From the NCBI RefSeq assembly GCF_006874475.1, contig NZ_VIRM01000041.1:1-64000 (forward strand): 64,000 bases of DNA, in the 5' to 3' direction. The notes beneath the pieces are model-generated. The model was not told the DNA's origin. It saw nothing but the letters and a program-made list of their open reading frames with translations, and made no database searches. This DNA comes from Microbispora hainanensis. GTDB lineage: Bacteria > Actinomycetota > Actinomycetes > Streptosporangiales > Streptosporangiaceae. The translations under genes and the position numbers were made by a program. Shown here in pieces: positions 1 through 64,000 of the stretch. Each line of letters begins with the position of its first letter. The stretch's first letter is position 1.

Positions 1-839
1 GAAACGAGGCGCTGCACTTCGCGCTGCGCAACCGCAAGCTGGTCGTCGGCACGATCATCATCCTCGTGTTCCTCGTGGCCGGCCTGGCCGGGCCGCCGCT
101 GTTCGGCCACGGGCCGAACGAGTACGTCGGGCCGCCGATGACGCCGCCGTCCGCGGAGTTCTGGTTCGGCACCACGACGTTCGGCCAGGACGTCTTCGCC
201 CAGTTCGTGTACGGCCTGCGTTCGACGTTCCTCGTGGGCGTGCTCGGCGGCGTGCTGGCGGCGGTCGTCGGCATGGTCGTGGGGTTCGTCGCGGGCTACC
301 GCGGCGGATGGGTCGACGAGCTGCTCAACATGCTCACCAACATCGTGCTCGTGCTGCCCGCGCTGGTGGTGCTGCTGATCGTCAACGCCTACCTGGGCGT
401 GCGCAGCATCGGCGTGCAGGCGCTGTTCATCGGGCTGACCTCGTGGCCGTGGGCCGCGCGGGCGATCAGGGCGCAGACGTTCTCGCTGCGCTCGCGCGAC
501 TTCGTCGACCTCGCCCGGCTGAGCGGCGTGCGCACCCCGAAGATCATCCTCCGGGAGATCGCGCCCAACATGAGCTCCTACCTGTTCCTGACGTTCATCC
601 TGCTGTTCGGCAGCGCGATCCTGATCGCCGCGTCGCTCGACTTCATCGGCCTCGGGCCCACCGAGGGGGTCTCACTCGGCCTGATGCTCAACAACGCCGC
701 ACGGTGGAGCGCGCTCCAGCTCGGCCTGTGGTGGTGGTTCATCCCTCCGGGCGCCGGCATCACGGCGATCGTCGGTGCGCTCTACGTCATGAACGTCGGG
801 CTGGACGAGGTGTTCAACCCGAAGCTGAGGGAGATGTGA
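1..839 (+). CDS. Peptide/oligosaccharide ABC importer permease (DppC/OppC type), 5' end outside window
   Basis: The reading frame is open from base 3, so the start lies upstream and about 278 residues are visible. It is a membrane permease of the dipeptide/oligopeptide ABC family. Several hydrophobic segments are visible, and the cytoplasmic EAA-type loop that docks the ATPases lies near codons 150-185, containing SRDFVDLARLSGVRTPKII. The stop is followed after one base by the GTG of the first ATPase gene. The downstream beta-mannosidase and mannose-6-phosphate isomerase suggest that the cargo is a manno-oligosaccharide rather than a peptide; members of this family importing beta-glycosides are known. 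The partner permease and binding protein should be upstream. Family is sure; substrate is inferred. Confidence 0.85.
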   Translation, partial: NEALHFALRNRKLVVGTIIILVFLVAGLAGPPLFGHGPNEYVGPPMTPPSAEFWFGTTTFGQDVFAQFVYGLRSTFLVGVLGGVLAAVVGMVVGFVAGYRGGWVDELLNMLTNIVLVLPALVVLLIVNAYLGVRSIGVQALFIGLTSWPWAARAIRAQTFSLRSRDFVDLARLSGVRTPKIILREIAPNMSSYLFLTFILLFGSAILIAASLDFIGLGPTEGVSLGLMLNNAARWSALQLGLWWWFIPPGAGITAIVGALYVMNVGLDEVFNPKLREM

Positions 840-840
840 C

Positions 841-1785
841 GTGGCGCTGAATGTCACCGACCTCCGGGTCTACTACCGGACGCTGCGCGGCGAGGTGAAG
901 GCGCTCGACGGCGTCACGTTCTCCGTCGCCGACGGCGAGATCATGGGCCTGGCCGGGGAGTCCGGATCGGGCAAGTCCACGCTCGCCAAGAGCCTGATCC
1001 GGCTGGACGGCCGCATGCGGCACGTCGGCGGCACGGTGGAGCTGGACGGCACGGCGATGCCGCTGTCGGACGACGACGCGATGGACGAGTTCCGCTTCCG
1101 GAAGGTGTCGCTCATCCCGCAGTATTCGATGAGCGCGCTCAACCCGACCAGGAAGATCGGCAGGATGGTCGGCGAGCTTCTGGAGGCGCGCGGCGAGCGG
1201 CTGGAGCGGGCCGAGCTGGAGCGGCGGCTCGAACTGGTGGGGCTGTCGAAGGACGTGCTCGACCGCTATCCGATAGAGCTGTCCGGCGGCATGAAGCAGC
1301 GGGTCGTCATGGTCGTCTCGACGCTGCTGAACCCCTCGCTGCTGATCGCCGACGAGGTCACCTCGGCGCTCGACGTGTCGAGCCAGAAGGCCGTGGCCAC
1401 GACGCTGCTCGGGTTCCGCGACCGCGGCCTGGTCACGAGCATGATGGTGGTCACCCACGACATCTCGCTCGTCTACCAGATCGCCGACACGATCATGGTG
1501 ATGTACGCCGGGCGGCTGGCCGAGAAGGCCCCGGCCGGCGTGCTCGTCACCGCGCCGAAGCATCCGTACACCCGGCAGCTCATCTCCGCGCTGCCCGAGG
1601 TGGGGGTGCGCTACGAGGACCGGCGGCTGGCGGGGATCCCCGGCAACCCGCCGTCCCTGCTCAAGCCGCCCGGGGGATGCCGGTTCAGGGACCGCTGCCC
1701 GCTCGCGTTCGACCAGTGCGCCGAGCAGCCGCCGTTCGCCGAGGTGGCCCCCGGCCACTTCGTCGCCTGCTGGAAGGCCGAGTGA
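841..1785 (+). CDS. ABC importer ATPase, DppD/OppD type
   Basis: A 314-residue ATP-binding subunit of a peptide-type importer. Walker A is GESGSGKST (about residue 40), the signature is LSGGMKQR, and Walker B ends in LLIADEVTSALD. The C-terminal extension of this subfamily is present, with its cysteine cluster (CRFRDRCP...QC...FVAC), which in related ATPases can carry an iron-sulfur cluster. It starts with GTG one base after the permease stop and is followed without a gap by the second ATPase, so the three are one transcript. Such importers normally use an OppD/OppF heterodimer, and both are here. Confidence 0.88.
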   Translation: MALNVTDLRVYYRTLRGEVKALDGVTFSVADGEIMGLAGESGSGKSTLAKSLIRLDGRMRHVGGTVELDGTAMPLSDDDAMDEFRFRKVSLIPQYSMSALNPTRKIGRMVGELLEARGERLERAELERRLELVGLSKDVLDRYPIELSGGMKQRVVMVVSTLLNPSLLIADEVTSALDVSSQKAVATTLLGFRDRGLVTSMMVVTHDISLVYQIADTIMVMYAGRLAEKAPAGVLVTAPKHPYTRQLISALPEVGVRYEDRRLAGIPGNPPSLLKPPGGCRFRDRCPLAFDQCAEQPPFAEVAPGHFVACWKAE

Positions 1786-2766
1786 ATGCTGAAACTCGAT
1801 AGCGTCTCCAAGGTCTACCGCGTCGGCGCCTTCGGCGGAGGCGCGATGAAGGCCGTCTCCGACGTCAGCTTCGAGGTCGGCGAGGGGGAGGTGGTCTCGC
1901 TCATCGGCGAGAGCGGCAGCGGCAAGAGCACGCTCGGCCGGATGATCCTGCGCCTCGCCTCCGTCAGCTCCGGCACGATCACCCTGGACGGCAGGGACAT
2001 CACCTCGATCAAGGACCGCAAGGAGTACTACCGGCAGGTGCAGGGCGTCTTCCAGGACCCCTTCAGCTGCTACAACCCCGTCTTCCGGGCCGACCGCGTC
2101 TTCGCGATGATCAAGGAGCAGTACTTCCCCCGGGTCGGCGCGGACGAGTGGCGCAAGCGCGTGGAGGGCGCGCTGGAGAGCGTGCGGCTCGACCCCGGCA
2201 ACGTCCTCGGCAAGTATCCCCACCAGCTCAGCGGCGGCCAGCTCCAGCGCATGCTGATCGCCAGGGCCGTGCTCCTCGACATCCGCCTGCTGGTCGCCGA
2301 CGAGATCATCAGCATGCTCGACGCGTCGACCCGCATCGACGTGCTCAACCTGCTGGCCGACCTGCGGGCGCGCGGCCTCGCCATCCTGTTCGTCACGCAC
2401 GACCTGTCGCTCGGCAACTACGTCAGCGACAGGACCGTCGTGCTGCGGCACGGGAAGATCGTGGAGATGGGCCGGACGGACCTGGTCTTCGGCAGCCCGG
2501 CGCATCCCTACACGCGCTCGCTGCTGGCCTCGGTCCCGCGGCTGCACGCCAAGTGGACGGACGTCGTGCCTGAGGACATGGCCGAGGACATGGCTGAGGA
2601 CATGGCCGAGGACGTGCCGTGCGCCTACCACGCGGCGCCGCAGGAGCGCCGGACCCGTCCCGGGCTGGCCCAGGTCGAAGGCGACGTGGAAGACGACCAC
2701 TTCGTGGCCTGCTCCGGCTGCACGGGGCCGGGGATCGAGGAGAAGAAGATTAAGGAGAAAGCGTGA
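1786..2766 (+). CDS. ABC importer ATPase, DppF/OppF type
   Basis: A 326-residue second ATPase of the same importer. Walker A is GESGSGKST, the signature is LSGGQLQRM, and Walker B is LLVADEIISMLD. The ATG directly abuts the preceding stop codon. Near the C-terminus the DNA at about 2574-2615 is a 12-bp tandem repeat, giving three copies of the tetrapeptide MAED before a Cys-containing tail (CAYH...CSGC). The repeat is not part of the family's usual sequence. The stop overlaps the GTG of the beta-mannosidase (GTGA), which couples transport with hydrolysis. Confidence 0.87.
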   Translation: MLKLDSVSKVYRVGAFGGGAMKAVSDVSFEVGEGEVVSLIGESGSGKSTLGRMILRLASVSSGTITLDGRDITSIKDRKEYYRQVQGVFQDPFSCYNPVFRADRVFAMIKEQYFPRVGADEWRKRVEGALESVRLDPGNVLGKYPHQLSGGQLQRMLIARAVLLDIRLLVADEIISMLDASTRIDVLNLLADLRARGLAILFVTHDLSLGNYVSDRTVVLRHGKIVEMGRTDLVFGSPAHPYTRSLLASVPRLHAKWTDVVPEDMAEDMAEDMAEDVPCAYHAAPQERRTRPGLAQVEGDVEDDHFVACSGCTGPGIEEKKIKEKA

Positions 2767-5210
2767 GCTCTCACCGTCCGCTGCACGACGGGTGGACCGT
2801 CACCGCCGTGTCGTCGACCGGGCAGCTCCGGCCGGTGGTCGCGGGACTGCCCGCGGCCGTTCCCGGTTGCGTCCACACCGACCTCCTCGCCGCCGGGCTG
2901 ATCGAGGATCCGTACCTGGACGACAACGAGAACCGGCTGACCTGGATCGGGCGCACGGCATGGTCGTACGAGACCACCTTCACGTGGGGATCAGCGGGGG
3001 ACGGGACCTACGACGGCACCGGCGACGGCACCGACGACGACCGGGCCGACCTCGTCTGCGAGGGACTCGACACGGCCGCCACGCTCGTGCTCAACGGCGT
3101 CGAGATCGGCACCACGGCCAACATGCACCGCTCGTACCGCTTTCCAGTACGGCACCTGCTGAACGTGGGCGAGAACACGCTCAAGATCCTGTTCGAGCCG
3201 CCGTACGGGTATGCGGAGGCGCAGAAGGCGGCCCTCGGCGACCGCCCCGGCGCGTACGCCGAGCCGTACCAGTTCATCAGGAAGATGGCCTGCAACTTCG
3301 GCTGGGACTGGGGGCCGACGGTCGTCACCGCCGGGATCTGGCGGCCCATCGGCATCGAGACCTGGAGCACCGCCAGGATCGCCGAGGTGCGCCCCTTCGC
3401 CGCCGCGGACGGCACTGTCGAGGTGCACGTGGCGGTCGAGCGCGCCGCCGAGGGGCCGCTCACGCTCACCGCGTCGGTGGCCGGAAGAGGGGCGGGCGTG
3501 ACCGAGACGGTGACGCTCGCCGCCGGGCAGCGCCGCGCCGTCGTCACGCTGACCGTGCCGGACCCCGACCTGTGGTGGCCGCGCGGGTACGGCGAGCAGC
3601 CGCTGTACGACCTGACCGTCCGGCTGGAGGACCAGGAGTGGACGGGCCGGATCGGATTCCGGTCGGTCGAGCTCGACCGCACCGACGACGCCTTCACCTT
3701 CGTGATCAACGGCAGGCCGGTCTTCGTCAAGGGCTTCAACTGGATCCCCGACGACTGCTTCCCCAGCCGGATCACGCGGGAGCGTCTCGCCGAGCGGTTC
3801 GCCCAGGCGGCCGCCGCGGGCGCCAACTGCCTGCGGGTCTGGGGCGGCGGCATGTACGAGAGCGAGGACTTCTACGACCTCGCCGACGAGATGGGCCTGC
3901 TGGTCTGGCAGGACTTCCCGTTCGCCTGCGCGGCCTACCCGGAGGAGGGCCGCTTCGCGGCGGAGGTCGAGGCCGAGGCCCGCGAGCACGTCGCCCGCCT
4001 GACCCGCCACCCCAGTCTCGTGCTGTGGTGCGGCAACAACGAGAACATCGAGGGCCACGCCGACTGGGGCTGGCAGGAGAAGCTGGAGGGCCGCAGCTGG
4101 GGCGGCGGCTTCTACTACGACCTGCTGCCCCGGGTCGTCGCCGAGCTCGACCCGAGCCGGCCCTACTGGCCGGGCAGCCCCTACTCCGGTGCCCCCGGCC
4201 TGCCGCCGAACGACCCGTCCAAGGGCACGGTGCACATCTGGACGGTCTGGAACCACCAGGACTACACGCACTACGCGGCCTACACGCCGAGGTTCGTGGC
4301 CGAGTTCGGCTTCCAGGGCCCGCCGACGTACGCGACGCTGCGCGCGGCGGTGTCCGACGACCCGCTGACGCCGGTCTCCCCGGGCGTGACCCACCACCAG
4401 AAGGCCGTCGACGGCAACCTCAAGCTGCTGCGCGGCCTCGGCGAGCACCTGCCCCAGCCGGACGGGTTCGACGACTGGCACTACTACACGCAGCTCAACC
4501 AGGCCAGGGCGATGGCGTTCGGCATCGAGCGGTTCCGGGCGCTCGCGCCCCACTGCATGGGCACGATCGTGTGGCAGCTCAACGACTGCTGGCCGGTGAC
4601 GTCCTGGGCCGCGGTGGACGGCGGCGGACGGCGCAAGCCGCTGTGGTACGCGCTGCGCCGCGTGTACGCCGACCGGTTGCTGACCTTCCAGGGCGACGCG
4701 CTGGCGGTCGTCAACGACACCGACGAGCCGTGGTCGGGTGAGCTCGCCGTCGAGCGGCTCACGCTGGCGGGGGAGATCCTGGCCAAGGAGCGGTTCGACG
4801 TGTCGGTCCCGGCGCGCGGCACGGCGTCCGTGGAGCTGCCCGAGCTGCCCATACCCGAGGGGGTCGCACGGCCCGGCGATCCGTCGGGCGAGGTGCTGGT
4901 GGCCGCCCTCGGCGACGTACGCGCCCTGCGCTTCCCGGGCGAGGACCAGGCCATGGACTATCCGCCGGCGGAGATGGACACGGTGGTCGAGGAGATCGAG
5001 GGCGGGCTGCGGGTGCGGGTGACCGCGCGGACGATCGTGCGGGAGCTGGCGCTCTTCCCCGACCGGCTCGACCCCCGTGCGACCGTGGACGACCAGCTCG
5101 TCACGCTGCTGCCGGGGGAGACCGCGGTCTTCCACGTCACCGGCGGGGAGGTGGACCCCGGCGCGCTCGTCCGTCACCCGGTGCTCCGCTGCGTCAACGA
5201 ATCCCGTTAG
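2763..5210 (+). CDS. Glycoside hydrolase family 2 beta-mannosidase
   Basis: An 815-residue enzyme that removes terminal beta-mannose from imported manno-oligosaccharides; no signal peptide, so cytoplasmic. The N-terminal sugar-binding part has PGCVHTDLL and FIRKMACNFGWDWGP, both typical of beta-mannosidases rather than beta-galactosidases. The acid/base glutamate lies in WCGNNENIEGH and the nucleophile in FVAEFGFQG. Length fits the family (about 800-850). The GTG start overlaps the stop of the ATPase gene by four bases. Together with the next gene it gives the path beta-mannoside to mannose and on to fructose 6-phosphate, with a kinase assumed elsewhere. Confidence 0.9.
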   Translation: MSSHRPLHDGWTVTAVSSTGQLRPVVAGLPAAVPGCVHTDLLAAGLIEDPYLDDNENRLTWIGRTAWSYETTFTWGSAGDGTYDGTGDGTDDDRADLVCEGLDTAATLVLNGVEIGTTANMHRSYRFPVRHLLNVGENTLKILFEPPYGYAEAQKAALGDRPGAYAEPYQFIRKMACNFGWDWGPTVVTAGIWRPIGIETWSTARIAEVRPFAAADGTVEVHVAVERAAEGPLTLTASVAGRGAGVTETVTLAAGQRRAVVTLTVPDPDLWWPRGYGEQPLYDLTVRLEDQEWTGRIGFRSVELDRTDDAFTFVINGRPVFVKGFNWIPDDCFPSRITRERLAERFAQAAAAGANCLRVWGGGMYESEDFYDLADEMGLLVWQDFPFACAAYPEEGRFAAEVEAEAREHVARLTRHPSLVLWCGNNENIEGHADWGWQEKLEGRSWGGGFYYDLLPRVVAELDPSRPYWPGSPYSGAPGLPPNDPSKGTVHIWTVWNHQDYTHYAAYTPRFVAEFGFQGPPTYATLRAAVSDDPLTPVSPGVTHHQKAVDGNLKLLRGLGEHLPQPDGFDDWHYYTQLNQARAMAFGIERFRALAPHCMGTIVWQLNDCWPVTSWAAVDGGGRRKPLWYALRRVYADRLLTFQGDALAVVNDTDEPWSGELAVERLTLAGEILAKERFDVSVPARGTASVELPELPIPEGVARPGDPSGEVLVAALGDVRALRFPGEDQAMDYPPAEMDTVVEEIEGGLRVRVTARTIVRELALFPDRLDPRATVDDQLVTLLPGETAVFHVTGGEVDPGALVRHPVLRCVNESR

Positions 5211-5244
5211 TCTCGGAATCCCCCTTGACGCCCGAAGGACGCAC

Positions 5245-6351
5245 GTGGACCTGCTCACCAACCCCATAAAGGACTACCCCTGGGGCTCCCGCACGGCCAT
5301 CGCCGAGCTGACCGGGCGGCCCGCCTCCGGGCCGGAGGCCGAGATGTGGCTGGGCGCGCACCCGGCCGCGCCCTCCCGGCTGACCAGGGACGGGGCCGAG
5401 ACCACGCTCGCCGACGCGGTCGCGGCCGACCCGGCGGGGACACTCGGCGCGGCGGTCGCCGGCCGGTTCGGTGAGCGGCTGCCCTACCTGATGAAGCTGA
5501 TCGCGGTGGACGCGCCGCTGTCGCTGCAGGTCCACCCGGACGCCGGGCAGGCCGCAGACGGCCACGCCCGGGGGGACGCGAACTACACCGACCCCTGGCA
5601 CAAGCCGGAGCTGATCTGCGCGCTCACGCCGTTCACCGGGCTGGCCGGCTTCCGGCCGCCCGAGCAGTCGGCGATGCTGGTCGAGCGGCTGCACGTGGAC
5701 GCGCTGCGGCCGGTGGTCGCGGCGCTGCGCGGCGGTGACGTGCTCGGCGCGCTGCGGGTGCTGCTGGAGTGGCAGGGCTCCAGGCGAGAGCTGGTCGAGT
5801 CGGTGGTGTGGGCGGCCTCCGCCGTCCACACGCCCGACTACGCGCTGGTGGTGCGGCTGGCCCGGCGCTACCCGGAAGACCCGGCCGTGCTGGCGCCGCT
5901 GCTGATGCACCGTCACACGCTGGCCCCCGGCGAGGCGCTGTTCCTCGGGGCCGGGGTGCTGCACTGCTATCTCGACGGCTTCGGCGTGGAGATCATGGCC
6001 TGCTCCGACAACGTGCTGCGGGCGGGCCTGACCGGCAAGCGCATCGACGTGGAGGAGCTGCTGCGGATCACCGACGCCGCGGCGCAGCCGCTCCAGGTGG
6101 AGCCGGTCGGGGGCGCGTACGTGCCGCCGGTGCCGGAGTTCCTGCTCCGCAGGATCGCGCCCGGCGCGAACGGGGCGCTCCCGGGGGGCCTGCCGAGGAT
6201 CGTGGTGTGCACGGAAGGCGTCGTGAACGTGGGCACGGCCGACGCGGAGGTCAAGCTGCGGCCGGGCGAGTCGGTGTTCACTGCCGCGTCGGAGGGCCCC
6301 GTCGAGATCGGCGGGGACGGCGTCGCCTTCTGCGCCGAACCTCACCTGTGA
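5245..6351 (+). CDS. manA: Mannose-6-phosphate isomerase, class I
   Basis: A 368-residue cytoplasmic metalloenzyme interconverting mannose 6-phosphate and fructose 6-phosphate. The zinc-site region LSLQVHPD, the KPELICALTPF segment and the motif YLDGFGVEIMACSDNV with downstream RAGLT are all present, as in type I isomerases. I chose GTG 5245, preceded by GAAGGA, because the protein then begins LTNPIKDYPWGSRTAI, the usual N-terminus; an open frame continues upstream but overlaps the beta-mannosidase. It is the last gene of the mannoside operon, 34 bases after the mannosidase, and is followed by a strong hairpin. Confidence 0.92.
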   Translation: MDLLTNPIKDYPWGSRTAIAELTGRPASGPEAEMWLGAHPAAPSRLTRDGAETTLADAVAADPAGTLGAAVAGRFGERLPYLMKLIAVDAPLSLQVHPDAGQAADGHARGDANYTDPWHKPELICALTPFTGLAGFRPPEQSAMLVERLHVDALRPVVAALRGGDVLGALRVLLEWQGSRRELVESVVWAASAVHTPDYALVVRLARRYPEDPAVLAPLLMHRHTLAPGEALFLGAGVLHCYLDGFGVEIMACSDNVLRAGLTGKRIDVEELLRITDAAAQPLQVEPVGGAYVPPVPEFLLRRIAPGANGALPGGLPRIVVCTEGVVNVGTADAEVKLRPGESVFTAASEGPVEIGGDGVAFCAEPHL

Positions 6352-6371
6352 CTGACTTAGCGTGATGTTTG

Positions 6372-6410
6372 TCCTACGCGGCGTGATGTGAACGCACGCC
6401 GCGGGTAGGA
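6372..6410 (+). terminator. Hairpin after manA, probable terminator
   Basis: Arms TCCTACGCGGCGTG and CACGCCGC-GG-GTAGGA pair over 14 bp with a two-base bulge and a nine-base loop. It lies 20 bases after the manA stop and before the deacetylase gene. There is no U-run, which is common for actinobacterial terminators. Confidence 0.6.
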
Positions 6411-6448
6411 GCCCCTCATCGTCAAGCGCGGCCCGACGAGGGGGATCC

Positions 6449-7504
6449 ATGGGGCGCTTCAGGGTTGCCGGTATCGCCGCGGCGTCGTTGGGGGCGGTCG
6501 CGCTCTCCGCCTGCGCGGGCGGCGGGGGCAAGCAGGTCACACAGGCGAGCCCGGCCGGCCACCAGCAGAAGAACGCGGCGGCCGGGGCGGCGCTGCGCAA
6601 GTCCGAGACGGCCGCCGCCGCTCAGGTGAAGGCCAACGAGCTGGGGCAGGTCCCGGTGATCATGTATCACCGGATCGTCAAGAACCCGCCACCGGGCGAC
6701 GACCGCAGCCCGAAGGACTTCCGCGACGAGCTGGAGCGGCTCGCGGCGGATGACTACGTGCCGGTCACGGCGGCCGAGTACGTCACCGGGAAGATGGACA
6801 TCCCGGCGGGCAAGCACCCGGTGGTGCTGACCTTCGACGACTCCTCGCCCTCGCAGCTCACGCTCGACGGCATGGGCAATCCGACGCCGGACTGCGCGAT
6901 CGGCATCCTGATGGACGTCGCGAAGAAGCACCCGGGCTTCCGGCCGGTGGCGACCATGTATGTGATCAAGGACCTGTTCGGCAAGGCCCGCCAGGAAGAA
7001 CAGATGCAGGTCCTGCAGTGGCTCAAGGACCACAACTTCGACATCGGCAACCACACCCGCGACCACCTCAACCTGCTCGGCAAGCCGAAGGCCGAGGTGG
7101 AGAAGCAGGTCGCGTCCGGCCAGTCGCTGATCACCTCGCTGGTCAAGGCTCCGGTGGTCACGCTCGCCCTGCCGTACGGCAACCAGCCGCACGAGAAGAA
7201 GTGGGCGCTGCAGGGGGCGGCCGGCGGCACCCGCTACGACTACAAGGGCGTATTCCTCGCGGGCTACACGCCGTCGCCGTCGCCGTTCACCAAGGACTTC
7301 GACCCCCTCGGCATCCCGCGGATCAGGTCGAAGGAGAAGGTCGGCGACTGCAAGAAGTTCTGCTCGATGGCGTGGCTCGACTGGCTCAAGGCGAACCCCA
7401 CCGACCGCTACACCTCGGACGGCAACCCCAACACGGTCGCCTTCCCGAAGTTCAAGGCGGCCTTCGTCGCGCCGTCGTTCACGTCGCGCGCGCTGCCCTA
7501 CTGA
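6449..7504 (+). CDS. Polysaccharide deacetylase (NodB-like) lipoprotein
   Basis: A 351-residue exported lipoprotein: a short charged start, hydrophobic stretch and lipobox LSAC at about residues 19-22, followed by a Gly-rich linker. The catalytic part shows PVIMYHRIV, TFDD (about residues 129-132), the metal-binding histidines in NHTRDHLNL and LALPYG, the pattern of carbohydrate esterase family 4. It probably removes N-acetyl groups from a cell-surface or extracellular polysaccharide; the substrate cannot be told. The ATG follows a GGGGGA ribosome site. Monocistronic, between two hairpins. Confidence 0.85.
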   Translation: MGRFRVAGIAAASLGAVALSACAGGGGKQVTQASPAGHQQKNAAAGAALRKSETAAAAQVKANELGQVPVIMYHRIVKNPPPGDDRSPKDFRDELERLAADDYVPVTAAEYVTGKMDIPAGKHPVVLTFDDSSPSQLTLDGMGNPTPDCAIGILMDVAKKHPGFRPVATMYVIKDLFGKARQEEQMQVLQWLKDHNFDIGNHTRDHLNLLGKPKAEVEKQVASGQSLITSLVKAPVVTLALPYGNQPHEKKWALQGAAGGTRYDYKGVFLAGYTPSPSPFTKDFDPLGIPRIRSKEKVGDCKKFCSMAWLDWLKANPTDRYTSDGNPNTVAFPKFKAAFVAPSFTSRALPY

Positions 7505-7543
7505 CGGGACGGATGACCATGCGGGGGCGGCTACCCTGCCAGC

Positions 7544-8329
7544 ATGGACGACGCCATCGCCGACGAGACCGCCCTGCGGGGGCTCACGCCGCGGCTGATC
7601 GGCCCGGAGATCATCGCGGTCTTCGCGGTCTCGCTCGGCGCCAGCGCCCTGCTGTCGCTCATCCGCCTCATCGGCGCACTGACCGCGCCGAAGGACCTGG
7701 GCGACCAGCACGCGGTGCTCGTCGGCTCGCTGGCCCCGGGCCGCCCGTGGCTGGACCTGTCGCTGCACCTCGCGGGGATCGCGGTGAACGTGGCGCCGGT
7801 GGGGCTCGTCGCCTACCTGCTGGCCCGATCGGGCGAGTCCGTGCGCACTATCGGGGCCGACTGGCGCGAGCCGGGCCGCGACACGGTGCGCGGCGCCGCG
7901 CTCGCGGCGGTGATCGGCGGCAGCGGGCTGCTGTTCTACCTGTTCGCCTTCCGGTCCGGGTTCAACCTGAACGTCGTGCCCGACAGCCTGCCGGACTACT
8001 GGTGGCGGATTCCGGTGCTGGTCGCCGAGGCCGCCCAGAACGGCGTGCTGGAGGAGGTGCTGGTCGCCGGTTATCTGCTGCACCGGTTGCGGCAGCGCGG
8101 CTGGTCGCCGTGGCGCGCGGTGGGGGCGTCGGCCGTCCTGCGCGGCTCCTACCACCTCTACCAGGGCTTCGGCGGCTTTCTCGGCAACATCGCGATGGGC
8201 GTGGTCTTCGGCCGGCTCTATCAGCGCTGGGGGCGGACGATGCCGCTGATCATCGCGCACACGCTGATCGACGTGGTCGCCTTCGTCGGGTACGGCGTGC
8301 TGCGCGGCCGTGTTTCCTGGCTGCCCTGA
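7544..8329 (+). CDS. CPBP family intramembrane metalloprotease
   Basis: A 261-residue membrane protein with about six to eight hydrophobic helices. The CPBP (Abi) motifs are recognisable: EEVLVAGYL (the EE pair; the usual Arg after it is replaced by Ala-Gly), SYHLYQGFGGF with the second histidine, and IIAHTLID with the third. Homologues cleave within membranes and are found in CAAX processing or bacteriocin self-immunity; the substrate is unknown here. The hexamer TACCCT at 7532-7537 ends six bases before the ATG and no ribosome site lies between, so the mRNA may be leaderless. Confidence 0.8.
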   Translation: MDDAIADETALRGLTPRLIGPEIIAVFAVSLGASALLSLIRLIGALTAPKDLGDQHAVLVGSLAPGRPWLDLSLHLAGIAVNVAPVGLVAYLLARSGESVRTIGADWREPGRDTVRGAALAAVIGGSGLLFYLFAFRSGFNLNVVPDSLPDYWWRIPVLVAEAAQNGVLEEVLVAGYLLHRLRQRGWSPWRAVGASAVLRGSYHLYQGFGGFLGNIAMGVVFGRLYQRWGRTMPLIIAHTLIDVVAFVGYGVLRGRVSWLP

Positions 8330-8864
8330 TCTCCCGTCTAATCGGGCGGAATGCGTTCTCTCCGGCGCGCCTGATTGATTTGGGCCTGTTACCGGTGCAT
8401 CGTTGACGGGCCGCCGCACGTCTGGATCCCCCCGGGCAAAACCGGCCTGTCCTGGCCGCATTTTCATTCGGGGAATTCGCATGAGGCGTTTATCGATACG
8501 CATTCCATATCCGGCGCGCCATCCGTCGCGCCGTCGCGCCGCCGTCGCCCGCCGGCCCGGGGGTCCCACCCGGCCGCCGGGCCGCGAACGTCCGGCAGGC
8601 CTTCGGTACCGGTGCCCGGTGAGGGGTGGAGCCGCGAGCCCGCGCCGCGCCGCGCCCGTCACCACGACCGCCGTGCCCGTGCGCACGGCCCTGCCCGTAC
8701 GGCCCGCTTCCGGGGACACCGGGTCGCGGGGGGTGGTCTCGCCGAGGCGGGCCACGGGCGACTTATTACCGCCGGTGCCGAGGGCACGGTCCGATCCGTT
8801 ATGAGTGTTGAGCACGCCGGGTGCCCGCAGGGGCGCCCGGCGTCTTCGCGTTCGGACACCGGGC
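8330..8864. other. 535-bp stretch without a convincing gene
   Basis: Only very Arg/Pro-rich frames are open here. The best is an ATG at 8481 with GGGGA in front, running to 8804 (107 residues, starting MRRLSIRIPYPA), but its composition is that of random high-GC DNA and it has no domain. The stretch 8455-8505 is locally AT-richer and may be a promoter. The last part holds the hairpin at 8815-8842. Confidence 0.4.
8815..8842 (-). terminator. Hairpin terminator of the minus-strand gene 8865-9581
   Basis: A 12-bp stem (CGCCGGGTGCCC with GGGCGCCCGGCG, one G-T pair) and a four-base GCAG loop, 22 bases beyond the stop codon of the minus-strand gene. Confidence 0.65.
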
Positions 8865-9581
8865 TCAGGCGAGGCAGCGCAGTGCGCTACGGAGCCGGGC
8901 GTCCAGGGGATGCCCGGCGGGCAGCCGGCCGACCGTCGCCTCGACGAACTCCTCGGGGAGAAGGTCGGCGGTCAGGTCGTCGTCCAACTGCACCTCCACG
9001 CGGCCGCAGGCGCGTTCGACCCTGACCGGCGCCCCCTGCTCCTCCAGCGCGAACATGCCCACCCGGACCCGCCAGTCAAGGCGTTCGGCGGCCTCGTGGG
9101 GCGACACCGGAGCCCCGACGTCGTCGGCGTGCGTGGCGTACTCCGAGTCGTAGTGGAAGGCCTGGAGGCCGGCCGGGTAGGGGCCGGCCGACGTGTGCAG
9201 TATGCCGTCGCGGCCGAGGGCGCGCATCCGCCGTCGCGTCTCCCCGTTCTTGGTCCGCCACTCGTCGAGCACCTGCTCCACCGGCAGGCCGCGCCGCTTG
9301 CGCACGCACCACTCGTTGAAGCCGTCGAAGCCGCCGCCGACGCCCTCGCGGTCGAGCAGCTCGTAGAACCCGTCGATGTCGTCGTCCAGGCACGCGTGGT
9401 TGTACAACTCCTCGCCGGCCAGGTGGGCCAGCACGTCGCGCACGGTCCAGCCGTCGCACCGCGAGGGGCGGTTCCAGCCGTCCTCGTCGAGGGACGAGAA
9501 GAAGCGGTCGAGCCGCGCCGCCTCGGTGTCGAAGATGTCGAAGGGGTCGAGCCCCGCCAGTTCGTCCCGCGCAGAGGTCAT
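8865..9581 (-). CDS. Maleylpyruvate isomerase family mycothiol-dependent enzyme
   Basis: A 238-residue DinB-like protein. The N-terminal MDMPI domain is recognised by SRCDGWTVRDVLAHLAGEE (about residues 40-58), which brings one of the metal-binding histidines, and by the later HADDVG segment. A smaller C-terminal domain of the same family follows. Members use mycothiol, the actinobacterial thiol, in isomerisation, detoxification or S-transfer; the actual substrate is unknown. It is transcribed alone and ends at a hairpin. Confidence 0.82.
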   Translation of the reverse strand: MTSARDELAGLDPFDIFDTEAARLDRFFSSLDEDGWNRPSRCDGWTVRDVLAHLAGEELYNHACLDDDIDGFYELLDREGVGGGFDGFNEWCVRKRRGLPVEQVLDEWRTKNGETRRRMRALGRDGILHTSAGPYPAGLQAFHYDSEYATHADDVGAPVSPHEAAERLDWRVRVGMFALEEQGAPVRVERACGRVEVQLDDDLTADLLPEEFVEATVGRLPAGHPLDARLRSALRCLA

Positions 9582-9816
9582 GCCTGTGCCGTACCCTGAC
9601 CCGCCGCACCCTCACTTCGCGCCGGTACGGCAGGCGTATCAGGCGGTGTCAGGACATTTCTCGCATAAGGCGGACATTTAAACCTGCAGTGGCCTCAACA
9701 ATGCGCAGGGGAAGGGAAAGACCGGGTCTTAGGTCGTTTGTCCGGTGATCTGCGCGGAAACCCCGAGATCGGTAAGCACGCTGGTCGTGCTCTGATTGTT
9801 CTAGGGGGAAAACGAA

Positions 9817-10782
9817 ATGGCAAAAAGCACGAGCGTCGCCGGGGTCCTCACGATCGGCGCCGTTCTCGCCGGTGGCGCCGTGATCGCGAGTGCTCCTCTC
9901 CTCGTGGCCCCGGCGGAGGCCGCCTCGATGTCCGCGCAGCACAGCCTCGTCCGGTTGGGCCATCCGCACTCCCGGGGCAAGGGCAACCGCCAGAAGAACA
10001 AGCACCGGCAGAATCAGCGGCTGCGGGAGCAGCAGCGGCAGCACCAGTTCCTGATGCGTGACCTCACGCTGGTCCTCGTCCCGTACCAGAAGGACACGAC
10101 GGGCGCGACCGCGCTGCCGTACAACTGGCAGAACGACAGCGTCTCCGACGTGCAGTACACCGGTCAGAACCAGTTCGACGCGCTGGAGAACGTGCCGAGG
10201 GCGGTCGAGATCAACGTCGACGGCGAGGAGGGGGACACCAAGACGACGGTCTCCCCGCAGACGGACGAGCACGACGTGGACATCGCCGTAGACGGGAAGG
10301 AGGAGACCAAGCACCACCCCGCGCTCCGGCCGATCAGCACGCCGACATTCACGGCGACGCCGACGCCCATGACGACTACGACGACAATGACGACGACGCC
10401 CGTCGAGGCGGACGCACAGCCGGTCGCGCAGCCCGCTGCGGCCCCGGCAGTCGTCGCCAAGCCGGTCGCCAAGCCCGATGCCGCGCCTGCCGTGAAGCCC
10501 GCTGTCACGCCCGCCGTGAAGCCGGTCGCGCAGCCCGCTGTCACGCCCACGAGGTGCGCGCCCGCCTGCTCGCCCGGTCTCCTCTCCTTGCCCCTGAGCC
10601 TGTCGCTCACGGCCACGGTCTCCCTGGCGCCGGACGCGAACGCGGGCACGACCGCGAAGCCGACCACCACGACCACCGCACCGGCCACCGCGACCACCGC
10701 ACCGGCCACCACGGCCACCGCGCCGGCCACCACGACCGCGAAGCCGGCCACCGGGGTCTGCGCGCCGCTGGCCGCGAGCTGA
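9817..10782 (+). CDS. Secreted Pro/Ala/Thr/Lys-rich protein of unknown function
   Basis: A 321-residue protein with a Sec signal peptide (MAKSTSVAGVLTIGAVLAGG..., cleavage probably near residue 36, PAEAA). The mature part starts with a very basic Gln/Arg segment (GKGNRQKNKHRQNQ), then an acidic stretch with VEINVDGEEGD and DIAVDGKEE, then a low-complexity tail of Thr, Pro, Ala, Lys repeats (AKPDAAPAVK, TTAPATATTAPATT) typical of cell-wall-spanning linkers. Three cysteines lie in the C-terminal third (RCAPAC, GVCAP). No LPxTG or transmembrane anchor. GGGGGA precedes the ATG, with a small hairpin at 9775-9791 in the leader. I do not recognise a domain. Confidence 0.65.
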   Translation: MAKSTSVAGVLTIGAVLAGGAVIASAPLLVAPAEAASMSAQHSLVRLGHPHSRGKGNRQKNKHRQNQRLREQQRQHQFLMRDLTLVLVPYQKDTTGATALPYNWQNDSVSDVQYTGQNQFDALENVPRAVEINVDGEEGDTKTTVSPQTDEHDVDIAVDGKEETKHHPALRPISTPTFTATPTPMTTTTTMTTTPVEADAQPVAQPAAAPAVVAKPVAKPDAAPAVKPAVTPAVKPVAQPAVTPTRCAPACSPGLLSLPLSLSLTATVSLAPDANAGTTAKPTTTTTAPATATTAPATTATAPATTTAKPATGVCAPLAAS

Positions 10783-10785
10783 GCG

Positions 10786-11568
10786 TCAGGCGTCCCTGCG
10801 GGCCAGCAGGACGGCGGCCAGTGCGTACGGCACCGCCACCCAGGCGACCATCACCGCGAGCGCGGCGAGCGGCGACAGGAGCTCGCCGCCGAGTGATTGG
10901 GGGTTGCCGGTGCCGGCCAGCTGGCCCGCCAGGGCGCCGGGGAGGACCGAGCCGATGCGCTCGTTCCAGGGCGCCGGGACGTTGTTGACGATGATCGGGA
11001 GCACATACCAGACCGCCACGAGCGCGGCAATGGCGGCGACGGCCGACCGGGTGATCACGGCCAGGCACAGGCCGAGCAGCGCGAACATCGCGACGGACAG
11101 GCTCAGCGCGAGGAAGAGCGGCATCTGCCGGCTCAGCGCCTCGGCCGACTGCCCCCGGATGACCCGGTCCCCGATGATGAGCCGCCCGGCGGCCCACGTC
11201 GCGAGCACGGCCGCGAGCCCCGTGCAGAAGGCGACGACCGCGACGACGCCCGCCTTGGCGGCGAGCACCCGCCCGCGCGACGGCAGCACGGTGAACGTGG
11301 TGCGGATCATGCCCGTGGCGTACTCGCCGGAGCAGGCGAGGACGCCCAGCACGGCCAGGGACAGAGAGGCGAGCCAGTTGGCGAGCTCGGGCAGCGACGA
11401 CACCTCCAGGCGATCCCGCTGACCGGGCGGCAGGCCCTCCCACAGGCGGACGGCGTACCACGCCAGCAGGGCCATGAGAGCGACGACGACGCCGATCACG
11501 CCGAGGACGACGCAGGTGGACCGGAGGGTGCGGAGCTTGAGCCATTCGGCGGCGAGGGCGTCGATCAT
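10786..11568 (-). CDS. ABC-2 type exporter permease
   Basis: A 260-residue membrane protein with about six hydrophobic helices, beginning MIDALAAEWLKLRTLRST, the usual start of permeases paired with a DrrA/YhaQ-like ATPase. The start overlaps the stop of the ATPase gene (11565-12449) by four bases. Such pairs export drugs, lipids or antimicrobial peptides; the cargo is unknown. It converges on the secreted-protein gene with only three bases between the stops. Confidence 0.82.
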   Translation of the reverse strand: MIDALAAEWLKLRTLRSTCVVLGVIGVVVALMALLAWYAVRLWEGLPPGQRDRLEVSSLPELANWLASLSLAVLGVLACSGEYATGMIRTTFTVLPSRGRVLAAKAGVVAVVAFCTGLAAVLATWAAGRLIIGDRVIRGQSAEALSRQMPLFLALSLSVAMFALLGLCLAVITRSAVAAIAALVAVWYVLPIIVNNVPAPWNERIGSVLPGALAGQLAGTGNPQSLGGELLSPLAALAVMVAWVAVPYALAAVLLARRDA

Positions 11569-12449
11569 CGGCCCGCACCCCCACCCGTGAGCCGCATGTA
11601 GGTCTCCTCCAGCGAGGCGCCGCGCGGGGTGACCTCGTGGAGGGGGATCGCGTGCCGGGCGGCGAGTTCGCCGATCTCCTTCGGATCGAGGCCGCGCACC
11701 GACAGGCCCCCGCCGTCCTCGGCGGCGACCGTCCCGCCCGCGGCCGACAGCGCGGCGGCGAGGTCGTCGGCCCGGCTGCTGCGGACGAGGACGTCCCGCA
11801 CGGCGGTCAGCTCCCGCATCGGGGTGTCCGCGATGAGCCGCCCACGGCCGATGATGACGAGATGGTCGGCGGTGAGCTCCATCTCGCTCATCAGGTGGCT
11901 CGACAGGAGCACCGTGCGGCCTTCGGCGGCGAGGCCGCGGAGCAGTTCGCGGATCCAGCGCACGCCGTCCGGATCGAGGCCGTTGACCGGCTCGTCGAGC
12001 AGCAGCACCGCGGGGTCGCCGAGGAGCGCGGCGGCGATCCCGAGGCGCTGGCGCATGCCGAGCGAGAAGCCGGCGACGCGCTTGCGGGCCACCCCGGCCA
12101 GGCCCACCTGTTCGATCATGGACACGACCCGGTCGCGGCCGATGCGGTTGGCGCGGGCCATCCAGCTCAGGTGGGCGAGGGGCGTACGCCCGCCCTGGAC
12201 GGCGCCCGCGTCCAGGAGCGCGCCCACCTCCCGCATCGGGTGGCGCATCCGGTCGTAGCGGCGGCCGCCGACCAGCGCCTCGCCGCTCGACGGGCGGTCC
12301 AGGCCGAGGACGACCCGCATGGTCGTGGACTTGCCCGCGCCGTTGGGCCCGAGGAACCCGGTCACGCGGCCTGGTTTCACGTGGAACGTCAGCCCGTCCA
12401 CGGCGACCGTGCGTCCGAAACGCTTGGTCAGCTCTCTGACTTCGATCAT
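11565..12449 (-). CDS. ABC exporter ATP-binding protein
   Basis: A 294-residue ATPase: Walker A GPNGAGKST (about residues 35-43), signature FSLGMRQRLG, Walker B VLLLDEPVNGLD and the usual C-terminal extension of DrrA-type exporters. It is the first gene of the two-gene exporter operon and is divergent from the two-component pair at 12581-14538, 131 bases away; in actinobacteria such kinases often control the neighbouring exporter. Confidence 0.86.
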   Translation of the reverse strand: MIEVRELTKRFGRTVAVDGLTFHVKPGRVTGFLGPNGAGKSTTMRVVLGLDRPSSGEALVGGRRYDRMRHPMREVGALLDAGAVQGGRTPLAHLSWMARANRIGRDRVVSMIEQVGLAGVARKRVAGFSLGMRQRLGIAAALLGDPAVLLLDEPVNGLDPDGVRWIRELLRGLAAEGRTVLLSSHLMSEMELTADHLVIIGRGRLIADTPMRELTAVRDVLVRSSRADDLAAALSAAGGTVAAEDGGGLSVRGLDPKEIGELAARHAIPLHEVTPRGASLEETYMRLTGGGAGR

Positions 12450-12580
12450 GTCCCGACGGTCTCGCGGACGGCCCGCTCTCCGCGTCGGAGCGAGGTGCGA
12501 TCCGCCGGCCGCGCCTCAGACCGTGGGATGACAGACCGGGGCAGGAGGCGCGCGTGCGCGCGTATGGCTAGCGTGGGCGC

Positions 12581-13861
12581 GTGGACGATCCGGACGTGCG
12601 GCCGTTGTTCCCCCGGCCGCTGCGCCCCCGCGAGCTGGTCGCGCTCGACGTGCTGGCCGCACTGGGGTACGCGTTCGTGCTGGTCGTGCAGTCCCCGGAC
12701 GTGCGTCACCCGGCGGCCCTGGCCCTGGTCGCCGCGATGACGCTGCCGCTCGCGGTCAGGCGGCGGTGGCCGCTGCCGGTCTTCTGTCTCGTCGCGGTCG
12801 CGTCCGTGGCGGCCATGACGCTCGGCGTCGTGCGCGAACCGCTGGCCGCCGCGGCGTACGCGCTCTATCCGGTCGCGCTCGGCATGCGGCGGCGCCGGTG
12901 GGAGCCGACGGCGGCGATCGGCGTGCTGACCGTCGGAGCGCTGCTGCTGGCGGCGTTCGGCGGCGTGGCGGCCGAGCCGGAGGTCAGGCGGATCGTGGAG
13001 ACGGTCGTGCTCGGCTCGCTCGCGCTGGGCGGCGCGTGGACGATCGGCCGGGCCGTGCGGGAGCGCCGGGCGTACGCCGCGCGCCGGGCCGACGAGGCCG
13101 CCGAGCGCGCCGTCACCGAGGAGCGGCTGCGCATCGCCAGGGAGATGCACGACGTGGTCTCCCACACGCTCAGCCTCATCGGGGTCAAGGCCGGGGTCGC
13201 GGTGCACGTGGCGGACCGGCGGCCGGAGGAGGCGCTGGAGGCGCTGCGCGTCATCGAGGCCACGAGCAGGCAGGCGCTGACGGAGATGCGGCACATGCTC
13301 GGCGTGCTGCGGACCACACCCAGCACCACGCCCAGCACCACGCCGAGCACAACCCCCGGCACCACGCCCAGCACAACCCCCGGCACGACTCCCGACGCGC
13401 TGTCTCCCGCGCCGGGCCTCGCGGGCTTGCCGGACATCGCCGAGCGTGCCGCAGCGGCGGGTGTACGCGTCGATCTGGACGTGCGGGTGACGGACCGGCT
13501 GTCCCCGGCCCTGGAGCTGGCGGTGCACCGGATCGTCCAGGAGGCCGTCACCAACGTGGTCAGGCACGCGGCCCCGGCGGCGTGCCGGGTGCTGGTGCAC
13601 GACGAGGGAGACCAGGTGCGGATCGAGGTGACCGACGACGGCCCGGGCCGGAGGGTCCTGCCCGCGGGCGTGCCCGGGCATGGAGGCAGGCATGGGATGG
13701 GACACGGGTCGGGACACGGGTTGGGACACGGGATGGGGCACGGCCTGATCGGCATGCGCGAGCGCGTCGCGGCGTACGGCGGGGACTTCACGGCCGGTCC
13801 GATGCCGGGCGGCGGGTTCCGCGTGCTCGCCCGGCTGCCGCGGGAGGGGGAGGGGACGTGA
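12581..13861 (+). CDS. Sensor histidine kinase (NarL/DesK type) with two in-gene tandem repeats
   Basis: A 426-residue membrane kinase. Four to five N-terminal helices (residues about 20-155) are followed by the dimerisation box with the phospho-accepting His in LRIAREMHDVVSHTLSL, then HATPase motifs IVQEAVTNVVRHA and VTDDGPG. Two low-complexity inserts are unusual: a Thr/Pro/Ser run (TTPSTTPSTTPG type) between the dimerisation and ATPase domains, coded by about 13314-13395, and a His/Gly/Met run (GHGMGHG type) in the ATP-lid region, about 13680-13745. Both stay in frame. GTG 12581 has TAGCGT six bases upstream and no ribosome site, suggesting a leaderless mRNA. Confidence 0.87.
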   Translation: MDDPDVRPLFPRPLRPRELVALDVLAALGYAFVLVVQSPDVRHPAALALVAAMTLPLAVRRRWPLPVFCLVAVASVAAMTLGVVREPLAAAAYALYPVALGMRRRRWEPTAAIGVLTVGALLLAAFGGVAAEPEVRRIVETVVLGSLALGGAWTIGRAVRERRAYAARRADEAAERAVTEERLRIAREMHDVVSHTLSLIGVKAGVAVHVADRRPEEALEALRVIEATSRQALTEMRHMLGVLRTTPSTTPSTTPSTTPGTTPSTTPGTTPDALSPAPGLAGLPDIAERAAAAGVRVDLDVRVTDRLSPALELAVHRIVQEAVTNVVRHAAPAACRVLVHDEGDQVRIEVTDDGPGRRVLPAGVPGHGGRHGMGHGSGHGLGHGMGHGLIGMRERVAAYGGDFTAGPMPGGGFRVLARLPREGEGT

Positions 13862-14538
13862 CCGAGCCCGAGCCGATCCGGGTGCTGCTCGCCGACGACC
13901 AGGAACTGCTGCGCGGCAGCCTGCGCCTGCTGGTCGACAGCACGCCGGGGCTGGTCGCGGTCGGCGAGGCGGGCACCGGGGCACGGGCCGTCGAGCTGGT
14001 CCGCATCGAGCGTCCCGACGTCGTGCTGATGGACGTGCGGATGCCCGGCATGGACGGCATCGAGGCGACCCGGCGCATCTGTGCCGAGCCTTCCGGCGCC
14101 AGGGTGCTGATCCTCACCACGTTCGACCTCGACGAGTACGTCTACGCGGGGCTGCGGGCGGGGGCGAGCGGGTTCCTGCTGAAGAACACGCCGCCGGCCG
14201 ACCTGCTGGCGGCGATCCGGGTCATCGCCGCGGGCGAGGGGCTGCTCGCGCCGAGCGTCACGCGGCGGCTCATTGCCGAATTCGCCCGGACGGTCGCGGA
14301 CCGGCCTCGATCAAGCCCTTCGCTCGACGGCCTCACCGTGCGGGAGCGTGAGGTGCTCACGCTGGTGGCGCGCGGGCTGTCCAACCTGGAGATCGCCGCG
14401 AACCTGCATGTGAGCACGGCCACGGTGAAGACCCACATCGGTCACCTGCTCGCGAAGCTCGGCGCGCGCGACCGGGCCCAGCTGGTCATCGCCGCTTACG
14501 AAGGGGGGCTCGTCTCCACGTCGCGGACGCGCCCGTGA
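13858..14538 (+). CDS. NarL/LuxR-family response regulator
   Basis: A 226-residue regulator. The receiver domain has the acidic pair in VLLADDQELL, the phospho-acceptor in VVLMDVRMPGMDG and the conserved Lys in FLLKN. The C-terminal LuxR helix-turn-helix reads LTVREREVLTLVARGLSN...STATVKTHIGHLLAKLGARD. GTG 13858 overlaps the kinase stop (GTGA), so the two are coupled. It probably controls the divergent exporter genes. Confidence 0.9.
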   Translation: MTEPEPIRVLLADDQELLRGSLRLLVDSTPGLVAVGEAGTGARAVELVRIERPDVVLMDVRMPGMDGIEATRRICAEPSGARVLILTTFDLDEYVYAGLRAGASGFLLKNTPPADLLAAIRVIAAGEGLLAPSVTRRLIAEFARTVADRPRSSPSLDGLTVREREVLTLVARGLSNLEIAANLHVSTATVKTHIGHLLAKLGARDRAQLVIAAYEGGLVSTSRTRP

Positions 14539-14542
14539 CAGG

Positions 14543-15979
14543 GTGGAGCACGTGGAGAGCTTCGATGTGATCGTGATAGGCGCCGGTCCGGCGGGCGAGG
14601 TCGCGGCGGGACGAATCGCGGCGGCCGGCCTGAGCACCGCCATCGTGGAGAGCGAGCTGGCGGGAGGGGAGTGCTCCTACTGGGCCTGCATGCCGAGCAA
14701 GGCACTCCTGCGGCCGGTGGACCTCGCGGGCGAGGTGGGCCGGGTCACGGGGCTGCGGCTGGCCGGTCCTGACGAGGGCGGTCCGATCGACGCCGCCGCG
14801 GTGCTGGCCCGGCGTGACGCCGTCGTCTCGCACTACGACGACACGGGCCAGGCCGGGTGGCTCGAATCGGCGGGAGTGACTCTCGTACGCGGCACGGGAC
14901 GGCTCGCCGGTCCCCGACGGGTCGAGGTAACAACGGCCGACGGCGGCACCCGCACGCTCGTCGCGGACCACGCCGTCATGCTGGCCACCGGGAGCCGTTC
15001 GGTGATCCCGCCTGTCGCCGGCCTGGCCGCCGCCCAGCCGTGGACGAACCGCGAGGCGACCGGCGTGCGCGCGATACCCGAGCGGCTCGTGGTGATCGGC
15101 GGCGGCGTGGTCGCGTGCGAGATGGCCCAGGCCATGCGCGGGCTCGGCACCCGCGAGGTCACGATGCTCGTCCGGGGCGGCGACCTGCTCACGAGGATGG
15201 AGCCCTTCGCCGGGGAGATGGTCGCGCGATCGCTGGCGGACCAGGGGGTCGACATCCGCAGGCACGAGAGCGCGGAGAAGGTCGAGCGGCCGGAGCCGGG
15301 CGGCGAGGTCACGGTGCGGCTCGCGAGCGGGGGGACGATCACGGCCGACGAGATCCTGGTGGCCGCGGGTCGCCGGTCCGCCACCGACGACCTCGGCCTG
15401 GCCACGGTCGGGCTGCCGGAGTCCCGCCCGGTCGAGGTGGACGACAGCATGCGGGCCACCGGCGTGGCGGACGGCTGGCTCTACGCGGTCGGGGACGTCA
15501 ACGGCCGCGCGCTCCTCACGCACATGGGCAAATACCAGGCGCGGGCGGCCGCCGACGTGATCGTCGCCCGGGCCCGGGGCGAGGCGGACGACCGGCCCGG
15601 CATGCGCGACCGCGCGGACCACGCCGGGGCGCCGCAGGTGATCTTCACCGATCCGCAGGTGTGCGCGGTGGGCCGCACGGAGGCGCAGGCCCGCGCCGAG
15701 GGCTTCGACGTGCGGGTCGTGGAGTATGACATGGAGCAGGTGGCCGGTGGCTACCTGCTCGGAGACGGCTACCGGGGCAAGGCCAAGGCGGTGGTCGACG
15801 AGCGCCGCCGGGTGCTGCTCGGCGTGACCTTCGTGGCTCCGGGAGCGGCCGAACTGCTGCACGCCGCGACGATCGCGGTCACGGCCGAGGTGCCCCTCGA
15901 CGACCTGTGGCACGCCGTCCCTGCGTACCCGACGGTCAGCGAGGTGTGGCTGCGCCTCCTGGAGGCGTACGGGCTCTAG
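14543..15979 (+). CDS. FAD-dependent pyridine nucleotide-disulfide oxidoreductase
   Basis: A 478-residue flavoprotein of the dihydrolipoamide dehydrogenase/mercuric reductase group. FAD-binding GAGPAGE is near residue 12; the redox-active pair sits in GGECSYWACMPSKALL (Cys-x4-Cys); a second Rossmann motif GGGVVACE binds NAD(P)H; the C-terminal dimerisation domain contains HAVPAYPTVSEVW, where mature family members carry the active-site His. It lacks the lipoamide-dehydrogenase signature around the cysteines and the N-terminal metal domain of MerA, so the electron acceptor is unknown. It starts four bases after the response-regulator stop; a second GTG nine bases on is also possible. Confidence 0.85.
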   Translation: MEHVESFDVIVIGAGPAGEVAAGRIAAAGLSTAIVESELAGGECSYWACMPSKALLRPVDLAGEVGRVTGLRLAGPDEGGPIDAAAVLARRDAVVSHYDDTGQAGWLESAGVTLVRGTGRLAGPRRVEVTTADGGTRTLVADHAVMLATGSRSVIPPVAGLAAAQPWTNREATGVRAIPERLVVIGGGVVACEMAQAMRGLGTREVTMLVRGGDLLTRMEPFAGEMVARSLADQGVDIRRHESAEKVERPEPGGEVTVRLASGGTITADEILVAAGRRSATDDLGLATVGLPESRPVEVDDSMRATGVADGWLYAVGDVNGRALLTHMGKYQARAAADVIVARARGEADDRPGMRDRADHAGAPQVIFTDPQVCAVGRTEAQARAEGFDVRVVEYDMEQVAGGYLLGDGYRGKAKAVVDERRRVLLGVTFVAPGAAELLHAATIAVTAEVPLDDLWHAVPAYPTVSEVWLRLLEAYGL

Positions 15980-15999
15980 CGTCGTGGTCCGTCGAGCGG

Positions 16000-16235
16000 T
16001 CACCCGTCGAAGCTGACCAGTCCTGTCTGGTAGGCCATGACGACCAGTCGCGCGCGGTCACGCGCACCCGGCTTCGTCATCGCGGGCTGACATGGGTGCG
16101 GGCGGTGGCCGGGCTGAGGGACAGCTCGGCGCCGCGAATGAGCGTGCCCTGCACCTGCATGACGGTGACGAAGAGCGCGAGCACCACGTCGTGTGCCATC
16201 ACACGCAGGGGAAACGACGCGGCACGGTGTTCCAT
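16000..16235 (-). pseudogene. Collapsed two-component remnant: kinase head joined to frameshifted response-regulator tail
   Basis: On the minus strand an ATG at 16235 opens a 52-codon frame. It reads like the N-terminus and first helix of a sensor kinase (MAHDVVLALFVTVMQVQGT) and then, without a gap, like a LuxR helix-turn-helix (ELSLSPATARTHVS). The match then continues one frame over as MTKPGARDRARLVVMAYQ to a stop at 16000, which is the usual C-terminal end of NarL-type regulators. A single missing base near 16080 explains the frame change. About 1.7 kb of kinase and receiver sequence is missing compared with an intact pair such as 12581-14538. Interpretation is inference. Confidence 0.6.
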
Positions 16236-16290
16236 GCCGTGACCGTACTGTTCGCGTGCCCGGACACGGCTCCGCCCCGGACGCGCGACC

Positions 16291-16343
16291 CGCTACGCCG
16301 ACGGCGTAGCGAGACATGAATCCTCTACGTCCGATTGCGTAGA
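16291..16343. promoter_or_regulatory. Two adjacent inverted repeats, candidate operators
   Basis: CGCTACGCC-GAC-GGCGTAGCG (16291-16311) and TCTACG-N8-CGTAGA (16324-16343) share the core CTACG-N7/8-CGTAG. They lie in the divergent gap between the collapsed two-component remnant and the decayed rightward genes, where a response-regulator site is expected. Confidence 0.45.
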
Positions 16344-16437
16344 CGCCGCCGTCCGCTGTCAGAGGCCAGGGCGGCTTCACCGGCGCGACGATTGCCGCCA
16401 TGAACGGTCACCCTCCCCCGACCTGGAGGAGCGCGCC

Positions 16438-16599
16438 ATGCGTAGATTCGTCTTCGGTCTGCACGCAGTCGGCGGTCTCTCCATCATGGCGGGGGCCATG
16501 ACGATCGCCCGGTAGGCCCGGTAGGCCCGGTAGGCCCGGTAGGCCCGGCAGGCACGGCAAATGGCCAGGCCGGGCGCCCCCGTGCGACCGGCTTCATGA
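16438..16599 (+). pseudogene. Small membrane-protein ORF interrupted by four in-frame TAG codons
   Basis: ATG 16438, with GAGGAG upstream, codes for a hydrophobic N-terminus (MRRFVFGLHAVGGLSIMAGA). After 25 codons the frame meets TAG at 16513, 16522, 16531 and 16540, all inside a 9-bp tandem repeat. The same frame then continues (QARQMARPGAPVRPAS) to a TGA at 16597 that overlaps the next ATG in the ATGA manner. If the TAGs were CAG the product would have Gln-Ala-Arg repeats. I read it as a decayed gene; the family is unknown. Confidence 0.45.
16507..16560 (+). repeat. 9-bp tandem repeat (GCCCGGTAG), six units
   Basis: Four units of GCCCGGTAG are followed by GCCCGGCAG and GCACGGCAA. The period equals three codons, so the embedded TAG recurs in the same frame of the ORF it interrupts. 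Confidence 0.85.
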
Positions 16600-16918
16600 G
16601 CACCACACTGCTGATCGTCCTGGACCACCGCACCACGACTGCTCGCCGCGAGGCGGGGGCGGCCATGTCGTGTTGATCCTGTCCAGGGACGGGACGCCGG
16701 CGACGGGCAGCCCGCTGTGGGTGGACACATTCGACGTCCGCCCGAGTGAGACACGGGAAGTCGCGTTCCGCGGCGGGAACCGCGGGATCTGGATGAATCA
16801 CTGCCACAACCTCCCCCATGCGCATCAGGGCATGATGCTGCGCCTCCGCGACGACGGGGTCACGACGCCGTCCGGCGGCTCGCACGGCGCCGGCCCGGGC
16901 CATGGCCCAACGACGTGA
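16596..16918 (+). pseudogene. Multicopper oxidase, internally deleted (head and C-terminal tail only)
   Basis: ATG 16596 opens MSTTLLIVLDHRTTTA, a plausible N-terminal helix start. From about 16655 another frame reads GHVVLILSRDG, then WVDTFDVRPSETREVAFR and WMNHCHNLPHAHQGMM, the type-1 copper motif (HCH...H....M) that ends multicopper oxidases, to the TGA at 16916-16918. The head and tail are out of frame and the three central cupredoxin regions are absent. With only about 85 C-terminal residues it cannot bind the trinuclear copper cluster. Its last bases run into the ribosome site of the MMPL gene. Confidence 0.7.
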
Positions 16919-16929
16919 GGAGAAACCTG

Positions 16930-19077
16930 GTGTCGATCGAGATTCCCCGCACCGACGGAGCTCTGGCGAGACTGGCCCGGTTCTGTTATCGCCGGCGCCG
17001 CCTGGTCGTCCTGACCTGGATCGTCGGCGTGATCGCCGTGGCGTTCGCCGGTTTCGGCTATGGTGCCGCCCCCGAGAACGACTTCTCGGGCGGGAACTCC
17101 GACTCCGCCAAGGCGCAGGCGCTGATCGAGAAGCACTTCCCCGAGCGGCAGGGAGACACGCTGACTCTCGCCATCAGGGCAGAGCGGGGAATCGACGATC
17201 CCGCCGCCCGTCAGAGGATCGAGAAGACACTCGCCGATCTGACGGCCGCACCGGTCGTGGGACCGGTGACCTCGCCCTACCAGGACAAGAGCCTGGTGAC
17301 CGCGGATCGCCGCATCGCCCGCACGACCATCCCGCTGACCCGGAAGGAGGTGGACAAGACCGAGGTCAAGCCCTTGGTGGACATGGTCAGGAACGCCTCC
17401 GGCGACGGCGTGACGCTGGCGCTGGGCGGGACTCAGGCGGAGAAGGCCGAGACACCTCCGCAGGGCTCGGCGGAGAGCGTGGGCATCCTGGCCGCAGCGG
17501 TGATCCTGTTCGTCGCCTTCGGGTCGCTGGTGGCGATGGGCTTGCCGATCGTGACCGCGCTGCTGGCGATCACCGCCGGAATCGCCCTGATGAAGCTGGT
17601 CGGCTATCTGGTCCCCGCGCCGGATTTCACCGTCATCATCGCCGCGATGGTGGGGCTCGGCGTCGGCATCGACTACGCACTGTTCATCGTGACCCGCTAC
17701 AAGGACGGCCTGCAGGACGGCGACGACCCCGAAAGCGCCACGGTCAAGGCCATCACCACCGCCGGTCACGCGGTGCTGTTCGCCGGCACGACCGTCGTGA
17801 TCGCGCTGATGGGCCTGTTCGTCATGGGACAGCGGCTGATGACCGGAGTGGCCGTCGCCACGTCGGTGATCGTGCTGGTGACGATGATCGCCGCGGTGAC
17901 TCTGCTGCCGGCGTTCCTGGGCTTCACCGGCTACAAGATCAACGCGCTGCGCCTGCCCCGCCGCACGTCCCGGGAGCGCCGTACCCTCGCCGAGCGCTGG
18001 GCCGGTGTGGTGCAGCGCAGGCCGCTGGTCTCCGCCGCTCTGGCCGGCGCGGTCCTGGTGGTGCTGGCCGCTCCCACCCTGTCGATGCGGCTGAGCAACC
18101 CCGACGCCAGTGTCCAGCCCCGCGACAGGAGCAGCTACCTCTCGTACGAGATCCTCTCCGAGGGCTTCGGCCCCGGCTACGGCGCACCCCTGATCTTCGC
18201 CACCGAGGCCGGATCCGGCCAGGCCGATCTGCGTCCCCTCGTCGCAGCGGTCGGCGCGACCGAGGGCATCGCCTACGCCATGCCTCCTCAGGTCAGCGAT
18301 GACGGGCAGGCCGCGATCTTCATGGCCTTCCCCACGACCGGCTATCAGGACGAGGCGACCGCGGACCTGGTGCACCGGCTCCGCGACGACGTGCTGCCCA
18401 CGGCGCCCGGCGGCAAGGGGGTCTACGTCGGCGGTCCGAACGCCGCGACGATCGACACAGCCGACGACGTCGGCTCGCGCCTGCCCCTGATGATCGCGGT
18501 CGTCGTCGCGGTGTCCCTGGTGCTGTTGATCGCGCTGGTCCGGTCGGTCACGATCGCGGTGCAGGCCGCTGTCATGAATCTGCTGTCGATCGGCGCCGCC
18601 TACGGCGTGCTCGTCGCGGTCGTCCAGTGGGGATGGCTGGGCTCGGCCCTCGGTTTCCCCACGACCATGCCGATCACGACGTGGGTGCCCATGATGATCT
18701 TCCCGGTCCTGTTCGGCCTGTCCATGGACTACGAGGTCTTCCTGATCTCGCGGGTGCGCGAGGAGTACGAACGCACCGGTGACACCCGGACGGCCGTCGC
18801 CCGCGGAATGGCGCGGACCGCCAAGGTCATCACGGCCGCGGCCGCCATCATGATCGCCGTTTTCACGACATCCCTGCTCGGCTCCGACGTCGCGGTGAAG
18901 CAGGGCGGTCTCGGCATGGCCGTGGCCGTGCTGATCGACGCCACCGTCATCCGGCTGGTCCTCGTCCCCGCGGTGATGGAACTGTGCGGCAAGGCCAACT
19001 GGTGGATGCCCGGACGCCGGGCACCGAAGCCGGCCCCCGCACCATCCGCCGAGGTCGGGGAGGAGGTCAGGGTCTGA
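16930..19077 (+). CDS. MMPL-family RND transporter
   Basis: A 715-residue inner-membrane protein with two repeats of one helix, a large extracytoplasmic loop and a five-helix block, as in MmpL/ActII-3 proteins. Helix-block motifs are GLGVGIDYALFIVTRYKDGL in the first half and GLSMDYEVFLISRVREEY in the second, with the proton-relay Asp-Tyr pair in both. I chose GTG 16930 because AGGAGA lies seven bases before it; an upstream in-frame GTG at 16915 would overlap that site. Such proteins export lipids, siderophores or drugs by proton motive force; no substrate clue is nearby. Confidence 0.87.
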   Translation: MSIEIPRTDGALARLARFCYRRRRLVVLTWIVGVIAVAFAGFGYGAAPENDFSGGNSDSAKAQALIEKHFPERQGDTLTLAIRAERGIDDPAARQRIEKTLADLTAAPVVGPVTSPYQDKSLVTADRRIARTTIPLTRKEVDKTEVKPLVDMVRNASGDGVTLALGGTQAEKAETPPQGSAESVGILAAAVILFVAFGSLVAMGLPIVTALLAITAGIALMKLVGYLVPAPDFTVIIAAMVGLGVGIDYALFIVTRYKDGLQDGDDPESATVKAITTAGHAVLFAGTTVVIALMGLFVMGQRLMTGVAVATSVIVLVTMIAAVTLLPAFLGFTGYKINALRLPRRTSRERRTLAERWAGVVQRRPLVSAALAGAVLVVLAAPTLSMRLSNPDASVQPRDRSSYLSYEILSEGFGPGYGAPLIFATEAGSGQADLRPLVAAVGATEGIAYAMPPQVSDDGQAAIFMAFPTTGYQDEATADLVHRLRDDVLPTAPGGKGVYVGGPNAATIDTADDVGSRLPLMIAVVVAVSLVLLIALVRSVTIAVQAAVMNLLSIGAAYGVLVAVVQWGWLGSALGFPTTMPITTWVPMMIFPVLFGLSMDYEVFLISRVREEYERTGDTRTAVARGMARTAKVITAAAAIMIAVFTTSLLGSDVAVKQGGLGMAVAVLIDATVIRLVLVPAVMELCGKANWWMPGRRAPKPAPAPSAEVGEEVRV

Positions 19078-19078
19078 G

Positions 19079-19705
19079 TCATCGGATCACCAGGGCGGGG
19101 TGGCGCGGGTCCTCGACGCGGACGGCCACGTCGGCGGCTCGCAGCGGCCCGGTCTCGCGCTCGTACCGCTCGTAGGCGGGCAGCGTCCACCGCTCCTCCG
19201 GCGGTGTGCGGCGGGCCAGCGCGGCGGCCGACAGGGACAGATGGACGGTCACGTCGAACGGCAGGCCGCGCCCGAGCAGCAGCGCGCCGTCGATCAGCAC
19301 CACCCCGCCCGGCTTCAGCGTCACGTAGCCGGCACGGGTGGCCCGGTCGCGCTCGCTGTCCCACAGCGAGGGCAGCACCCGGCCCGTACGGCCCGGCTCC
19401 AGCGGCCCGAGCACCTCGCGGACGAGGCCGCCCACGTCGAGCCACTCGTCGTGGAACACGTCGGGGTCGGTCCGGCCGAACTCCAGCCGCAGCGAGGCCG
19501 GGCGCAGGAACCCGGCCGCGGGCACCCGCAGGACCTCCCTGCCGCGCAGGCGCAGCGGCTCCACCAGGTCGTCGGCCAGCCGCCCCGGCCCGGCGGCGGG
19601 AGCGCCGTCCACGGCGACCCGCACCCACGCGTCGCGCGGCCGGTCGGCGATCAGGTCGGCGAGTTCCTCCACGAGCAGGGACGGGGAGACGGGACGGGCA
19701 CGCAC
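19079..19705 (-). CDS. Uridine-kinase-like P-loop protein with degenerate nucleotide site
   Basis: A 208-residue protein resembling actinobacterial 'uridine kinase' annotations: VAVDGAPAAGPGRLADDLV at the P-loop position, VLIDGALLLGRGLPFD as the later strand and VEDPRHPAL at the end. The P-loop Lys-Ser/Thr is missing (GPGRLA in place of GKTxLA), so phosphotransfer is doubtful even though the fold is kept. GTG 19703-19705 was chosen to begin the conserved region. It converges on the MMPL gene with one base between stops and may be co-transcribed with the PNPOx-family gene, 11 bases upstream. Confidence 0.65.
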   Translation of the reverse strand: MRARPVSPSLLVEELADLIADRPRDAWVRVAVDGAPAAGPGRLADDLVEPLRLRGREVLRVPAAGFLRPASLRLEFGRTDPDVFHDEWLDVGGLVREVLGPLEPGRTGRVLPSLWDSERDRATRAGYVTLKPGGVVLIDGALLLGRGLPFDVTVHLSLSAAALARRTPPEERWTLPAYERYERETGPLRAADVAVRVEDPRHPALVIR

Positions 19706-19716
19706 GTGCCCATCAT

Positions 19717-20124
19717 CTACCCGTTCAGCCGGCGGCCGGAGATCTGCTCGGGGGCGACCACGATGAAGTGGTCGCGGCTTCCGGGCACCCACGGTGTGAG
19801 CGGCAGCGCCGACAGGCGGGCGATCTCCTCCGGGTCGGAGACCGCGCGGGCGTGCCCGACCGCGGTCACCGACCAGCCCGTACGGAATGTCGGGTCGAAG
19901 TCGTCGGCCTCGAAGGCCACGACGGCGTTGCGCGCCGCGGCGGCGAGCTTGGACCCGGGGGCGGTGCGGATGACGATGTTCCCGTCGAGCAGGCAGAAGT
20001 TGACCGGCTGGACGGCGGGGAGGGCGCGATCGGTGAAGACGATCCTCCCGATGGGGACGGAGGCCAGCAGGTCGAGGCACTGCCCTCCGCTGAGGATCTC
20101 CAGGCCGGCCGAGTCGAGCTTCAT
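19717..20124 (-). CDS. Pyridoxamine 5'-phosphate oxidase-like flavin/F420-binding protein
   Basis: A 135-residue split-barrel protein: GRIVFTDRALPAVQPVNFCL near the N-terminus, a central VAFEADDFDP strand and GWSVTAVGHARAV, then a C-terminal segment ending HFIVVAPEQISGRRL. This family binds FMN or F420 and in mycobacteria several members belong to the DosR dormancy regulon. Here a DosR-like box is centred 43.5 bases upstream of the ATG. The enzyme's substrate is unknown. Confidence 0.83.
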   Translation of the reverse strand: MKLDSAGLEILSGGQCLDLLASVPIGRIVFTDRALPAVQPVNFCLLDGNIVIRTAPGSKLAAAARNAVVAFEADDFDPTFRTGWSVTAVGHARAVSDPEEIARLSALPLTPWVPGSRDHFIVVAPEQISGRRLNG

Positions 20125-20157
20125 GTCTGCAAGCCTGCGCGATCGGCCGTCGCCGGG

Positions 20158-20177
20158 TTAGGGACGAAGGTCCCGTT
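20158..20177 (-). promoter_or_regulatory. DosR-like binding box upstream of the PNPOx-family gene
   Basis: TTAGGGACGAAGGTCCCGTT contains the perfect inverted repeat GGGAC-N4-GTCCC and matches 15 of 20 positions of the mycobacterial DosR consensus TTSGGGACTWWAGTCCCSAA. Its centre (20167.5) is 43.5 bases before the ATG of the minus-strand gene. Confidence 0.6.
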
Positions 20178-20183
20178 GTCCAC

Positions 20184-20318
20184 GTCGATCGGCCCGGTGT
20201 CCGTGGGCGCGGTGTCGATGGGCCCGGTGTCCGTGGGCGCGGTGTCGATCGGCCCGGTGTCCATGGGCGCGGTGTCGATGGGCGCGGTGTCGATGGGCGC
20301 GGCGTCGATCGGCCCGGC
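20184..20318. repeat. 15-bp tandem array, nine units, ending at a stop codon
   Basis: Nine units with perfect 15-bp period (GTCGATCGGCCCGGT, GTCCGTGGGCGCGGT and variants) run without a gap and end exactly at the stop codon (20319-20321) of the minus-strand regulator gene. They fill most of the space between it and the next gene. Confidence 0.9.
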
Positions 20319-20960
20319 TCAGCCGTCCCGCCCGGCCTTGAGGCGGGCGGCGAGCGCGGCGGCCTGGGTGCGGCGCTGCATGTCGAGCTTGCTCAGCAGG
20401 TTGGACACGTAGTTCTTGACCGTCTTCTCGGCCAGGAACATCCGCTCGCCGATCTGGCGGTTGGTCAGGCCCTCGCCGATCAGCTCCAGGATCTGCCGCT
20501 CCTGGTCCGACAGCGCGGCCAGCGGATCCTTCTTCGCGGCCTGGTCGCGCAGCCGGTGCAGCATCGCGGCCGTGGTCTGCGGGTCGAGCAGCGACTGCCC
20601 GCCGGCCACCGTGCGCACCGCGCCCACCAGGTCGGAGCCGTGGATCTGCTTGAGCACATAACCGGCCGCCCCGGCCATGACCGCGTTGAACAACGCCTCG
20701 TCGTCGGCGAAGGAGGTCAGCATCAGGCAGGCCAGGCCGGGCACCTTCGAGCGCACCTCACGGCAGACGTCCACCCCGCTGCCGTCGGGCAGGCGCACGT
20801 CGAGCACCGCCACATCCGGCTTCAGCGCGGGGATGCGGGCCACGGCCGACTCGGCCGTGCCCGCCTCGCCGACGACCTCGATGTCGTCCTCGGCGTCCAG
20901 CAACGCCGCCACCCCACGCCGTACGACCTCGTGGTCGTCCACCAGGAACACCCGAATCAT
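20319..20960 (-). CDS. devR: DosR/DevR-type response regulator
   Basis: A 213-residue NarL-family regulator very close to mycobacterial DosR/DevR over its length: it starts MIRVFLVDDHEVVRRGV, the phospho-acceptor is in VAVLDVRLPDGSGVDVC, then GYVLKQI, and the helix-turn-helix has LSDQERQILELIGEGLTN and MFLAEKTVKNYVSNLLSKL. DosR answers hypoxia and nitric oxide through haem kinases; none is adjacent. TAGCGT lies seven bases before the ATG with no ribosome site, so the mRNA is probably leaderless. A DosR-like half box lies 43.5 bases upstream, suggesting self-control. Confidence 0.85.
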   Translation of the reverse strand: MIRVFLVDDHEVVRRGVAALLDAEDDIEVVGEAGTAESAVARIPALKPDVAVLDVRLPDGSGVDVCREVRSKVPGLACLMLTSFADDEALFNAVMAGAAGYVLKQIHGSDLVGAVRTVAGGQSLLDPQTTAAMLHRLRDQAAKKDPLAALSDQERQILELIGEGLTNRQIGERMFLAEKTVKNYVSNLLSKLDMQRRTQAAALAARLKAGRDG

Positions 20961-21010
20961 GACCTGGACGCTAGCCTTCCTCGGGCCGCCGGAGAAGTGC
21001 CGAAGGTCCC
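20961..21010 (-). promoter_or_regulatory. Promoter and weaker DosR-like box of devR
   Basis: On the minus strand GGGACCTTCGGCAC (20997-21010) shares the 10-mer GGGACCTTCG with the box in front of the PNPOx-family gene; the other half is degenerate. Its centre is again 43.5 bases from the start codon. The -10 hexamer TAGCGT is at 20973-20968. Confidence 0.5.
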
Positions 21011-21038
21011 GCGTGTCGGCCTCGTCTCATGCCGGACC

Positions 21039-22442
21039 TCAGTGGCGGGACAGGCGGCGCAGGGCGCTCCTGATCCTGCCGCCGAACGGCGCGCGCCGCC
21101 GGGGCTGGGCGTCGCGGGCCACCCGCAGCTCCGCGAGGGCCGTGGCCGCGTCGGGCCGCTTGGCCGGTGTGGGATCGCGCATCCGCCGTACGAGGTCCAT
21201 GACCTCGGGGGCGACGCCTCCGGCGTCCGGCTCGGCGTCCATGCCGGGGGCGGGCAGCTCGCCGGTGAGGAGCTGGAAGGCGATCACCCCGGCCGAGTAG
21301 ACGTCGGCGGCCGGGGTCATCCGGTCCGGGCGGGCCCGGCACTCGGGGGCGACGTAGTGGACGTCGAGGATGTTGGGCAGCTCGTTGGCCACGGTGTGCT
21401 TGCGCGGGCCGGGCTTGGCGTAGTCGAAGCCGGTCAGCATCCCGTTGCCGTCGTCGGTGACGAGCACGCAGGCGGGGGTCAGCGCCCTGTGGATGACATT
21501 GTTGGCGTGGACGTGGGCGAGGCCGTCCAGCATGTCCTCCATCACGGTGAGCTTGGCGTCGATGCCCAGCTTGCGCCCGGTGAGATGCAGGTGCAGGGCC
21601 TGCCCGTGGACGTCGTCGAGCACGAGCACGAACCGGCTCTCGTCGTCGATGGCGAAGAAGTCCCGTGAGCGTACGACGCAGGGATGCGGCGGGATCTTGG
21701 CGAGCGACTGGTAGGCGTTGGCGATCCGGCGCTGCTCGGCCACCCGCCGCCGCTGCTCGGCCATCGGGTCGGCGCGATAGACCCGCAGCAGCACGGTCCC
21801 GCTGGTCGGGGCGGTCGCGTTGACGGCGCGATACTCGGTGACCCGGCTGTCGCCGCCGAGCTGCTCCTCCACCTCCCAGTTGCCGAAGCGCGGGGGCGCG
21901 GTCGAGCGGCGCACGGTGCCGTTCAGCGCCTCCAGGATCGCGGTGCGGTACGGCTCGGCGTCGCGGCTGCACCCGTGCCGCACCCGGGACACGTCACTGA
22001 GCATGGGGATGAGCCCGGCGATCGTGGTGACGTGCCGGGCGTCCCGGCCGGTGGGGTCGACGAGGACGGCTCCGGGCGCGGTCAGCACCACCACGTTGTC
22101 GACGTACAACCGCTCCAGCTCGCGGTGCTCCTCGATCAGCAGGCCCTTCAGCGCCCGCGCGGTGCCGCGCAGCTTGGCCACCGGCGAGCCGAACGCCTCC
22201 CGGTGCTGGGGGAACCACCGGGTGCCCGACACCTCGAACCGGCCCCGGGCCCCCTTCACGTCGATCACCACGAGGGAGTGGCCGGTGAGCACGACCACGT
22301 CCACCTCGAACAGGTCGGCTCCGCGCGGGATCTCGATGTTGTGCAGGAGCAGCCAGTCGTCAGGGGCGTTGTCCCGCAGGTGCGCGATGACCCTTCGCTC
22401 GGCGTCATTGACGGGGCGTCCGCCACCGACGATATGAGCCAT
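21039..22442 (-). CDS. NERD domain plus protein-kinase-like domain (probable pseudokinase)
   Basis: A 467-residue cytoplasmic protein. Residues about 10-130 form a NERD (nuclease-related) domain, with E46-x-D48 and D61-x-K63 (VVIDVKG) fitting a PD-(D/E)XK-type site. Residues about 180-430 form a kinase fold, but the HRD motif is HRALTP (about 318), the DFG position reads GFDYA (about 338), and the ATP lysine position reads LLRVYRA, so catalysis is doubtful; the APE motif is kept. NERD-kinase fusions occur in phage-defence proteins such as PglW; this one is smaller and has no defence genes beside it. I chose ATG 22440-22442 because upstream frame sequence looks non-coding. Confidence 0.75.
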   Translation of the reverse strand: MAHIVGGGRPVNDAERRVIAHLRDNAPDDWLLLHNIEIPRGADLFEVDVVVLTGHSLVVIDVKGARGRFEVSGTRWFPQHREAFGSPVAKLRGTARALKGLLIEEHRELERLYVDNVVVLTAPGAVLVDPTGRDARHVTTIAGLIPMLSDVSRVRHGCSRDAEPYRTAILEALNGTVRRSTAPPRFGNWEVEEQLGGDSRVTEYRAVNATAPTSGTVLLRVYRADPMAEQRRRVAEQRRIANAYQSLAKIPPHPCVVRSRDFFAIDDESRFVLVLDDVHGQALHLHLTGRKLGIDAKLTVMEDMLDGLAHVHANNVIHRALTPACVLVTDDGNGMLTGFDYAKPGPRKHTVANELPNILDVHYVAPECRARPDRMTPAADVYSAGVIAFQLLTGELPAPGMDAEPDAGGVAPEVMDLVRRMRDPTPAKRPDAATALAELRVARDAQPRRRAPFGGRIRSALRRLSRH

Positions 22443-22628
22443 CTCTGCCGCTCCGCCTCTCTGACCAGATTGAGAACTTAATCCTCCTAGGTAGCGGTAT
22501 TCCCGCGCCACCACTGATTCCCCCGCATTGTCCCAGGGGAAATCTGGAGCCCCATCTTCGGGCCCGCTCTGGTCGGGGATGGCGGCCATCGCGGTTTGTG
22601 GCGGCTGTGCCGGGAAACGGTGTATTTC

Positions 22629-23675
22629 ATGCGAGTTGTCGTGATTGGGGCAAGCGGGAACGTCGGCACGAGCCTGCTCGCCACCCTGGAGTCCGAGCCC
22701 GCCGTGACCTCCGTCGTCGGCGTGGCCAGGCGGAAGCCGGACTGGCAGCCGGCCAAGACCGAGTGGCGTACGGCCGACATCTTCAGGGACGACCTCGATC
22801 CGATCTTCGCGGGCGCCGACGCGGTCGTGCACCTGGCCTGGCTGTTCCAGCCCACGCACGACCCGGTCACGACCTGGAACTCCAACGTGCTCGGCGGCAT
22901 GCGCGTCTTCGACGCCGCCGTCCGGGCCGGGGTCTCCGTCCTCGTCCACTCGTCGTCCGTGGGTGCGTACTCGCCCGGGCCGAAGGACCCGCCCGTCGAC
23001 GAGTCGTGGCCCACCCACGGCTGGCCGAACGCCGCGTACGGGCGGGAGAAGGCCTACATCGAGCGCGTGCTCGACATCTTCGAGCGCGACCACCCGGACA
23101 TCCGCGTGGTGCGGATGCGCCCGGGGTTCATCTTCAAGGAGGAGGCCGGGACCGAGCAGCGCCGGCTGTTCGCCGGGCCGTTCCTGCCGCAGCGGCTGTT
23201 GCGGCGGGAGCGGATCCCGTTCGTGCCGGACATGCCGCGCCTGCGGTTCCAGGCGCTCCACTCCGAGGACGCCGGCGAGGCGTTCCGGCTGGCGCTCACT
23301 CGCGACGTGCGGGGCGCGTTCAACCTCGCCGCCGGCCCGGTGATCGACCCGGCCGTGCTGGCGGACCTGCTCGGCGCGCGGCGTGTGTCGGTCCCGGCCG
23401 CGGTGGTGCGCACGGCGGTGTCGGCCGGCTGGCACCTGCGGCTGATCCCGGCCTCGCCCGGCATGGTGGAGATGGTCCTCCAGATCCCGGTCATGGACAC
23501 CACCCGAGCCCGCGAGGAGCTGGGCTGGCGGCCCCGGCACAGCGCGGTGGACGCCCTGCGCGCGGCGATCGAGGGAATGCGGCGCGGTGCGGGCATGGAG
23601 ACCCCGCCGCTCGCGCCCGACTCGGGCCGGGAGCGGGTCAGGGAGGTCACGACGGGCGTGGGCACCCGGCCATAG
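22629..23675 (+). CDS. NAD-dependent epimerase/dehydratase family protein
   Basis: A 348-residue short-chain extended reductase. The Rossmann motif is VIGASGNVGTSLL at the N-terminus, followed by VVHLAW, VHSSSVGAY (the catalytic Ser region) and AAYGREKAYIE, giving the Tyr-x3-Lys pair. The start ATG 22629 gives a glycine motif at the normal distance; no good ribosome site is seen. Sugar-nucleotide epimerases and related enzymes share this fold; the substrate is unknown. It is divergent from the NERD gene. Confidence 0.83.
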   Translation: MRVVVIGASGNVGTSLLATLESEPAVTSVVGVARRKPDWQPAKTEWRTADIFRDDLDPIFAGADAVVHLAWLFQPTHDPVTTWNSNVLGGMRVFDAAVRAGVSVLVHSSSVGAYSPGPKDPPVDESWPTHGWPNAAYGREKAYIERVLDIFERDHPDIRVVRMRPGFIFKEEAGTEQRRLFAGPFLPQRLLRRERIPFVPDMPRLRFQALHSEDAGEAFRLALTRDVRGAFNLAAGPVIDPAVLADLLGARRVSVPAAVVRTAVSAGWHLRLIPASPGMVEMVLQIPVMDTTRAREELGWRPRHSAVDALRAAIEGMRRGAGMETPPLAPDSGRERVREVTTGVGTRP

Positions 23676-23738
23676 ATACAGGCCCACCTGGAAACGGCCG
23701 TGAGAGCGGCCCTGATAGGCGACGGCGAGGGAGGCGCG

Positions 23739-23987
23739 ATGGCGCTGCTCGACCCCGACTGTGTACGGCGGCTGCTGGAGTCGGCCGACCCGGACGTCGC
23801 GCTGGTGTTCGTCCGCGGCGAGTGCCGGGTGATGCCGCTCGACGAGATCGACGAGAAGCATCGCAAGCTCGTGGTGGTGCGCCGCGCGGACCTGCCCGAG
23901 GCCCAGGGCGACGAACCGGTGACGGAGGAACGGGTGGAGGCGCTCACGCGGTGCCTGGAGAACGCCGTACGCGACCTCGGCGGCTGA
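23739..23987 (+). CDS. Small acidic protein of unknown function
   Basis: An 82-residue soluble protein starting MALLDPDCVRRLLESADPD, with a central strand VALVFVRGECRVM and a mixed charged C-terminus. The ATG at 23739 has GAGGGAGG in front; an earlier in-frame GTG at 23700 is less likely. No domain is recognised. It follows the epimerase by 63 bases. Confidence 0.6.
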   Translation: MALLDPDCVRRLLESADPDVALVFVRGECRVMPLDEIDEKHRKLVVVRRADLPEAQGDEPVTEERVEALTRCLENAVRDLGG

Positions 23988-24454
23988 GGCCGCCACCCGC
24001 CTGGTGATGCGTGACGGAGGCGTCACGTTCGGTAACATCGTCTCGGACATCCCCCGTCTGAGAGTGGTCCCGGCCTTCCCGTCTGATGCCGTCCTCTGAG
24101 ACAAATGACGGCGTGTCGCGCGCTGACCCAAAATTCCGGAAAGCGCGGCGGATAAATCGGACAGTGAACTTCGCACCGCCGGACAAATCAGGATCAAAAG
24201 CTATCGCAAGCTGTGATCTGATCGTCACTCTTCGTACGGAACCCCGAATGCCGCTCGTATTCGTTGCGTGCACGGTGGGTCACCTGTGAACATCAGGGAA
24301 AGGTCCGGAATCCCTCCTACCGGGTCGGCGGCGCGACAGCGGCGGGGATTCCGCCCATGGCGCGCGTCGACCGGATGGAAACGGATTCCTGATCGGGCCG
24401 ATCGACAGGTCCGAGACTTCGGTCTCGGCCGGCGCATATGGGGAGGGGGCCCCG
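23988..24454. other. 467-bp gap with AT-richer promoter-like segment and UUCG hairpin
   Basis: The stretch 24100-24215 is clearly AT-richer than its surroundings (AAATTCCGGAAAG, GGATAAATCGGAC, GGACAAATCAGG) and probably holds the promoter of the small membrane-protein gene. Near its end, CCGAGAC-TTCG-GTCTCGG (24411-24428) is a 7-bp stem with the stable UUCG tetraloop, 13 bases before the ribosome site GGGAGGGGG. Short open frames here look random. Confidence 0.5.
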
Positions 24455-24643
24455 ATGACTGCTATCAGGCCCCGCGGGAGCGGGGGACGCCGTCACGAAG
24501 GGCGGATTCACGACCCGGAGTTCGGCTCGTGGATCGGCGAGGTGGCCAGAGCGGTCCGGGACGTGGTTGACAGCACACCCCGGACCATCCGCCTCTGCGC
24601 CCTGATCGCGGTTGCCGCCGCGTCATGGGCATTCCTCAGGTAG
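24455..24643 (+). CDS. Small tail-anchored membrane protein
   Basis: A 62-residue protein with a basic Gly/Arg-rich N-terminus (MTAIRPRGSGGRRHEGR), an amphipathic middle (WIGEVARAVRDVVD) and one C-terminal hydrophobic helix (IRLCALIAVAAASWAFLR) ending the chain. GGGAGGGGG precedes the ATG at good distance, and a UUCG hairpin stands just upstream. Function unknown. Confidence 0.6.
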   Translation: MTAIRPRGSGGRRHEGRIHDPEFGSWIGEVARAVRDVVDSTPRTIRLCALIAVAAASWAFLR

Positions 24644-24750
24644 CCGTCCAGCAGCCATGAGGAGGTGGTCGCGGACCCAGGTTAAGGCGGCTGGAGAGTC
24701 GTGACGGCCCGGTTTACGGGATCGGGACGATAACCAGGGCCAACCCGGGG

Positions 24751-24794
24751 CTGACCAGGGGCCGACCAGGGGCCGACCAGGGGCCGACCAGGGT
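24751..24794. repeat. 11-bp tandem repeat (CCGACCAGGGG), four units
   Basis: Units CTGACCAGGGG, CCGACCAGGGG twice and CCGACCAGGGT, with a degenerate unit just upstream. Intergenic. Confidence 0.85.
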
Positions 24795-24860
24795 TGGGCC
24801 CGGCGCTTCCTGGGTCCGCGACAGGCTGCCGCTTGCCGACGGGGGAAGGCGGATGGGGGC

Positions 24861-24925
24861 CAGGTGATAGGGCCCAGGTGATAGGGCCCAGGTGATAGGG
24901 CCGGCTGATGGGGCCGGATGATGGG
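24861..24925. repeat. 14-bp tandem repeat (CAGGTGATAGGGCC), three exact units plus degenerate copies
   Basis: Exact units at 24861, 24875 and 24889, then GGCTGATGGGGCC and GGATGATGGGCAGG. The array ends 11 bases from the stop codon of the RsbW-like gene on the minus strand. The 24644-24936 gap holds only this array and the 11-bp one. Confidence 0.85.
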
Positions 24926-24936
24926 CAGGTGCCCGC

Positions 24937-25389
24937 TCAGACGGAGCGGGCGCCGCGCCCGAAGGCGGAGCCTCCGCCGGCGGCGGAGCCGCCCGCGTCC
25001 GCGCCGTCGTCGACCTGCATGGCCAGCCGGATCGTGGACTGCCCGGGGATCCTGTCGATGGTCACCGAGTCGCACAGCTCGCCCATGAGCCACAGGCCGA
25101 AGCCGCGGTCGCCGCGGCCGCTGGGCCGTTCGCTCGGCACCGCGCCGGGCCGCAGGACGCCGACGCGGTCGACGACGTCGACGGCGAGCGTGCCGCCGTC
25201 GCAGGAGATCGTCAGCGTCCCGGATCCCCCGCCGTGTTCGAGCACGTTGATGGCGGCCTCGTTGGCGGCGATGACCAGGTCGTCCAGCCGGGGTCCGGTG
25301 AGGCCCGCCTGCACGGCGTAGCGCTGGATGTTCTCACGCAGCGCCGCGAGATCATCCGTTATCGGCCACTGCCGGCGGTGATCCGCCAC
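24937..25389 (-). CDS. RsbW-like anti-sigma factor/ATP-binding protein
   Basis: A 150-residue HATPase_c_2 protein: LDDLVIAANEAAINVLEHGGG carries the N-box, VDVVDRVG the G1 region and GDRGFGLWLMGELCDSV the G2 region. Such kinases bind sigma factors and phosphorylate STAS antagonists. The last 25 residues are a Gly/Ala-rich tail with no domain. The STAS gene at 25471-25854 lies 81 bases upstream on the same strand and is the obvious partner. Confidence 0.82.
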   Translation of the reverse strand: MADHRRQWPITDDLAALRENIQRYAVQAGLTGPRLDDLVIAANEAAINVLEHGGGSGTLTISCDGGTLAVDVVDRVGVLRPGAVPSERPSGRGDRGFGLWLMGELCDSVTIDRIPGQSTIRLAMQVDDGADAGGSAAGGGSAFGRGARSV

Positions 25390-25470
25390 CTGTCCTCCTC
25401 GCCGCGTTTCCCGGCCGGGTCTGCCGCCCGATGCCTTCGAGGCTACCGTCTCGTTACTCGCTTGCTGCCT

Positions 25471-25854
25471 TCACCTGGGATTCGAGCGCGCGCCGACCAC
25501 GTCGAGGGCCTCCGCGAGGCTCGGCGCGACGGTGAAGGCGCTGATCAGCCCGGTGAGTTTGAAGATCTTCGCCAGCCGGTCGTTCGGGGCCGCCAGCGTC
25601 ACCGCGCCGTCCCGCTCCTGCAGCAGCTTCCGTACGGACAGCAGGATCCGGAGGCCCGTGGAGTCGCAGAAGCTCACGCCGCTCAGGTCGAGGACGAGCT
25701 CGCGATGGCCCTCGCCGACGAGCGCCTCGACGTCCCGGCGCAACGGCTCGGCGTTCGTGTAGTCCAGGGCGCCGTCGAGCGCGGCGACCAGCACATGGTC
25801 GGCGACCGGGGCGGACACGGGGGTCAGGACGACGGCGGTGGTCACGGGGCACAC
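25471..25854 (-). CDS. STAS-domain anti-anti-sigma factor
   Basis: A 127-residue protein with a single STAS domain: the phosphorylatable Ser is in DLSGVSFCDSTGLRIL (about residues 57-72), and LAKIFKLTGL follows. It should be switched by the neighbouring RsbW-like kinase. The GTG at 25852-25854 or a GTG nine bases later could start it. The upstream region contains a direct repeat and a strong palindrome. Confidence 0.84.
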   Translation of the reverse strand: MCPVTTAVVLTPVSAPVADHVLVAALDGALDYTNAEPLRRDVEALVGEGHRELVLDLSGVSFCDSTGLRILLSVRKLLQERDGAVTLAAPNDRLAKIFKLTGLISAFTVAPSLAEALDVVGARSNPR

Positions 25855-25912
25855 CTCGGCGGACGCTGCGAGGAACAGGGATTCGTCAGTTTAGAACAGC
25901 GGTGCCTCCCTA

Positions 25913-25956
25913 CCGGGGCGTACGGCATGCGGGACCGGGGCGTACGGCATGCGGGT
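25913..25956. repeat. 22-bp direct repeat, two copies
   Basis: The unit starting CCGGGGCGTACGGCATGC is present twice head to tail, 59 to 102 bases upstream of the STAS start and directly beside the palindrome at 25957-25982. Confidence 0.85.
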
Positions 25957-25982
25957 CAAGAAACGCCATATGGGGTTTCTTG
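25957..25982. promoter_or_regulatory. 26-bp near-perfect palindrome, candidate operator
   Basis: Arms CAAGAAAC and GTTTCTTG flank G-CCATATGG-G. Only one symmetric position pair does not match. It is AT-rich in a GC-rich genome and sits in the divergent gap between the STAS and YbdK-type genes. Confidence 0.5.
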
Positions 25983-26040
25983 CCCGATGGTCGGGGGATT
26001 GGGGGACTAATCGACTGGGCCGCTCCTGAAAAGACCGCTT

Positions 26041-27231
26041 ATGCCAGACGTGACAAGGGAGGTCCAGTTTGACGCCATGCACGGACTCTCCCTCGTCGCG
26101 CAGGCACCGGTGAGTGCGGCGACGCTCACACTCGGTGTCGAGGAGGAGTTCCTGCTCGCCGACCCGCGGACCGGACGGGTCGTCCCCGCGGCGCGGGAGA
26201 TCCGCGAGCGGGCGGCAGGGCCGGGGGCGGATCGGCTGGTGTTCGAACTGACACAGTTTCAGCTGGAGAGCAACAGCGCCGTGCACACCACCTTGCGTGA
26301 TCTGCACGGAGACCTGCTGGACATGCGCCGCGCCGCCGCGCGCGCCGCCGAGAGCGCAGGGCTCGCACTCATCGCGAGCGGCACCGCCCTGGACGGCAAC
26401 GCGGGAGTGCCGCCGCTGTCGTCGTGCCCGCGCTATGCGGCCATGCTCCGACAGTTCGGGGCGATCATGGACCGTCAGGGCGTCTGCGGCTGCCACATCC
26501 ACGTCGGGATCGCCGACCGCGAGGAGGCGGTGCGGGTCAGCAACCACCTGCGGCCCTGGCTGCCGGTGCTGCAGGCGCTCGCGGCCAACTCGCCGATCGC
26601 GGACGGCCGGGACACCGGTCATGCGAGCTGGCGTGCGCTGATGATGGGCAGGTGGCCGAGCGCGGAGCCGCCGCCGTTCTTCCGCTCGGCCGAGCACTAC
26701 GAGAGCCTGGTCGCCGGCATGCTCGCCGGGGGCACGATCCTCGACCGCGGGATGATCTACTGGCTGGTCCGTCCGTCCGATCACGTGCCGACGCTGGAGA
26801 TCCGCGCGGCCGACGTCTGCCCGACGGCCGGGGAGACCGTGCTGCTCGCCGGGCTGGTGCGGGGGCTGGCCGAGACGGCGCTGCGCCAGGTGCGGGCCGG
26901 CATGCCCGCCCCCGACGTCGAGGACACCCTGCTGCGGGCGGCCTACTGGAAGGCCGCCCATGACGGCGTGGACGGCGAAGCCCTCGATCTGCTCACGGGA
27001 AGCAGCGTCTCGGGAGTGCCGGCCTGGCGGCTGGTCGATCGCCTGCTCGAACACGTGCGGCCGGTGCTGGAGGAGAACGGCGACTGGACGCCGCTGACCG
27101 ACCAGATCGAGCGCGTACGCCGCAGCGGGTCCGGGGCGGCGCGTCAGCGGGCGGCGTACGCCCGGCGTGGCCGGCTGGCCGACGTGGCCGAGCTGCTCAC
27201 GGCGCAGACGACCGCCTCCTGCTGGGCCTGA
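26041..27231 (+). CDS. YbdK-type carboxylate-amine ligase (glutamate-cysteine ligase 2 family)
   Basis: A 396-residue cytoplasmic enzyme: LTLGVEEEFLLADP marks the N-terminus of the catalytic fold, FELTQFQLESNSAV the substrate/metal region, GVCGCHIHVGI the next, and PTLEIRAADVCPT the end of the core. Proteins of this family have weak glutamate-cysteine ligase activity; in actinobacteria, which use mycothiol, the true product is uncertain. An in-frame ATG at 26077 would give a start nearer to the conserved region. Divergent from the STAS gene. Confidence 0.84.
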   Translation: MPDVTREVQFDAMHGLSLVAQAPVSAATLTLGVEEEFLLADPRTGRVVPAAREIRERAAGPGADRLVFELTQFQLESNSAVHTTLRDLHGDLLDMRRAAARAAESAGLALIASGTALDGNAGVPPLSSCPRYAAMLRQFGAIMDRQGVCGCHIHVGIADREEAVRVSNHLRPWLPVLQALAANSPIADGRDTGHASWRALMMGRWPSAEPPPFFRSAEHYESLVAGMLAGGTILDRGMIYWLVRPSDHVPTLEIRAADVCPTAGETVLLAGLVRGLAETALRQVRAGMPAPDVEDTLLRAAYWKAAHDGVDGEALDLLTGSSVSGVPAWRLVDRLLEHVRPVLEENGDWTPLTDQIERVRRSGSGAARQRAAYARRGRLADVAELLTAQTTASCWA

Positions 27232-27243
27232 CCTGGGCCCTGC

Positions 27244-28692
27244 TCACTCCGAGACGACGCGCAGCGTATTCAGGGCGGGGTCGCTGGAGTCGGGAATGTA
27301 CATGCCGCCCGCGAGCCCGCTGGTCAGGTAGCTCAGCACCGGCTGGGTGATGCGCTCGCCGGGGCACAGGGCGGGCGCGCCGGGCGGGTAGGGCGTCACC
27401 ATCTCGGCCGCGATCCGGCCCACCGCCTGACCGGTCGGCACGTTCTCGACCCGGCCGAAGAACGCGTCCCTGGGCAGCATCGCGATGTCCAGCTCCAGCT
27501 CGCCCGGCTCGGGCACGTCGATCTCGGCCGCGGGCGGCAGATCGCGGGCCGACGACAGGGCGCGCAGCGCGTCGAGCAGCCGGCCGGCCGTCTCCTCGCT
27601 GTCGGCGACGGTGATCTCGGCGCTGACGCGGCGGTGGTCGCTCAGCGCGAGGTTGACGTGGCAGCGCTCGCGCAGCCAGTCGTTGGCGTGGTAGCCGTCG
27701 ACGCCGAGCCCCGACACGTCGATCACGATCTTCAGCGGGTCCACGTCGAAGGCGCGGGTGTTCTCCTTGCTCAGCACCCACAGGCCGGGCATCTTGTCGA
27801 TCTCCCGGCGGACCGACTCCGCGAGCTCCAGCGTGCGGTCGAGCAGGCCCTTGCCGTGCTCCACCATCTGCCTGCGCCAGCCGTCGAGCGCGGCGTAGAT
27901 CAGCGTGGAGGGGCTGGTCGTGCCGAGCAGGTCCTCGCGGGCCTTGAGCACGACCGGGTCCACCCGGTTGCCCTGGAGGTGGAACACCGAGGTCTGCTCC
28001 AGTCCGTTGCCCATCTTGTGGACGCTCGTCACGCACAGGTCGGCCCCGGCGTTCATGCCCCACCTGGGCAGGTCGTCGTGGAACGGCAGGTGGGCGCCCC
28101 AGGCCTCGTCCACGATGAAGGTCCGGTCATACCTGCGGCACACCTCGTTGATGCCCTCCAGGTCGCCGCAGGTGCCGTAGTCCACCGGGGTGGCGACGAT
28201 GACGCCCTTGGCGTCGGGGGCCGCCTCGAACGCCTCCGCCACCGCCTGCGGCGTGGGCGGGTAGGACATGTGCAGCTCGCCGTCCCAGTCCCCGTGCACC
28301 CAGACGGGCTGGACGCCGCTCAGGATCAGTGCCGAGATGACCGACTTGTGGGAGTTGCGGGCGACCAGCAGCTTCTCGCCGGGCCCGGCCACGGAGAGCA
28401 TGGCGCTCTTGACCGACAGGGAGCTGCCGCAGGTGGAGAAGAACGCGTGCTCGGCGTTGACCGCCTCCGCCATGAGCCGCTGCGCCTGTTGGAGCACGCC
28501 GCCGGTCTGCAACCGGTCGTCCAGGCCGTTCATGACCATCACGTCGGCCCTGAAGAGGTCCTCGCCCAGGACGTCCAGAGCCCGTGGATCTACCCCTCGC
28601 CCCTGCTTGTGGCCCGGAGGCGTGAAGTTGATGTCTCCCCTCCGGCGATAGGCGACGAGCGCCTCCAGCACGGGTGCGCGGGATTGATCCAT
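27244..28692 (-). CDS. PLP-dependent Orn/Lys/Arg decarboxylase family enzyme
   Basis: A 482-residue fold-type I decarboxylase. INFTPPGHKQGRG near residue 20 is the family start, FFSTCGSSLSVKSAM holds the PLP phosphate loop, DEAWGAH the PLP-pyridine Asp, and SVHKMGNGLEQTSVFH the Schiff-base Lys; the C-terminal domain contains PYPPGAPALCPGE. It would make a polyamine (agmatine, cadaverine or putrescine). ATG 28690-28692 was chosen because GAAGGGAA is well placed before it. It ends 12 bases from the convergent YbdK-type gene. Confidence 0.86.
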   Translation of the reverse strand: MDQSRAPVLEALVAYRRRGDINFTPPGHKQGRGVDPRALDVLGEDLFRADVMVMNGLDDRLQTGGVLQQAQRLMAEAVNAEHAFFSTCGSSLSVKSAMLSVAGPGEKLLVARNSHKSVISALILSGVQPVWVHGDWDGELHMSYPPTPQAVAEAFEAAPDAKGVIVATPVDYGTCGDLEGINEVCRRYDRTFIVDEAWGAHLPFHDDLPRWGMNAGADLCVTSVHKMGNGLEQTSVFHLQGNRVDPVVLKAREDLLGTTSPSTLIYAALDGWRRQMVEHGKGLLDRTLELAESVRREIDKMPGLWVLSKENTRAFDVDPLKIVIDVSGLGVDGYHANDWLRERCHVNLALSDHRRVSAEITVADSEETAGRLLDALRALSSARDLPPAAEIDVPEPGELELDIAMLPRDAFFGRVENVPTGQAVGRIAAEMVTPYPPGAPALCPGERITQPVLSYLTSGLAGGMYIPDSSDPALNTLRVVSE

Positions 28693-28736
28693 GTCCGTGT
28701 TCCCTTCCCCCGCACGACGGGCGCAGGCGGCCGGAA

Positions 28737-28765
28737 GCCCCCGCCCTCGGCCGGAGGACGGGGGC
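28737..28765 (-). terminator. Hairpin between STAS and decarboxylase genes
   Basis: GCCCCCG and CGGGGGC arms with an inner CCTC/GAGG extension form a strong stem 20 bases after the STAS stop on the minus strand. It may end the STAS transcript before the decarboxylase. Confidence 0.5.
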
Positions 28766-28784
28766 GCGGCGGTCAATCGGGCAT

Positions 28785-29165
28785 TCAGACCATGGACACG
28801 TCCTGTGAGGCCGACAGCACCATGGCGGCGACGGCCTCGACGGGTGTGCCGTCGATGACGAACGTGTCGCGCAGCCGGGTCGCCTCAAGGACGATCTTCA
28901 AGATGCCGTGAACTCCGGTGAGCCGCATGCAACCGGCGGCCTTCTCGATGTCGTCCCGGGCGTCCAGCAGCGCTTCGAGGCCGCAGGAGTCGCAGAACCG
29001 CAGACCGGACGCGTCCACCACGATCCTGATGCGACCCTGGCGGACAAGATTCCTGATCGCCCTCCGGAGCGTGTCCCCGCTGGCGATGTCGAGTTCACCT
29101 CGCAGCGCGACCACGACGGCCGGCTGGTGATCGCTCACAGTAATCTCGAGCTGCTGCGTTGTCAT
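28785..29165 (-). CDS. STAS-domain protein (anti-anti-sigma type)
   Basis: A 126-residue STAS protein with VVALRGELDIASGD and DASGLRFCDSCGLEALL, the Ser of FCDS being the likely phosphosite; the usual Thr after it is Cys. I chose the ATG at 29163-29165 with GAAGG eight bases before it; an ATG 18 bases earlier is also open. No partner kinase is adjacent, so it may interact with the RsbW-like protein at 24937. Confidence 0.8.
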   Translation of the reverse strand: MTTQQLEITVSDHQPAVVVALRGELDIASGDTLRRAIRNLVRQGRIRIVVDASGLRFCDSCGLEALLDARDDIEKAAGCMRLTGVHGILKIVLEATRLRDTFVIDGTPVEAVAAMVLSASQDVSMV

Positions 29166-29658
29166 ATACGCGCCTTCATCCATATTTTTCGGGCGTACTG
29201 TCTTAAGCGACGCTACCCGGCAGAGTGTCAGGTCCCGGTAATGCGCGACGGTCGATGGTATGCGGGTCAGTCCGGCAATCCCACCTGAACACCAGAATGT
29301 GGCAAATAGGTAAAGAAGATGGGCCTCGTGGCGATCTCAGCGGATGCGTCCCGAACGTCCCGGGATCGGGGGGAACCCCTGTCCAGTCGGGGTTCCCGGC
29401 CTTCGGATGATCGCCGGAGGCGGACGTCCGTCGCGGCGGCCGGTGCAGTGCCCGGCATAGTGACCGGTGCAGTCCGGCCGGTCTCGCGGAGGCGAGACTG
29501 GAGTTCTTCAAATATATCAGCTAGCCAGACAAATGAGGCATAAACCGCCTTTCTCGGTTAATGCTTACTCTTCCCATTCCTTCTTGAGGTGCCCATTACC
29601 GGCCATGCCGGGCGCTTGACCCGTCCGTGCACGGCCAGAGGGCCGATCCCCGGTCCGC
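29166..29658. other. 493-bp gap without a convincing gene
   Basis: No frame here looks protein-coding. 29166-29215 and 29510-29580 are AT-richer and may carry the promoter of the STAS gene and downstream signals of the GH42 operon. I saw no strong hairpin or repeat. Confidence 0.4.
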
Positions 29659-31566
29659 CTACGGGCGTACGACGACGTATCCGCCGGGGTCGAGCCTGCC
29701 GTCGACGGGCTTGCCGGTGATCAGGTCGGTGCCGTGGAGTGGCACCGGCTGCTCGTCGTCCGTGTGGTTCACGGCGAAGACCAGATCCCGCCGGCGTACG
29801 ACCTCGACGCCGGGGACGCCGCTCCCGGCCAGCCCGGCGCGGGCGAGGACCCGCGCATAGCCGGAGTCGTCGAGCCGCGTCGAGACGTACCACGCCGTGC
29901 CGCGGCCACGGCGGTGGCACGTGACGGCGGGCCCGCCCCCGGGATAGCGGGCGACCGCCCCGGCCCCGTCGAGGTGGACGACCTCGCTCCACAGGGTCGC
30001 GCGGCCGAATTCCGGCAGTTCGACCGGCTGGTCGAGCGGGCGGAACTCCTCCACGGCGATGCCGAGGATGTCGCGCAGCGCCCCCGGATAGCCGCCCAGC
30101 CTGATCCGGGTGTGCTCGTCGGCGATCCCGCTGAAGAACGACACGACGAGCGTGCCGCCGCCCTCCACGTACGCGGCGAGGTTGCGGGCGGCCTCGTCGG
30201 AGATCAGATAGAGGCTCGGCACGAGGACCGCGCGGTAGGCCGGCAGATCGTGCGACGGATGGACGAAGCAGGCGGCGACGCCCTGCCGCCACAGCACCCG
30301 GTGGGCCTGCTGGACGGCCGCGAGATAGTCGATCTCGCCGGACGGCAGGCCGGGCCCCTGGACGGCCCACCATGCCTCCTCGTCCCACAGGATCGCGGCC
30401 TCCGCGTCGATGAGCGGCCCGTCGACCGGCGCGGGGAGTTGTGCGAGCGCCTCGCCCAGGGCGCAGACCTCACGGAAGACGCGGGAGTCCGGGCCGGTGT
30501 GCGGCACCATGCCCGGATGCCACTGCTCGGCGCCGCCGCGGGAGGCCCGCCACTGGAAGAACATCACGCCCGTCGAGCCCCGGGCCACGTGCTGCAGGCT
30601 GTGCCTCGCGATCTCGCCGGGCTCCTTGGGCCCCTTGCGCGGGCCCAGGACGTACCCCGTGGCCTGCTCCATCAGCAGCCAGGGCCGCCCGCCCGCCCAC
30701 GAGCGGGCCAGATCGGCGGTGAAGGCCGTCTGCTCGGCCGCCGCCATGCCCTGCCCCGAGGGATAGTCGTCGACGGCGACCAGGTCCACCTCGCGCGACC
30801 ACTTCCAGTGATCGACGGAGGCCCAGCCGGCCGGCACGTAGTTGGTGGTGACCGGCACCCCGGGGGTCAGTTCGCGCAGCAGGTCGCGCTGCTCGCGGAA
30901 GTGGGCGAGCATCTCGTCGGCGACGAACCGGCGGAAGTCGAGCGCCTGCGCCGGGTTGGGGAGATACTGCGTCGCCCGGGGCGGGGTGATCTGCGCCCAG
31001 TCCGAGTAGTGCTGGCCCCAGAACGCGGTCGTCCAGGCGTCGTTCAGCCCGTCGAGGCCGCCGTACCGCTCCCGCAGCCAGGCGCGGAACGCCGCGGCGG
31101 CGTGGTCGCAGTGGCAGGGCGTGCCGTACTCGTTGTGCACGTGCCACATCGCAAGCGCGGGGTGGTCGTGGTAGCGCTCGCCGAGGGCGCGGGTGATCCG
31201 CAGCGACGCCTCACGGTAGGCCGGGGCGCTCACGCAGTAGGTGTCGCGGCTGCCGTGCGTGAGCCGTACGCCGTCCCGGGTGACGGTCAGGGCGTCGGGG
31301 TGCGCCAGGGAGAACCACGGTGGAGGAGAGGCGGTCGGGACGGCCAGGTCCACCCGGATCCCGCCGTCGGCGAGCAGGTCGAGCACCCGGTCGAGCCAGC
31401 CGAAGGTGTATCGGCCCTCGGACGGCTCCAGCCGCGACCAGGAGAAGACGCCGACGGTGACGAGGTTGACGCCCGCCCGGCGCATGAGCGCGACGTCCTC
31501 GGCCCAGACCTCCTCGGGCCACTGCTCCGGGTTGTAGTCCCCTCCGTACCACAACGGCATGCACAT
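29659..31566 (-). CDS. Glycoside hydrolase family 42 beta-galactosidase
   Basis: A 635-residue cytoplasmic beta-galactosidase. It begins MPLWYGGDYNPEQW after a possible two-codon extension, has the acid/base Glu in HVHNEYG (about residue 148) and the nucleophile in LLMEQATGYV (about residue 315), followed by the trimerisation domain and a small C-terminal beta domain. A zinc-site cysteine segment (CHCDHA) is visible. The ATG at 31558-31560 is an equal alternative to 31566. It is the last gene of a sugar-importer operon, separated from the transporter by a stable hairpin, and should split the imported galactoside. Confidence 0.9.
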   Translation of the reverse strand: MCMPLWYGGDYNPEQWPEEVWAEDVALMRRAGVNLVTVGVFSWSRLEPSEGRYTFGWLDRVLDLLADGGIRVDLAVPTASPPPWFSLAHPDALTVTRDGVRLTHGSRDTYCVSAPAYREASLRITRALGERYHDHPALAMWHVHNEYGTPCHCDHAAAAFRAWLRERYGGLDGLNDAWTTAFWGQHYSDWAQITPPRATQYLPNPAQALDFRRFVADEMLAHFREQRDLLRELTPGVPVTTNYVPAGWASVDHWKWSREVDLVAVDDYPSGQGMAAAEQTAFTADLARSWAGGRPWLLMEQATGYVLGPRKGPKEPGEIARHSLQHVARGSTGVMFFQWRASRGGAEQWHPGMVPHTGPDSRVFREVCALGEALAQLPAPVDGPLIDAEAAILWDEEAWWAVQGPGLPSGEIDYLAAVQQAHRVLWRQGVAACFVHPSHDLPAYRAVLVPSLYLISDEAARNLAAYVEGGGTLVVSFFSGIADEHTRIRLGGYPGALRDILGIAVEEFRPLDQPVELPEFGRATLWSEVVHLDGAGAVARYPGGGPAVTCHRRGRGTAWYVSTRLDDSGYARVLARAGLAGSGVPGVEVVRRRDLVFAVNHTDDEQPVPLHGTDLITGKPVDGRLDPGGYVVVRP

Positions 31567-31582
31567 GCCCTTCTTTTGGGGC

Positions 31583-31616
31583 GACGCCCCGCCGGTGGGA
31601 GGCGCGGCGGGGCGTC
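31583..31616 (-). terminator. Intra-operon hairpin between transporter and GH42 genes
   Basis: A perfect 11-bp stem (GACGCCCCGCC with GGCGGGGCGTC) and 12-base loop fills the 79-base gap. It may partly terminate or stabilise the mRNA, making more transporter than enzyme. Confidence 0.5.
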
Positions 31617-31645
31617 GGGTCGCGGAGTGGAGCGTCCGGGGAAGG

Positions 31646-32557
31646 TCAGCCCTTGATGGCGCCGATGATGACGCCCTTGGTGAAGTGACGCTGCACGAAC
31701 GGATAGATGACGAGGGCGGGCAGGACGGCGATGGCGACGATGGCCATCTTGATCGCGAGAGTGGGCGGCGCGACGTGGCCGAAGCCGTTCACGCCCACGG
31801 TGGCCGTCGGCAGCGGGTTGGAGTCCACGACGTACGACCGCAGGATCAGGGCCAGCGGCCATTTGCGGGTGTCGTCGATGTAGAGCATGGCGTTGAACCA
31901 CGCGTTCCAGTAGCCGACCGCGTAGAACAGGCCGATGACCGCCGTGACCGCCTTCGACAGCGGCAGCACGATCCGCCACAGGATGCGGAACTCCCCGGCG
32001 CCGTCGATGCGGGCGCTGTCGAGCAGCTCGCGCGGGATGTTCATGAAGAACGCGCGCAGCACGACGACGTTGAACGCCGACACGGCCGACGGCAGGATCA
32101 GCGACCAGTACGAGTCCTTCAGCCCGAGCGAGGCGACCATCAGGTAGGCCGGGATCAGGCCGGGGAAGAACACGAACATCAGCAGCACGCAGAACAGGAT
32201 CGGCCGGTGGAACAGCGTGCCCGGCCGCGACAGCGCGTACGCCCCGAGGACGCTGACGCCGAGGCTGACCGTGGTGCCGGCGAGGGTGACGCCGGTGCTG
32301 ACCAGCACCGCGCGGCTGACCACGCTGTCGGAGAAGATCTGGCGGTACGCGTCGAACGTGATGCCGTCCGGCACCAGCACCAGGCCGCCGACGCGGTTCA
32401 CCGTGTCGGCGGACGACAGGCTGGTCAGCACGATCGTGTAGAGCGGCAGCAGCACGGCGAGCACGATGAGCGCGAGCGCGCCGCCCTTGCCGATCCGGCC
32501 CGCGACCGAGCCCGGCTCCTCCCAGGGCGCGAGCCCGGAGACCTTCGTCTTGGTCAT
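31646..32557 (-). CDS. Sugar ABC importer permease (MalG/LplC type)
   Basis: A 303-residue membrane protein with about six helices. The EAA loop reads ELLDSARIDGAGEFRILWRIVLPLSKA (about residues 190-216; only part is quoted in family alignments). It is the second permease of a carbohydrate importer, overlapping the first permease gene by four bases. The N-terminal 20 residues are cytoplasmic. Confidence 0.88.
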   Translation of the reverse strand: MTKTKVSGLAPWEEPGSVAGRIGKGGALALIVLAVLLPLYTIVLTSLSSADTVNRVGGLVLVPDGITFDAYRQIFSDSVVSRAVLVSTGVTLAGTTVSLGVSVLGAYALSRPGTLFHRPILFCVLLMFVFFPGLIPAYLMVASLGLKDSYWSLILPSAVSAFNVVVLRAFFMNIPRELLDSARIDGAGEFRILWRIVLPLSKAVTAVIGLFYAVGYWNAWFNAMLYIDDTRKWPLALILRSYVVDSNPLPTATVGVNGFGHVAPPTLAIKMAIVAIAVLPALVIYPFVQRHFTKGVIIGAIKG

Positions 32558-33546
32558 GATCGCGAGTACACCCCCCGTTCGCCCAGGGCGTGCGCCACCC
32601 GGTTAGCCACCAGGATGAGCACCAGCCCGACCAGGCCCTTGAACAGCCCGGCCGCCGCGCCGTAGCCGAAGTCGCCGGTGCGCAGGCCGGACCAGTAGAC
32701 GAAGGTGTCGAAGACCTCCGACACCTTGCTGCCGACCGCGCTGCGCTGCAGCATGAACTGCTCGAAACCGACGTTGAGCGCGTCGCCGAGCCGCAGGATC
32801 AGCAGCAGCACGATGACCGGCCGCAGGCCCGGCAGCGTGATGTGCCACATGCGGCGCCACCGGCGGGCCCCGTCGACCGCGGCGGCCTCGTACAGGTTCT
32901 GGTCGAGCGTGCTGAGCGCGGCGAGGAACACGATCGCGCCCCAGCCGGCGTCCTTCCAGACCGTCTCCGCGGTCACGAGCAGGATGAACGTGTCGGAGTT
33001 CGTCATCCAGTCGATCCCGGAGTATCCGTGGTCGCGCAGGATCTGCGCGACGAGGCCGGCGCCGCCGAACATCTGCTGGAAGATCGCGACCACCAGCACC
33101 CACGAGAAGAAGTGGGGCAGATAGACGACGCCCTGGATGAACGCCCGCAGCCGCCCGGAGACCACGCTGTTGAGCAGCAGCGCGAGCGCGATCGGCACCG
33201 GGAAGTAGAAGACGAGCTGGAACGCGGTGATGCCCAGGGTGTTCACGATCGCCCGGATGAACTGCGGGTCGCCGAACAGCTGGGCGAAGTTGGTGAAACC
33301 GATGATCGGGCTGCCCGGGATGCCGCCGCTGAACGGGTTGTAGTCCTGGAAGGCGATGACGTTGCCCAGCGCCGGGACCCACCAGAAGGCGGTGACGAGC
33401 ACCAGCATCGGCATGGCCATGACCAGCAGCGGCCAGTCGCGGCGCAGCCGGTCCCTGAAGGCGCCCCGTCGTGCCGCGGCCGGTCCGGCCTGGGTCGCCC
33501 CGGGCCGGACCTCCGCCACGCTCCCCGTGTCCGCGTTCGCGCTCAC
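32554..33546 (-). CDS. Sugar ABC importer permease (LplB type)
   Basis: A 330-residue first permease with about six helices; the EAA loop contains LYEAAAVDGARRWRRMWHI. The start GTG at 33544-33546 overlaps the stop of the binding-protein gene (GTGA), though the frame stays open upstream. The family imports oligosaccharides such as those freed from plant polymers; lipo-, rhamnogalacturonan- and galactoside transporters belong here. No ATPase gene is in the operon, so a shared MsiK-type ATPase is expected elsewhere. Confidence 0.88.
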   Translation of the reverse strand: MSANADTGSVAEVRPGATQAGPAAARRGAFRDRLRRDWPLLVMAMPMLVLVTAFWWVPALGNVIAFQDYNPFSGGIPGSPIIGFTNFAQLFGDPQFIRAIVNTLGITAFQLVFYFPVPIALALLLNSVVSGRLRAFIQGVVYLPHFFSWVLVVAIFQQMFGGAGLVAQILRDHGYSGIDWMTNSDTFILLVTAETVWKDAGWGAIVFLAALSTLDQNLYEAAAVDGARRWRRMWHITLPGLRPVIVLLLILRLGDALNVGFEQFMLQRSAVGSKVSEVFDTFVYWSGLRTGDFGYGAAAGLFKGLVGLVLILVANRVAHALGERGVYSRS

Positions 33547-35207
33547 AGCCGGCCGTTCTCCCTGGCGACCTTCATGTAGAACTCGCGGGCCTCGTTGCCG
33601 CCCTGCTCCTGCCAGTCCTTGACGATCTGCGCCCACTCCGAGATCGGGCGCTTGCCGCGGAAGATCTCGTTCATCTTGTCCTCGGTCGGCTTGACGAGAG
33701 CGGCCATCTTCGACGGCACCTCGACCCGGATGCCGACGAACGGGTCGTTCTCCAGGTATTTCGAGGCCGTCTGCTGCCAGCCGTGGTACGCCTCGACGTA
33801 GCCGGGATATTGGTTCTCGGTGATCGCGCCGGGCCGGCCGGACAGGAACATGTACGTCGGGGCGAACTCCTTGCGGCCGAGCGCGGTCTGCTGGACCTGC
33901 CCGTCCTTGATCGTGAAGTGCTTGCCCTCGACGCCGTTGCCGACCAGGTCGTACTCCTGCGTGCCGTACGGCGCGGAGCACCAGTTGGCGATGCCGATCA
34001 GCTCGCGGGTGCGGGCGTCGCCGAGGCCCTTCCTGATGAAGCAGAACATGCCGGCGGGCTCGTTGCGCCAGACGATGACCTTGCCGCCCGCGTGGGCCGG
34101 GTAGGGGTCCACCGCCCGCACGTTGAACGTGGGGTTGCTGGGCAGGAACCGGCCGAACAGCTCGTGGATCGCGCCGATCCCGTCCTTGTACATGGCGAGC
34201 TGCCCGGCGCCGAAGGGCTCCTTGTGGTCGGCGAACTGGTTGGCCACGACGTCCGGGTGGACATATCCGGCCTCGAAGAGCTTGGTCACCAGCTCGATCG
34301 ACTGCAGCCACTCGGGCGTCTCGTACTTGTAGACCAGCGTGCCGTCGGGCTGCCTGCGCCACTCGCGCGGGGCGCCGAACGCCCGCTGGACCTCCTGGTC
34401 CATGCCGCCGAACGCCCAGCGCTTCTTCTTCGGGTCGGTCAGCTCCTTGCCCAGCGTGAGCAGGTCGTCGGCGCTCGCGGGCGCGGGCAGGCCGAGCTCG
34501 TCGAGGATGTCCTGGCGCACGACGGTGGCGAACGGATAGGGCGCGTTCTGCCACGGGATGCCCTGGAGCACGCCGCCGAACACGCCGTACTCCCACGCGG
34601 CGGTGTCGTAGTTGGCCAGCAGCGGGAACTCCTTGGCCTTGTCGCCCGCGAGGTAGGGCGACAGGTCGGCGAAGAGCTTGTTGGCCGCCTCGGTGAAGTG
34701 GGCGATGGTGATCAGGTTCCAGCCCGGAATCTGGATCATGTCGGGCACGTCGCCGCTGGCCAGGATCGTGTTCAGCTTGTCGACGTAGGTGTTGCCGTCG
34801 GAGATGTTGAACCGGACGACCCCGCCGAGCCGCTCGTTGACGGCGTCGTAGTAGGAGTTCTCGCCGAGGCCGGGAGGCACGGTGCCCCACAGCGGGGTCA
34901 TGACCTTCACCTCCGCGCCGCTGGTGATCGGCTTGGCGGTGACGGCCTGGACCATCGTGCCCGGCCTGGTCAGGAAGCCGGGTTCGACGAATTCGGAGCC
35001 CGGCAGGTCGGGCGACAGCCCGGGCACCTGGAACGGCACGCGGGTGGGCACGAGGCTCTTCAGCTTGTCGGCGGCGACGGCGGTGCCCTTGGACACGTCC
35101 TTCTTGGCCGCGCAGCCGGTGAGACCTGCGGCGGCGAGCGCGCCCGCGCCGGCCAGTCCGAGGAATCCGCGGCGGCTGGTGAGGGGGCCGCCGGGCGGTT
35201 GGCTCAT
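33543..35207 (-). CDS. Extracellular sugar-binding lipoprotein of the ABC importer
   Basis: A 554-residue solute-binding protein. The start ATG 35205-35207 has AAGGA eight bases before it. Twin-arginine-like SRRGFLGLAG and a lipobox LTGC (about residues 27-30) show export and lipid anchoring. The long mature part (Family 1 sugar-binding, LplA-like) has HFTEAANKLFADLSPY and a C-terminal EWAQIVKDWQEQGG. It opens the importer/GH42 operon; galactosides are the likely ligands because of the beta-galactosidase. Confidence 0.88.
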   Translation of the reverse strand: MSQPPGGPLTSRRGFLGLAGAGALAAAGLTGCAAKKDVSKGTAVAADKLKSLVPTRVPFQVPGLSPDLPGSEFVEPGFLTRPGTMVQAVTAKPITSGAEVKVMTPLWGTVPPGLGENSYYDAVNERLGGVVRFNISDGNTYVDKLNTILASGDVPDMIQIPGWNLITIAHFTEAANKLFADLSPYLAGDKAKEFPLLANYDTAAWEYGVFGGVLQGIPWQNAPYPFATVVRQDILDELGLPAPASADDLLTLGKELTDPKKKRWAFGGMDQEVQRAFGAPREWRRQPDGTLVYKYETPEWLQSIELVTKLFEAGYVHPDVVANQFADHKEPFGAGQLAMYKDGIGAIHELFGRFLPSNPTFNVRAVDPYPAHAGGKVIVWRNEPAGMFCFIRKGLGDARTRELIGIANWCSAPYGTQEYDLVGNGVEGKHFTIKDGQVQQTALGRKEFAPTYMFLSGRPGAITENQYPGYVEAYHGWQQTASKYLENDPFVGIRVEVPSKMAALVKPTEDKMNEIFRGKRPISEWAQIVKDWQEQGGNEAREFYMKVARENGRL

Positions 35208-35264
35208 GGGTGCGGTCCTTCCGGGGAACGGAGTTCCCATTAGTTAGTCTATTGGCCGAACAAA

Positions 35265-35276
35265 TTAACCGGTTAA
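35265..35276. promoter_or_regulatory. LacI-type palindrome TTAACCGGTTAA
   Basis: A perfect 12-bp palindrome with central CG, the pattern of LacI-family operators, 58-69 bases upstream of the sugar-binding-protein start, in a locally AT-rich promoter region. Confidence 0.6.
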
Positions 35277-35291
35277 CGGAGTGGCGACAAG

Positions 35292-35303
35292 GTTTCATGA
35301 AAC
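35292..35303. promoter_or_regulatory. Second palindrome GTTTCATGAAAC
   Basis: A perfect 12-bp palindrome 16 bases from the first, nearer to the divergent kinase gene. It may be an operator for another regulator. Confidence 0.4.
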
Positions 35304-35374
35304 GTTCATCGCCGCCGCGGGATCGCTCGTACGGGCGATCCGCCGATCCGCCGGACTCGCGATACTGAGACGTT

Positions 35375-36565
35375 GTGTCACTGTCGTCCCTGAAGTCCCG
35401 ATTGCAGAGCCGATTGCAGAGCCGATTGCGGGGCCTGCCTCCGCCCGTCGTGGACGCGTTCCTCGTGCTGGCGGTGCTCGCCGGGCAGTCCGCGCCCTTC
35501 CTCTTCACCCAGCCGGGTCCCGGCCGCCCGCCCTGGACCGTCGCCGAGTATCTGCCGGTGCTCGGGGCCTCGATCCCGCTGCTGTGGCGGCGGCGCATGC
35601 CCGTGACCTGCCACCTCGTCGTCGCCGTCTCCATGGGCTGGTACGCGTTGTACGACCCGATCCAGCCCGCACAGCCCATCTGGTTCGGCTCGCTGGTCGC
35701 GATGTACACGGTCGCGGAGAAGAGCCCGCCCGTGCGCCGTTATCTGGCCGCGGCCTTCGTCGGTCTGGGATTCCTCGTCCAGACCGGGCTCGCCACCACG
35801 GCGCGCGGCGTGGTCCTGTGGGCCGGTGCGTACGCCGTCGGCCGGGCCGCCGCGATGCGGAAGGCGTACTCCGCCGCGCTGGAGGCACGGGCCGTGCAGC
35901 TCGAACGGCAGAAGGAGATCGAGGCCGAGCGGGCGGCGGAGCGGGAGCGGGCCAGGATCGCCCGCGACATGCACGACATCCTCGCGCACGCGGTCAGCCT
36001 GATGGTCGTGCAGGCCGAAGCCGGACCGGTGGTGGTGCGCGGCGACCCCGACCGGGCGGAGAAGACCTTCGACGCGATCGCGGCGGCGGGCCGGGACGCG
36101 ATGGCGCAGCTCAGGCGGATGCTCGGGGTCCTCAAGGAGACCGAGGCGTCCCGGGGCCCGCAGCCGACGCTCGCCAGGGTGCCCGAACTGGTCGCCGCGG
36201 TGTCCGCGACCGGGCCGCGCACGACGCTCACCGTGCGGGGACGGCCGCGGCAGGTCCCCCCGGACCTCGACGTCGCGGCCTATCGGGTCGTCCAGGAATC
36301 GCTTACCAACATCGTCAAACACGCCCGGGCCGCGTCGGCGACCGTGGCGGTCGACTGGGAGGACGACGCTCTCGTGATCACTGTCATCGACGACGGACGC
36401 GGGCCGGGAACGCCGAGCCCGGTGGGCGGCGGCAACGGGCTGATCGGCATCAGGGAGCGGGCCGCCGCCTGCGGTGGCCGGGCCGCCTTCGGTCCCGGGC
36501 CGGATGGCGCCGGCTTCCGGGTCACCGTACGGCTCCCGCTCGTGGAGACGGCGGCGGCCCGGTGA
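35375..36565 (+). CDS. Sensor histidine kinase (DesK/NarX type)
   Basis: A 396-residue membrane kinase with four to five helices in the first 160 residues, the His box IARDMHDILAHAVSLMVVQ, and HATPase motifs VVQESLTNIVKHA and VIDDGRGPG ending in GNGLIGIRERAA. The N-terminus is built on a 15-bp repeat giving SRLQSRLQSRLRG. GTG 35375 has GATACT eight bases before it and no ribosome site, so the mRNA may be leaderless. The response regulator overlaps its end. The neighbouring serine hydrolase could be a target. Confidence 0.87.
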   Translation: MSLSSLKSRLQSRLQSRLRGLPPPVVDAFLVLAVLAGQSAPFLFTQPGPGRPPWTVAEYLPVLGASIPLLWRRRMPVTCHLVVAVSMGWYALYDPIQPAQPIWFGSLVAMYTVAEKSPPVRRYLAAAFVGLGFLVQTGLATTARGVVLWAGAYAVGRAAAMRKAYSAALEARAVQLERQKEIEAERAAERERARIARDMHDILAHAVSLMVVQAEAGPVVVRGDPDRAEKTFDAIAAAGRDAMAQLRRMLGVLKETEASRGPQPTLARVPELVAAVSATGPRTTLTVRGRPRQVPPDLDVAAYRVVQESLTNIVKHARAASATVAVDWEDDALVITVIDDGRGPGTPSPVGGGNGLIGIRERAAACGGRAAFGPGPDGAGFRVTVRLPLVETAAAR

Positions 36566-37224
36566 TGGGCCCGGTGATCAGAGTGGTGGTGGCGGACGAC
36601 CAGGAACTCGTCCGCGGCGGGTTCGCCATGATCCTGGACGCGCAGCCGGACATCGAGGTCGTCGGCGAGGCCGGAGACGGCCGGGCCGCCGTCGAGGCCG
36701 TGCGGGCGCTGCGGCCCGACGTCGTGCTCCTCGACATCCGGATGCCGCGTATGGACGGCATCGAGGCCGCGAAGGTCATAGCGGCCGAGACGGGCTGCAG
36801 GGTGGTCATGCTGACCACGTTCGACCAGGACGACTACGTCTACGACGCCCTGCATGCGGGGGCCAGCGGCTTCCTGCTGAAAGACGTGCGCCGCGACGAC
36901 CTCGTGCACGCCGTACGCGTCGTCGCGGCGGGGGAGTCGCTGCTCGCGCCCTCGGTCACCCGCCGCCTGATCGGCGACATGGTGAGCAGGGCCAGGCCGC
37001 GGCCCGCTCCGGCCGGTCTGGACGCGCTCACCGCCCGCGAGCGGGAGACGCTGGAGCTGCTCGGGCGCGGGCTGTCGAACGCCGAGATCGCCGGGCGCCT
37101 CGTCGTCAGCGAGCACACGGTGAAGACGCACGTCAGCAACGTGCTGTCCAAGCTGGGCTTGCGCGACCGGGTGCAGGCGGTGATCCGCGCCTACGAGTCG
37201 GGGCTCATCCTTCCGGGGAGCTGA
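36565..37224 (+). CDS. NarL/LuxR-family response regulator
   Basis: A 219-residue regulator: VVVADDQELVRGG, phosphorylated Asp in VVLLDIRMPRMDG, FLLKDVRRDDL, and the helix-turn-helix LTARERETLELLGRGLSN...SEHTVKTHVSNVLSKLGLRD. ATG 36565 shares one base with the kinase stop (TGATG); the GTG three bases earlier is possible. A 14-bp palindrome (CCCTCGCGCGAGGG, 37227-37240) follows the stop at once and may be a terminator. Confidence 0.9.
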   Translation: MGPVIRVVVADDQELVRGGFAMILDAQPDIEVVGEAGDGRAAVEAVRALRPDVVLLDIRMPRMDGIEAAKVIAAETGCRVVMLTTFDQDDYVYDALHAGASGFLLKDVRRDDLVHAVRVVAAGESLLAPSVTRRLIGDMVSRARPRPAPAGLDALTARERETLELLGRGLSNAEIAGRLVVSEHTVKTHVSNVLSKLGLRDRVQAVIRAYESGLILPGS

Positions 37225-37226
37225 CT

Positions 37227-37240
37227 CCCTCGCGCGAGGG
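37227..37240 (+). terminator. Palindrome right after response-regulator stop
   Basis: CCCTCGCGCGAGGG is perfectly self-complementary and begins two bases after the TGA. Its small loop makes termination only moderately likely. Confidence 0.3.
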
Positions 37241-37333
37241 GGAAGGAAGATCGCCGATGTGGGCGATCTCGGCGAGGGGTGTGTCCCGAAACGATGGGGT
37301 CATCCCCGAACGAGATCCCTCAAGGAGAACTGC

Positions 37334-38518
37334 GTGTTCACGAAGGTCGTCACCCTCGCTCTGGCCGCCGCGATCACCATCCCCGCCGTCGCCGTTCCGG
37401 CCGCGGCGGCCGCGGCTCCCGCCGCCAGGTGTTCCGCCGCCACCCGGCCGTCGGCGCCGACGTCGCTGCCCGCCCTCGACGCTGCGGCCCTGTGCCGGTC
37501 CATCTCCGGCCTGCCGAACGGACAGGCGACCTACTCCCTCGTCCGGGTGCGGGGCGAGGCGGGCTCCTGGACGGGCTCGTCGGGGGTGCGGGACGTGCGG
37601 ACCGGCGGCCGGGTGCCGGACGGCGCCCGCTTCCGGATCGGCAGCGTGACCAAGGTGTTCACCGCCACCGTGGTCCTCCAGCTCGTGGGCGAAGGGAAGA
37701 TCGACCTCGACGGCACGGTGCAGCACTACCTGCCCGGGCTGCTGCCCGCGAGCTACCCGTCCGTGACGGTCGCGCAGCTGCTGAACCACACGAGCGGCCT
37801 GCCCAGCCCGACCCTGCCCGACGACGACCGGTGGATCCTCGGCCACCGGTTCGACGTCTGGACCCCCCAGCGGTGGATGGACGGGGTGGCGAAGAACCCG
37901 ATGGAGTTCACGCCGGGGACGAAACAGCACTACCTCAACACCAACTACTTCGTCCTGGGCATGCTGATCGAGAAGGTCACCGGCCGGCCGTACGGCGACG
38001 CGGTGCGCGAACGGATCATCCGCCCGCTCGGCCTGCGGCACACCACGATTCCCGGTAGGGATGTGCGGATCCCCGGCCCGCACGCCGAGGGCTACATGGC
38101 GGTCGACGGCACGCTGGTGAAGGTCACGGAGATGAGCCAGACGATGACCTGGGCGGCCGGAGAGATGATCTCGACCACCGCGGACCTCGACCGGTTCATG
38201 GTCGCGCTGTTCCGCGGCAGGCTGCTGAAGCCCGCGCTGCTGGACAAGATGTTCACGCTGCCGAAGGACGTCCAGATGTACGACGGCAACGACGACCCGT
38301 CCGACGACCAGCCCGCGGCGTACACCATGGGCATGTCGGTGATGACCCTGCCCGGCGGCGTGACGATCTACGGCAAGACCGGCAGCAGGTATGGCTACAG
38401 CACCGGCATGTTCGCCACCCGCGACCTCAAGCGCAGGGTGGTCGTCTCGGTGGGCTCGACCACCAAGGGCGACTCGGCCATGCTGCAGACCATAGGCCTG
38501 GCCGCCTTCGCCTTCTGA
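37334..38518 (+). CDS. Secreted serine hydrolase (class C beta-lactamase/D-Ala-D-Ala carboxypeptidase, S12)
   Basis: A 394-residue exported enzyme. The signal peptide (MFTKVVTLALAAAITIPAVA) ends near residue 26. The catalytic Ser-x-x-Lys is in FRIGSVTKVFTATV (about residues 99-102), the Tyr-x-Asn equivalent is in HYLNTNYFVLG and the KTG triad in IYGKTGSRYGYS. It may trim peptidoglycan or hydrolyse D-peptides or beta-lactams. AAGGAG is six bases before GTG 37334, which fixes the start. A 26-bp perfect palindrome ends the unit. Confidence 0.87.
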   Translation: MFTKVVTLALAAAITIPAVAVPAAAAAAPAARCSAATRPSAPTSLPALDAAALCRSISGLPNGQATYSLVRVRGEAGSWTGSSGVRDVRTGGRVPDGARFRIGSVTKVFTATVVLQLVGEGKIDLDGTVQHYLPGLLPASYPSVTVAQLLNHTSGLPSPTLPDDDRWILGHRFDVWTPQRWMDGVAKNPMEFTPGTKQHYLNTNYFVLGMLIEKVTGRPYGDAVRERIIRPLGLRHTTIPGRDVRIPGPHAEGYMAVDGTLVKVTEMSQTMTWAAGEMISTTADLDRFMVALFRGRLLKPALLDKMFTLPKDVQMYDGNDDPSDDQPAAYTMGMSVMTLPGGVTIYGKTGSRYGYSTGMFATRDLKRRVVVSVGSTTKGDSAMLQTIGLAAFAF

Positions 38519-38540
38519 GGAGTCGAGAGGACTCTTGAGC

Positions 38541-38566
38541 ACTCCTGGGCCGGCCGGCCCAGGAGT
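38541..38566 (+). terminator. 26-bp perfect palindrome, terminator
   Basis: ACTCCTGGGCC-GGCC-GGCCCAGGAGT, 22 bases after the serine-hydrolase stop. A very stable stem, followed by CCATTTCC. Confidence 0.7.
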
Positions 38567-38798
38567 CCATTTCCGGGATTGTGGGCGGACCGAATGGGAT
38601 CGCCCCGGAATTGACATATGCCCGCAAACAGGATTGACATTGTCCGTAATGCGATGGAATTGCGGAGATAGCGCCAGATTCAACTACCCACCAGTACAAT
38701 TTCCCCGCTCCGCATCCCATCTGAGCAGCACAGATGTCCCGAATATCCGTGCTCTGTGTCCAATCCGATGATGCGGACGCATTTCCGGATGAGAATGA

Positions 38799-38821
38799 CA
38801 TAATGCGTGGGAGCGCTCCCG
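38799..38821 (+). promoter_or_regulatory. Promoter -10 with CebR-like operator at head of glycan operon
   Basis: CATAAT (38799-38804) looks like a -10 element. Three bases later TGGGAGCGCTCCCG (38808-38821) matches 13 of 14 positions of the CebR/CelR palindrome TGGGAGCGCTCCCA, placed where a repressor would block the start site. It is the only operator-like element in the 381-bp gap 38519-38899, apart from the terminator at 38541; the rest holds AT-richer promoter sequence. Confidence 0.65.
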
Positions 38822-38899
38822 CTCCCGGCTGCATTCTCCGCAGCGCCATCCGGCACGCCTGCCCCGAAGGGCACGTTGGAAGGAAGGTGCCGCGTCTCC

Positions 38900-39604
38900 A
38901 TGACGGCATTCGGCAAAAGTCCTCCGTCCCGGCTCGACGGAGATGTTCCGGCGGACGTCGTCCGCGCCGGCTCCCGCCCCTGGGCGCCCCACCTGTGGTG
39001 GATGGCCCTGGCCGTCGGGGCGCTCGGTTTCGCCTTCGTGTGGCTGGCCACGCCGCACGCCAGGGAGATCGGCTCGCCCTGGGAGCTGGTGGCCAAGCTG
39101 GTCGCGTTCGCCTGCCTGTGCGTGGCAATCGCGGTCTTTCCCTGGGTGTCGCCGCGGCTGAACTGGCTGCTCTACGTGCCGTTCGTCTTCTTCACCGGCT
39201 ATCTCGTCCCTCGGATCAGCTGGTTCTATTACGGCGACGGCGCTCGGGCGCAGGGCGACAGCTTCTACACGCACCTCTATCTGCTGCTTTATCCGGGCAT
39301 CGTGCTCACGGTCGCCGCCGCCTACCGCATCGGCGGGGGCACCCCGGGCCGCACCCTGAAGATCATGCTGAGCGGGGTCCTCATCGTGTTCTCGGGCTTC
39401 CTCGACCTCATGTGGTTCGTCGTCAACCCGGTCGGCATTCCCGAGGTCATCGACGCGCCGCACATCAACCTCTTCACCGGAGGGCCGATCTCGTTCGGCG
39501 CGACGATCGTGTTCGCGCTCGTGCACGTCCCGGTCATCGTCGGGGTCAACCTGCTGCCCCTCGACCGCTGGATCGGCCGCCTGCTGGGCGCGGGTGACCG
39601 GTGA
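38900..39604 (+). CDS. Six-helix membrane protein of unknown function
   Basis: A 234-residue integral membrane protein. A hydrophilic N-terminus of about 30 residues is followed by six hydrophobic helices, among them WWMALAVGALGFAFVWLA and WLLYVPFVFFTGYLVP. Polar residues between helices (FYYGDG, SFYTHLY, HINLFTGG) may form a site. I chose ATG 38900, 13 bases after AGGAAGG; an upstream ATG (38807) would start inside the operator. It is the first gene of the glycan operon, and its stop overlaps the GT2 start (GTGA). Function unknown. Confidence 0.72.
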   Translation: MTAFGKSPPSRLDGDVPADVVRAGSRPWAPHLWWMALAVGALGFAFVWLATPHAREIGSPWELVAKLVAFACLCVAIAVFPWVSPRLNWLLYVPFVFFTGYLVPRISWFYYGDGARAQGDSFYTHLYLLLYPGIVLTVAAAYRIGGGTPGRTLKIMLSGVLIVFSGFLDLMWFVVNPVGIPEVIDAPHINLFTGGPISFGATIVFALVHVPVIVGVNLLPLDRWIGRLLGAGDR

Positions 39605-40407
39605 GCGTCCCCGTGAACAGCACGGTCGGCGTCCCGGTGAACATCCCGGTGAACATCCCGGTGAACATCTCCGTGGCCGCGCCCGCGTACAACGAGGCGG
39701 AGACCATCGCTGCGGTGGTGGGCGAGTGGCAGGACTATCTGGAGAACGCCCCGGCCGTGGGCGACTGGGAGATCGTGGTCTGCGACGACGGGAGCGGCGA
39801 CGCGACCGGCGAGATCCTGGCCGGCCTGCGGGAACGGTGCCCGCGGCTCGTCGTCGTCACGTTCGAACGCAACCGCGGCGCGGGCGCGGCCATCGCCGCC
39901 GCGATCGCCCATACCCGGCTCGACTGGGTGGTGCTGCTCGACTCCGACGGCCAGTTTCCGATCGCCAACCTCGATCGCATCCTGCCCCGCGTCCAGGCCG
40001 GAGAGGCCCTGGCGTTCTCCGGCGCCCGGATCAGGAAGGCCGACGGCCTGGCCTACCGATGGGGGTCGGCGGCCAGCGGCGCGGTCAGCAACCTGCTCCA
40101 CCACACGCGCTACCGCGACTTCAACTCGATCTTCAAGGTGGTGCACGGCCCGCTCTTCCGGTCGCTGCCGCTGGAGTCGGCCGGGATGAACTGCTCGACC
40201 GAGATCACCGCGCGGGTCGCCGAGATGGGCCACGCGTGGGTGGAGGTGCCGATCGAGCACCGGGAGCGCGGCGGCGGCGCGCGCGGCTGGCGATACTGGC
40301 GCGGCGCCCGCGACCGGGCCCTGTTCGTCGCCTATCTCGGCTACCGCCACTGGCTGCTGCGCCGGGGGGTCCTGCGCAGGCCGGCGGCGCGTGAGGAGAT
40401 CCGATGA
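39601..40407 (+). CDS. Glycosyltransferase family 2 (dolichol-phosphate mannose synthase-like)
   Basis: A 268-residue GT-A enzyme. VAAPAYNEAETIAAVV begins the domain, VVCDDGSGDATGEIL and LLDSDGQFPI carry the Asp-x-Asp metal site, and the C-terminal part (VPIEHRERGGG) matches enzymes that move a sugar from a nucleotide to a lipid phosphate. The first 20 residues contain a VPVNIPVNIPVN run from a 15-bp DNA repeat, which is not part of the fold. GTG 39601 overlaps the membrane-protein stop. Confidence 0.85.
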   Translation: MSVPVNSTVGVPVNIPVNIPVNISVAAPAYNEAETIAAVVGEWQDYLENAPAVGDWEIVVCDDGSGDATGEILAGLRERCPRLVVVTFERNRGAGAAIAAAIAHTRLDWVVLLDSDGQFPIANLDRILPRVQAGEALAFSGARIRKADGLAYRWGSAASGAVSNLLHHTRYRDFNSIFKVVHGPLFRSLPLESAGMNCSTEITARVAEMGHAWVEVPIEHRERGGGARGWRYWRGARDRALFVAYLGYRHWLLRRGVLRRPAAREEIR

Positions 40408-41615
40408 ACGTCGCGGTGACGATGTTCTGCGGCGGGCGAGGGGCGGCCGGCATCGCGAGGGGCATGCTGGGCGCTCCGGGCGTCGTCCTGTCGCTGATCG
40501 TGAACGGCTACGACAACGGCCTTTCCACCGGAGCGCTGCGGCGTTATCTGCCCGGGATGCTCGGGCCGTCGGACTTCCGCAAGAACCTCCTGCCGCACCT
40601 CGATCCCGCCGATCCGGCGCAGGCCGCGCTGGCGGCCGTGCTCGACCACCGGCTGCCGGGCGCGACGACGCCCGCGGGGCTCGCCGCCGTCATCGAGTCG
40701 ATCGCCACGCGGCGGGGCCGGTTCGCCGCGCTGCCGGAGGCGGCCCGCGAGGCCGTCACGGCCGACCTGCGCGTGTTCGCCCGGCGGCTCGCCGCCTATC
40801 CGCACGGGCTCGACCTTTCCGACTGCGCGCTCGGCAACCTCGTGTTCGCGGGGGCCTACCTGCGGCTCGGCCGGGACTTCAACGCCGCCGTCGACGCCTG
40901 CGCCCGCACGTTCGGCTCGTCCGTACGGCTGCTCAACGTGACCAACGGGGAGAACGCCTTCCTGGCCGCGCTCCGGCGCGACGGCAGCCTGCTGGCCGAC
41001 GAGGCCGAGATCGTCGCGCCGCAGGGCCCGGGAGTGATCACCGACCTGTTCCTGCTGCGCGAGCCGCTCGGCGCGCGGCGGCGGGCCGAGCTGGAGGCGC
41101 TGCCGCCCGCGTGGACCAGGGAGGTCCTGCGCCGCGAGCGCGCCGAGGTGACGCCGAACCCGCGGGCGCTCGAGGCGATCCGCGACGCCGACCTCATCGT
41201 CTATGGCCCCGGCACCCCGCACTCCTCGCTCCTGCCCAGCTATCTCACGCCGGGGGTGGCCGACGCCCTCGCGCGGAGCCGGGCGGCGGCCAAGGTGTTC
41301 GTCGTCAACACCCGCGGCGACCACGACGTCCGGGGGCTGAGCGCGCCCGACCTCGTGGACCGGACGCTGGCCTACCTCGGCGATCCCCGCAACGAGCGGC
41401 GGCTGGTGACCCACGTGCTGAGCCATCGCGCGCCCGCGCCGGACGCCCCGGGGGACGCGCCGGCGGTGCCGTACGGCGTGCTCGACCGGGGTGAGTGGGC
41501 GGGGGCCCGCTGGATCGGCGCCGACCTGGATCACTTCGGCGTGCACCACCCGGGGCGCACGGCCGAGGCCCTGCTCGCCATCAGGGACGAGGCGGCCTTG
41601 GCACGGGCCCGATGA
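40404..41615 (+). CDS. CofD/YvcK-family protein (2-phospho-L-lactate transferase-like)
   Basis: A 403-residue Rossmann-type protein. The N-terminal MNVAVTMFCGGRGAAGIARG, then LIVNGYDNGLSTGALR and GPSDFRKNL line up with the three nucleotide-binding motifs of the YvcK/CofD family (GGGTG, DDGGSSGRLR and PPGDIRN). The middle has LGNLVFAGAYLRLG and the end VVNTRGDHDV. CofD joins a phospho-acid to the deazaflavin Fo, whereas YvcK binds UDP-sugars. Here it sits beside a nucleotidyltransferase and glycosyltransferases, so a role in putting a phospho-group on a glycan is possible but unproven. ATG overlaps the GT2 stop. Confidence 0.75.
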   Translation: MNVAVTMFCGGRGAAGIARGMLGAPGVVLSLIVNGYDNGLSTGALRRYLPGMLGPSDFRKNLLPHLDPADPAQAALAAVLDHRLPGATTPAGLAAVIESIATRRGRFAALPEAAREAVTADLRVFARRLAAYPHGLDLSDCALGNLVFAGAYLRLGRDFNAAVDACARTFGSSVRLLNVTNGENAFLAALRRDGSLLADEAEIVAPQGPGVITDLFLLREPLGARRRAELEALPPAWTREVLRRERAEVTPNPRALEAIRDADLIVYGPGTPHSSLLPSYLTPGVADALARSRAAAKVFVVNTRGDHDVRGLSAPDLVDRTLAYLGDPRNERRLVTHVLSHRAPAPDAPGDAPAVPYGVLDRGEWAGARWIGADLDHFGVHHPGRTAEALLAIRDEAALARAR

Positions 41616-42274
41616 GGGCGGTCCTGGCGGACGCGTGTGCCCGCCGCGTCTGGCTCTTCGACCTCGACGGCACGCTCGTGGACTCCTGCCCGGCGCACGA
41701 GGCGGCGTTCCGGCAGGCCATCGCCGAGGTCGCGCCCGACCGGCTCGCGTCCTTCCGCTACGCCGACCACGCGGGCGCGAGCACCGGCGAGGTGGCGGTG
41801 CGCCTGCTGGGCGACACCGGGGAGGCGGACCGGCTGGCCCGGCTGAAGCAGCGGCTCTACCGCGAGCGGGCCGGCGTGGTGGCGGTGTTCCCCGGCGCGC
41901 GGCGGCTGCTCGGCCGCCTGGTCGCCGCGGGCCGCGACGCCTACCTCGTCACCAGCGGCAGCCGGGCGTCGGTCGCGCGGGTGCTCGCGGCGTGCTCGCT
42001 GGGCGCGTACTTCCGTGGCGTGCTCACCAGCGACGACGTCCCGGCGAGCAAGCCCGACCCGGCCTTCTACGCGTACGCGTGCGCGCACTGGGGGCTCGAT
42101 CCGGGCGCGGCCGTGGCGCTGGAGGACTCCGCGCACGGGGTGGCGTCGGCGGTCGGCGCGGGCCTGACGACCCTGCACGTCCACACGGCGGAGCCCGCTC
42201 CCGGGGCGGTGGCCGTACGCGACCTCGAAGAGATCCTGTCGCTCCTGTACGCGGAGGTGGGCGGTGCCTGCTGA
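41612..42274 (+). CDS. HAD-superfamily hydrolase (beta-phosphoglucomutase/phosphatase-like)
   Basis: A 220-residue phosphatase. The nucleophile Asp is in WLFDLDGTLVDSCPAHEAAF, motif II in LVTSGSR, the Lys in SKPDPAFY and the acidic motif in VALEDSAHGVASA. A small helical cap is present. It may free a sugar from its phosphate for the pathway. ATG 41612 overlaps the CofD-like stop (ATGA), and its own end overlaps the nucleotidyltransferase by 11 bases. Confidence 0.83.
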   Translation: MRAVLADACARRVWLFDLDGTLVDSCPAHEAAFRQAIAEVAPDRLASFRYADHAGASTGEVAVRLLGDTGEADRLARLKQRLYRERAGVVAVFPGARRLLGRLVAAGRDAYLVTSGSRASVARVLAACSLGAYFRGVLTSDDVPASKPDPAFYAYACAHWGLDPGAAVALEDSAHGVASAVGAGLTTLHVHTAEPAPGAVAVRDLEEILSLLYAEVGGAC

Positions 42275-43052
42275 ACGGTTGTGCGCGGTGATCCCGGCGG
42301 CCGGGCGGGGGAGCCGCCTGGGCCTGGACATCCCCAAGATCATGGTGGAGATCGCCGACGGCGTCACCGTGTGGCACGTGCTGTACGAACGGCTGCGGCC
42401 GTACGCCGAGCACGTCCACGTCGTGATGTCGCCGCAGGGTGAGGGGCCGTTCCGCGCGCTGGCGGCGGAGCAGATCGCGACCGGCACGGTCTCGGTGAGC
42501 GTGCAGGAGCGGCCGACCGGGATGGGCGGCGCGATCTTCGGCGCCGCGCCGCACTGGGAGGCGTACGGCACGATCCTCGTGGTCTGGGGCGACCAGGCGG
42601 GCCTGTCCCCCGAGACGGCCGGCCGGGTCGTCCGGGCGCACGAGGAGGGGGTCACGCTCCCGCTGGTGCCGATGGCCGAGCCGTACGTGGAGTATGAGCT
42701 CGACGACGCCGGGACGTTGGTGCGGGTGCGCCAGTCGCGGGAGGGCGACGAGTGCCGGCCCGGCGGGCTCAGCGACGTGGGCGTCTTCTGCCTGAGCACG
42801 CGCCTGAGCACGTGCCTGACCACTGCGGGGCTCACTGTGGGGCTCCGGGAGGAGTGGACCCGCTATCTGGGCGGGGCGGCCGTGGGCGCCCGCACCGGGG
42901 AGGTCAACTTCCTGCCGTTCCTGCCCTACCTGTCGCGGGAGCGGCGCTGGCCGCTGACGGTGGTGCCGGTGACCGACCCCGACGAGGCGCGCGGCGTCAA
43001 CACGGCCGACGACCTCGAATTCGCCCGGCGGGCACACCTGCGGTGGGCGTGA
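42264..43052 (+). CDS. Nucleotidyltransferase (NTP-transferase fold)
   Basis: A 262-residue enzyme: CAVIPAAGRGSRLGLDIPKIM is the nucleotide-binding signature (GxGxR and PK), TGMGGAIFGAAPH is the substrate loop, and ILVVWGDQAGLSP contains the metal-binding Asp. These enzymes couple a sugar phosphate, or a phospho-acid as in CofC, to an NTP. Being two genes from a CofD-like protein makes a CofC-type activity conceivable. GTG 42264 lies within the HAD gene. Confidence 0.82.
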   Translation: MPAERLCAVIPAAGRGSRLGLDIPKIMVEIADGVTVWHVLYERLRPYAEHVHVVMSPQGEGPFRALAAEQIATGTVSVSVQERPTGMGGAIFGAAPHWEAYGTILVVWGDQAGLSPETAGRVVRAHEEGVTLPLVPMAEPYVEYELDDAGTLVRVRQSREGDECRPGGLSDVGVFCLSTRLSTCLTTAGLTVGLREEWTRYLGGAAVGARTGEVNFLPFLPYLSRERRWPLTVVPVTDPDEARGVNTADDLEFARRAHLRWA

Positions 43053-43056
43053 CGGG

Positions 43057-44325
43057 GTGGGCGCGCTGACGGACCGGGCGGCCGGGCTGCTGGCCGCCCA
43101 CCGCTGGGCCGCGGGGCCCACGCTGGTGAGCACCGTGGCCAGCGGCACGGCCGCCGCGACCACGCTCGTCATCGCGCGAGGGATCGGCGCCGCGGCGTTC
43201 GGCCAGTTCACCGTCGTCCTGTCGATCGCGCTGATCGTCACCGTCGGCATGCTGACCAGCCTCAACTACGTCATGTTCCAGGAGCTGCCGCGGGCCGAGC
43301 CGGGGGCGCGGCCCGCCCTGGTGACGACGGCGCTGCTGGCCACGCTCGTGCTGGGCGCGGCGGTGTTCGCCGTGGGTCTCGCCGCCGCTCCGCTGCTGAC
43401 CGCCGCGCTCGGCGTGGACGCCCGCACGCTCGCCTTCGCGCTGGCGCTGGCGTTGTCGATGACGCTCAACCAGCTCACCGAGAGCTTCCTGCGCGGGCTG
43501 AAGAGGTTCCGCCTCGTCGCCGGGCTCAAGCTCGCCGTGGCCGTCGTCTATCTGGGCGCCGCCGCGTGCTGCCTGCTGGTCTTCGGCGTGCGGGACGCCG
43601 AGCCCTACCTGGTCGCGCTGATCGGCACCAACCTGGTCTTCGCCCTGGTCTCGGTCGCCGGGTTCGAGGTCGTGCCCCGGTCATGGTCGTGGGCGCTGGC
43701 CCGCTCGCTCTACCGGCACGGCGCGTACGTCACCGCCATCGCCGCGCTCACGGCGGTGGTGTTCGGGGTGGACGTGATCTTCCTCAACCACTGGGCGCCC
43801 CGGGCCGACGTGGGCGTCTACTCCGTCTACAACGGCTTCCCCAAGCGGCTGCTCGGCGTGGTGTTCACCGACGGGATCGGCCTGGTGCTGCTGCCCACGC
43901 TGGCGACATTGGACAAACCCGCCGTGATGCGGCGGATCGCCCGGCTCGCTCCGGCGGTGTTCGCGGCGACCGCCGTGTTCTCGTTCGCGGCGAGCACGGT
44001 CTTCTTCCTGCTCATGGGGAGCGAGTATCCGTACGCGCTGGGCCTGATGGCGCTGTCGGCGCTCGGGATCGGCGCGCACACGGTGTTCAACCTCCAGCAG
44101 GTCGCCCTGACCATGGACGGGGTGCGGGGGGCCAGGGTGCTCATCGGCTGCCTGCTGGCCGGGACGCCGCTCGCGCTCGCCTGTCAGGCGGCGCTCATCG
44201 CCTGGCAGGGGCTGGTCGGCGGGCTGGTGGCCTTCGCCCTGAGCAATCTCGTCCTCGTGGCCGTCGTGACGGCCGTCTCCGCCCGGCTCTATCGGCCGGC
44301 CGGCGCATTGGAGGTGCGCGGGTGA
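43057..44325 (+). CDS. Oligosaccharide flippase (Wzx/MATE-like)
   Basis: A 422-residue membrane protein with about 12 helices, of the polysaccharide-transporter superfamily. LVIARGIGAAAFGQFTVVLS early on and GVYSVYNGFPKRLLGV in the middle are usual family traits. It would flip a lipid-linked oligosaccharide made by the adjoining glycosyltransferases. GTG start; the stop overlaps the GT4 start. Confidence 0.82.
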   Translation: MGALTDRAAGLLAAHRWAAGPTLVSTVASGTAAATTLVIARGIGAAAFGQFTVVLSIALIVTVGMLTSLNYVMFQELPRAEPGARPALVTTALLATLVLGAAVFAVGLAAAPLLTAALGVDARTLAFALALALSMTLNQLTESFLRGLKRFRLVAGLKLAVAVVYLGAAACCLLVFGVRDAEPYLVALIGTNLVFALVSVAGFEVVPRSWSWALARSLYRHGAYVTAIAALTAVVFGVDVIFLNHWAPRADVGVYSVYNGFPKRLLGVVFTDGIGLVLLPTLATLDKPAVMRRIARLAPAVFAATAVFSFAASTVFFLLMGSEYPYALGLMALSALGIGAHTVFNLQQVALTMDGVRGARVLIGCLLAGTPLALACQAALIAWQGLVGGLVAFALSNLVLVAVVTAVSARLYRPAGALEVRG

Positions 44326-45590
44326 GGATCGCCCACGTCATCAACCAGTTCCCGCCCAACATCACGGCGGGGCTCGGCCGCTATGCCGAGCTGATCGCCC
44401 CCCACCTGGCCCGCGACCACGAGATGGCGGTCTTCACGCTGAACGACGGCCGTCTGCCCGTGTGGGAGCGGGCCGGCCGCATCGGCGTCTACCGGCCGCG
44501 CGGGCGGGTGCTCGGGCTGCTGGCCGGGGCGATCGCCCGCCGCCGGCGGCTCAACCGGACGCGGGGCGTGGAGTTCCTCCTGCTCGCGCTGACCGTGGTG
44601 TCGAGCAACTGGCGCTACTTCCTGCTCCTGCGGCGGCTGCGTCCCGGCCGGCGGCCCGATCTCGTCGCCGTGCACGACTCGACGAACTTCCTGTGCGGCC
44701 TGCTGTGCCACTACGTGCTGCGGCTGCCGGTCGTGTTCCACGTCCACACCACCGAATACGGCGTCGCCCCCCAGCGCAGCATCACCGACCCGCTCAACTT
44801 GTTCGCCGCGCTGGAGCGGTGGCTGGCGCGGATCTCCCGGCGGGTCGTGGTCGCCACGCCGGAGGTGCGCGAGCAACTGCTGGAGGCGGGCTGGGACCAC
44901 TCGCCCATCGACGTCGTCCGCCTCGGCGGCACGTACGAGCGGGTGGTCGCCGATCCCGCGTTCGACCGCGACAAGCTCCGTCTCGGCGCCGCGGATCTGC
45001 GCGCCCGGCTCGGCATCGCCGAGGACGATCCGGTGCTGCTGTTCGTCGGCCGCCTCGAACGGCAGAAGGGGATCTATCCGCTGCTCGACGCCATGCGCGA
45101 CATCGCGCCCGCCGTGCCGGGGCTGCGCCTGGTGCTCGTGGGGGAGGGCGACGAGGCGGGCGTCGCGCGGATCGTCGAAGAGACCGGGCTCGGCGGCCGG
45201 GTGCTCACCTCCGGCGGCTTCGTGGACGGGCGGGCGCTGCCGGACTACTACGCGATGGCCGACGCCTGCGTGTTCCCCTCGCTCTTCGAGCCGTTCGGGC
45301 TGGTGGCGACCGAGGCGATGGCCCTGGCCCGGCCGGTGATCCTCGGTGACGGCTTCTCCCGGATCTTCCTCGGCGACCCCGAGCGGCCCGCCGTACGGTT
45401 CGTGCGGGCGGCCGATCCCCGCGACATCGCCGACGGGGTGATCGAGGTTATGACCGATCCGGCGCTGCGCCGCGCCCTGGCCGAGCGGGGCGAGCGGCTG
45501 GTGCGCGAGACGCTGAGCTGGAGCCGCGCCGCCGAGGAAACGCTCGCCGTCTACGCGAGGGTGCTCTCGACGGAGGGGATGCGGCGATGA
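44322..45590 (+). CDS. Glycosyltransferase family 4
   Basis: A 422-residue GT-B enzyme. AHVINQFPPNITAGLGRYAEL is the N-terminal glycine-rich acceptor loop, LLFVGRLERQKG opens the C-terminal domain, and FPSLFEPFGLVATEAMA holds the E-x7-E nucleotide-sugar motif. GTG 44322 overlaps the flippase stop. It is probably a cytoplasmic retaining transferase extending the lipid-linked chain. Confidence 0.88.
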   Translation: MRIAHVINQFPPNITAGLGRYAELIAPHLARDHEMAVFTLNDGRLPVWERAGRIGVYRPRGRVLGLLAGAIARRRRLNRTRGVEFLLLALTVVSSNWRYFLLLRRLRPGRRPDLVAVHDSTNFLCGLLCHYVLRLPVVFHVHTTEYGVAPQRSITDPLNLFAALERWLARISRRVVVATPEVREQLLEAGWDHSPIDVVRLGGTYERVVADPAFDRDKLRLGAADLRARLGIAEDDPVLLFVGRLERQKGIYPLLDAMRDIAPAVPGLRLVLVGEGDEAGVARIVEETGLGGRVLTSGGFVDGRALPDYYAMADACVFPSLFEPFGLVATEAMALARPVILGDGFSRIFLGDPERPAVRFVRAADPRDIADGVIEVMTDPALRRALAERGERLVRETLSWSRAAEETLAVYARVLSTEGMRR

Positions 45591-46588
45591 TCTCGCTGGT
45601 CGTGCCGTGCTACAACGCGGCCAGGACGCTGCGGTTGTGCCTGGAGTCGGTGCTGGCGCAGACCCGCCTGCCCGGCGAGATCGTCGTGGTGGACGACGCC
45701 TGCACCGACGGCTCGGCGGAGATCGCCGAGGAGCTGGGCTGCCGGGTCGTGCGGCTGCCGGAGAACCGGGGCGTGTCGGCCGCCAGGAACGCCGGGATCG
45801 ACGCCACCACGGGCGACGTGGTCTTCTTCCTCGACTCCGACGTGGCGCTGCGGCCCGACGCCGTGGCGAACGCGATGGAGATCCTGGAGCACGATCCCGA
45901 GGTCGGCTGCGTCCACGGGGTCTACGACACCGTGCCGCTGATCGACGACGGGCCGGTCGAGTGGTATCGCATCCTCCATGCGGTGCACTGGCGCCGCCGC
46001 CACCTGGGGGAGGTCAACAGCGTGGTGTTCGCCCTCGCCGCCGTCCGCCGCGACGTGCTGCAGGCCGTGGGCAGGCTCGACGAGCGGCTGCGCGACTGCG
46101 AGGACGTCGAATACAGCAGCAGGCTCGCCGTACGCAGCAGGATCGTGCTGACCGACACGGTCGTGGGCCGCCACGACGACGGCAGCCGCCTGCTGCCGAT
46201 CCTCGGCGAGCAGTGGCGGCGGGCCCTGCCGCTGATCCCGCTCGCGCTGACCACGACCCGGCGCGGGGCGGCCAAGCCGGAGCACGCCAACAGCCCGGCG
46301 GGCATCCTGTCGTGCGGGCTCGCCCTGGCCGGGCTGGGGCTGGTGCTGCTGAGCGTGCCGTTCGGGCTGTTCCGTCCCCTGCTGCTCGCCGTCCCGGCCG
46401 TGTTCGTGGCCGGGTTCGTCCTCGCCGATCCGGAGCTGGTCGGGTTCGTCCGGCGGCAGCGGGGGCCGGTCTTCGCCGTCTATTTCATGGCCGTCCACCT
46501 GGTCGTCCACGTGGTGCTCGTCGCGGGCCTGGCCGCGGGCTCGCTGCGCCTGCTGACCGGCCCGCGCGATTCCCGGCAGGTCGCGTGA
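45587..46588 (+). CDS. Glycosyltransferase family 2 with C-terminal membrane helices
   Basis: A 333-residue enzyme. LVVPCYNAARTLRLCLESVL and VVDDACTDGSAEIAEE start the GT-A domain and VFFLDSDVALRPDA is the metal site; two or three hydrophobic helices follow residue 230 (LVLLSVPFGLFRPLLLAV and beyond). ATG 45587 overlaps the GT4 stop (ATGA). Last gene of the operon; its stop codon lies inside the first unit of a 12-bp tandem array. Confidence 0.87.
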   Translation: MISLVVPCYNAARTLRLCLESVLAQTRLPGEIVVVDDACTDGSAEIAEELGCRVVRLPENRGVSAARNAGIDATTGDVVFFLDSDVALRPDAVANAMEILEHDPEVGCVHGVYDTVPLIDDGPVEWYRILHAVHWRRRHLGEVNSVVFALAAVRRDVLQAVGRLDERLRDCEDVEYSSRLAVRSRIVLTDTVVGRHDDGSRLLPILGEQWRRALPLIPLALTTTRRGAAKPEHANSPAGILSCGLALAGLGLVLLSVPFGLFRPLLLAVPAVFVAGFVLADPELVGFVRRQRGPVFAVYFMAVHLVVHVVLVAGLAAGSLRLLTGPRDSRQVA

Positions 46589-46620
46589 CGGGCCGGGTGA
46601 CGGGCCGGGTGACGGGCCGC
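46585..46620. repeat. 12-bp tandem repeat (GTGACGGGCCGG), three units over the GT2 stop codon
   Basis: Units start at 46585, 46597 and 46609; the TGA stop of the GT2 gene is in the first. Confidence 0.88.
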
Positions 46621-46628
46621 GTGAGACG

Positions 46629-47411
46629 TCAGGCGCAGCCGACGCGCTTGCTGCTCAGGGCGATGTCGTCCACCCAGAGGTCGTACGCCGCGGGGGAGGG
46701 GTTCGGCTGGTAGAGCTGCCAGCCGATCTTCACGGTGTCGAAGCGGGGGAAGACGAAGTCGACGTCGTTGCCGCCGTGGTCGTGGGTCGACACGGTGAGG
46801 TCGGGCTTGGGCACGCCGTCGAACCAGAGCGAGATCGCGTTGTCGGCGGGGTCCATCCGCCACTCGACGCACTGCCACACGTCCGCCCGCGACGGGGCCG
46901 ACTCGCGCCAGTTGGTCCAGTCGCCCGTCGGGCCGCCGTCCGCGCCGACGCCCCACAGGTCCTTGCCCAGCGTGGGGACCCACTGGCCGCCGAGTGGCCG
47001 GACGATCTCCGGACCCGCGCCGGTGGCCTCGACCAGCGTGTAGTGGGCCCAGTTGGGGGCGGTGGGGAACGCCTTGACGCGCAGCCGCAGACGGCCGTAG
47101 AAGCCGTTGCCGGGCGGGGCGAAGTCGTCCACCTTGAGGAACGCCCGGCCGTTGCCCTCGGTGTGGACGTGCAGCATCTTCTGGCCGCGGGGGCCGCGCT
47201 CCACCGTCAGCGTGCCGTGCTTGGTGTCGACGCCCCACTTGAGGCTCGCCGCGCCGCCGACGGGCAGCGACTGGAAGTCCTCGCAGAACAGCGTGCCGCC
47301 CTTCGCGCAGGTGTCCGGCCCGTGTGCCGGGGACGCGGAGGCGGCCGACGCGGCCGTCAGCGGCAGCAGCAGGGCCAGACAGGAGGACACCACGGGTAAC
47401 AGTCGTCGCAC
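46629..47411 (-). CDS. Secreted lectin/glucanase-fold protein (Cip1/polysaccharide-lyase-like)
   Basis: A 260-residue exported protein: signal peptide VRRLLPVVSSCLALLLPLTA cleaved near residue 27, then a single beta-sandwich beginning CAKGGTLFCEDFQSLPVGG. Aromatic/charged segments NWAHYTLVEATG, VWQCVEWRMDPADNAI and SLWFDGVPKPDL fit a carbohydrate-binding concanavalin-A-like fold such as Cip1 or small polysaccharide lyases. Four or more cysteines suggest disulfides. GTG 47409-47411 has AAGGAG seven bases before it. Function by fold only. Divergent from the PL8 gene around a CebR-like operator. Confidence 0.68.
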   Translation of the reverse strand: MRRLLPVVSSCLALLLPLTAASAASASPAHGPDTCAKGGTLFCEDFQSLPVGGAASLKWGVDTKHGTLTVERGPRGQKMLHVHTEGNGRAFLKVDDFAPPGNGFYGRLRLRVKAFPTAPNWAHYTLVEATGAGPEIVRPLGGQWVPTLGKDLWGVGADGGPTGDWTNWRESAPSRADVWQCVEWRMDPADNAISLWFDGVPKPDLTVSTHDHGGNDVDFVFPRFDTVKIGWQLYQPNPSPAAYDLWVDDIALSSKRVGCA

Positions 47412-47459
47412 GACGCGCTCCTTTTCCCGGTGACAACGGCAGAAGTAAGGTACGTCATT

Positions 47460-47473
47460 TGGGAGCGCTCCCA
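47460..47473. promoter_or_regulatory. Perfect CebR-type operator TGGGAGCGCTCCCA
   Basis: A 14-bp palindrome identical to the CebR/CelR site of Streptomyces and Thermobifida, midway between two divergent genes for secreted carbohydrate-active proteins (49 bases before one start and 54 before the other). Confidence 0.75.
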
Positions 47474-47526
47474 TAGAGTCGTGCGGAAGATCGATGAAAG
47501 AGGGGAAGCGCGCGGATAATCTACGC

Positions 47527-49266
47527 GTGAACCGACCTTCCCGGCGATTATTTCTCCAGCTCGGCGGGCTCGCCGTGCTGACCGCCGCCTGCGTTCCCCG
47601 CCGGAAGGCCGACGCCGGGACCCTCACCCTGCTGCGCCGCCGCTGGCGCGAGGTCACGCTCGGCCACCCCGGGGCGTTCGACCCCGAGCGGGAGCCGTAC
47701 CGGACCCGGCTGGCGCGGCTGGGCGCGCAGGCGCGCCGGCACCGCGACACGATGACGCCCACTGCCCGATCACTCTGGCCCGACCTGCCCTTCCCCTCGC
47801 TCGACGCCACTCCGGCCCGGCTGCGGGCGATGGCCCGCGCGTACGCGCTGCCGGGCACCGGCCTGACCGCGGAGCCGGGCCTCGGCACGGCGGTCGCCGC
47901 GGGCATCGAGCACTACGTGCGGCACGTGTACGCCGCGGACGCCGAGCAGACGGGCAACTGGTGGGACTGGCAGATCGGGACGCCCAGGGCGCTGCTCGAC
48001 GCGGCCGTGCTGGCGGCCGCGCACCTGACGGACACCCAGGTCTCGGCGCTGTGCGCGGCGGTGGACGCCTTCGTCCCGGAAAGCCGCCTGGACGACTACG
48101 AGGGCAACAGCACCGGGGCGAACCGGGTCGATCTGTGCACGGTGACGCTGCTGCGGGCCATCGCCGGGGCCGACCCCGACCGTGCCGCGCTCGCGGTCTC
48201 CGCGCTCTCCCCGGTGTTCCCCTACGTCGCCGAGGGCGACGGCTTCCACCGCGACGGCTGGCACACCGGCTCGGGAATGCTCTACTGGTGGGCGCGCGGG
48301 CACGGCGACCACTACTCCGACGCCTTCTGGCCCACCGTGGACCCCTACCGGCTGCCGGGGACGACGGTCTCCACCCGGAGGCTGCCCGACGGCGCGGGCG
48401 GCGCGTGGGGCGACACCCGCACGCCGGCCGAATGGGCGGGCGGCGCGACCGACGGCACGTACGCCGCCGTGGGCCAGCACCTCTACGGCCTGGAGAGCAC
48501 GCTGGAGGCGTTCACGTCGTGGTTCTTCCTCGACGACGCGGTGGTCTGCCTCGGCGCGGGCATCACCTGCCGCGACGGTGTGCCGGTCGAGACCGTCGTG
48601 GACAACCGCAGGACCGGCGCCCGGCTCACCGCGGCGGCCGGATGGGCGCACCTGGACGGCCACGGCGGTTACGTCGTGCCCGCCGGTCAGCCGTTGCGCA
48701 CGCTGCGCGAGGACCGCACGGCCGCGGGGGTCACCCGGGCCTACACGACGCTGTGGCTCGACCACGGTGTGGACCCTGACGGGGCCGATTACGTCTACCA
48801 CCTCATGCCGGGGGCAGGCCCGGCCGAGACCGCCGCCCGCGCCGCCGATCCCGGCTGGGCCCGGGTGCTCGCCAACACCTCGGCGCAGCAGGGGATCGAG
48901 GTCGCGTCGCTGGGCGTCACCGCGGTCAACTTCTGGACGGGCGGACGGGCCGGGGGACGCGCGGGCGGCCTGACGGCCTCCGATCCGTGCGCGGTCCTCG
49001 TGCGCGACCTCGGCGACGGCACGGCCACGGTGACGGTGGCCGACCCCCGGCGCGCTCTCGACGAGCTGGCGGTGACGTGGGACCGGCCGGTGGCGGCGGT
49101 CACGCACGGGCACCCGCTCCTGGAGCGTGCGGAGACCGGCGCCCGGCTCACGCTCACGTTCGCCGGCCTGGCCGATCACGAGGGCGCCTCCTGCACCATC
49201 ACCGTGCGGGGCTGCGGGAACGCCATGTCATCGAACGCCATGTCATTGAACGCCGTGTCATCATGA
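47527..49266 (+). CDS. Polysaccharide lyase family 8, catalytic core deleted
   Basis: A 579-residue exported protein (families are usually 750-800). Signal: SRRLFLQLGGLAVLTAAC, Tat-like with lipobox. The alpha-toroid has NWWDWQIGTPRALLD and TGANRVDL with the catalytic Asn. At residue about 243 the conserved EGDGF-xx-DG runs straight into GWHTGSGMLYW, which in intact PL8 enzymes lies about 190 residues later, so the catalytic His, Tyr and Arg/Glu region is absent in frame. The beta domain (FWPTVDPYRLPGTTV) is complete. GATAAT lies six bases before GTG 47527, favouring this leaderless start over ATG 47494. Probably a lyase-dead binding protein. Confidence 0.78.
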   Translation: MNRPSRRLFLQLGGLAVLTAACVPRRKADAGTLTLLRRRWREVTLGHPGAFDPEREPYRTRLARLGAQARRHRDTMTPTARSLWPDLPFPSLDATPARLRAMARAYALPGTGLTAEPGLGTAVAAGIEHYVRHVYAADAEQTGNWWDWQIGTPRALLDAAVLAAAHLTDTQVSALCAAVDAFVPESRLDDYEGNSTGANRVDLCTVTLLRAIAGADPDRAALAVSALSPVFPYVAEGDGFHRDGWHTGSGMLYWWARGHGDHYSDAFWPTVDPYRLPGTTVSTRRLPDGAGGAWGDTRTPAEWAGGATDGTYAAVGQHLYGLESTLEAFTSWFFLDDAVVCLGAGITCRDGVPVETVVDNRRTGARLTAAAGWAHLDGHGGYVVPAGQPLRTLREDRTAAGVTRAYTTLWLDHGVDPDGADYVYHLMPGAGPAETAARAADPGWARVLANTSAQQGIEVASLGVTAVNFWTGGRAGGRAGGLTASDPCAVLVRDLGDGTATVTVADPRRALDELAVTWDRPVAAVTHGHPLLERAETGARLTLTFAGLADHEGASCTITVRGCGNAMSSNAMSLNAVSS

Positions 49267-49277
49267 ACGCCGTGTCC
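49218..49277. repeat. 15-bp tandem repeat across the PL8 stop and methyltransferase start
   Basis: GAACGCCATGTCATC-type units begin at 49218, 49233, 49248 and, after two extra bases, 49265. The fourth contains the ATGA overlap of both genes. They add the odd tail NAMSSNAMSLNAVSS to the lyase. Confidence 0.85.
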
Positions 49278-50288
49278 ACCCTGCCCGACGACCTGGACGA
49301 CGCGCTCGAAGCGTCGCTGGGCCGCTTCCCGACGACCGAGCTGACGCGGAGCGTGCAGACGCTCATCCGCCAGTATCGGGAGGGCTTCGACCGCAGCGTG
49401 CCCGCGCTGAGCTCGGAGGCCGCGGTCGCGGCGTACGCCGGTTATCGCATGCCGGCGACCTACAGCGCCGTGCGCGCCGCGCTGCGTCAGGTCGCCCTGC
49501 TGGCCCCCGGGTTCGTGCCCGAGACGCAGATGGACGTCGGCGGCGGCACGGGCAGCGCGCTGTGGGCCGCGAGCGCGGTCTGGCCGACGCTGCGCACGGC
49601 CACCGTGCTTGAGCAGTCACCCTCCGCCATCGCCTTCGGACGCCGGCTGGCCGGTCACGCGCCCGCCGCGGCCGTACGCGAGGCGCGCTGGCAGCAGGCG
49701 TTCGTCGACCGGGACGCGCCCGCGCCGGCGGCCGACCTGGTCACGATGTCCTACGTGCTCGGCGAGCTGTCGCCCGCCGTCCAGGAGGACGTGATCGGTT
49801 CCCTGGCACGAGGAGCGGCCCGGGGATCGGGCATGCTCGTGATCGTCGAGCCGGGCACGCCCGCCGGATATGTCCGGATCGCGGCGGCCCGGCGGCTGCT
49901 GGCCGCGTCGGGCCTGCACGTGGTCGCCCCGTGCCCGCACGACGGCGAGTGCCCGATCCGCCCCGGCCAGGACTGGTGTCACTTCGCGGTCCGGCTCAAC
50001 CGCACCGCCCTGCACCGGCGGATCAAGGACGGCACGCTGAGCTTCGAAGACGAGAAGTTCTCCTATGTCGCGGCGTCGGCCCGGCCGTGGCCGCGAGCGG
50101 AGAGCCGGATCCTCCGCCACCCCCTCAAGCGCAAGGGGCTGGTGACGCTGCGCCTGTGCACGGCCGAGGACGGGCTGGCCGACCGCCCGGTGTCCAAACG
50201 GCAGGGCGAGACCTACCGCGAGGCGCGCGACGCCGTCTGGGGCGACGCCTGGCCGGCCGATCGGGAAAGCACGAGCCCGGCAGGTTAG
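49263..50288 (+). CDS. Rsm22-type small-ribosomal-subunit methyltransferase-like protein
   Basis: A 341-residue SAM-binding protein. MDVGGGTGSALWAAS is the SAM motif I, VTMSYVLGEL a later motif, and CPHDGECPI...WCHF carries four cysteines in the arrangement that binds an iron-sulfur cluster in Rsm22 proteins. In yeast and mitochondria the family assists small-subunit assembly; the bacterial role is not settled. ATG 49263 overlaps the lyase stop, but co-translation is probably accidental, because a tandem repeat covers the junction. Confidence 0.82.
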   Translation: MNAVSTLPDDLDDALEASLGRFPTTELTRSVQTLIRQYREGFDRSVPALSSEAAVAAYAGYRMPATYSAVRAALRQVALLAPGFVPETQMDVGGGTGSALWAASAVWPTLRTATVLEQSPSAIAFGRRLAGHAPAAAVREARWQQAFVDRDAPAPAADLVTMSYVLGELSPAVQEDVIGSLARGAARGSGMLVIVEPGTPAGYVRIAAARRLLAASGLHVVAPCPHDGECPIRPGQDWCHFAVRLNRTALHRRIKDGTLSFEDEKFSYVAASARPWPRAESRILRHPLKRKGLVTLRLCTAEDGLADRPVSKRQGETYREARDAVWGDAWPADRESTSPAG

Positions 50289-50360
50289 GGAGGCCCCCGT
50301 AAGGTTAGGGAAGCCTCCGTCAGGTCGGACAAGCCCCCGTCAGGCCAGGCAAGCACCAGT
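50281..50360. repeat. 20-bp tandem repeat, four units over the methyltransferase stop
   Basis: Units at 50281, 50301, 50321 and 50341 (CAGGTTAGGGAGGCCCCCGT and variants) keep an exact 20-bp period. The TAG stop is in unit one. Confidence 0.87.
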
Positions 50361-50480
50361 TCGACCGTTTCGTAGGATGGGGCGAATCACGCACCGGGCA
50401 GGCGGGACTTCCAGGGCCCCGGCCCGGTGTGACGGAAGGAGCTCGACGTCAGCACCGTCGACGAAGCGTCCGGCAGACCG

Positions 50481-51779
50481 ATGTCGCCCGCCTCTCCCGC
50501 GGAGGCGAGCCGCCTCGCGGCCGTACGCCGCTACGCGGCCCTGAAGACCTCCTCCGGCGCCGCGTTCGACCGGGTGGCCGCCCTGGCCGCGCGGATCTTC
50601 CGCGCTCCCTTCGCCACCGTGACGATCGTCGGCGACGACACGGTCCGCGTCATCGCCGCGCATGGGCTGCCACCGCGCCGCGGCCTCGTCGAGAGCCTGT
50701 GCGCCGCGGCCGTACGGCACGGCGGCCCGTACGTGGTCGAGGACGCGTGGCTGCACCCTCACGCGGCCGGAGATCCGGCGGTGCACGGTGAGCCGGGCAT
50801 CCGCTTCTACGCCGCCGCGCCGATCACGACGCCCGACGGTGAGGCGCTGGGCAGCGTCAACGTCATGGACGTCCGCCCCCGTGAGGCCGGCGACGAGGAG
50901 CTCGCCTGCCTGCGCGACCTGGCCGGCCTCGTCATGGACGAGCTGGAGGCGCGGCTGGCCACGCAGCACACGGTCGAGGTCGAAAGGGAGCTGCGCGCGA
51001 GCGCGGAGCGGCTGGCCCGCACCCTCCAGCGCACCCTGCTCCCGCCGGCGCTGCCCCGGGTGCCCGGCCTGCGCGCGGCCGCCGCCTATCACCCCGTCTC
51101 GGCCGACGAGGTGGGCGGCGACTTCTACGACCTGTTCCCCCTGGACGGCGGTCGGTGGGGGTTCTTCCTCGGCGACGTCTGCGGCAAGGGCGCCGACGCC
51201 GCCGCGCTGACCTCACTGGTCCGCTACACCCTGCGCGCCGCGGCCGTCTACGACGCCGACCCGCACGCGGTGCTGGCCAATCTCGACGCGGTCCTGCAAC
51301 AGGAGCACGCGGGCGGCGAGGCCCCGGCGCCCTACTGCACGGCGGTCTTCGGCGTCCTGCAGCCCGACGGCGACGGGTTCGGCGTCACGCTCGCCACCGG
51401 GGGTCATCCCCCGGCGCTGGCGGTGCGGGCGAACGGCGCCGTCGAGCCCATCCACCCCGTCGGGGGGCAGCTGATCGGCATCCTGCGCAATCCCCGCTTC
51501 GCCCAGGTGAGCGCGCGGCTGAACGCCGGTGACGCGCTGCTGCTCTACACCGACGGTCTCACCGAGGCGCGGACGCCGTCCGGCTCGATGCTCGACGAGG
51601 ACGGGCTGACCGCCTATCTCGCCGCCGCCGGGCCCACGAGCGCCGACGATCTCCTGACCGCCGTGCACGACCTGATCACGGAACTGGGCTCGGGGGTGTC
51701 GGACGACACCGCGGTCCTCGCCCTCTCCGTACCACCCGCAACTCGAACGCCGTCCTCCGGGAGTCTCGGTGCAGCATGA
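50481..51779 (+). CDS. GAF-domain PP2C/SpoIIE phosphatase (RsbU-like)
   Basis: A 432-residue cytoplasmic phosphatase that should dephosphorylate a STAS protein. The GAF domain (about residues 20-155) has FATVTIVGDDTVRVIAAHG and ITTPDGEALGSVNVMD; the SpoIIE domain has ADEVGGDFYDLFPLDGG, FFLGDVCGKGADAAAL and LLLYTDGLTEAR with the metal aspartates, and ends SDDTAVLAL. The strong site GGAAGGAG (50434-50441) is followed at ideal distance by an in-frame GTC at 50448 rather than ATG, so the true start may be this unusual codon or ATG 50481. Its end overlaps the STAS gene. Confidence 0.87.
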   Translation: MSPASPAEASRLAAVRRYAALKTSSGAAFDRVAALAARIFRAPFATVTIVGDDTVRVIAAHGLPPRRGLVESLCAAAVRHGGPYVVEDAWLHPHAAGDPAVHGEPGIRFYAAAPITTPDGEALGSVNVMDVRPREAGDEELACLRDLAGLVMDELEARLATQHTVEVERELRASAERLARTLQRTLLPPALPRVPGLRAAAAYHPVSADEVGGDFYDLFPLDGGRWGFFLGDVCGKGADAAALTSLVRYTLRAAAVYDADPHAVLANLDAVLQQEHAGGEAPAPYCTAVFGVLQPDGDGFGVTLATGGHPPALAVRANGAVEPIHPVGGQLIGILRNPRFAQVSARLNAGDALLLYTDGLTEARTPSGSMLDEDGLTAYLAAAGPTSADDLLTAVHDLITELGSGVSDDTAVLALSVPPATRTPSSGSLGAA

Positions 51780-52128
51780 CAACGGTCTGACCGTCAGCCT
51801 CCAGTCGCCCACCTCCGGGCCGCGCCTGCTGGTCGTGGCCGGTGACCTGGACCATCACACCACCCCACGCCTACGGGCGGCCCTGGAGGAGGTCGAGTTC
51901 GGCCCCGGCGCCGACCTGGTCGTCGACCTGTCCGACCTGACCTTCTGCGACTCCACCGGCATCGCCACACTGGTCGCGGCCCACCAGCGCGCCGCCGACG
52001 CGGGCGCCGCCCTGCTCCTGGCCGGTCTGCACTCCGACATCGCCCGGGTCTTCCAGATCATGGGCCTCGACCAGCTGCTGTCCTTGTACGACAGCCCGGA
52101 AGAGGCCGTACGCGCGCTGAGTAAATGA
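51769..52128 (+). CDS. STAS-domain anti-anti-sigma factor
   Basis: A 119-residue STAS protein: DLVVDLSDLTFCDSTGIATLV has the phosphorylatable Ser, then ARVFQIMGLDQLLSLYD. The GTG start overlaps the phosphatase gene by 11 bases with GGGAG in front, so the pair forms a phosphatase/antagonist switch. The kinase partner may be the RsbW-like protein at 24937 or one elsewhere. Confidence 0.85.
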   Translation: MQHDNGLTVSLQSPTSGPRLLVVAGDLDHHTTPRLRAALEEVEFGPGADLVVDLSDLTFCDSTGIATLVAAHQRAADAGAALLLAGLHSDIARVFQIMGLDQLLSLYDSPEEAVRALSK

Positions 52129-52152
52129 GCGCTGAGCAGATGAGCGTGCGGG

Positions 52153-52476
52153 CTACAGGGGCCCGGCGACGGCGACGACGATGTTCTGCTTGATGTCGCA
52201 GTTCCTGGTCCGGCGGCAGAAACCGTCCTCCACGTTGGTCGCCCCACCCGCGGTGCTGGCCTCCGTGTGCTGGTGGCCGCGATTGCGCGTGGGGCTCTGC
52301 AGGTTGACGATGTTGCGGTTGCGCGTGCCGTTCCCGACGGAGGTCGGGCCGTCCCCGTCCCCCCGCCCGGCCCGCGCGTACGCGGGAGCGGTGAGCAGGA
52401 CCTGCGCGGCGGCGGCCGCGACGAGGACGACGGCGAACAGCGGGACACGCCCAGATGCGCCGCGTGAAAGGAGCAT
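52153..52476 (-). CDS. Short secreted Asn/Gly-rich two-cysteine protein, paralogue 1
   Basis: A 107-residue precursor. The signal peptide ends near residue 34 (TAPAYA) and the mature protein is about 73 residues: GRGDGDGP, then SVGNGTRNRNIVNL, SPTRNRG and a C-terminal pair in FCRRTRNCDIKQNI (C-x5-C). The same order of motifs is in the next three genes on this strand, so it belongs to a local family. ATG 52474-52476 has only a weak ribosome site; a frame continues upstream through a low-complexity repeat and is not counted. No homologous family is recognised. Confidence 0.72.
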   Translation of the reverse strand: MLLSRGASGRVPLFAVVLVAAAAAQVLLTAPAYARAGRGDGDGPTSVGNGTRNRNIVNLQSPTRNRGHQHTEASTAGGATNVEDGFCRRTRNCDIKQNIVVAVAGPL

Positions 52477-52484
52477 CGCCACCA

Positions 52485-52545
52485 CCCGTCCGCCCGTCCG
52501 TCCGCTCGCCCGTCTGCTCGCCCGTCCGTCCGCCCGTCTGTCCGC
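52485..52545. repeat. Low-complexity CCGTCCGCCCG tandem tract upstream of paralogue 1
   Basis: Repeats of CCGTCCG/CTCGCCCGT blocks, mainly four- to sixteen-base periods, in the leader region. Confidence 0.7.
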
Positions 52546-52645
52546 ACGGAATCTCGTCACACCGTAGCGTCCGGCCCGGTCCGGCCGGCGTCTTCGCGGG
52601 TCCGTGTCCCGCCATGTTCTCGGCTGATCAGCGTCCGATGATCCG

Positions 52646-53086
52646 TCAGCGTCCGATGATCACCGTGCCGCTCGTCCTGGGGGAGCTCTGCATGTGGCCT
52701 CGCATGTTCTGGGCGCCCTTGCAGCCGGGCCGGCGCCTGCAGCTGGACGCCTGCGTGTTCACCGACGCGTCCACGCCGGAGATGACCTGCTGAGCGCCCG
52801 TCGCGTTCCGCGCGCTGCCGACGAGCAGGGAGTTCAGGTTGTTCTGGCCGTTGTTGAACACGTACCTCGAATTGGCGCCGTTCCCGTCGCCACCGCCCCG
52901 TCCCCGGATGGCCGCCGCGTCGGCGGGGGAGAGCAGCGGGGAGAGCGCGACGCCGGCGCCGGCGACCGCGAGCGCGGTCAGCGCCAGCAGCCGCGCCGCC
53001 GGGCCGGCGAGCGCGTGCCGCCTCGTGTCGTGAGGCCTGAGATGAGGCCTGAGATAAGCCCTGCGACGAGCCCTGTGAGGAGCCAT
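52646..53086 (-). CDS. Short secreted Asn/Gly-rich two-cysteine protein, paralogue 2
   Basis: A 146-residue precursor with a long basic N-region (RAYLRPHLRPH, from a 12-bp repeat) and hydrophobic core LLALTALAVAGAGVALSPLL, cleaved near residue 60. The mature part has GGGDGNGANSRYVFNNG, NLNSLLVGSARNATGAQQ, SGVDAS and CRRRPGCKGAQNM (C-x5-C). CAGGAGA precedes ATG 53084-53086. The leader on this side contains the inverted repeat at 53119-53142. Confidence 0.75.
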   Translation of the reverse strand: MAPHRARRRAYLRPHLRPHDTRRHALAGPAARLLALTALAVAGAGVALSPLLSPADAAAIRGRGGGDGNGANSRYVFNNGQNNLNSLLVGSARNATGAQQVISGVDASVNTQASSCRRRPGCKGAQNMRGHMQSSPRTSGTVIIGR

Positions 53087-53118
53087 GTTCTCCTGTGCCT
53101 TCCCCGGTGACCGTCGAA

Positions 53119-53142
53119 CAGATCCGTCCGTGTGCGGATCTG
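53119..53142. promoter_or_regulatory. Inverted repeat in the leader of paralogue 2
   Basis: CAGATCCG-TCCGTGTG-CGGATCTG, perfect 8-bp arms, 33-56 bases upstream of the paralogue-2 ATG. Could be an operator or a leader hairpin. Confidence 0.4.
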
Positions 53143-53222
53143 CCGGGCATCTACCCCGCAAGCACGCGCCCGTCGCGGTCGCTGAAGGAGGATTAGGACC
53201 TCCCAACGGAAAGATCTTCCGA

Positions 53223-53552
53223 CTAGCCCTCCTGGAGCGACCCCCGCATTCGCTGGGTCAGCTTGCAGAGGCGCGCCCCTCGGCGGCAGATGATGCTCTG
53301 CCCGTTCGCCACGCCGCCGACGCCGATCGTCTTCTGCTGGATGCCGGACCCGTTCCGCGCGCTGCCCACCGTCAGCTGGCTGACGTTGCGGATCCCGTTG
53401 CCGACGCGGACGCCGGCGGTGTTGCCGTTGCGGTCGCCGCTCCCAGCCGTCTGGCCGGCCGCGGCGTGAGCGACCGTCGCATGCGCGGCGAGCGCCGCCG
53501 TCATCACCGCTGTGGCCGTCGTGGCCGCCACCAGGGCGAGACCGCCGCGCAT
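53223..53552 (-). CDS. Short secreted Asn/Gly-rich two-cysteine protein, paralogue 3
   Basis: A 109-residue precursor: signal peptide from MRGGLALVAATTATAVMTAAL cleaved near residue 31 (VAHA), mature part GSGDRNGNTAGVRVGNGIRN, then QLTVGSARNGSGIQQ, VGGVANGQ and ICRRGARLCKLTQRM (C-x6-C). ATG 53550-53552 follows the stop of paralogue 4 by seven bases, so these two share one mRNA. Confidence 0.76.
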   Translation of the reverse strand: MRGGLALVAATTATAVMTAALAAHATVAHAAAGQTAGSGDRNGNTAGVRVGNGIRNVSQLTVGSARNGSGIQQKTIGVGGVANGQSIICRRGARLCKLTQRMRGSLQEG

Positions 53553-53559
53553 CAGCGGC

Positions 53560-53916
53560 TCACCGCCCGCGCTCGGACTCGTCGTCCGCCGGGCCGCGGG
53601 AGCCGATGTGCTGCGACAGCGTGCAGAACCGGCCGCGCGGCCGGCACAGGCCGCCCTGCACGCTGCTGACCCCGCCCACGCCCGACGAGAACTGGTGGAG
53701 GGCGCCACGCAGGCGGGTGCTGCCGATCGTCACCAGGTTGCGGTTGTCCGAGCCGTTGCCCACGCGTACGGCCGAGCGGTTCCCGTTGCCGTCGCCGCCG
53801 GAGGCGTACGCGTCCATCGGCGCAACCAGAGCAAGTGCCAGTGCAAGGGCCAGGGCCGGCGCGGGCCGTCGGCGAAGGGCGCCGGGGGATCGCGTGAGGG
53901 TGTGGATGATCGGCAT
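53560..53916 (-). CDS. Short secreted Asn/Gly-rich two-cysteine protein, paralogue 4
   Basis: A 118-residue precursor: signal peptide with an Ala-Leu repeat (PALALALALALVAPMDAYA) cleaved near residue 39, mature part GGDGNGNRSAVRVGNG, DNRNLVTIGSTRLRGALHQ, SGVGGVSS and LCRPRGRFCTLSQHI (C-x6-C). GTAGGAGGC stands at good distance before ATG 53914-53916. It is the first gene of the cluster; its promoter should lie between 53917 and the GH43 terminator at 54006-54038. Confidence 0.77.
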   Translation of the reverse strand: MPIIHTLTRSPGALRRRPAPALALALALALVAPMDAYASGGDGNGNRSAVRVGNGSDNRNLVTIGSTRLRGALHQFSSGVGGVSSVQGGLCRPRGRFCTLSQHIGSRGPADDESERGR

Positions 53917-54005
53917 CGACGTGCCTCCTACCCCGCTCGCGGGCCCGCGTCCCGGCACCGGCGGAAATCGCAGCGGGTCATTCCCCGGGCATTGAGCGGA
54001 CATGG

Positions 54006-54038
54006 ACCGGCCGCCCCTCGGGTGAAGGTGCGGCCGGT
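54006..54038 (-). terminator. Hairpin after GH43 gene
   Basis: ACCGGCCGC and GCGGCCGGT pair perfectly around a 15-base loop, seven bases past the GH43 stop on the minus strand. Confidence 0.55.
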
Positions 54039-54044
54039 CGCCGG

Positions 54045-56333
54045 TTATCGGCTGGTCACCTCGTAGGTCCGCAGGTAGTCGAACGTCGCGGTGGCGCCCG
54101 CCGCGTTCATCGAGATCAGGCCGATCCTCACCGGCCCGGTGCGCGGGAGCGACCAGCTGCCGCCCCAGATCCAGTGGGCGCCGTCGGTGCTCGACGCCAT
54201 CCGGACGTCGTGCTCGCCGTTCTCCTGGTCGTGGTGGTAGAGCAGCCGCAGCCAGGTGGTCTCCGCGGCCGGGCCGCCGAACATGGGCGCGTTGGCGACC
54301 GCGGTGGGCGGGGTGGTGCCGGGGCGCGGGCCCTCTTTGCCGAACTCGGTCTGGTGCAGCACCGCGCCGTTGCCCTGGTTGAGGGGCAGGACGGTGTGCG
54401 TCAGCTTCAGCCACCGGTCGTCGTTCTCGTACAGCAGCAGACCGGCCTGCTGGTTGCCCTTCGTGCCGTCGAAGGTGAGCTTCGTCTCGACGGCGAAGTC
54501 GCCCTGCGGCGCGTCGCGGAGCAGGATCGACGCGGTGTTGTTGCCCTGGAACAGCTCGGCGTTCTGGGTCGGCCAGACCAGGGAGCCGTTCGACAGGGTG
54601 GCCGACGGGTTGCGGACCTTCGTCCAGCCGGTGGGCGAGCCGGTGCCGTCGAACTCGTCGGAGTACGCCGGGAGTTGCCTGCCGAGGACGGGATCGGGCA
54701 CCCGCTCGGTCACCGGCCGGTAGAGCGGCGCGGCGCCCACGTTGTCGGCGTCGGCCGCGCCGCGGGTGGTCACGCCGATGGCGCCGGACGTGGGGGCGCC
54801 CTCGGGCAGCGTCAGGGAGACGCTCGCCACCGGGTCGCCGAGCCGGTCGGCCGACACCGACACGGTCAGGGCGTTCCCACGCCGCTCGGCGGCGACGTTG
54901 TGCCAGGAGCCGTAGTCGAACGAGGACGGCAACGGGCCGCTCGCCGTCGTCGTCCTGCCGCGCGCCTTGGCCGTGACGACGAGCTCGCCGCGCTCGCGGT
55001 CGAGCCACGCGGTGATGTCCTTCGCGCCGTTCTCGCGGGTGACGACGAGCCCGGCGGCGCTGCCGCCCTCGCGCAGCCGCAGGTCGGCCTCCACGCGGAC
55101 GTCGCCCCGGACCCGGTCGTCGCTGAGCTCGCTGGTCGAGCCCTTGCCGGTGAGGTGGCCGAGTGAGTCGGGGTCGGAGGCCGGCTTCCACGGCCCGGTC
55201 CACCCGGCCGTGCCCTCGTTGAACGTGCCGCCCACGGTCCAGGTGGTGACCGGCGCGGGCTGCGCCCCGGTGGACGGCCCGGCCCCGGCCCGTACGACCG
55301 GCCAGCCGTCGATCCAGTCGAGCCGGTCGATCATGAGGGGACGCCGGCTCAGGTTGCTGATCGTCGTGCCCCAGGTCGTCGTGACCGGCCCGAACTCGGG
55401 GGCCGACGAGGCGATCGCGTGATAGACGAGCCAGTCCTGTCCGCTGAGGTCGGTCTGGACGGCGTTGTGGCCGGGGCCGGCCCAGCCGTTGCCGCCGGCC
55501 GCGAGGACGATGCCGTCCTTGCTGGTCAGGTCCATCAGGTCGACGCCGGTCGGGGTGGTGAACGGCCCGAGCGGGCTGTCGGCGCGGCCGGCCTTGACCG
55601 TGTAGCCGCTGAACGCGCCGTCGCAGCACCCGGCGTCGGAGTAGAACAGGTAGTACCTGTCGTCGTGCCGGACGACGAAGGCGCCCTCCATGCGGCGTCC
55701 GCGGGCGATCTGCGTGACCGGGCCGGTGACCGCGGTCGCCTCGGTGTTCATCCTCGCGCCGCAGATCGTGTCGTAGCTGCCCCAGTAGAGGTAGCTGTCG
55801 CCGTTGACGTCGGTGAACATGGCCTGGTCGATGTTGCCCGTCGGGCAGCCGCTGCCGCCAGCGGGGACGATCATGCCGTGGTCGGTCCAGGGCCCGGTCG
55901 GGTGCGGGCCGGTCGCGAGCCCGACTCCGCCCGTGGAGAGCGCGTACGTCAGGTGGTAGGCGCCGTTCACATAGCGGATGTCCGGCGCCCAGGGACGCGT
56001 GCCGTTCGGCCACCACGCGGGGTGGTCGGCCGCGGTGTAGACGTCTCCCGCGTACGTCCAGTGGACCATGTCGGGGGACGTGAGCATCGGCAGGATGTGC
56101 TCGGTCTTCCCGTCGATGGGGTTCGTGGTGCCGTAGGCGTACCAGAGGCCGTCTTTGCCGCGGATCATCGTGGGGTCGGGGAAGGTCTGCACCGTCCCGG
56201 CGCTCACGGGGTTGGTGTAGGCCGGGTCCGGCACCGCCTGCACGGGCGACGTCTGTACGGGTGCTGCCTGGGCGGGGGGCGTCACGGCCACGGAGGACGC
56301 GAGGAGTAAGGCTCCGATCACCAGTTGTCTCAC
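54045..56333 (-). CDS. Secreted glycoside hydrolase family 43 (arabinanase-like) with C-terminal beta-sandwich domains
   Basis: A 762-residue exported enzyme: signal peptide ending AQAAPV (about residue 23), then a five-bladed propeller with FPDPTMIRGKDGLWYAYGT (base Asp), RPWAPDIRYVNGAYHLTYA and RRMEGAFVVRHDDRYYLFYS (acid Glu), WAGPGHNAVQTD and WLVYHA. After residue about 370 come one or two concanavalin-like domains, the last ending with TFDYLRTYEV, as in proteins measuring 'true' fold-change; they may bind sugar. TACCGT lies seven bases before GTG 56331-56333, so the mRNA is probably leaderless. Arabinan or arabinoxylan is the likely substrate. Confidence 0.86.
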   Translation of the reverse strand: MRQLVIGALLLASSVAVTPPAQAAPVQTSPVQAVPDPAYTNPVSAGTVQTFPDPTMIRGKDGLWYAYGTTNPIDGKTEHILPMLTSPDMVHWTYAGDVYTAADHPAWWPNGTRPWAPDIRYVNGAYHLTYALSTGGVGLATGPHPTGPWTDHGMIVPAGGSGCPTGNIDQAMFTDVNGDSYLYWGSYDTICGARMNTEATAVTGPVTQIARGRRMEGAFVVRHDDRYYLFYSDAGCCDGAFSGYTVKAGRADSPLGPFTTPTGVDLMDLTSKDGIVLAAGGNGWAGPGHNAVQTDLSGQDWLVYHAIASSAPEFGPVTTTWGTTISNLSRRPLMIDRLDWIDGWPVVRAGAGPSTGAQPAPVTTWTVGGTFNEGTAGWTGPWKPASDPDSLGHLTGKGSTSELSDDRVRGDVRVEADLRLREGGSAAGLVVTRENGAKDITAWLDRERGELVVTAKARGRTTTASGPLPSSFDYGSWHNVAAERRGNALTVSVSADRLGDPVASVSLTLPEGAPTSGAIGVTTRGAADADNVGAAPLYRPVTERVPDPVLGRQLPAYSDEFDGTGSPTGWTKVRNPSATLSNGSLVWPTQNAELFQGNNTASILLRDAPQGDFAVETKLTFDGTKGNQQAGLLLYENDDRWLKLTHTVLPLNQGNGAVLHQTEFGKEGPRPGTTPPTAVANAPMFGGPAAETTWLRLLYHHDQENGEHDVRMASSTDGAHWIWGGSWSLPRTGPVRIGLISMNAAGATATFDYLRTYEVTSR

Positions 56334-56518
56334 GGCGAGCACGGTAGACAGGCCAAATTTTTCCGTCGAGACGCCGTCAGAATCCCGTGCCCCACCGGCC
56401 TCAGGAGCGTCAAGCGGGTGCGGCAGGATGCCTGGGTGCGTGTCGGGGAGGTGTCCGCGCTGGTCAGAGGGTTTCGTCAGGCTCCCGGGCAGATTTACCG
56501 ATTCTTTTTGTCGGATGG

Positions 56519-56548
56519 TTGACGTAAAAAACGGACGAACCTTAGGTT
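56519..56548 (+). promoter_or_regulatory. Promoter of the ROK/sulfatase operon
   Basis: TTGACG (56519-56524), an 18-base spacer and TAGGTT (56543-56548). The GTG of the regulator is six bases further, so the transcript is probably leaderless. Confidence 0.6.
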
Positions 56549-56554
56549 GCCAGC

Positions 56555-57730
56555 GTGTCAACGACCCCCAACGGCGTGCATGCCCTCGTGCGCCGCTCCC
56601 ATGAGGAGCGGGTGCTGCGCGTGCTCCGCCAGAACGGCGCACAGAGCCGCAACGAGATCGCGGCCCGGGTCGGCCTGTCACGCACCACGGTCTCGGAGAT
56701 CACCAGCGACCTCCTCGGCCGCGGGGCCATCCGCGTCGTCGACACCGACGCCGTGGAACGCGTGGGCAGCGGCCGGCCGGCCGAGCGGCTCGCGCTCGAC
56801 CCGGCCTCCGGCCAGTACATGGGGGTCGACTTCGGCCACCGCCGCGTGAACGTCCTGGTGGCCGACGCCGCGCACGACATCATCGCGTCCGGGACCGCCC
56901 GCTATGAGGAGTCGGCGCAGTGGCCCGAGCGTCTCGACGCCGGGCTCGCGCTGATCGACCGGCTGAGCGCCGACACCGGCGTCCACTACGGCGCGCTCCA
57001 GGCGATCGCCGTCGGCGTGCCGGGCTGGGGCGACCGTTCGAGCGCCGACGGTGTGGCGGAGGTGTTCGCCACCCGCTTCCACGCCGGCGTGATCGTGGAC
57101 AACAACGTGCGCTTCGCCGGGCTGGCCGAGGCCCTGCACGCCCAGTCCGACTCCGTACGCGACCTCATCTACCTGCGTCTTTCCGACGGGGTGGGCGGCG
57201 GCCTGGTGGTCGGCGGGCAGCTCGTCAAGGGCGCCAACGGCTACGCGGGGGAGCTCGGCCACGTGACCGCCGTCCCCGGCGGCGCGCGGTGCCGCTGCGG
57301 CAAGAACGGGTGCGTGGAGACTGTGGCGTCGGTGCCGGCGATCCTCGGGCGGTGCCGCGAGCTCGGCGTGCCCGTGGACACGCTCGACGACCTGAAGGCC
57401 GCGGTGGAGATCGCCCATCCGACGGTCGACCAGGTGCTCCGCGAGGCCGGCACGGCGGTCGGCCGGGTGCTCGGCACGGCGGCCATGACACTCAATCCCG
57501 ACGAGATCGTGCTCGGCGGCGAGATCATCCGGGTCGCTCCGGCCCTGCTGCGCCAGGTCGCCGACACGGTCACCTACGAGCTGTCGTGGCGCACCGACGC
57601 GGCGCCGGTGATCCGCCCCGCCCTGCTCTCGGACGACGGAGGGGCGCGCGGGGCCATCGCGGCCCTGTTCCACGAGTCCCCGCTGCTCGCCGGATACGAA
57701 GCGAACGTCACGACGGACGGAGGCCGATAG
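56555..57730 (+). CDS. ROK-family transcriptional regulator
   Basis: A 391-residue NagC/XylR-type regulator. The N-terminal winged helix is in [23 protein letters not shown]; the ROK domain has [24 protein letters not shown] and [22 protein letters not shown], with the zinc cysteines in [12 protein letters not shown]. It should bind a sugar or sugar derivative and control the sulfatase and transporter genes that follow. Its TAG overlaps the permease GTG by one base. Confidence 0.88.
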
Positions 57731-58530
57731 TGGCCGTGACCAGTGCGGGCGCCACGAGGGACGGCAACGCCCCCGCCCGGCCGCGCAAGAACCGGACCTT
57801 CCTGGTCCTCAACATCATCTCGATCGTGGCCGGGATCGCGATCTGGTGGGGGCTGTCCCTGGCCGGGCTCCAGTTCCCCACTCCCGTCGAGGTCGTCTCG
57901 GCCGCATGGAAGATGACCCTGGACGGCACGCTCGCCACCGACGTCGGCGCCTCGCTCGGGCGCGTGCTGGCCGGGTTCGCCCTCGGCTCGGTCGCGGCGG
58001 TGATCGTCGGCTTCGTCATGGGGTGGTACACGGTGGCCCGCGGCCTGTTCGAGCCGTGGATCCAGTTCTTCCGCACGATCCCGCCGCTGGCGATGCTGCC
58101 CCTGGTGCTCGTGCTGATGGGCATCGGCGAGAGCCCCAAGATCTTCGTCATCTTCCTGGCGGCGTTCCTGTCCTGCGTCATCTCCACCTACCAGGGCGTG
58201 GTGAACGTGGACAAGACGCTGATCAACGCCGCGCGGGTGCTCGGCGCGAGCGACGGGACCATCTTCGGCCGCGTCGTGGTGCCGGCCTCGACGCCGTTCA
58301 TCCTCGTGGGCATGCGGGTCGGGCTCGGCTCGGCCTGGGGCACGCTGGTGGCCGCCGAGCTCCTGGCCGCGCAGGCCGGGCTCGGCCACCGGATGCAGAG
58401 CGCGCAGCTCTACTACGACCTTCCGACGATCTTCGTCGGCATCATCGCGATCGGGGTCCTCGGCCTGATCATGGACCGGCTGCTCATGATCGCCGGCAAC
58501 AAGCTGACGGCCTGGCAGGAGAACCGATGA
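57730..58530 (+). CDS. ABC importer permease (SsuC/TauC type)
   Basis: A 266-residue membrane protein with six helices. The N-terminus is cytoplasmic (about 25 residues); IIWG helix-like stretches follow, and the docking loop reads [23 protein letters not shown] 57730 overlaps the regulator stop, and the gene ends overlapping the ATPase. The family imports sulfonates, taurine, nitrate or related anions; the sulfatases suggest a sulfated organic compound or sulfonate. Confidence 0.87.
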
Positions 58531-59336
58531 GCACTCCCGAGAGCACACGCGAGATCGCACCGAAGATTTCCGTACGCGACGTCCAGAAGGTCTTCCCGGT
58601 GGGGAAGGAGCCGTTCGTCGCGCTCGGCGGCGTCTCGCTGGACATCGCCGACAACGAGTTCGTGACCGTCGTCGGCCCCTCCGGCTGCGGCAAGAGCACG
58701 CTGCTCAACATCCTCGCCGGGCTGGAGCAGCCCACCGGCGGCACCGCGCTGGTGGACGGGAAGCCGGTCACCGGCCCCGGCCCCGAGCGCGGCGTCATCT
58801 TCCAGCAGTACGCGTTGTTCCCGTGGCTGACCGTCCGCGAGAACGTCGAGTTCGGCATGCGCACCGCCAAGGTCCCCAAGGCGGAGCGGCGGGAGCGGGC
58901 CGAGCACTTCATCCGCCTGGTCGGCCTGGAGCAGTTCGCCGACGCGCTGCCCAAGACGCTGTCGGGCGGCATGAAGCAGCGCTGCGCCATCGCCCGCGCG
59001 TACGCGGTGAACCCGTCGATCCTGCTCATGGACGAGCCCTTCGGCGCCCTGGACGCGCTGACCCGGGTGCGCCTCCAGGAGCAGCTCCTGGAGACCTGGA
59101 GCAAGGAACGGCGGACGGTCATGTTCATCACCCACGACGTCGACGAGGCGGTGTTCCTCGCCAACCGGGTGGTCGTCATGGCCGCCAGGCCGGGCCGCAT
59201 CGCCGAGGTCATCGACGTCGATCTCCCCTATCCGCGCGACGAGGACATGCGGCTGAGCCCCGAGTTCGGGGCGCTGCGCAACCGCGTCTGGCATGCGGTG
59301 TACCACCAGCGGCAGATCAAGGAGCCCGCGCAATGA
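58527..59336 (+). CDS. ABC importer ATPase (SsuB/TauB type)
   Basis: A 269-residue ATPase with [21 protein letters not shown], signature [12 protein letters not shown] and Walker [13 protein letters not shown]; the H-loop is in [13 protein letters not shown] 58527 overlaps the permease stop (ATGA). It energises the importer formed with the permease and the lipoprotein that follows. Confidence 0.89.
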
Positions 59337-60328
59337 AGAAGACCCTCCTGGCCGCCGCGGCGGTCGTCGTGGCACTGTCGGCGGCGGCCTGCGGGTCGGA
59401 CGACTCCGCCGGATCGGGCGGCGCCGCCGGCGCCACCCACGTGAACTTCGGTTACATCGCCGACTTCAACGGCGCGAGCCTGCTCGCCGTCGCCGACAAG
59501 CAGGGCCTGTGGAAGAAGCACGGCCTCGACGCCAAGGTCAGCGTGTTCACCAACGGCCCGCTGCAGATCCAGGCGCTGGGCACCGGCGACCTCGACTTCG
59601 GCTACATCGGCCCCGGCGCCATGTGGCTGCCCGCGTCCGGCAAGGCCAAGGTCGTCGCGCTGAACACGCTCGGCAACGCCGACCGCGTCATCGCCCAGGC
59701 CGGCATCACGTCGATGGACCAGTTGAAGGGCAAGACGATCGGCGTGCCCGAGGGCACCTCCGGCGACATGATCCTCACCCTCGCGCTGAAGAAGGCCGGG
59801 CTGACCAAGGACGACGTGAAGATCGTCCCGATGGACGCGTCCACCATCGTGTCGGCGTTCACCTCCAAGCAGATCGACGCGGCCGGCTTCTGGTATCCCG
59901 CCATCTCCACGATCAAGAAGACCGTGCCCGACCTGGTCGAGCTGGCCAAGAACGAGGACTTCGCCGACACCGTGTCGTTCCCGACCGCGTTCGTCGCCGG
60001 CAACGACGTCGTCGCCAAGGAGAAGGACAAGACCGGGAAGGTCATCGGCGTGCTGCGTGACGCCATCCAATATCGCAGCGAGCACCTCGACGAGACCGTG
60101 GCCGCGACCGCCGAGATGCTGAAGCTGCCCGCCGACCAGGTCAAGGCCGACGCCGCGAACTCCAAGGTGCTGTCGCTGTCCGACCTGGACGGCTACACCA
60201 AGGACGGGACGATCGAGAAGTGGCTCAGCGGGATGGGCGACTACTTCGTCGGCGCGGGCAAGCTGCCCTCGGCCGTCGACCCGAAGACGTACTACACCGG
60301 CGATCTGTTCACGGGCGCCGCCCAATGA
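59333..60328 (+). CDS. ABC importer substrate-binding lipoprotein (SsuA-like)
   Basis: A 331-residue lipoprotein: signal [20 protein letters not shown] with lipobox SAAC, Ser/Gly linker, then a periplasmic-type binding fold of the NMT1/SsuA group (FGYIADFNGASLLAVADKQG, TGDLDFGYIGPGA, IGVPEGTSGDM). ATG 59333 overlaps the ATPase stop, and its own end overlaps the first sulfatase. The ligand is probably a sulfonate or sulfate ester, judged by context. Confidence 0.86.
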   Translation: MKKTLLAAAAVVVALSAAACGSDDSAGSGGAAGATHVNFGYIADFNGASLLAVADKQGLWKKHGLDAKVSVFTNGPLQIQALGTGDLDFGYIGPGAMWLPASGKAKVVALNTLGNADRVIAQAGITSMDQLKGKTIGVPEGTSGDMILTLALKKAGLTKDDVKIVPMDASTIVSAFTSKQIDAAGFWYPAISTIKKTVPDLVELAKNEDFADTVSFPTAFVAGNDVVAKEKDKTGKVIGVLRDAIQYRSEHLDETVAATAEMLKLPADQVKADAANSKVLSLSDLDGYTKDGTIEKWLSGMGDYFVGAGKLPSAVDPKTYYTGDLFTGAAQ

Positions 60329-61806
60329 CGAGTCCGGTGAACGTCCTGTTCCTGATGACCGACCAGCACCGGGCCGACACCCTGGGCGCGTACGGCAACC
60401 GCCTCGCCGCCACCCCGGTGCTGGACGAGCTGGCCCGGACCGGGACGCGATTCGACCGCTGGTACACCCCCACCGCGATCTGCACGCCGGCGCGGGCGAG
60501 CCTGCTCACCGGGCAGGCGCCGTTCCGGCACAAGCTGCTCGCCAACCACGAGAGGAACGTCGGCTACATCGAGGACCTGCCGGGCGACCAGTGGGCGTTC
60601 TCCACGGCGCTGCGCGACGCCGGCTACAACTGCGGGCTCATCGGCAAGTGGCACGTCGGGCACCACCGGCGGGCGGCCGACTTCGGGTTCGACGGGCCCG
60701 ACCTGCCGGGGTGGCACAACCCCGTGGACCACCCCGACTACCTGGACTATCTCAAGGCCAACGACCTGCCGCCGTACGAGATCCACGACCGCATCCGGGG
60801 GACGCTGCCGAACGGCGGGCCGGGCAACCTGCTCGCCGCGCGGCTGCGCCAGCCGGTCGAGGCGACCTTCGAGCACTACCTCGCCACCCGGGCGATCGAG
60901 ATGCTGGAGCGGTACGCCGCCGAGCCGAAGCCGTTCTTCCTGCAGCTCAACTTCTTCGGGCCGCACCTGCCGTACATCGTGCCGGACGAGTATTTCGACA
61001 TGTTCGACCCGGAGCTGGTCGAGCTGCCCACGTCGATCGCGGAGACCTTCGCCGGCAAGCCGCCGGTGCAGGCCAACTACAGCGCGCACTGGACGTTCGA
61101 CACCATGCCGCTGGAGGTGACGCGCAAGCTCATCGCGGTCTACTGGGGCTACGTCGCGCTCATCGACATGGAGATCGGCCGGGTCATGGACGCCATGCGG
61201 CGCCTCGGCCTGAACGACGACACGGCCGTGTTCTTCACCTGCGACCACGGCGAGTTCACCGGCGCCCACCGGCTGCACGACAAGGGCCCGGCGATGTACG
61301 AGGACATCTACCGCACGCCCGGCCTGCTGCGGATCCCCGGCCAGGAGCCCGGGGTAGTCCGCACCGAGTTCGTCAGCCTGCTGGACTGCACGGCGACGAT
61401 CCTGGAGCTGGCCGGGATCGACCCCGCTCCGGCGGTCGACTCGCGCAGCCTCGTGCCGCTGGCCTCCACCGGCGAGGTGCCGTGGGAGCAGGACATCGTC
61501 TGCGAGTTCCACGGGCACCACTTCCCGTACCCGCAGCGGATGATCAGGACCGACCGCTACAAGCTGGTCGTCAACCCCGACTCGACCAACGAGCTGTACG
61601 ACCTGTTCACCGACCCGGACGAGCTGCTCAACGTCTACAACCACCCCGAGATGGCGGAGGTGCGCGGACGGCTGATGCGGCGGCTCTACCAGGTGCTGCG
61701 CGACCGGGGCGACAACTTCTACCACTGGATGACCTCGATGTACGACGTCGGCGACGTGTCCTACGACCCCACGTTGAGCGGGCTGGACGAGGCGACCTAC
61801 CGATGA
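60325..61806 (+). CDS. Sulfatase (Cys-type), copy 1
   Basis: A 493-residue alkaline-phosphatase-fold sulfatase. FLMTDQHRADTLG holds the metal aspartates; the active-site Cys53 in CTPARASLLTG must be oxidised to formylglycine. GKWHVGHH and FFTCDHGEF-TGAHRLHDKG provide further metal and substrate residues. No signal peptide, so it is cytoplasmic and needs imported substrate, as the upstream importer suggests. ATG 60325 overlaps the binding-protein stop. Confidence 0.89.
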   Translation: MTSPVNVLFLMTDQHRADTLGAYGNRLAATPVLDELARTGTRFDRWYTPTAICTPARASLLTGQAPFRHKLLANHERNVGYIEDLPGDQWAFSTALRDAGYNCGLIGKWHVGHHRRAADFGFDGPDLPGWHNPVDHPDYLDYLKANDLPPYEIHDRIRGTLPNGGPGNLLAARLRQPVEATFEHYLATRAIEMLERYAAEPKPFFLQLNFFGPHLPYIVPDEYFDMFDPELVELPTSIAETFAGKPPVQANYSAHWTFDTMPLEVTRKLIAVYWGYVALIDMEIGRVMDAMRRLGLNDDTAVFFTCDHGEFTGAHRLHDKGPAMYEDIYRTPGLLRIPGQEPGVVRTEFVSLLDCTATILELAGIDPAPAVDSRSLVPLASTGEVPWEQDIVCEFHGHHFPYPQRMIRTDRYKLVVNPDSTNELYDLFTDPDELLNVYNHPEMAEVRGRLMRRLYQVLRDRGDNFYHWMTSMYDVGDVSYDPTLSGLDEATYR

Positions 61807-63236
61807 GCAGGCGTCCGAACATCGTCATGATCCTGACCGACGACCACGCGTCGCACGCGGTCGGCGCGTACGGCTCGGTCGTCAACCGGACGCCGCGGAT
61901 CGACGAGATCGCGGACCTCGGCGTCCGGTTCGACAACTGCTTCGCGACGAACGCGCTGTGCTCGCCGAGCCGGGCCAGCATCCTGACCGGCACGTATTCG
62001 CACGTGAACGGCGTCTCGACGCTGGTCACGCCGATCGACGCGGCGCAGCCTACGTTCGTGAGCCAGTTGAAGGCGGCCGGATATCGCACGGCGATCATCG
62101 GCAAGTGGCACATGGGGGACGGCCCGGGGCACAACCCCCAGGGGTTCGACTACTGGGACGTGCTGATCGAGCAGGGGGAGTATTTCGACCCGTCGTTCCT
62201 GTCGGAGGACGGCCTGCGGACCGTCCCCGGCTACGCCACCGACCTCATCACCGACATGGCGCTGAGCTGGGCCGGCTCGCTCGACGGCGACGATCCCTAC
62301 TGCCTGCTGATCTACCACAAGGCGCCGCACCGCCCCTGGGAGCCGGACGACAAGCACGCGGGGATGTACACCGACCCCATCCCGGTGCCGTCGACGTTCG
62401 GCGACGACTACGCCACCCGCTCGTCGTCGGCGCGGCGGGCCGCCATGCGGATCGCGGAGCATCTCAACGCCGAGGACCTCAAGCAGGACCCGCCCGAGGG
62501 GCTGTCGTACGAGGAGCTGGCGCTGTGGAAATACCAGCGCTACATGGAGGACTACCTGGCCGTCGTCGCGTCGGTGGACGACAACGTCGGCCGGGTGGTC
62601 GACTGGCTGCGCGAGCGCGGCGACTTCGACGACACGCTGCTGATGTACTGCTCCGACCAGGGCTTCTTCCTGGGCGACCACGGCTGGTTCGACAAGCGGT
62701 TCATGTACGAGGAGTCGCTGCGGATGCCGCTCGTGCTGAGCTATCCGCGGCGCATCCCGGCCGGCCAGGTGCACACCGGGATCGTCACGAACGTCGACTT
62801 CGCGCAGACCGTGCTGGACGCCGCCGGCGTGCCGCACCACCCCCGGATGCAGGGCCGCAGCTTCCTCGCCGACCTGACCGGCGAGCCGGGCCCGCCGCCC
62901 GCGGAGGGCATGTACTACCGCTACTGGGAGCACGACGACGTCTTCCACAAGGCGCCGGCCCACTACGGCTACCGGACGTCCCGCTACAAGATCATTTATT
63001 TCTACAACGACGGCATGGGCATCCCCGGCACGGGCGCGTTCACCTACCCGGGTGAGTGGGAGCTCTACGACCTGGAGGCCGACCCGGAGGAGCTGCGCAA
63101 CGTCTACGACGACCCGGCCTACCGGGAGATCCGCGAGGAGATGAAGGTGCGCATGTGGCACGCCCAGGCGGCCCTCGGCGACGAGCCGCACCCCAGCCAG
63201 CCGATCCCCCGGTTGCTGGAAAACACGGGTGTCTGA
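61803..63236 (+). CDS. Sulfatase (Cys-type), copy 2
   Basis: A 477-residue sulfatase: MILTDDHASHAVGAYG, formylglycine precursor Cys53 in CSPSRASILTG, GKWHMGDG, and metal site YCSDQGFFLGDHGWFDKR. It is close to choline-sulfatase/iduronate-sulfatase-like enzymes and about as long as usual. No signal peptide. ATG 61803 overlaps the stop of copy 1. Two different sulfatases in one operon suggest two ester positions or two substrates. Confidence 0.89.
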   Translation: MSRRPNIVMILTDDHASHAVGAYGSVVNRTPRIDEIADLGVRFDNCFATNALCSPSRASILTGTYSHVNGVSTLVTPIDAAQPTFVSQLKAAGYRTAIIGKWHMGDGPGHNPQGFDYWDVLIEQGEYFDPSFLSEDGLRTVPGYATDLITDMALSWAGSLDGDDPYCLLIYHKAPHRPWEPDDKHAGMYTDPIPVPSTFGDDYATRSSSARRAAMRIAEHLNAEDLKQDPPEGLSYEELALWKYQRYMEDYLAVVASVDDNVGRVVDWLRERGDFDDTLLMYCSDQGFFLGDHGWFDKRFMYEESLRMPLVLSYPRRIPAGQVHTGIVTNVDFAQTVLDAAGVPHHPRMQGRSFLADLTGEPGPPPAEGMYYRYWEHDDVFHKAPAHYGYRTSRYKIIYFYNDGMGIPGTGAFTYPGEWELYDLEADPEELRNVYDDPAYREIREEMKVRMWHAQAALGDEPHPSQPIPRLLENTGV

Positions 63237-63239
63237 CTG

Positions 63240-64000
63240 ATGTCCTGCTGCACGCCCGCCACGCCGGGACAGCCCCAGGAGCCCGTCCGCTTCACCGCAG
63301 AGGGGCGGCATGCGGTCGAGCAGGTGCGCCTGCCCGGCGGTGAGTTCCGGATGGGCGACGCCACCGGCGACGGCAACCCCGGCGACGGCGAGGGGCCCGT
63401 GCACCCGGTCACCGTCGCGCCGTTCTCGATCGACGCCACGACCGTGACGGTCGCGGACTTCGCCGCCTTCGCCGACGCGACCGGCTACCGCACCGAGGCG
63501 GAGGAGTACGGCTTCTCCGCCGTCTTCCACCTGGCGATGCGCGCCCACCCCGACGACGTGATGGGGCCGGTGCCCGGCACCCCCTGGTGGGTGGGCGTGC
63601 GCGGCGCCGACTGGCGGCACCCCGCCGGGCGGCTGTCGCAGGCCGAGCCCGACCACCCGGTGGTCCACGTGAGCTGGAACGACGCGATGGCCTACTGCTC
63701 GTGGGCGGGCCGGCGGCTGCCCACGGAGGCCGAGTGGGAGTACGCATCCCGGGGCGGCCTCGACGGCGCTCGCTATCCGTGGGGGAACGACCTCCCGCGG
63801 GACGAGTGGCGGGTGAACATCTGGCAGGGCCTCTTCCCCACCGAGAACACCCTGGACGACGGCTATCTCACGACCGCCCCGGTGCGCACGTTCGCGCCGA
63901 ACGCGTACGGGCTGTGGCAGACGGTGGGGAACGTCTGGGAGTGGTGCGCGGACTGGTACGCGCCCGACTACTACGTCTACTCGCCTTCGGACAACCCGCG
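63240..64000 (+). CDS. Formylglycine-generating enzyme/SUMF1-like protein, 3' end outside window
   Basis: The frame from ATG 63240 stays open to the window end (about 253 residues). The FGE-sulfatase domain shows VRLPGGEFRMGDATGD, HPVVHVSWNDAMAYCSW, GRRLPTEAEWEYASRGG and GNVWEWCADWY, which identify an enzyme that oxidises sulfatase Cys to formylglycine. The N-terminus has CC, like FGEs of actinobacteria. It follows the second sulfatase by three bases and should activate both sulfatases. Its own catalytic cysteines near the C-terminus would lie beyond the window. Confidence 0.88.
   Translation, partial: MSCCTPATPGQPQEPVRFTAEGRHAVEQVRLPGGEFRMGDATGDGNPGDGEGPVHPVTVAPFSIDATTVTVADFAAFADATGYRTEAEEYGFSAVFHLAMRAHPDDVMGPVPGTPWWVGVRGADWRHPAGRLSQAEPDHPVVHVSWNDAMAYCSWAGRRLPTEAEWEYASRGGLDGARYPWGNDLPRDEWRVNIWQGLFPTENTLDDGYLTTAPVRTFAPNAYGLWQTVGNVWEWCADWYAPDYYVYSPSDNP

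Follow-up and report, generated by a model that had tools for sequence, protein, structure and literature searches.

Four consecutive minus-strand genes of Microbispora hainanensis encode members of a real family of secreted two-cysteine proteins that is described in none of the libraries searched here, and many genes of this family, including copies dispersed over the genome, are preceded by a common promoter-like element. The genes lie in the window, i.e., the whole 64,000-nucleotide stretch that was analysed (contig NZ_VIRM01000041.1, positions 1 to 64,000; GC content 71.6%). Gene 1 (position A; 53560..53916, 118 codons), gene 2 (position B; 53223..53552, 109 codons), gene 3 (position C; 52646..53086, 146 codons) and gene 4 (position D; 52153..52476, 107 codons) are all on the minus strand, with the coordinates and lengths that a sequence-only reading of the window had claimed and that the list of open reading frames (ORFs) bears out. 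ATG is the first codon of all four frames as given, and the GC content at the third codon position is 0.89–0.94. The intergenic gaps are 7, 136 and 169 nt, gene 2 starting 7 nt downstream of gene 1.

The mature parts of the four proteins are homologous and share a common ancestry. All six pairwise alignments scored above every one of 1000 shuffles (z 6.1–17.3), and profiles built from any three genes, when searched against the window's ORFs of at least 40 residues, recovered the fourth with E-values of 1.9e-9 to 6.4e-17, so the paralogy proposed by the sequence-only reading is upheld. Its claim of secretion is likewise supported by a basic start, a hydrophobic stretch and an AxA motif in the four proteins, judged by eye rather than with a predictor. 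The order of motifs that it had described was mostly right, but it is not uniform: C-R-[RP]-x3-4-C followed by Q-x-[MI] is present in all four genes, whereas VxNGx2NxN is exact only in genes 1 and 4, GSxRNx2GxQQ only in genes 2 and 3, and GVxG only in genes 1 and 2. The Asn content of the four mature parts is 6–11%, compared to 0.5–3.5% in five neighbouring proteins. Over the family as a whole the core pattern is GNGxxNxN - V - SPT - GxQQ - N-x-Q - C x5-6 C - x-I-x-Q.

A closely spaced cysteine pair was found in 162 of 163 distinct family cores. Among these 162 cores, the two cysteines were separated by 5 or 6 residues in 161, exactly two cysteines were present in 157, and the net charge of the cysteine loop averaged +2.5 and was at least +1 in 98%. 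Such spacing, together with exactly two cysteines in nearly all of these cores, suits an internal disulfide loop, which is the simplest reading of the pair; assembly through disulfides, which the sequence-only reading had suggested, is on the same counts unlikely to be the main principle. Two AlphaFold models showed beta-strands at low confidence (mean pLDDT 46.7 and 51.9; pTM 0.22 and 0.27), too low to base a fold search on, and neither support nor exclude assembly. Strand-like alternation of hydropathy or conservation in the family cores was not significant at lags 1–3 (at lag 2, p 0.06 for conservation and 0.42 for hydropathy), and conservation at lag 4 gave p 0.03. Given the low-confidence models and the lack of a significant strand pattern, amyloid assembly of the two-cysteine proteins is unsupported. 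Two variants of the architecture should also be mentioned. A long member in the same genome (C46; L057, 5847–6485), which by eye lies beside a branched-chain aminotransferase gene, carries a Pro/Thr/Val-rich tail and an end with two further cysteines, and three loci (L060, L182, and L183) form a divergent subfamily, only weakly detected by the family profile, with an NVxAPAxNS..F.GxQQVSSVSVFT-like stretch before the cysteine pair.

Consistent with the earlier statement that the proteins belong to no recognised family, the four proteins matched no family in Pfam (best E 0.047), NCBIfam (best E 0.054), PHROGs (best E 0.16) or PDB sequences (best E 1.5). Individual scans of 51 family cores came nowhere near a cut-off (best E 0.015 for Pfam and 0.012 for NCBIfam), and the joint profile of these cores had no match in the PDB sequence set at E up to 10. 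For seven full-length relatives, among them six long forms, all library matches were far below the curated cut-offs, and the best of them cover the Pro-rich tail of one relative. The gene 4 protein had no match in a plasmid collection, the gene 2 protein none in a phage collection, and an Rfam scan of the window gave no match. A literature search, in which the sources were available in part, found no published account of the two-cysteine family, which does not prove that none exists.

The known proteins that the family most resembles were compared in turn. Chaplins are two-cysteine, Asn/Gly-containing proteins. Like the family, chaplins (PF03777) are small secreted proteins of sporulating actinomycetes that, in the part of the source available, are described as occurring in long and short forms (PMC4255298); unlike them, the family has its cysteines 5–6 residues apart near the C-terminus. 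Neither the four proteins (E up to 10) nor the 51 cores (E up to 1) matched PF03777, and hhalign gave a probability of 0.14% against 57 chaplin stretches. Curlin repeats (PF07012) share with the family, by eye, a spaced Asn/Gln/Gly pattern; like PF03777, they were matched by none of the four proteins and none of the 51 cores at these thresholds. The distinctness from chaplins and curlins that the sequence-only reading had noted stands. Chaplin-domain matches occur in all 15 Microbispora genomes as ORFs separate from the family. Several such matches are present in each genome, mostly within a single frame of ~690–760 codons; in the window's own genome this is a 692-codon open frame with six tandem chaplin-domain matches (L132; C223:28302–29711). 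Streptomyces chaplins carry one or two domains, unlike this giant multi-chaplin protein of Microbispora.

Rodlins (NF041022) are, like the family, small, secreted and by eye rich in Asn, Gln and Gly; RdlA and RdlB, in the portion of the report available, have 131 and 133 residues with the signal peptide, and these two similar proteins are both required for the rodlet layer (PMC5314377). Homology to them was rejected by every comparison. Of the four proteins only that of gene 2 matched NF041022, with 10.1 bits (E 0.61) and mostly over the signal peptide, and one long-form relative reached 13.5 bits (E 0.052), against a cut-off of 75 bits. The hhalign probability with 25 trimmed rodlins was 0.34%, a value that replaces the 0.09% obtained with the untrimmed set. 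In reciprocal profile searches no score beat the best shuffle either way: the best family core scored 9.0 bits with the rodlin profile, compared to 11.0 for the best of tenfold more shuffles, and the middling scores of the family cores were slightly above those of the shuffles. No rodlins were detected in the 15 Microbispora genomes with the model that matches 31 of 394 genomes of the class. By any of the tests run, the family is thus not homologous to chaplins or rodlins.

A profile of 51 cores, with a limited number of candidates scored per genome, located 13 family places in the genome of the window and detected the family in 51 of 345 genomes of the order, from 12 of 70 genera. Within the order, every match fell in a genome of the window's own family group; the number of family places per genome ranges from 4 to 16 in 15 Microbispora genomes. 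A class-wide sample of 394 genomes, likewise with limited candidates per genome, gave matches in 7 (E up to 0.01): six are of the same genus, the window's own genome included, and the seventh match is weak (E 0.0046) and was taken as chance. A scan of named records with a single peptide pattern, which matched 37 stretches of which 19 were confirmed, identified relatives in Sphaerisporangium, Microtetraspora, Actinoallomurus and one Actinomadura, in addition to M. oryzae, M. corallina, M. rosea, M. bryophytorum, M. catharanthi, M. siamensis and M. amethystogenes. Members with an apparent internal TGA turned out to be ordinary genes whose stop lies just after the last motif. The family has so far been found only in Streptosporangiaceae and near relatives, and the four-gene cluster is its largest local group in its own genome.

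The A-B-C-D gene order is conserved across most of Microbispora. Position A was recovered in 12 of the 15 genomes and positions B, C and D in 13 each; the cluster is absent from two genomes, in one the set is divided between two contig ends and another is cut by a contig end. In a quick tree (152 rows, 69 columns), which includes duplicate records of some genomes and leaves many forks unresolved, A, B, C and D form clades with SH-aLRT values of 91, 97, 100 and 99, respectively. A–C fall together, with three or four singletons, in a single clade (95); D nests inside a clade of long, tailed forms (99). The four genes are separate old orthologue groups and not recent duplicates. Simple local duplication, as the sequence-only reading had it, thus gives way to a set of old orthologue groups within a dispersed family, with gene 4 in another subfamily. 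The median dN/dS within the orthologue groups is 0.46–0.52, which indicates constraint at the protein level. Among 10 named loci outside Microbispora, eight have a short gene with a long one behind it, and in two of the eight a third gene follows; of the other two loci, one has a long gene plus the third and one a long gene alone. In Microbispora, to judge from this arrangement, the short member has probably multiplied to three and the long one become shorter.

The promoter-like element extends over ~100 nt and has the form GGTAATCATC ... GCGGGAC-N15-GGGTAT. In the aligned sites, GCGGGAC is followed after 15 nt by GGGTAT and then by a GACGTC-like stretch, and a multi-genus set of sites adds AAAGAGCCGGTAATCATC ~50 nt further upstream. 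A k-mer search of the upstream regions pointed to GGGTA. Counted within 350 nt before the core, GGGTA was present in 60 of 88 non-redundant family windows, compared to 18 of 166 control windows, taken from other genes of these loci (Fisher p 7e-21; the value is not fully independent, since the larger set tested overlapped the subset on which the enrichment was first noticed). The corresponding counts were 32/88 and 3/166 for GGGTAT and 44/88 and 12/166 for GGGTA[TC], and the antisense strand of the family windows had GGGTA in 7/88. The 28 family windows lacking GGGTA include some later genes of tandem sets. At five loci (L051, L054, L109, L120, and L125) a second, GGGTAA-containing block lies ~53 nt above the GGGTAT box upstream of family genes; it is nearly palindromic in some loci and is possibly an activator site.

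A cleaner test than this p-value is a search of whole genomes with a sequence-only model, R1, built from 16 sites and run over eight genomes with at most 150 candidates scored per genome. The sites of R1 were chosen for having GGGTA, and conservation at the GGGTA columns is therefore partly by construction. R1 gave 30 matches up to E 0.05. Of the 19 strongest (E up to 0.0026), 18 are located 173–309 nt ahead of the core of a family gene and on its strand; eight of them are training sites and 10 are not. The remaining match (L224) has no family frame nearby, overlaps other open frames and was taken as chance, and the weaker 11 of the 30 matches (E up to 0.05) all lie away from family genes. The window's own genome has one significant match (E 2e-6), at a non-training site, which precedes a family gene, and the other 11 matches (E above 0.1) precede none; at the other family loci of this genome, R1 reached E 0.001 or weaker in small searches. 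The shared element suggests that the dispersed copies of the family are co-regulated.

Within 51700–54600, the best R1 match (E 0.001 for 2901 bases) is the element before gene 1 (53924..53967, minus strand), in which GGGAC is followed after 15 nt by GGGTA at 53929–53933; this GGGTA is kept in 12 aligned sequences of the genus. The second best (E 0.0037) is the element before gene 3 (53152..53180, minus strand), with GGGTA at 53152–53156, and a third match (E 0.014) lies elsewhere. Both elements are non-training sites, and both of the window's −10 boxes read GGGTAG. Genes 2 and 4 have no upstream GGGTA of their own. From the matches before genes 1 and 3, genes 1–2 and 3–4 are probably two transcription units. 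A sigma-70 and terminator scan of 51700–54200 found neither. The sigma-BldN box consists of CGTAAC and CGTTGA. A box of this kind upstream of the family genes was rejected, with a mean best score of 8.14 compared to 8.10 in shuffles. GGGTA was absent from ten chaplin loci (204–400 nt read, some loci shortened at the 5' side), and R1 had no match below E 0.1 at ten chaplin loci or at 11 of 25 rodlin loci; the chaplin loci thus give no support for co-regulation with the chaplin sheath.

The element most resembles SigB-class promoters, for which the Streptomyces consensus, in the portions of the two reports available, is GNNTN-N14-16-GGGTAY (PMC5402319; PMC8346170). Many family sites, though not the window's own two with their GGGTAG, have the −10 box GGGTAY, and the spacing is 15. 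Unlike this consensus, however, the family −35 is GGGAC instead of GNNT or GTTT, so that the first G and the spacing fit and the T does not, and the GGTAATCATC block ~50 nt upstream of the GGGTAT box is an extra conserved feature. SpoIIE-type phosphatases and STAS proteins are described in the available part of one report as releasing SigB-class factors by partner switching (PMC8346170), and possible regulators of both types adjoin the cluster: a convergent STAS-domain protein of the anti-sigma antagonist type (PF01740; 51769..52128, plus strand) and a GAF-SpoIIE phosphatase of the partner-switch type (PF07228; 50481..51779, plus strand). Counting the window, STAS is a neighbour at 12 of 13 clusters and SpoIIE at 11 of 13. 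The two Microbispora genomes without the cluster gave no SpoIIE orthologue at E up to 1e-40. SpoIIE is absent from the cluster of G011, the window's closest relative there, with no match between STAS and Rsm22 (L037, ~8250–8515). In the gene neighbourhood of 28 other family loci, which had been proposed as a check, no neighbour besides family genes recurs in more than five. A link between SpoIIE/STAS and regulation of the family is suggestive only and may reflect shared ancestry. In one genome of another genus (G036, contig C24; L191 and L225), the best SpoIIE homologue (57% identity; C24:115518) lies on the same contig as an R1 match that precedes a family gene (C24:129593), ~13 kb away.

The same −10 box and spacing, the SpoIIE/STAS neighbours and the basic cysteine loop would also be expected of stress-induced envelope or desiccation proteins, i.e., monomeric, basic, secreted proteins of a SigB-class response that bind wall polymers without forming a coat. 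We regard this explanation as unlikely, though it is the strongest of the rivals: thirteen places with diverged paralogues, several of them tandem sets of short and long members, resemble the parts of an assembly and not a single protectant, and the element was found almost only before the two-cysteine family (18 of the best 19 matches in eight genomes), with no such presence at other stress genes. Diversifying peptides for antagonism or signalling would be small and secreted, with a likely disulfide and many paralogues, as seen here, and a median dN/dS of 0.46–0.52 is fairly high. That value is, however, below 1, most of the genus retains one-to-one orthologues in the same order, any given neighbour is shared by at most five of 28 family loci and no family match was obtained, which together make this explanation improbable. 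More improbable still are accessory proteins of polysaccharide breakdown. A GH43 glycosidase gene (54048..56366, minus strand) adjoins the cluster upstream, and a polysaccharide lyase family 8 (PL8) gene (47494–49266), near an Rsm22-like methyltransferase gene, is ~3 kb away in the window, but GH43 is not a constant companion, being found at only 7 of 13 clusters, and at 28 other family loci no neighbour of any kind recurs in more than five. That the genes are chance open frames, as short ORFs in such GC-rich DNA might be, is refuted by genus-wide orthologues with profile E-values from 1e-40, dN/dS below 1 and the shared promoter-like element.

A co-regulated, multi-part family of extracellular structural proteins remains our preferred reading, and a role in a surface coat is our best guess, held tentatively and at somewhat less than an even chance; the surface role is strengthened by the shared promoter-like element. 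A single regulator specific to a stage or to stress would activate the dispersed copies jointly; it may be a SigB-class sigma factor, given the fit of the −10 box GGGTAY and of the spacing. After export via Sec, the two-cysteine proteins would be retained at the anionic wall or matrix by their cysteine-closed basic loop, and several paralogues could pack side by side through their Asn/Gln/Gly-rich part as a coat of hyphae or spores, which would fill the niche of chaplins and rodlins with unrelated proteins. More speculatively, and with correspondingly less confidence, the family may represent a third class of actinobacterial sheath proteins, unrelated to chaplins and rodlins, in which dispersed short and long paralogues under one dedicated promoter element surround hyphae or spores with a heteromeric outer layer, in a lineage without detected rodlins.

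Microbispora forms spores, and detailed knowledge of the surface proteins of aerial growth comes mainly from Streptomyces. If the two-cysteine proteins do coat spores or hyphae, they would help to explain how the surface layer is built in other sporulating actinomycetes, and the shared element would be a direct handle on the regulator. Even without a surface role, a family that has its own promoter-like element and matches nothing in Pfam or NCBIfam represents a testable gap in actinomycete biology.
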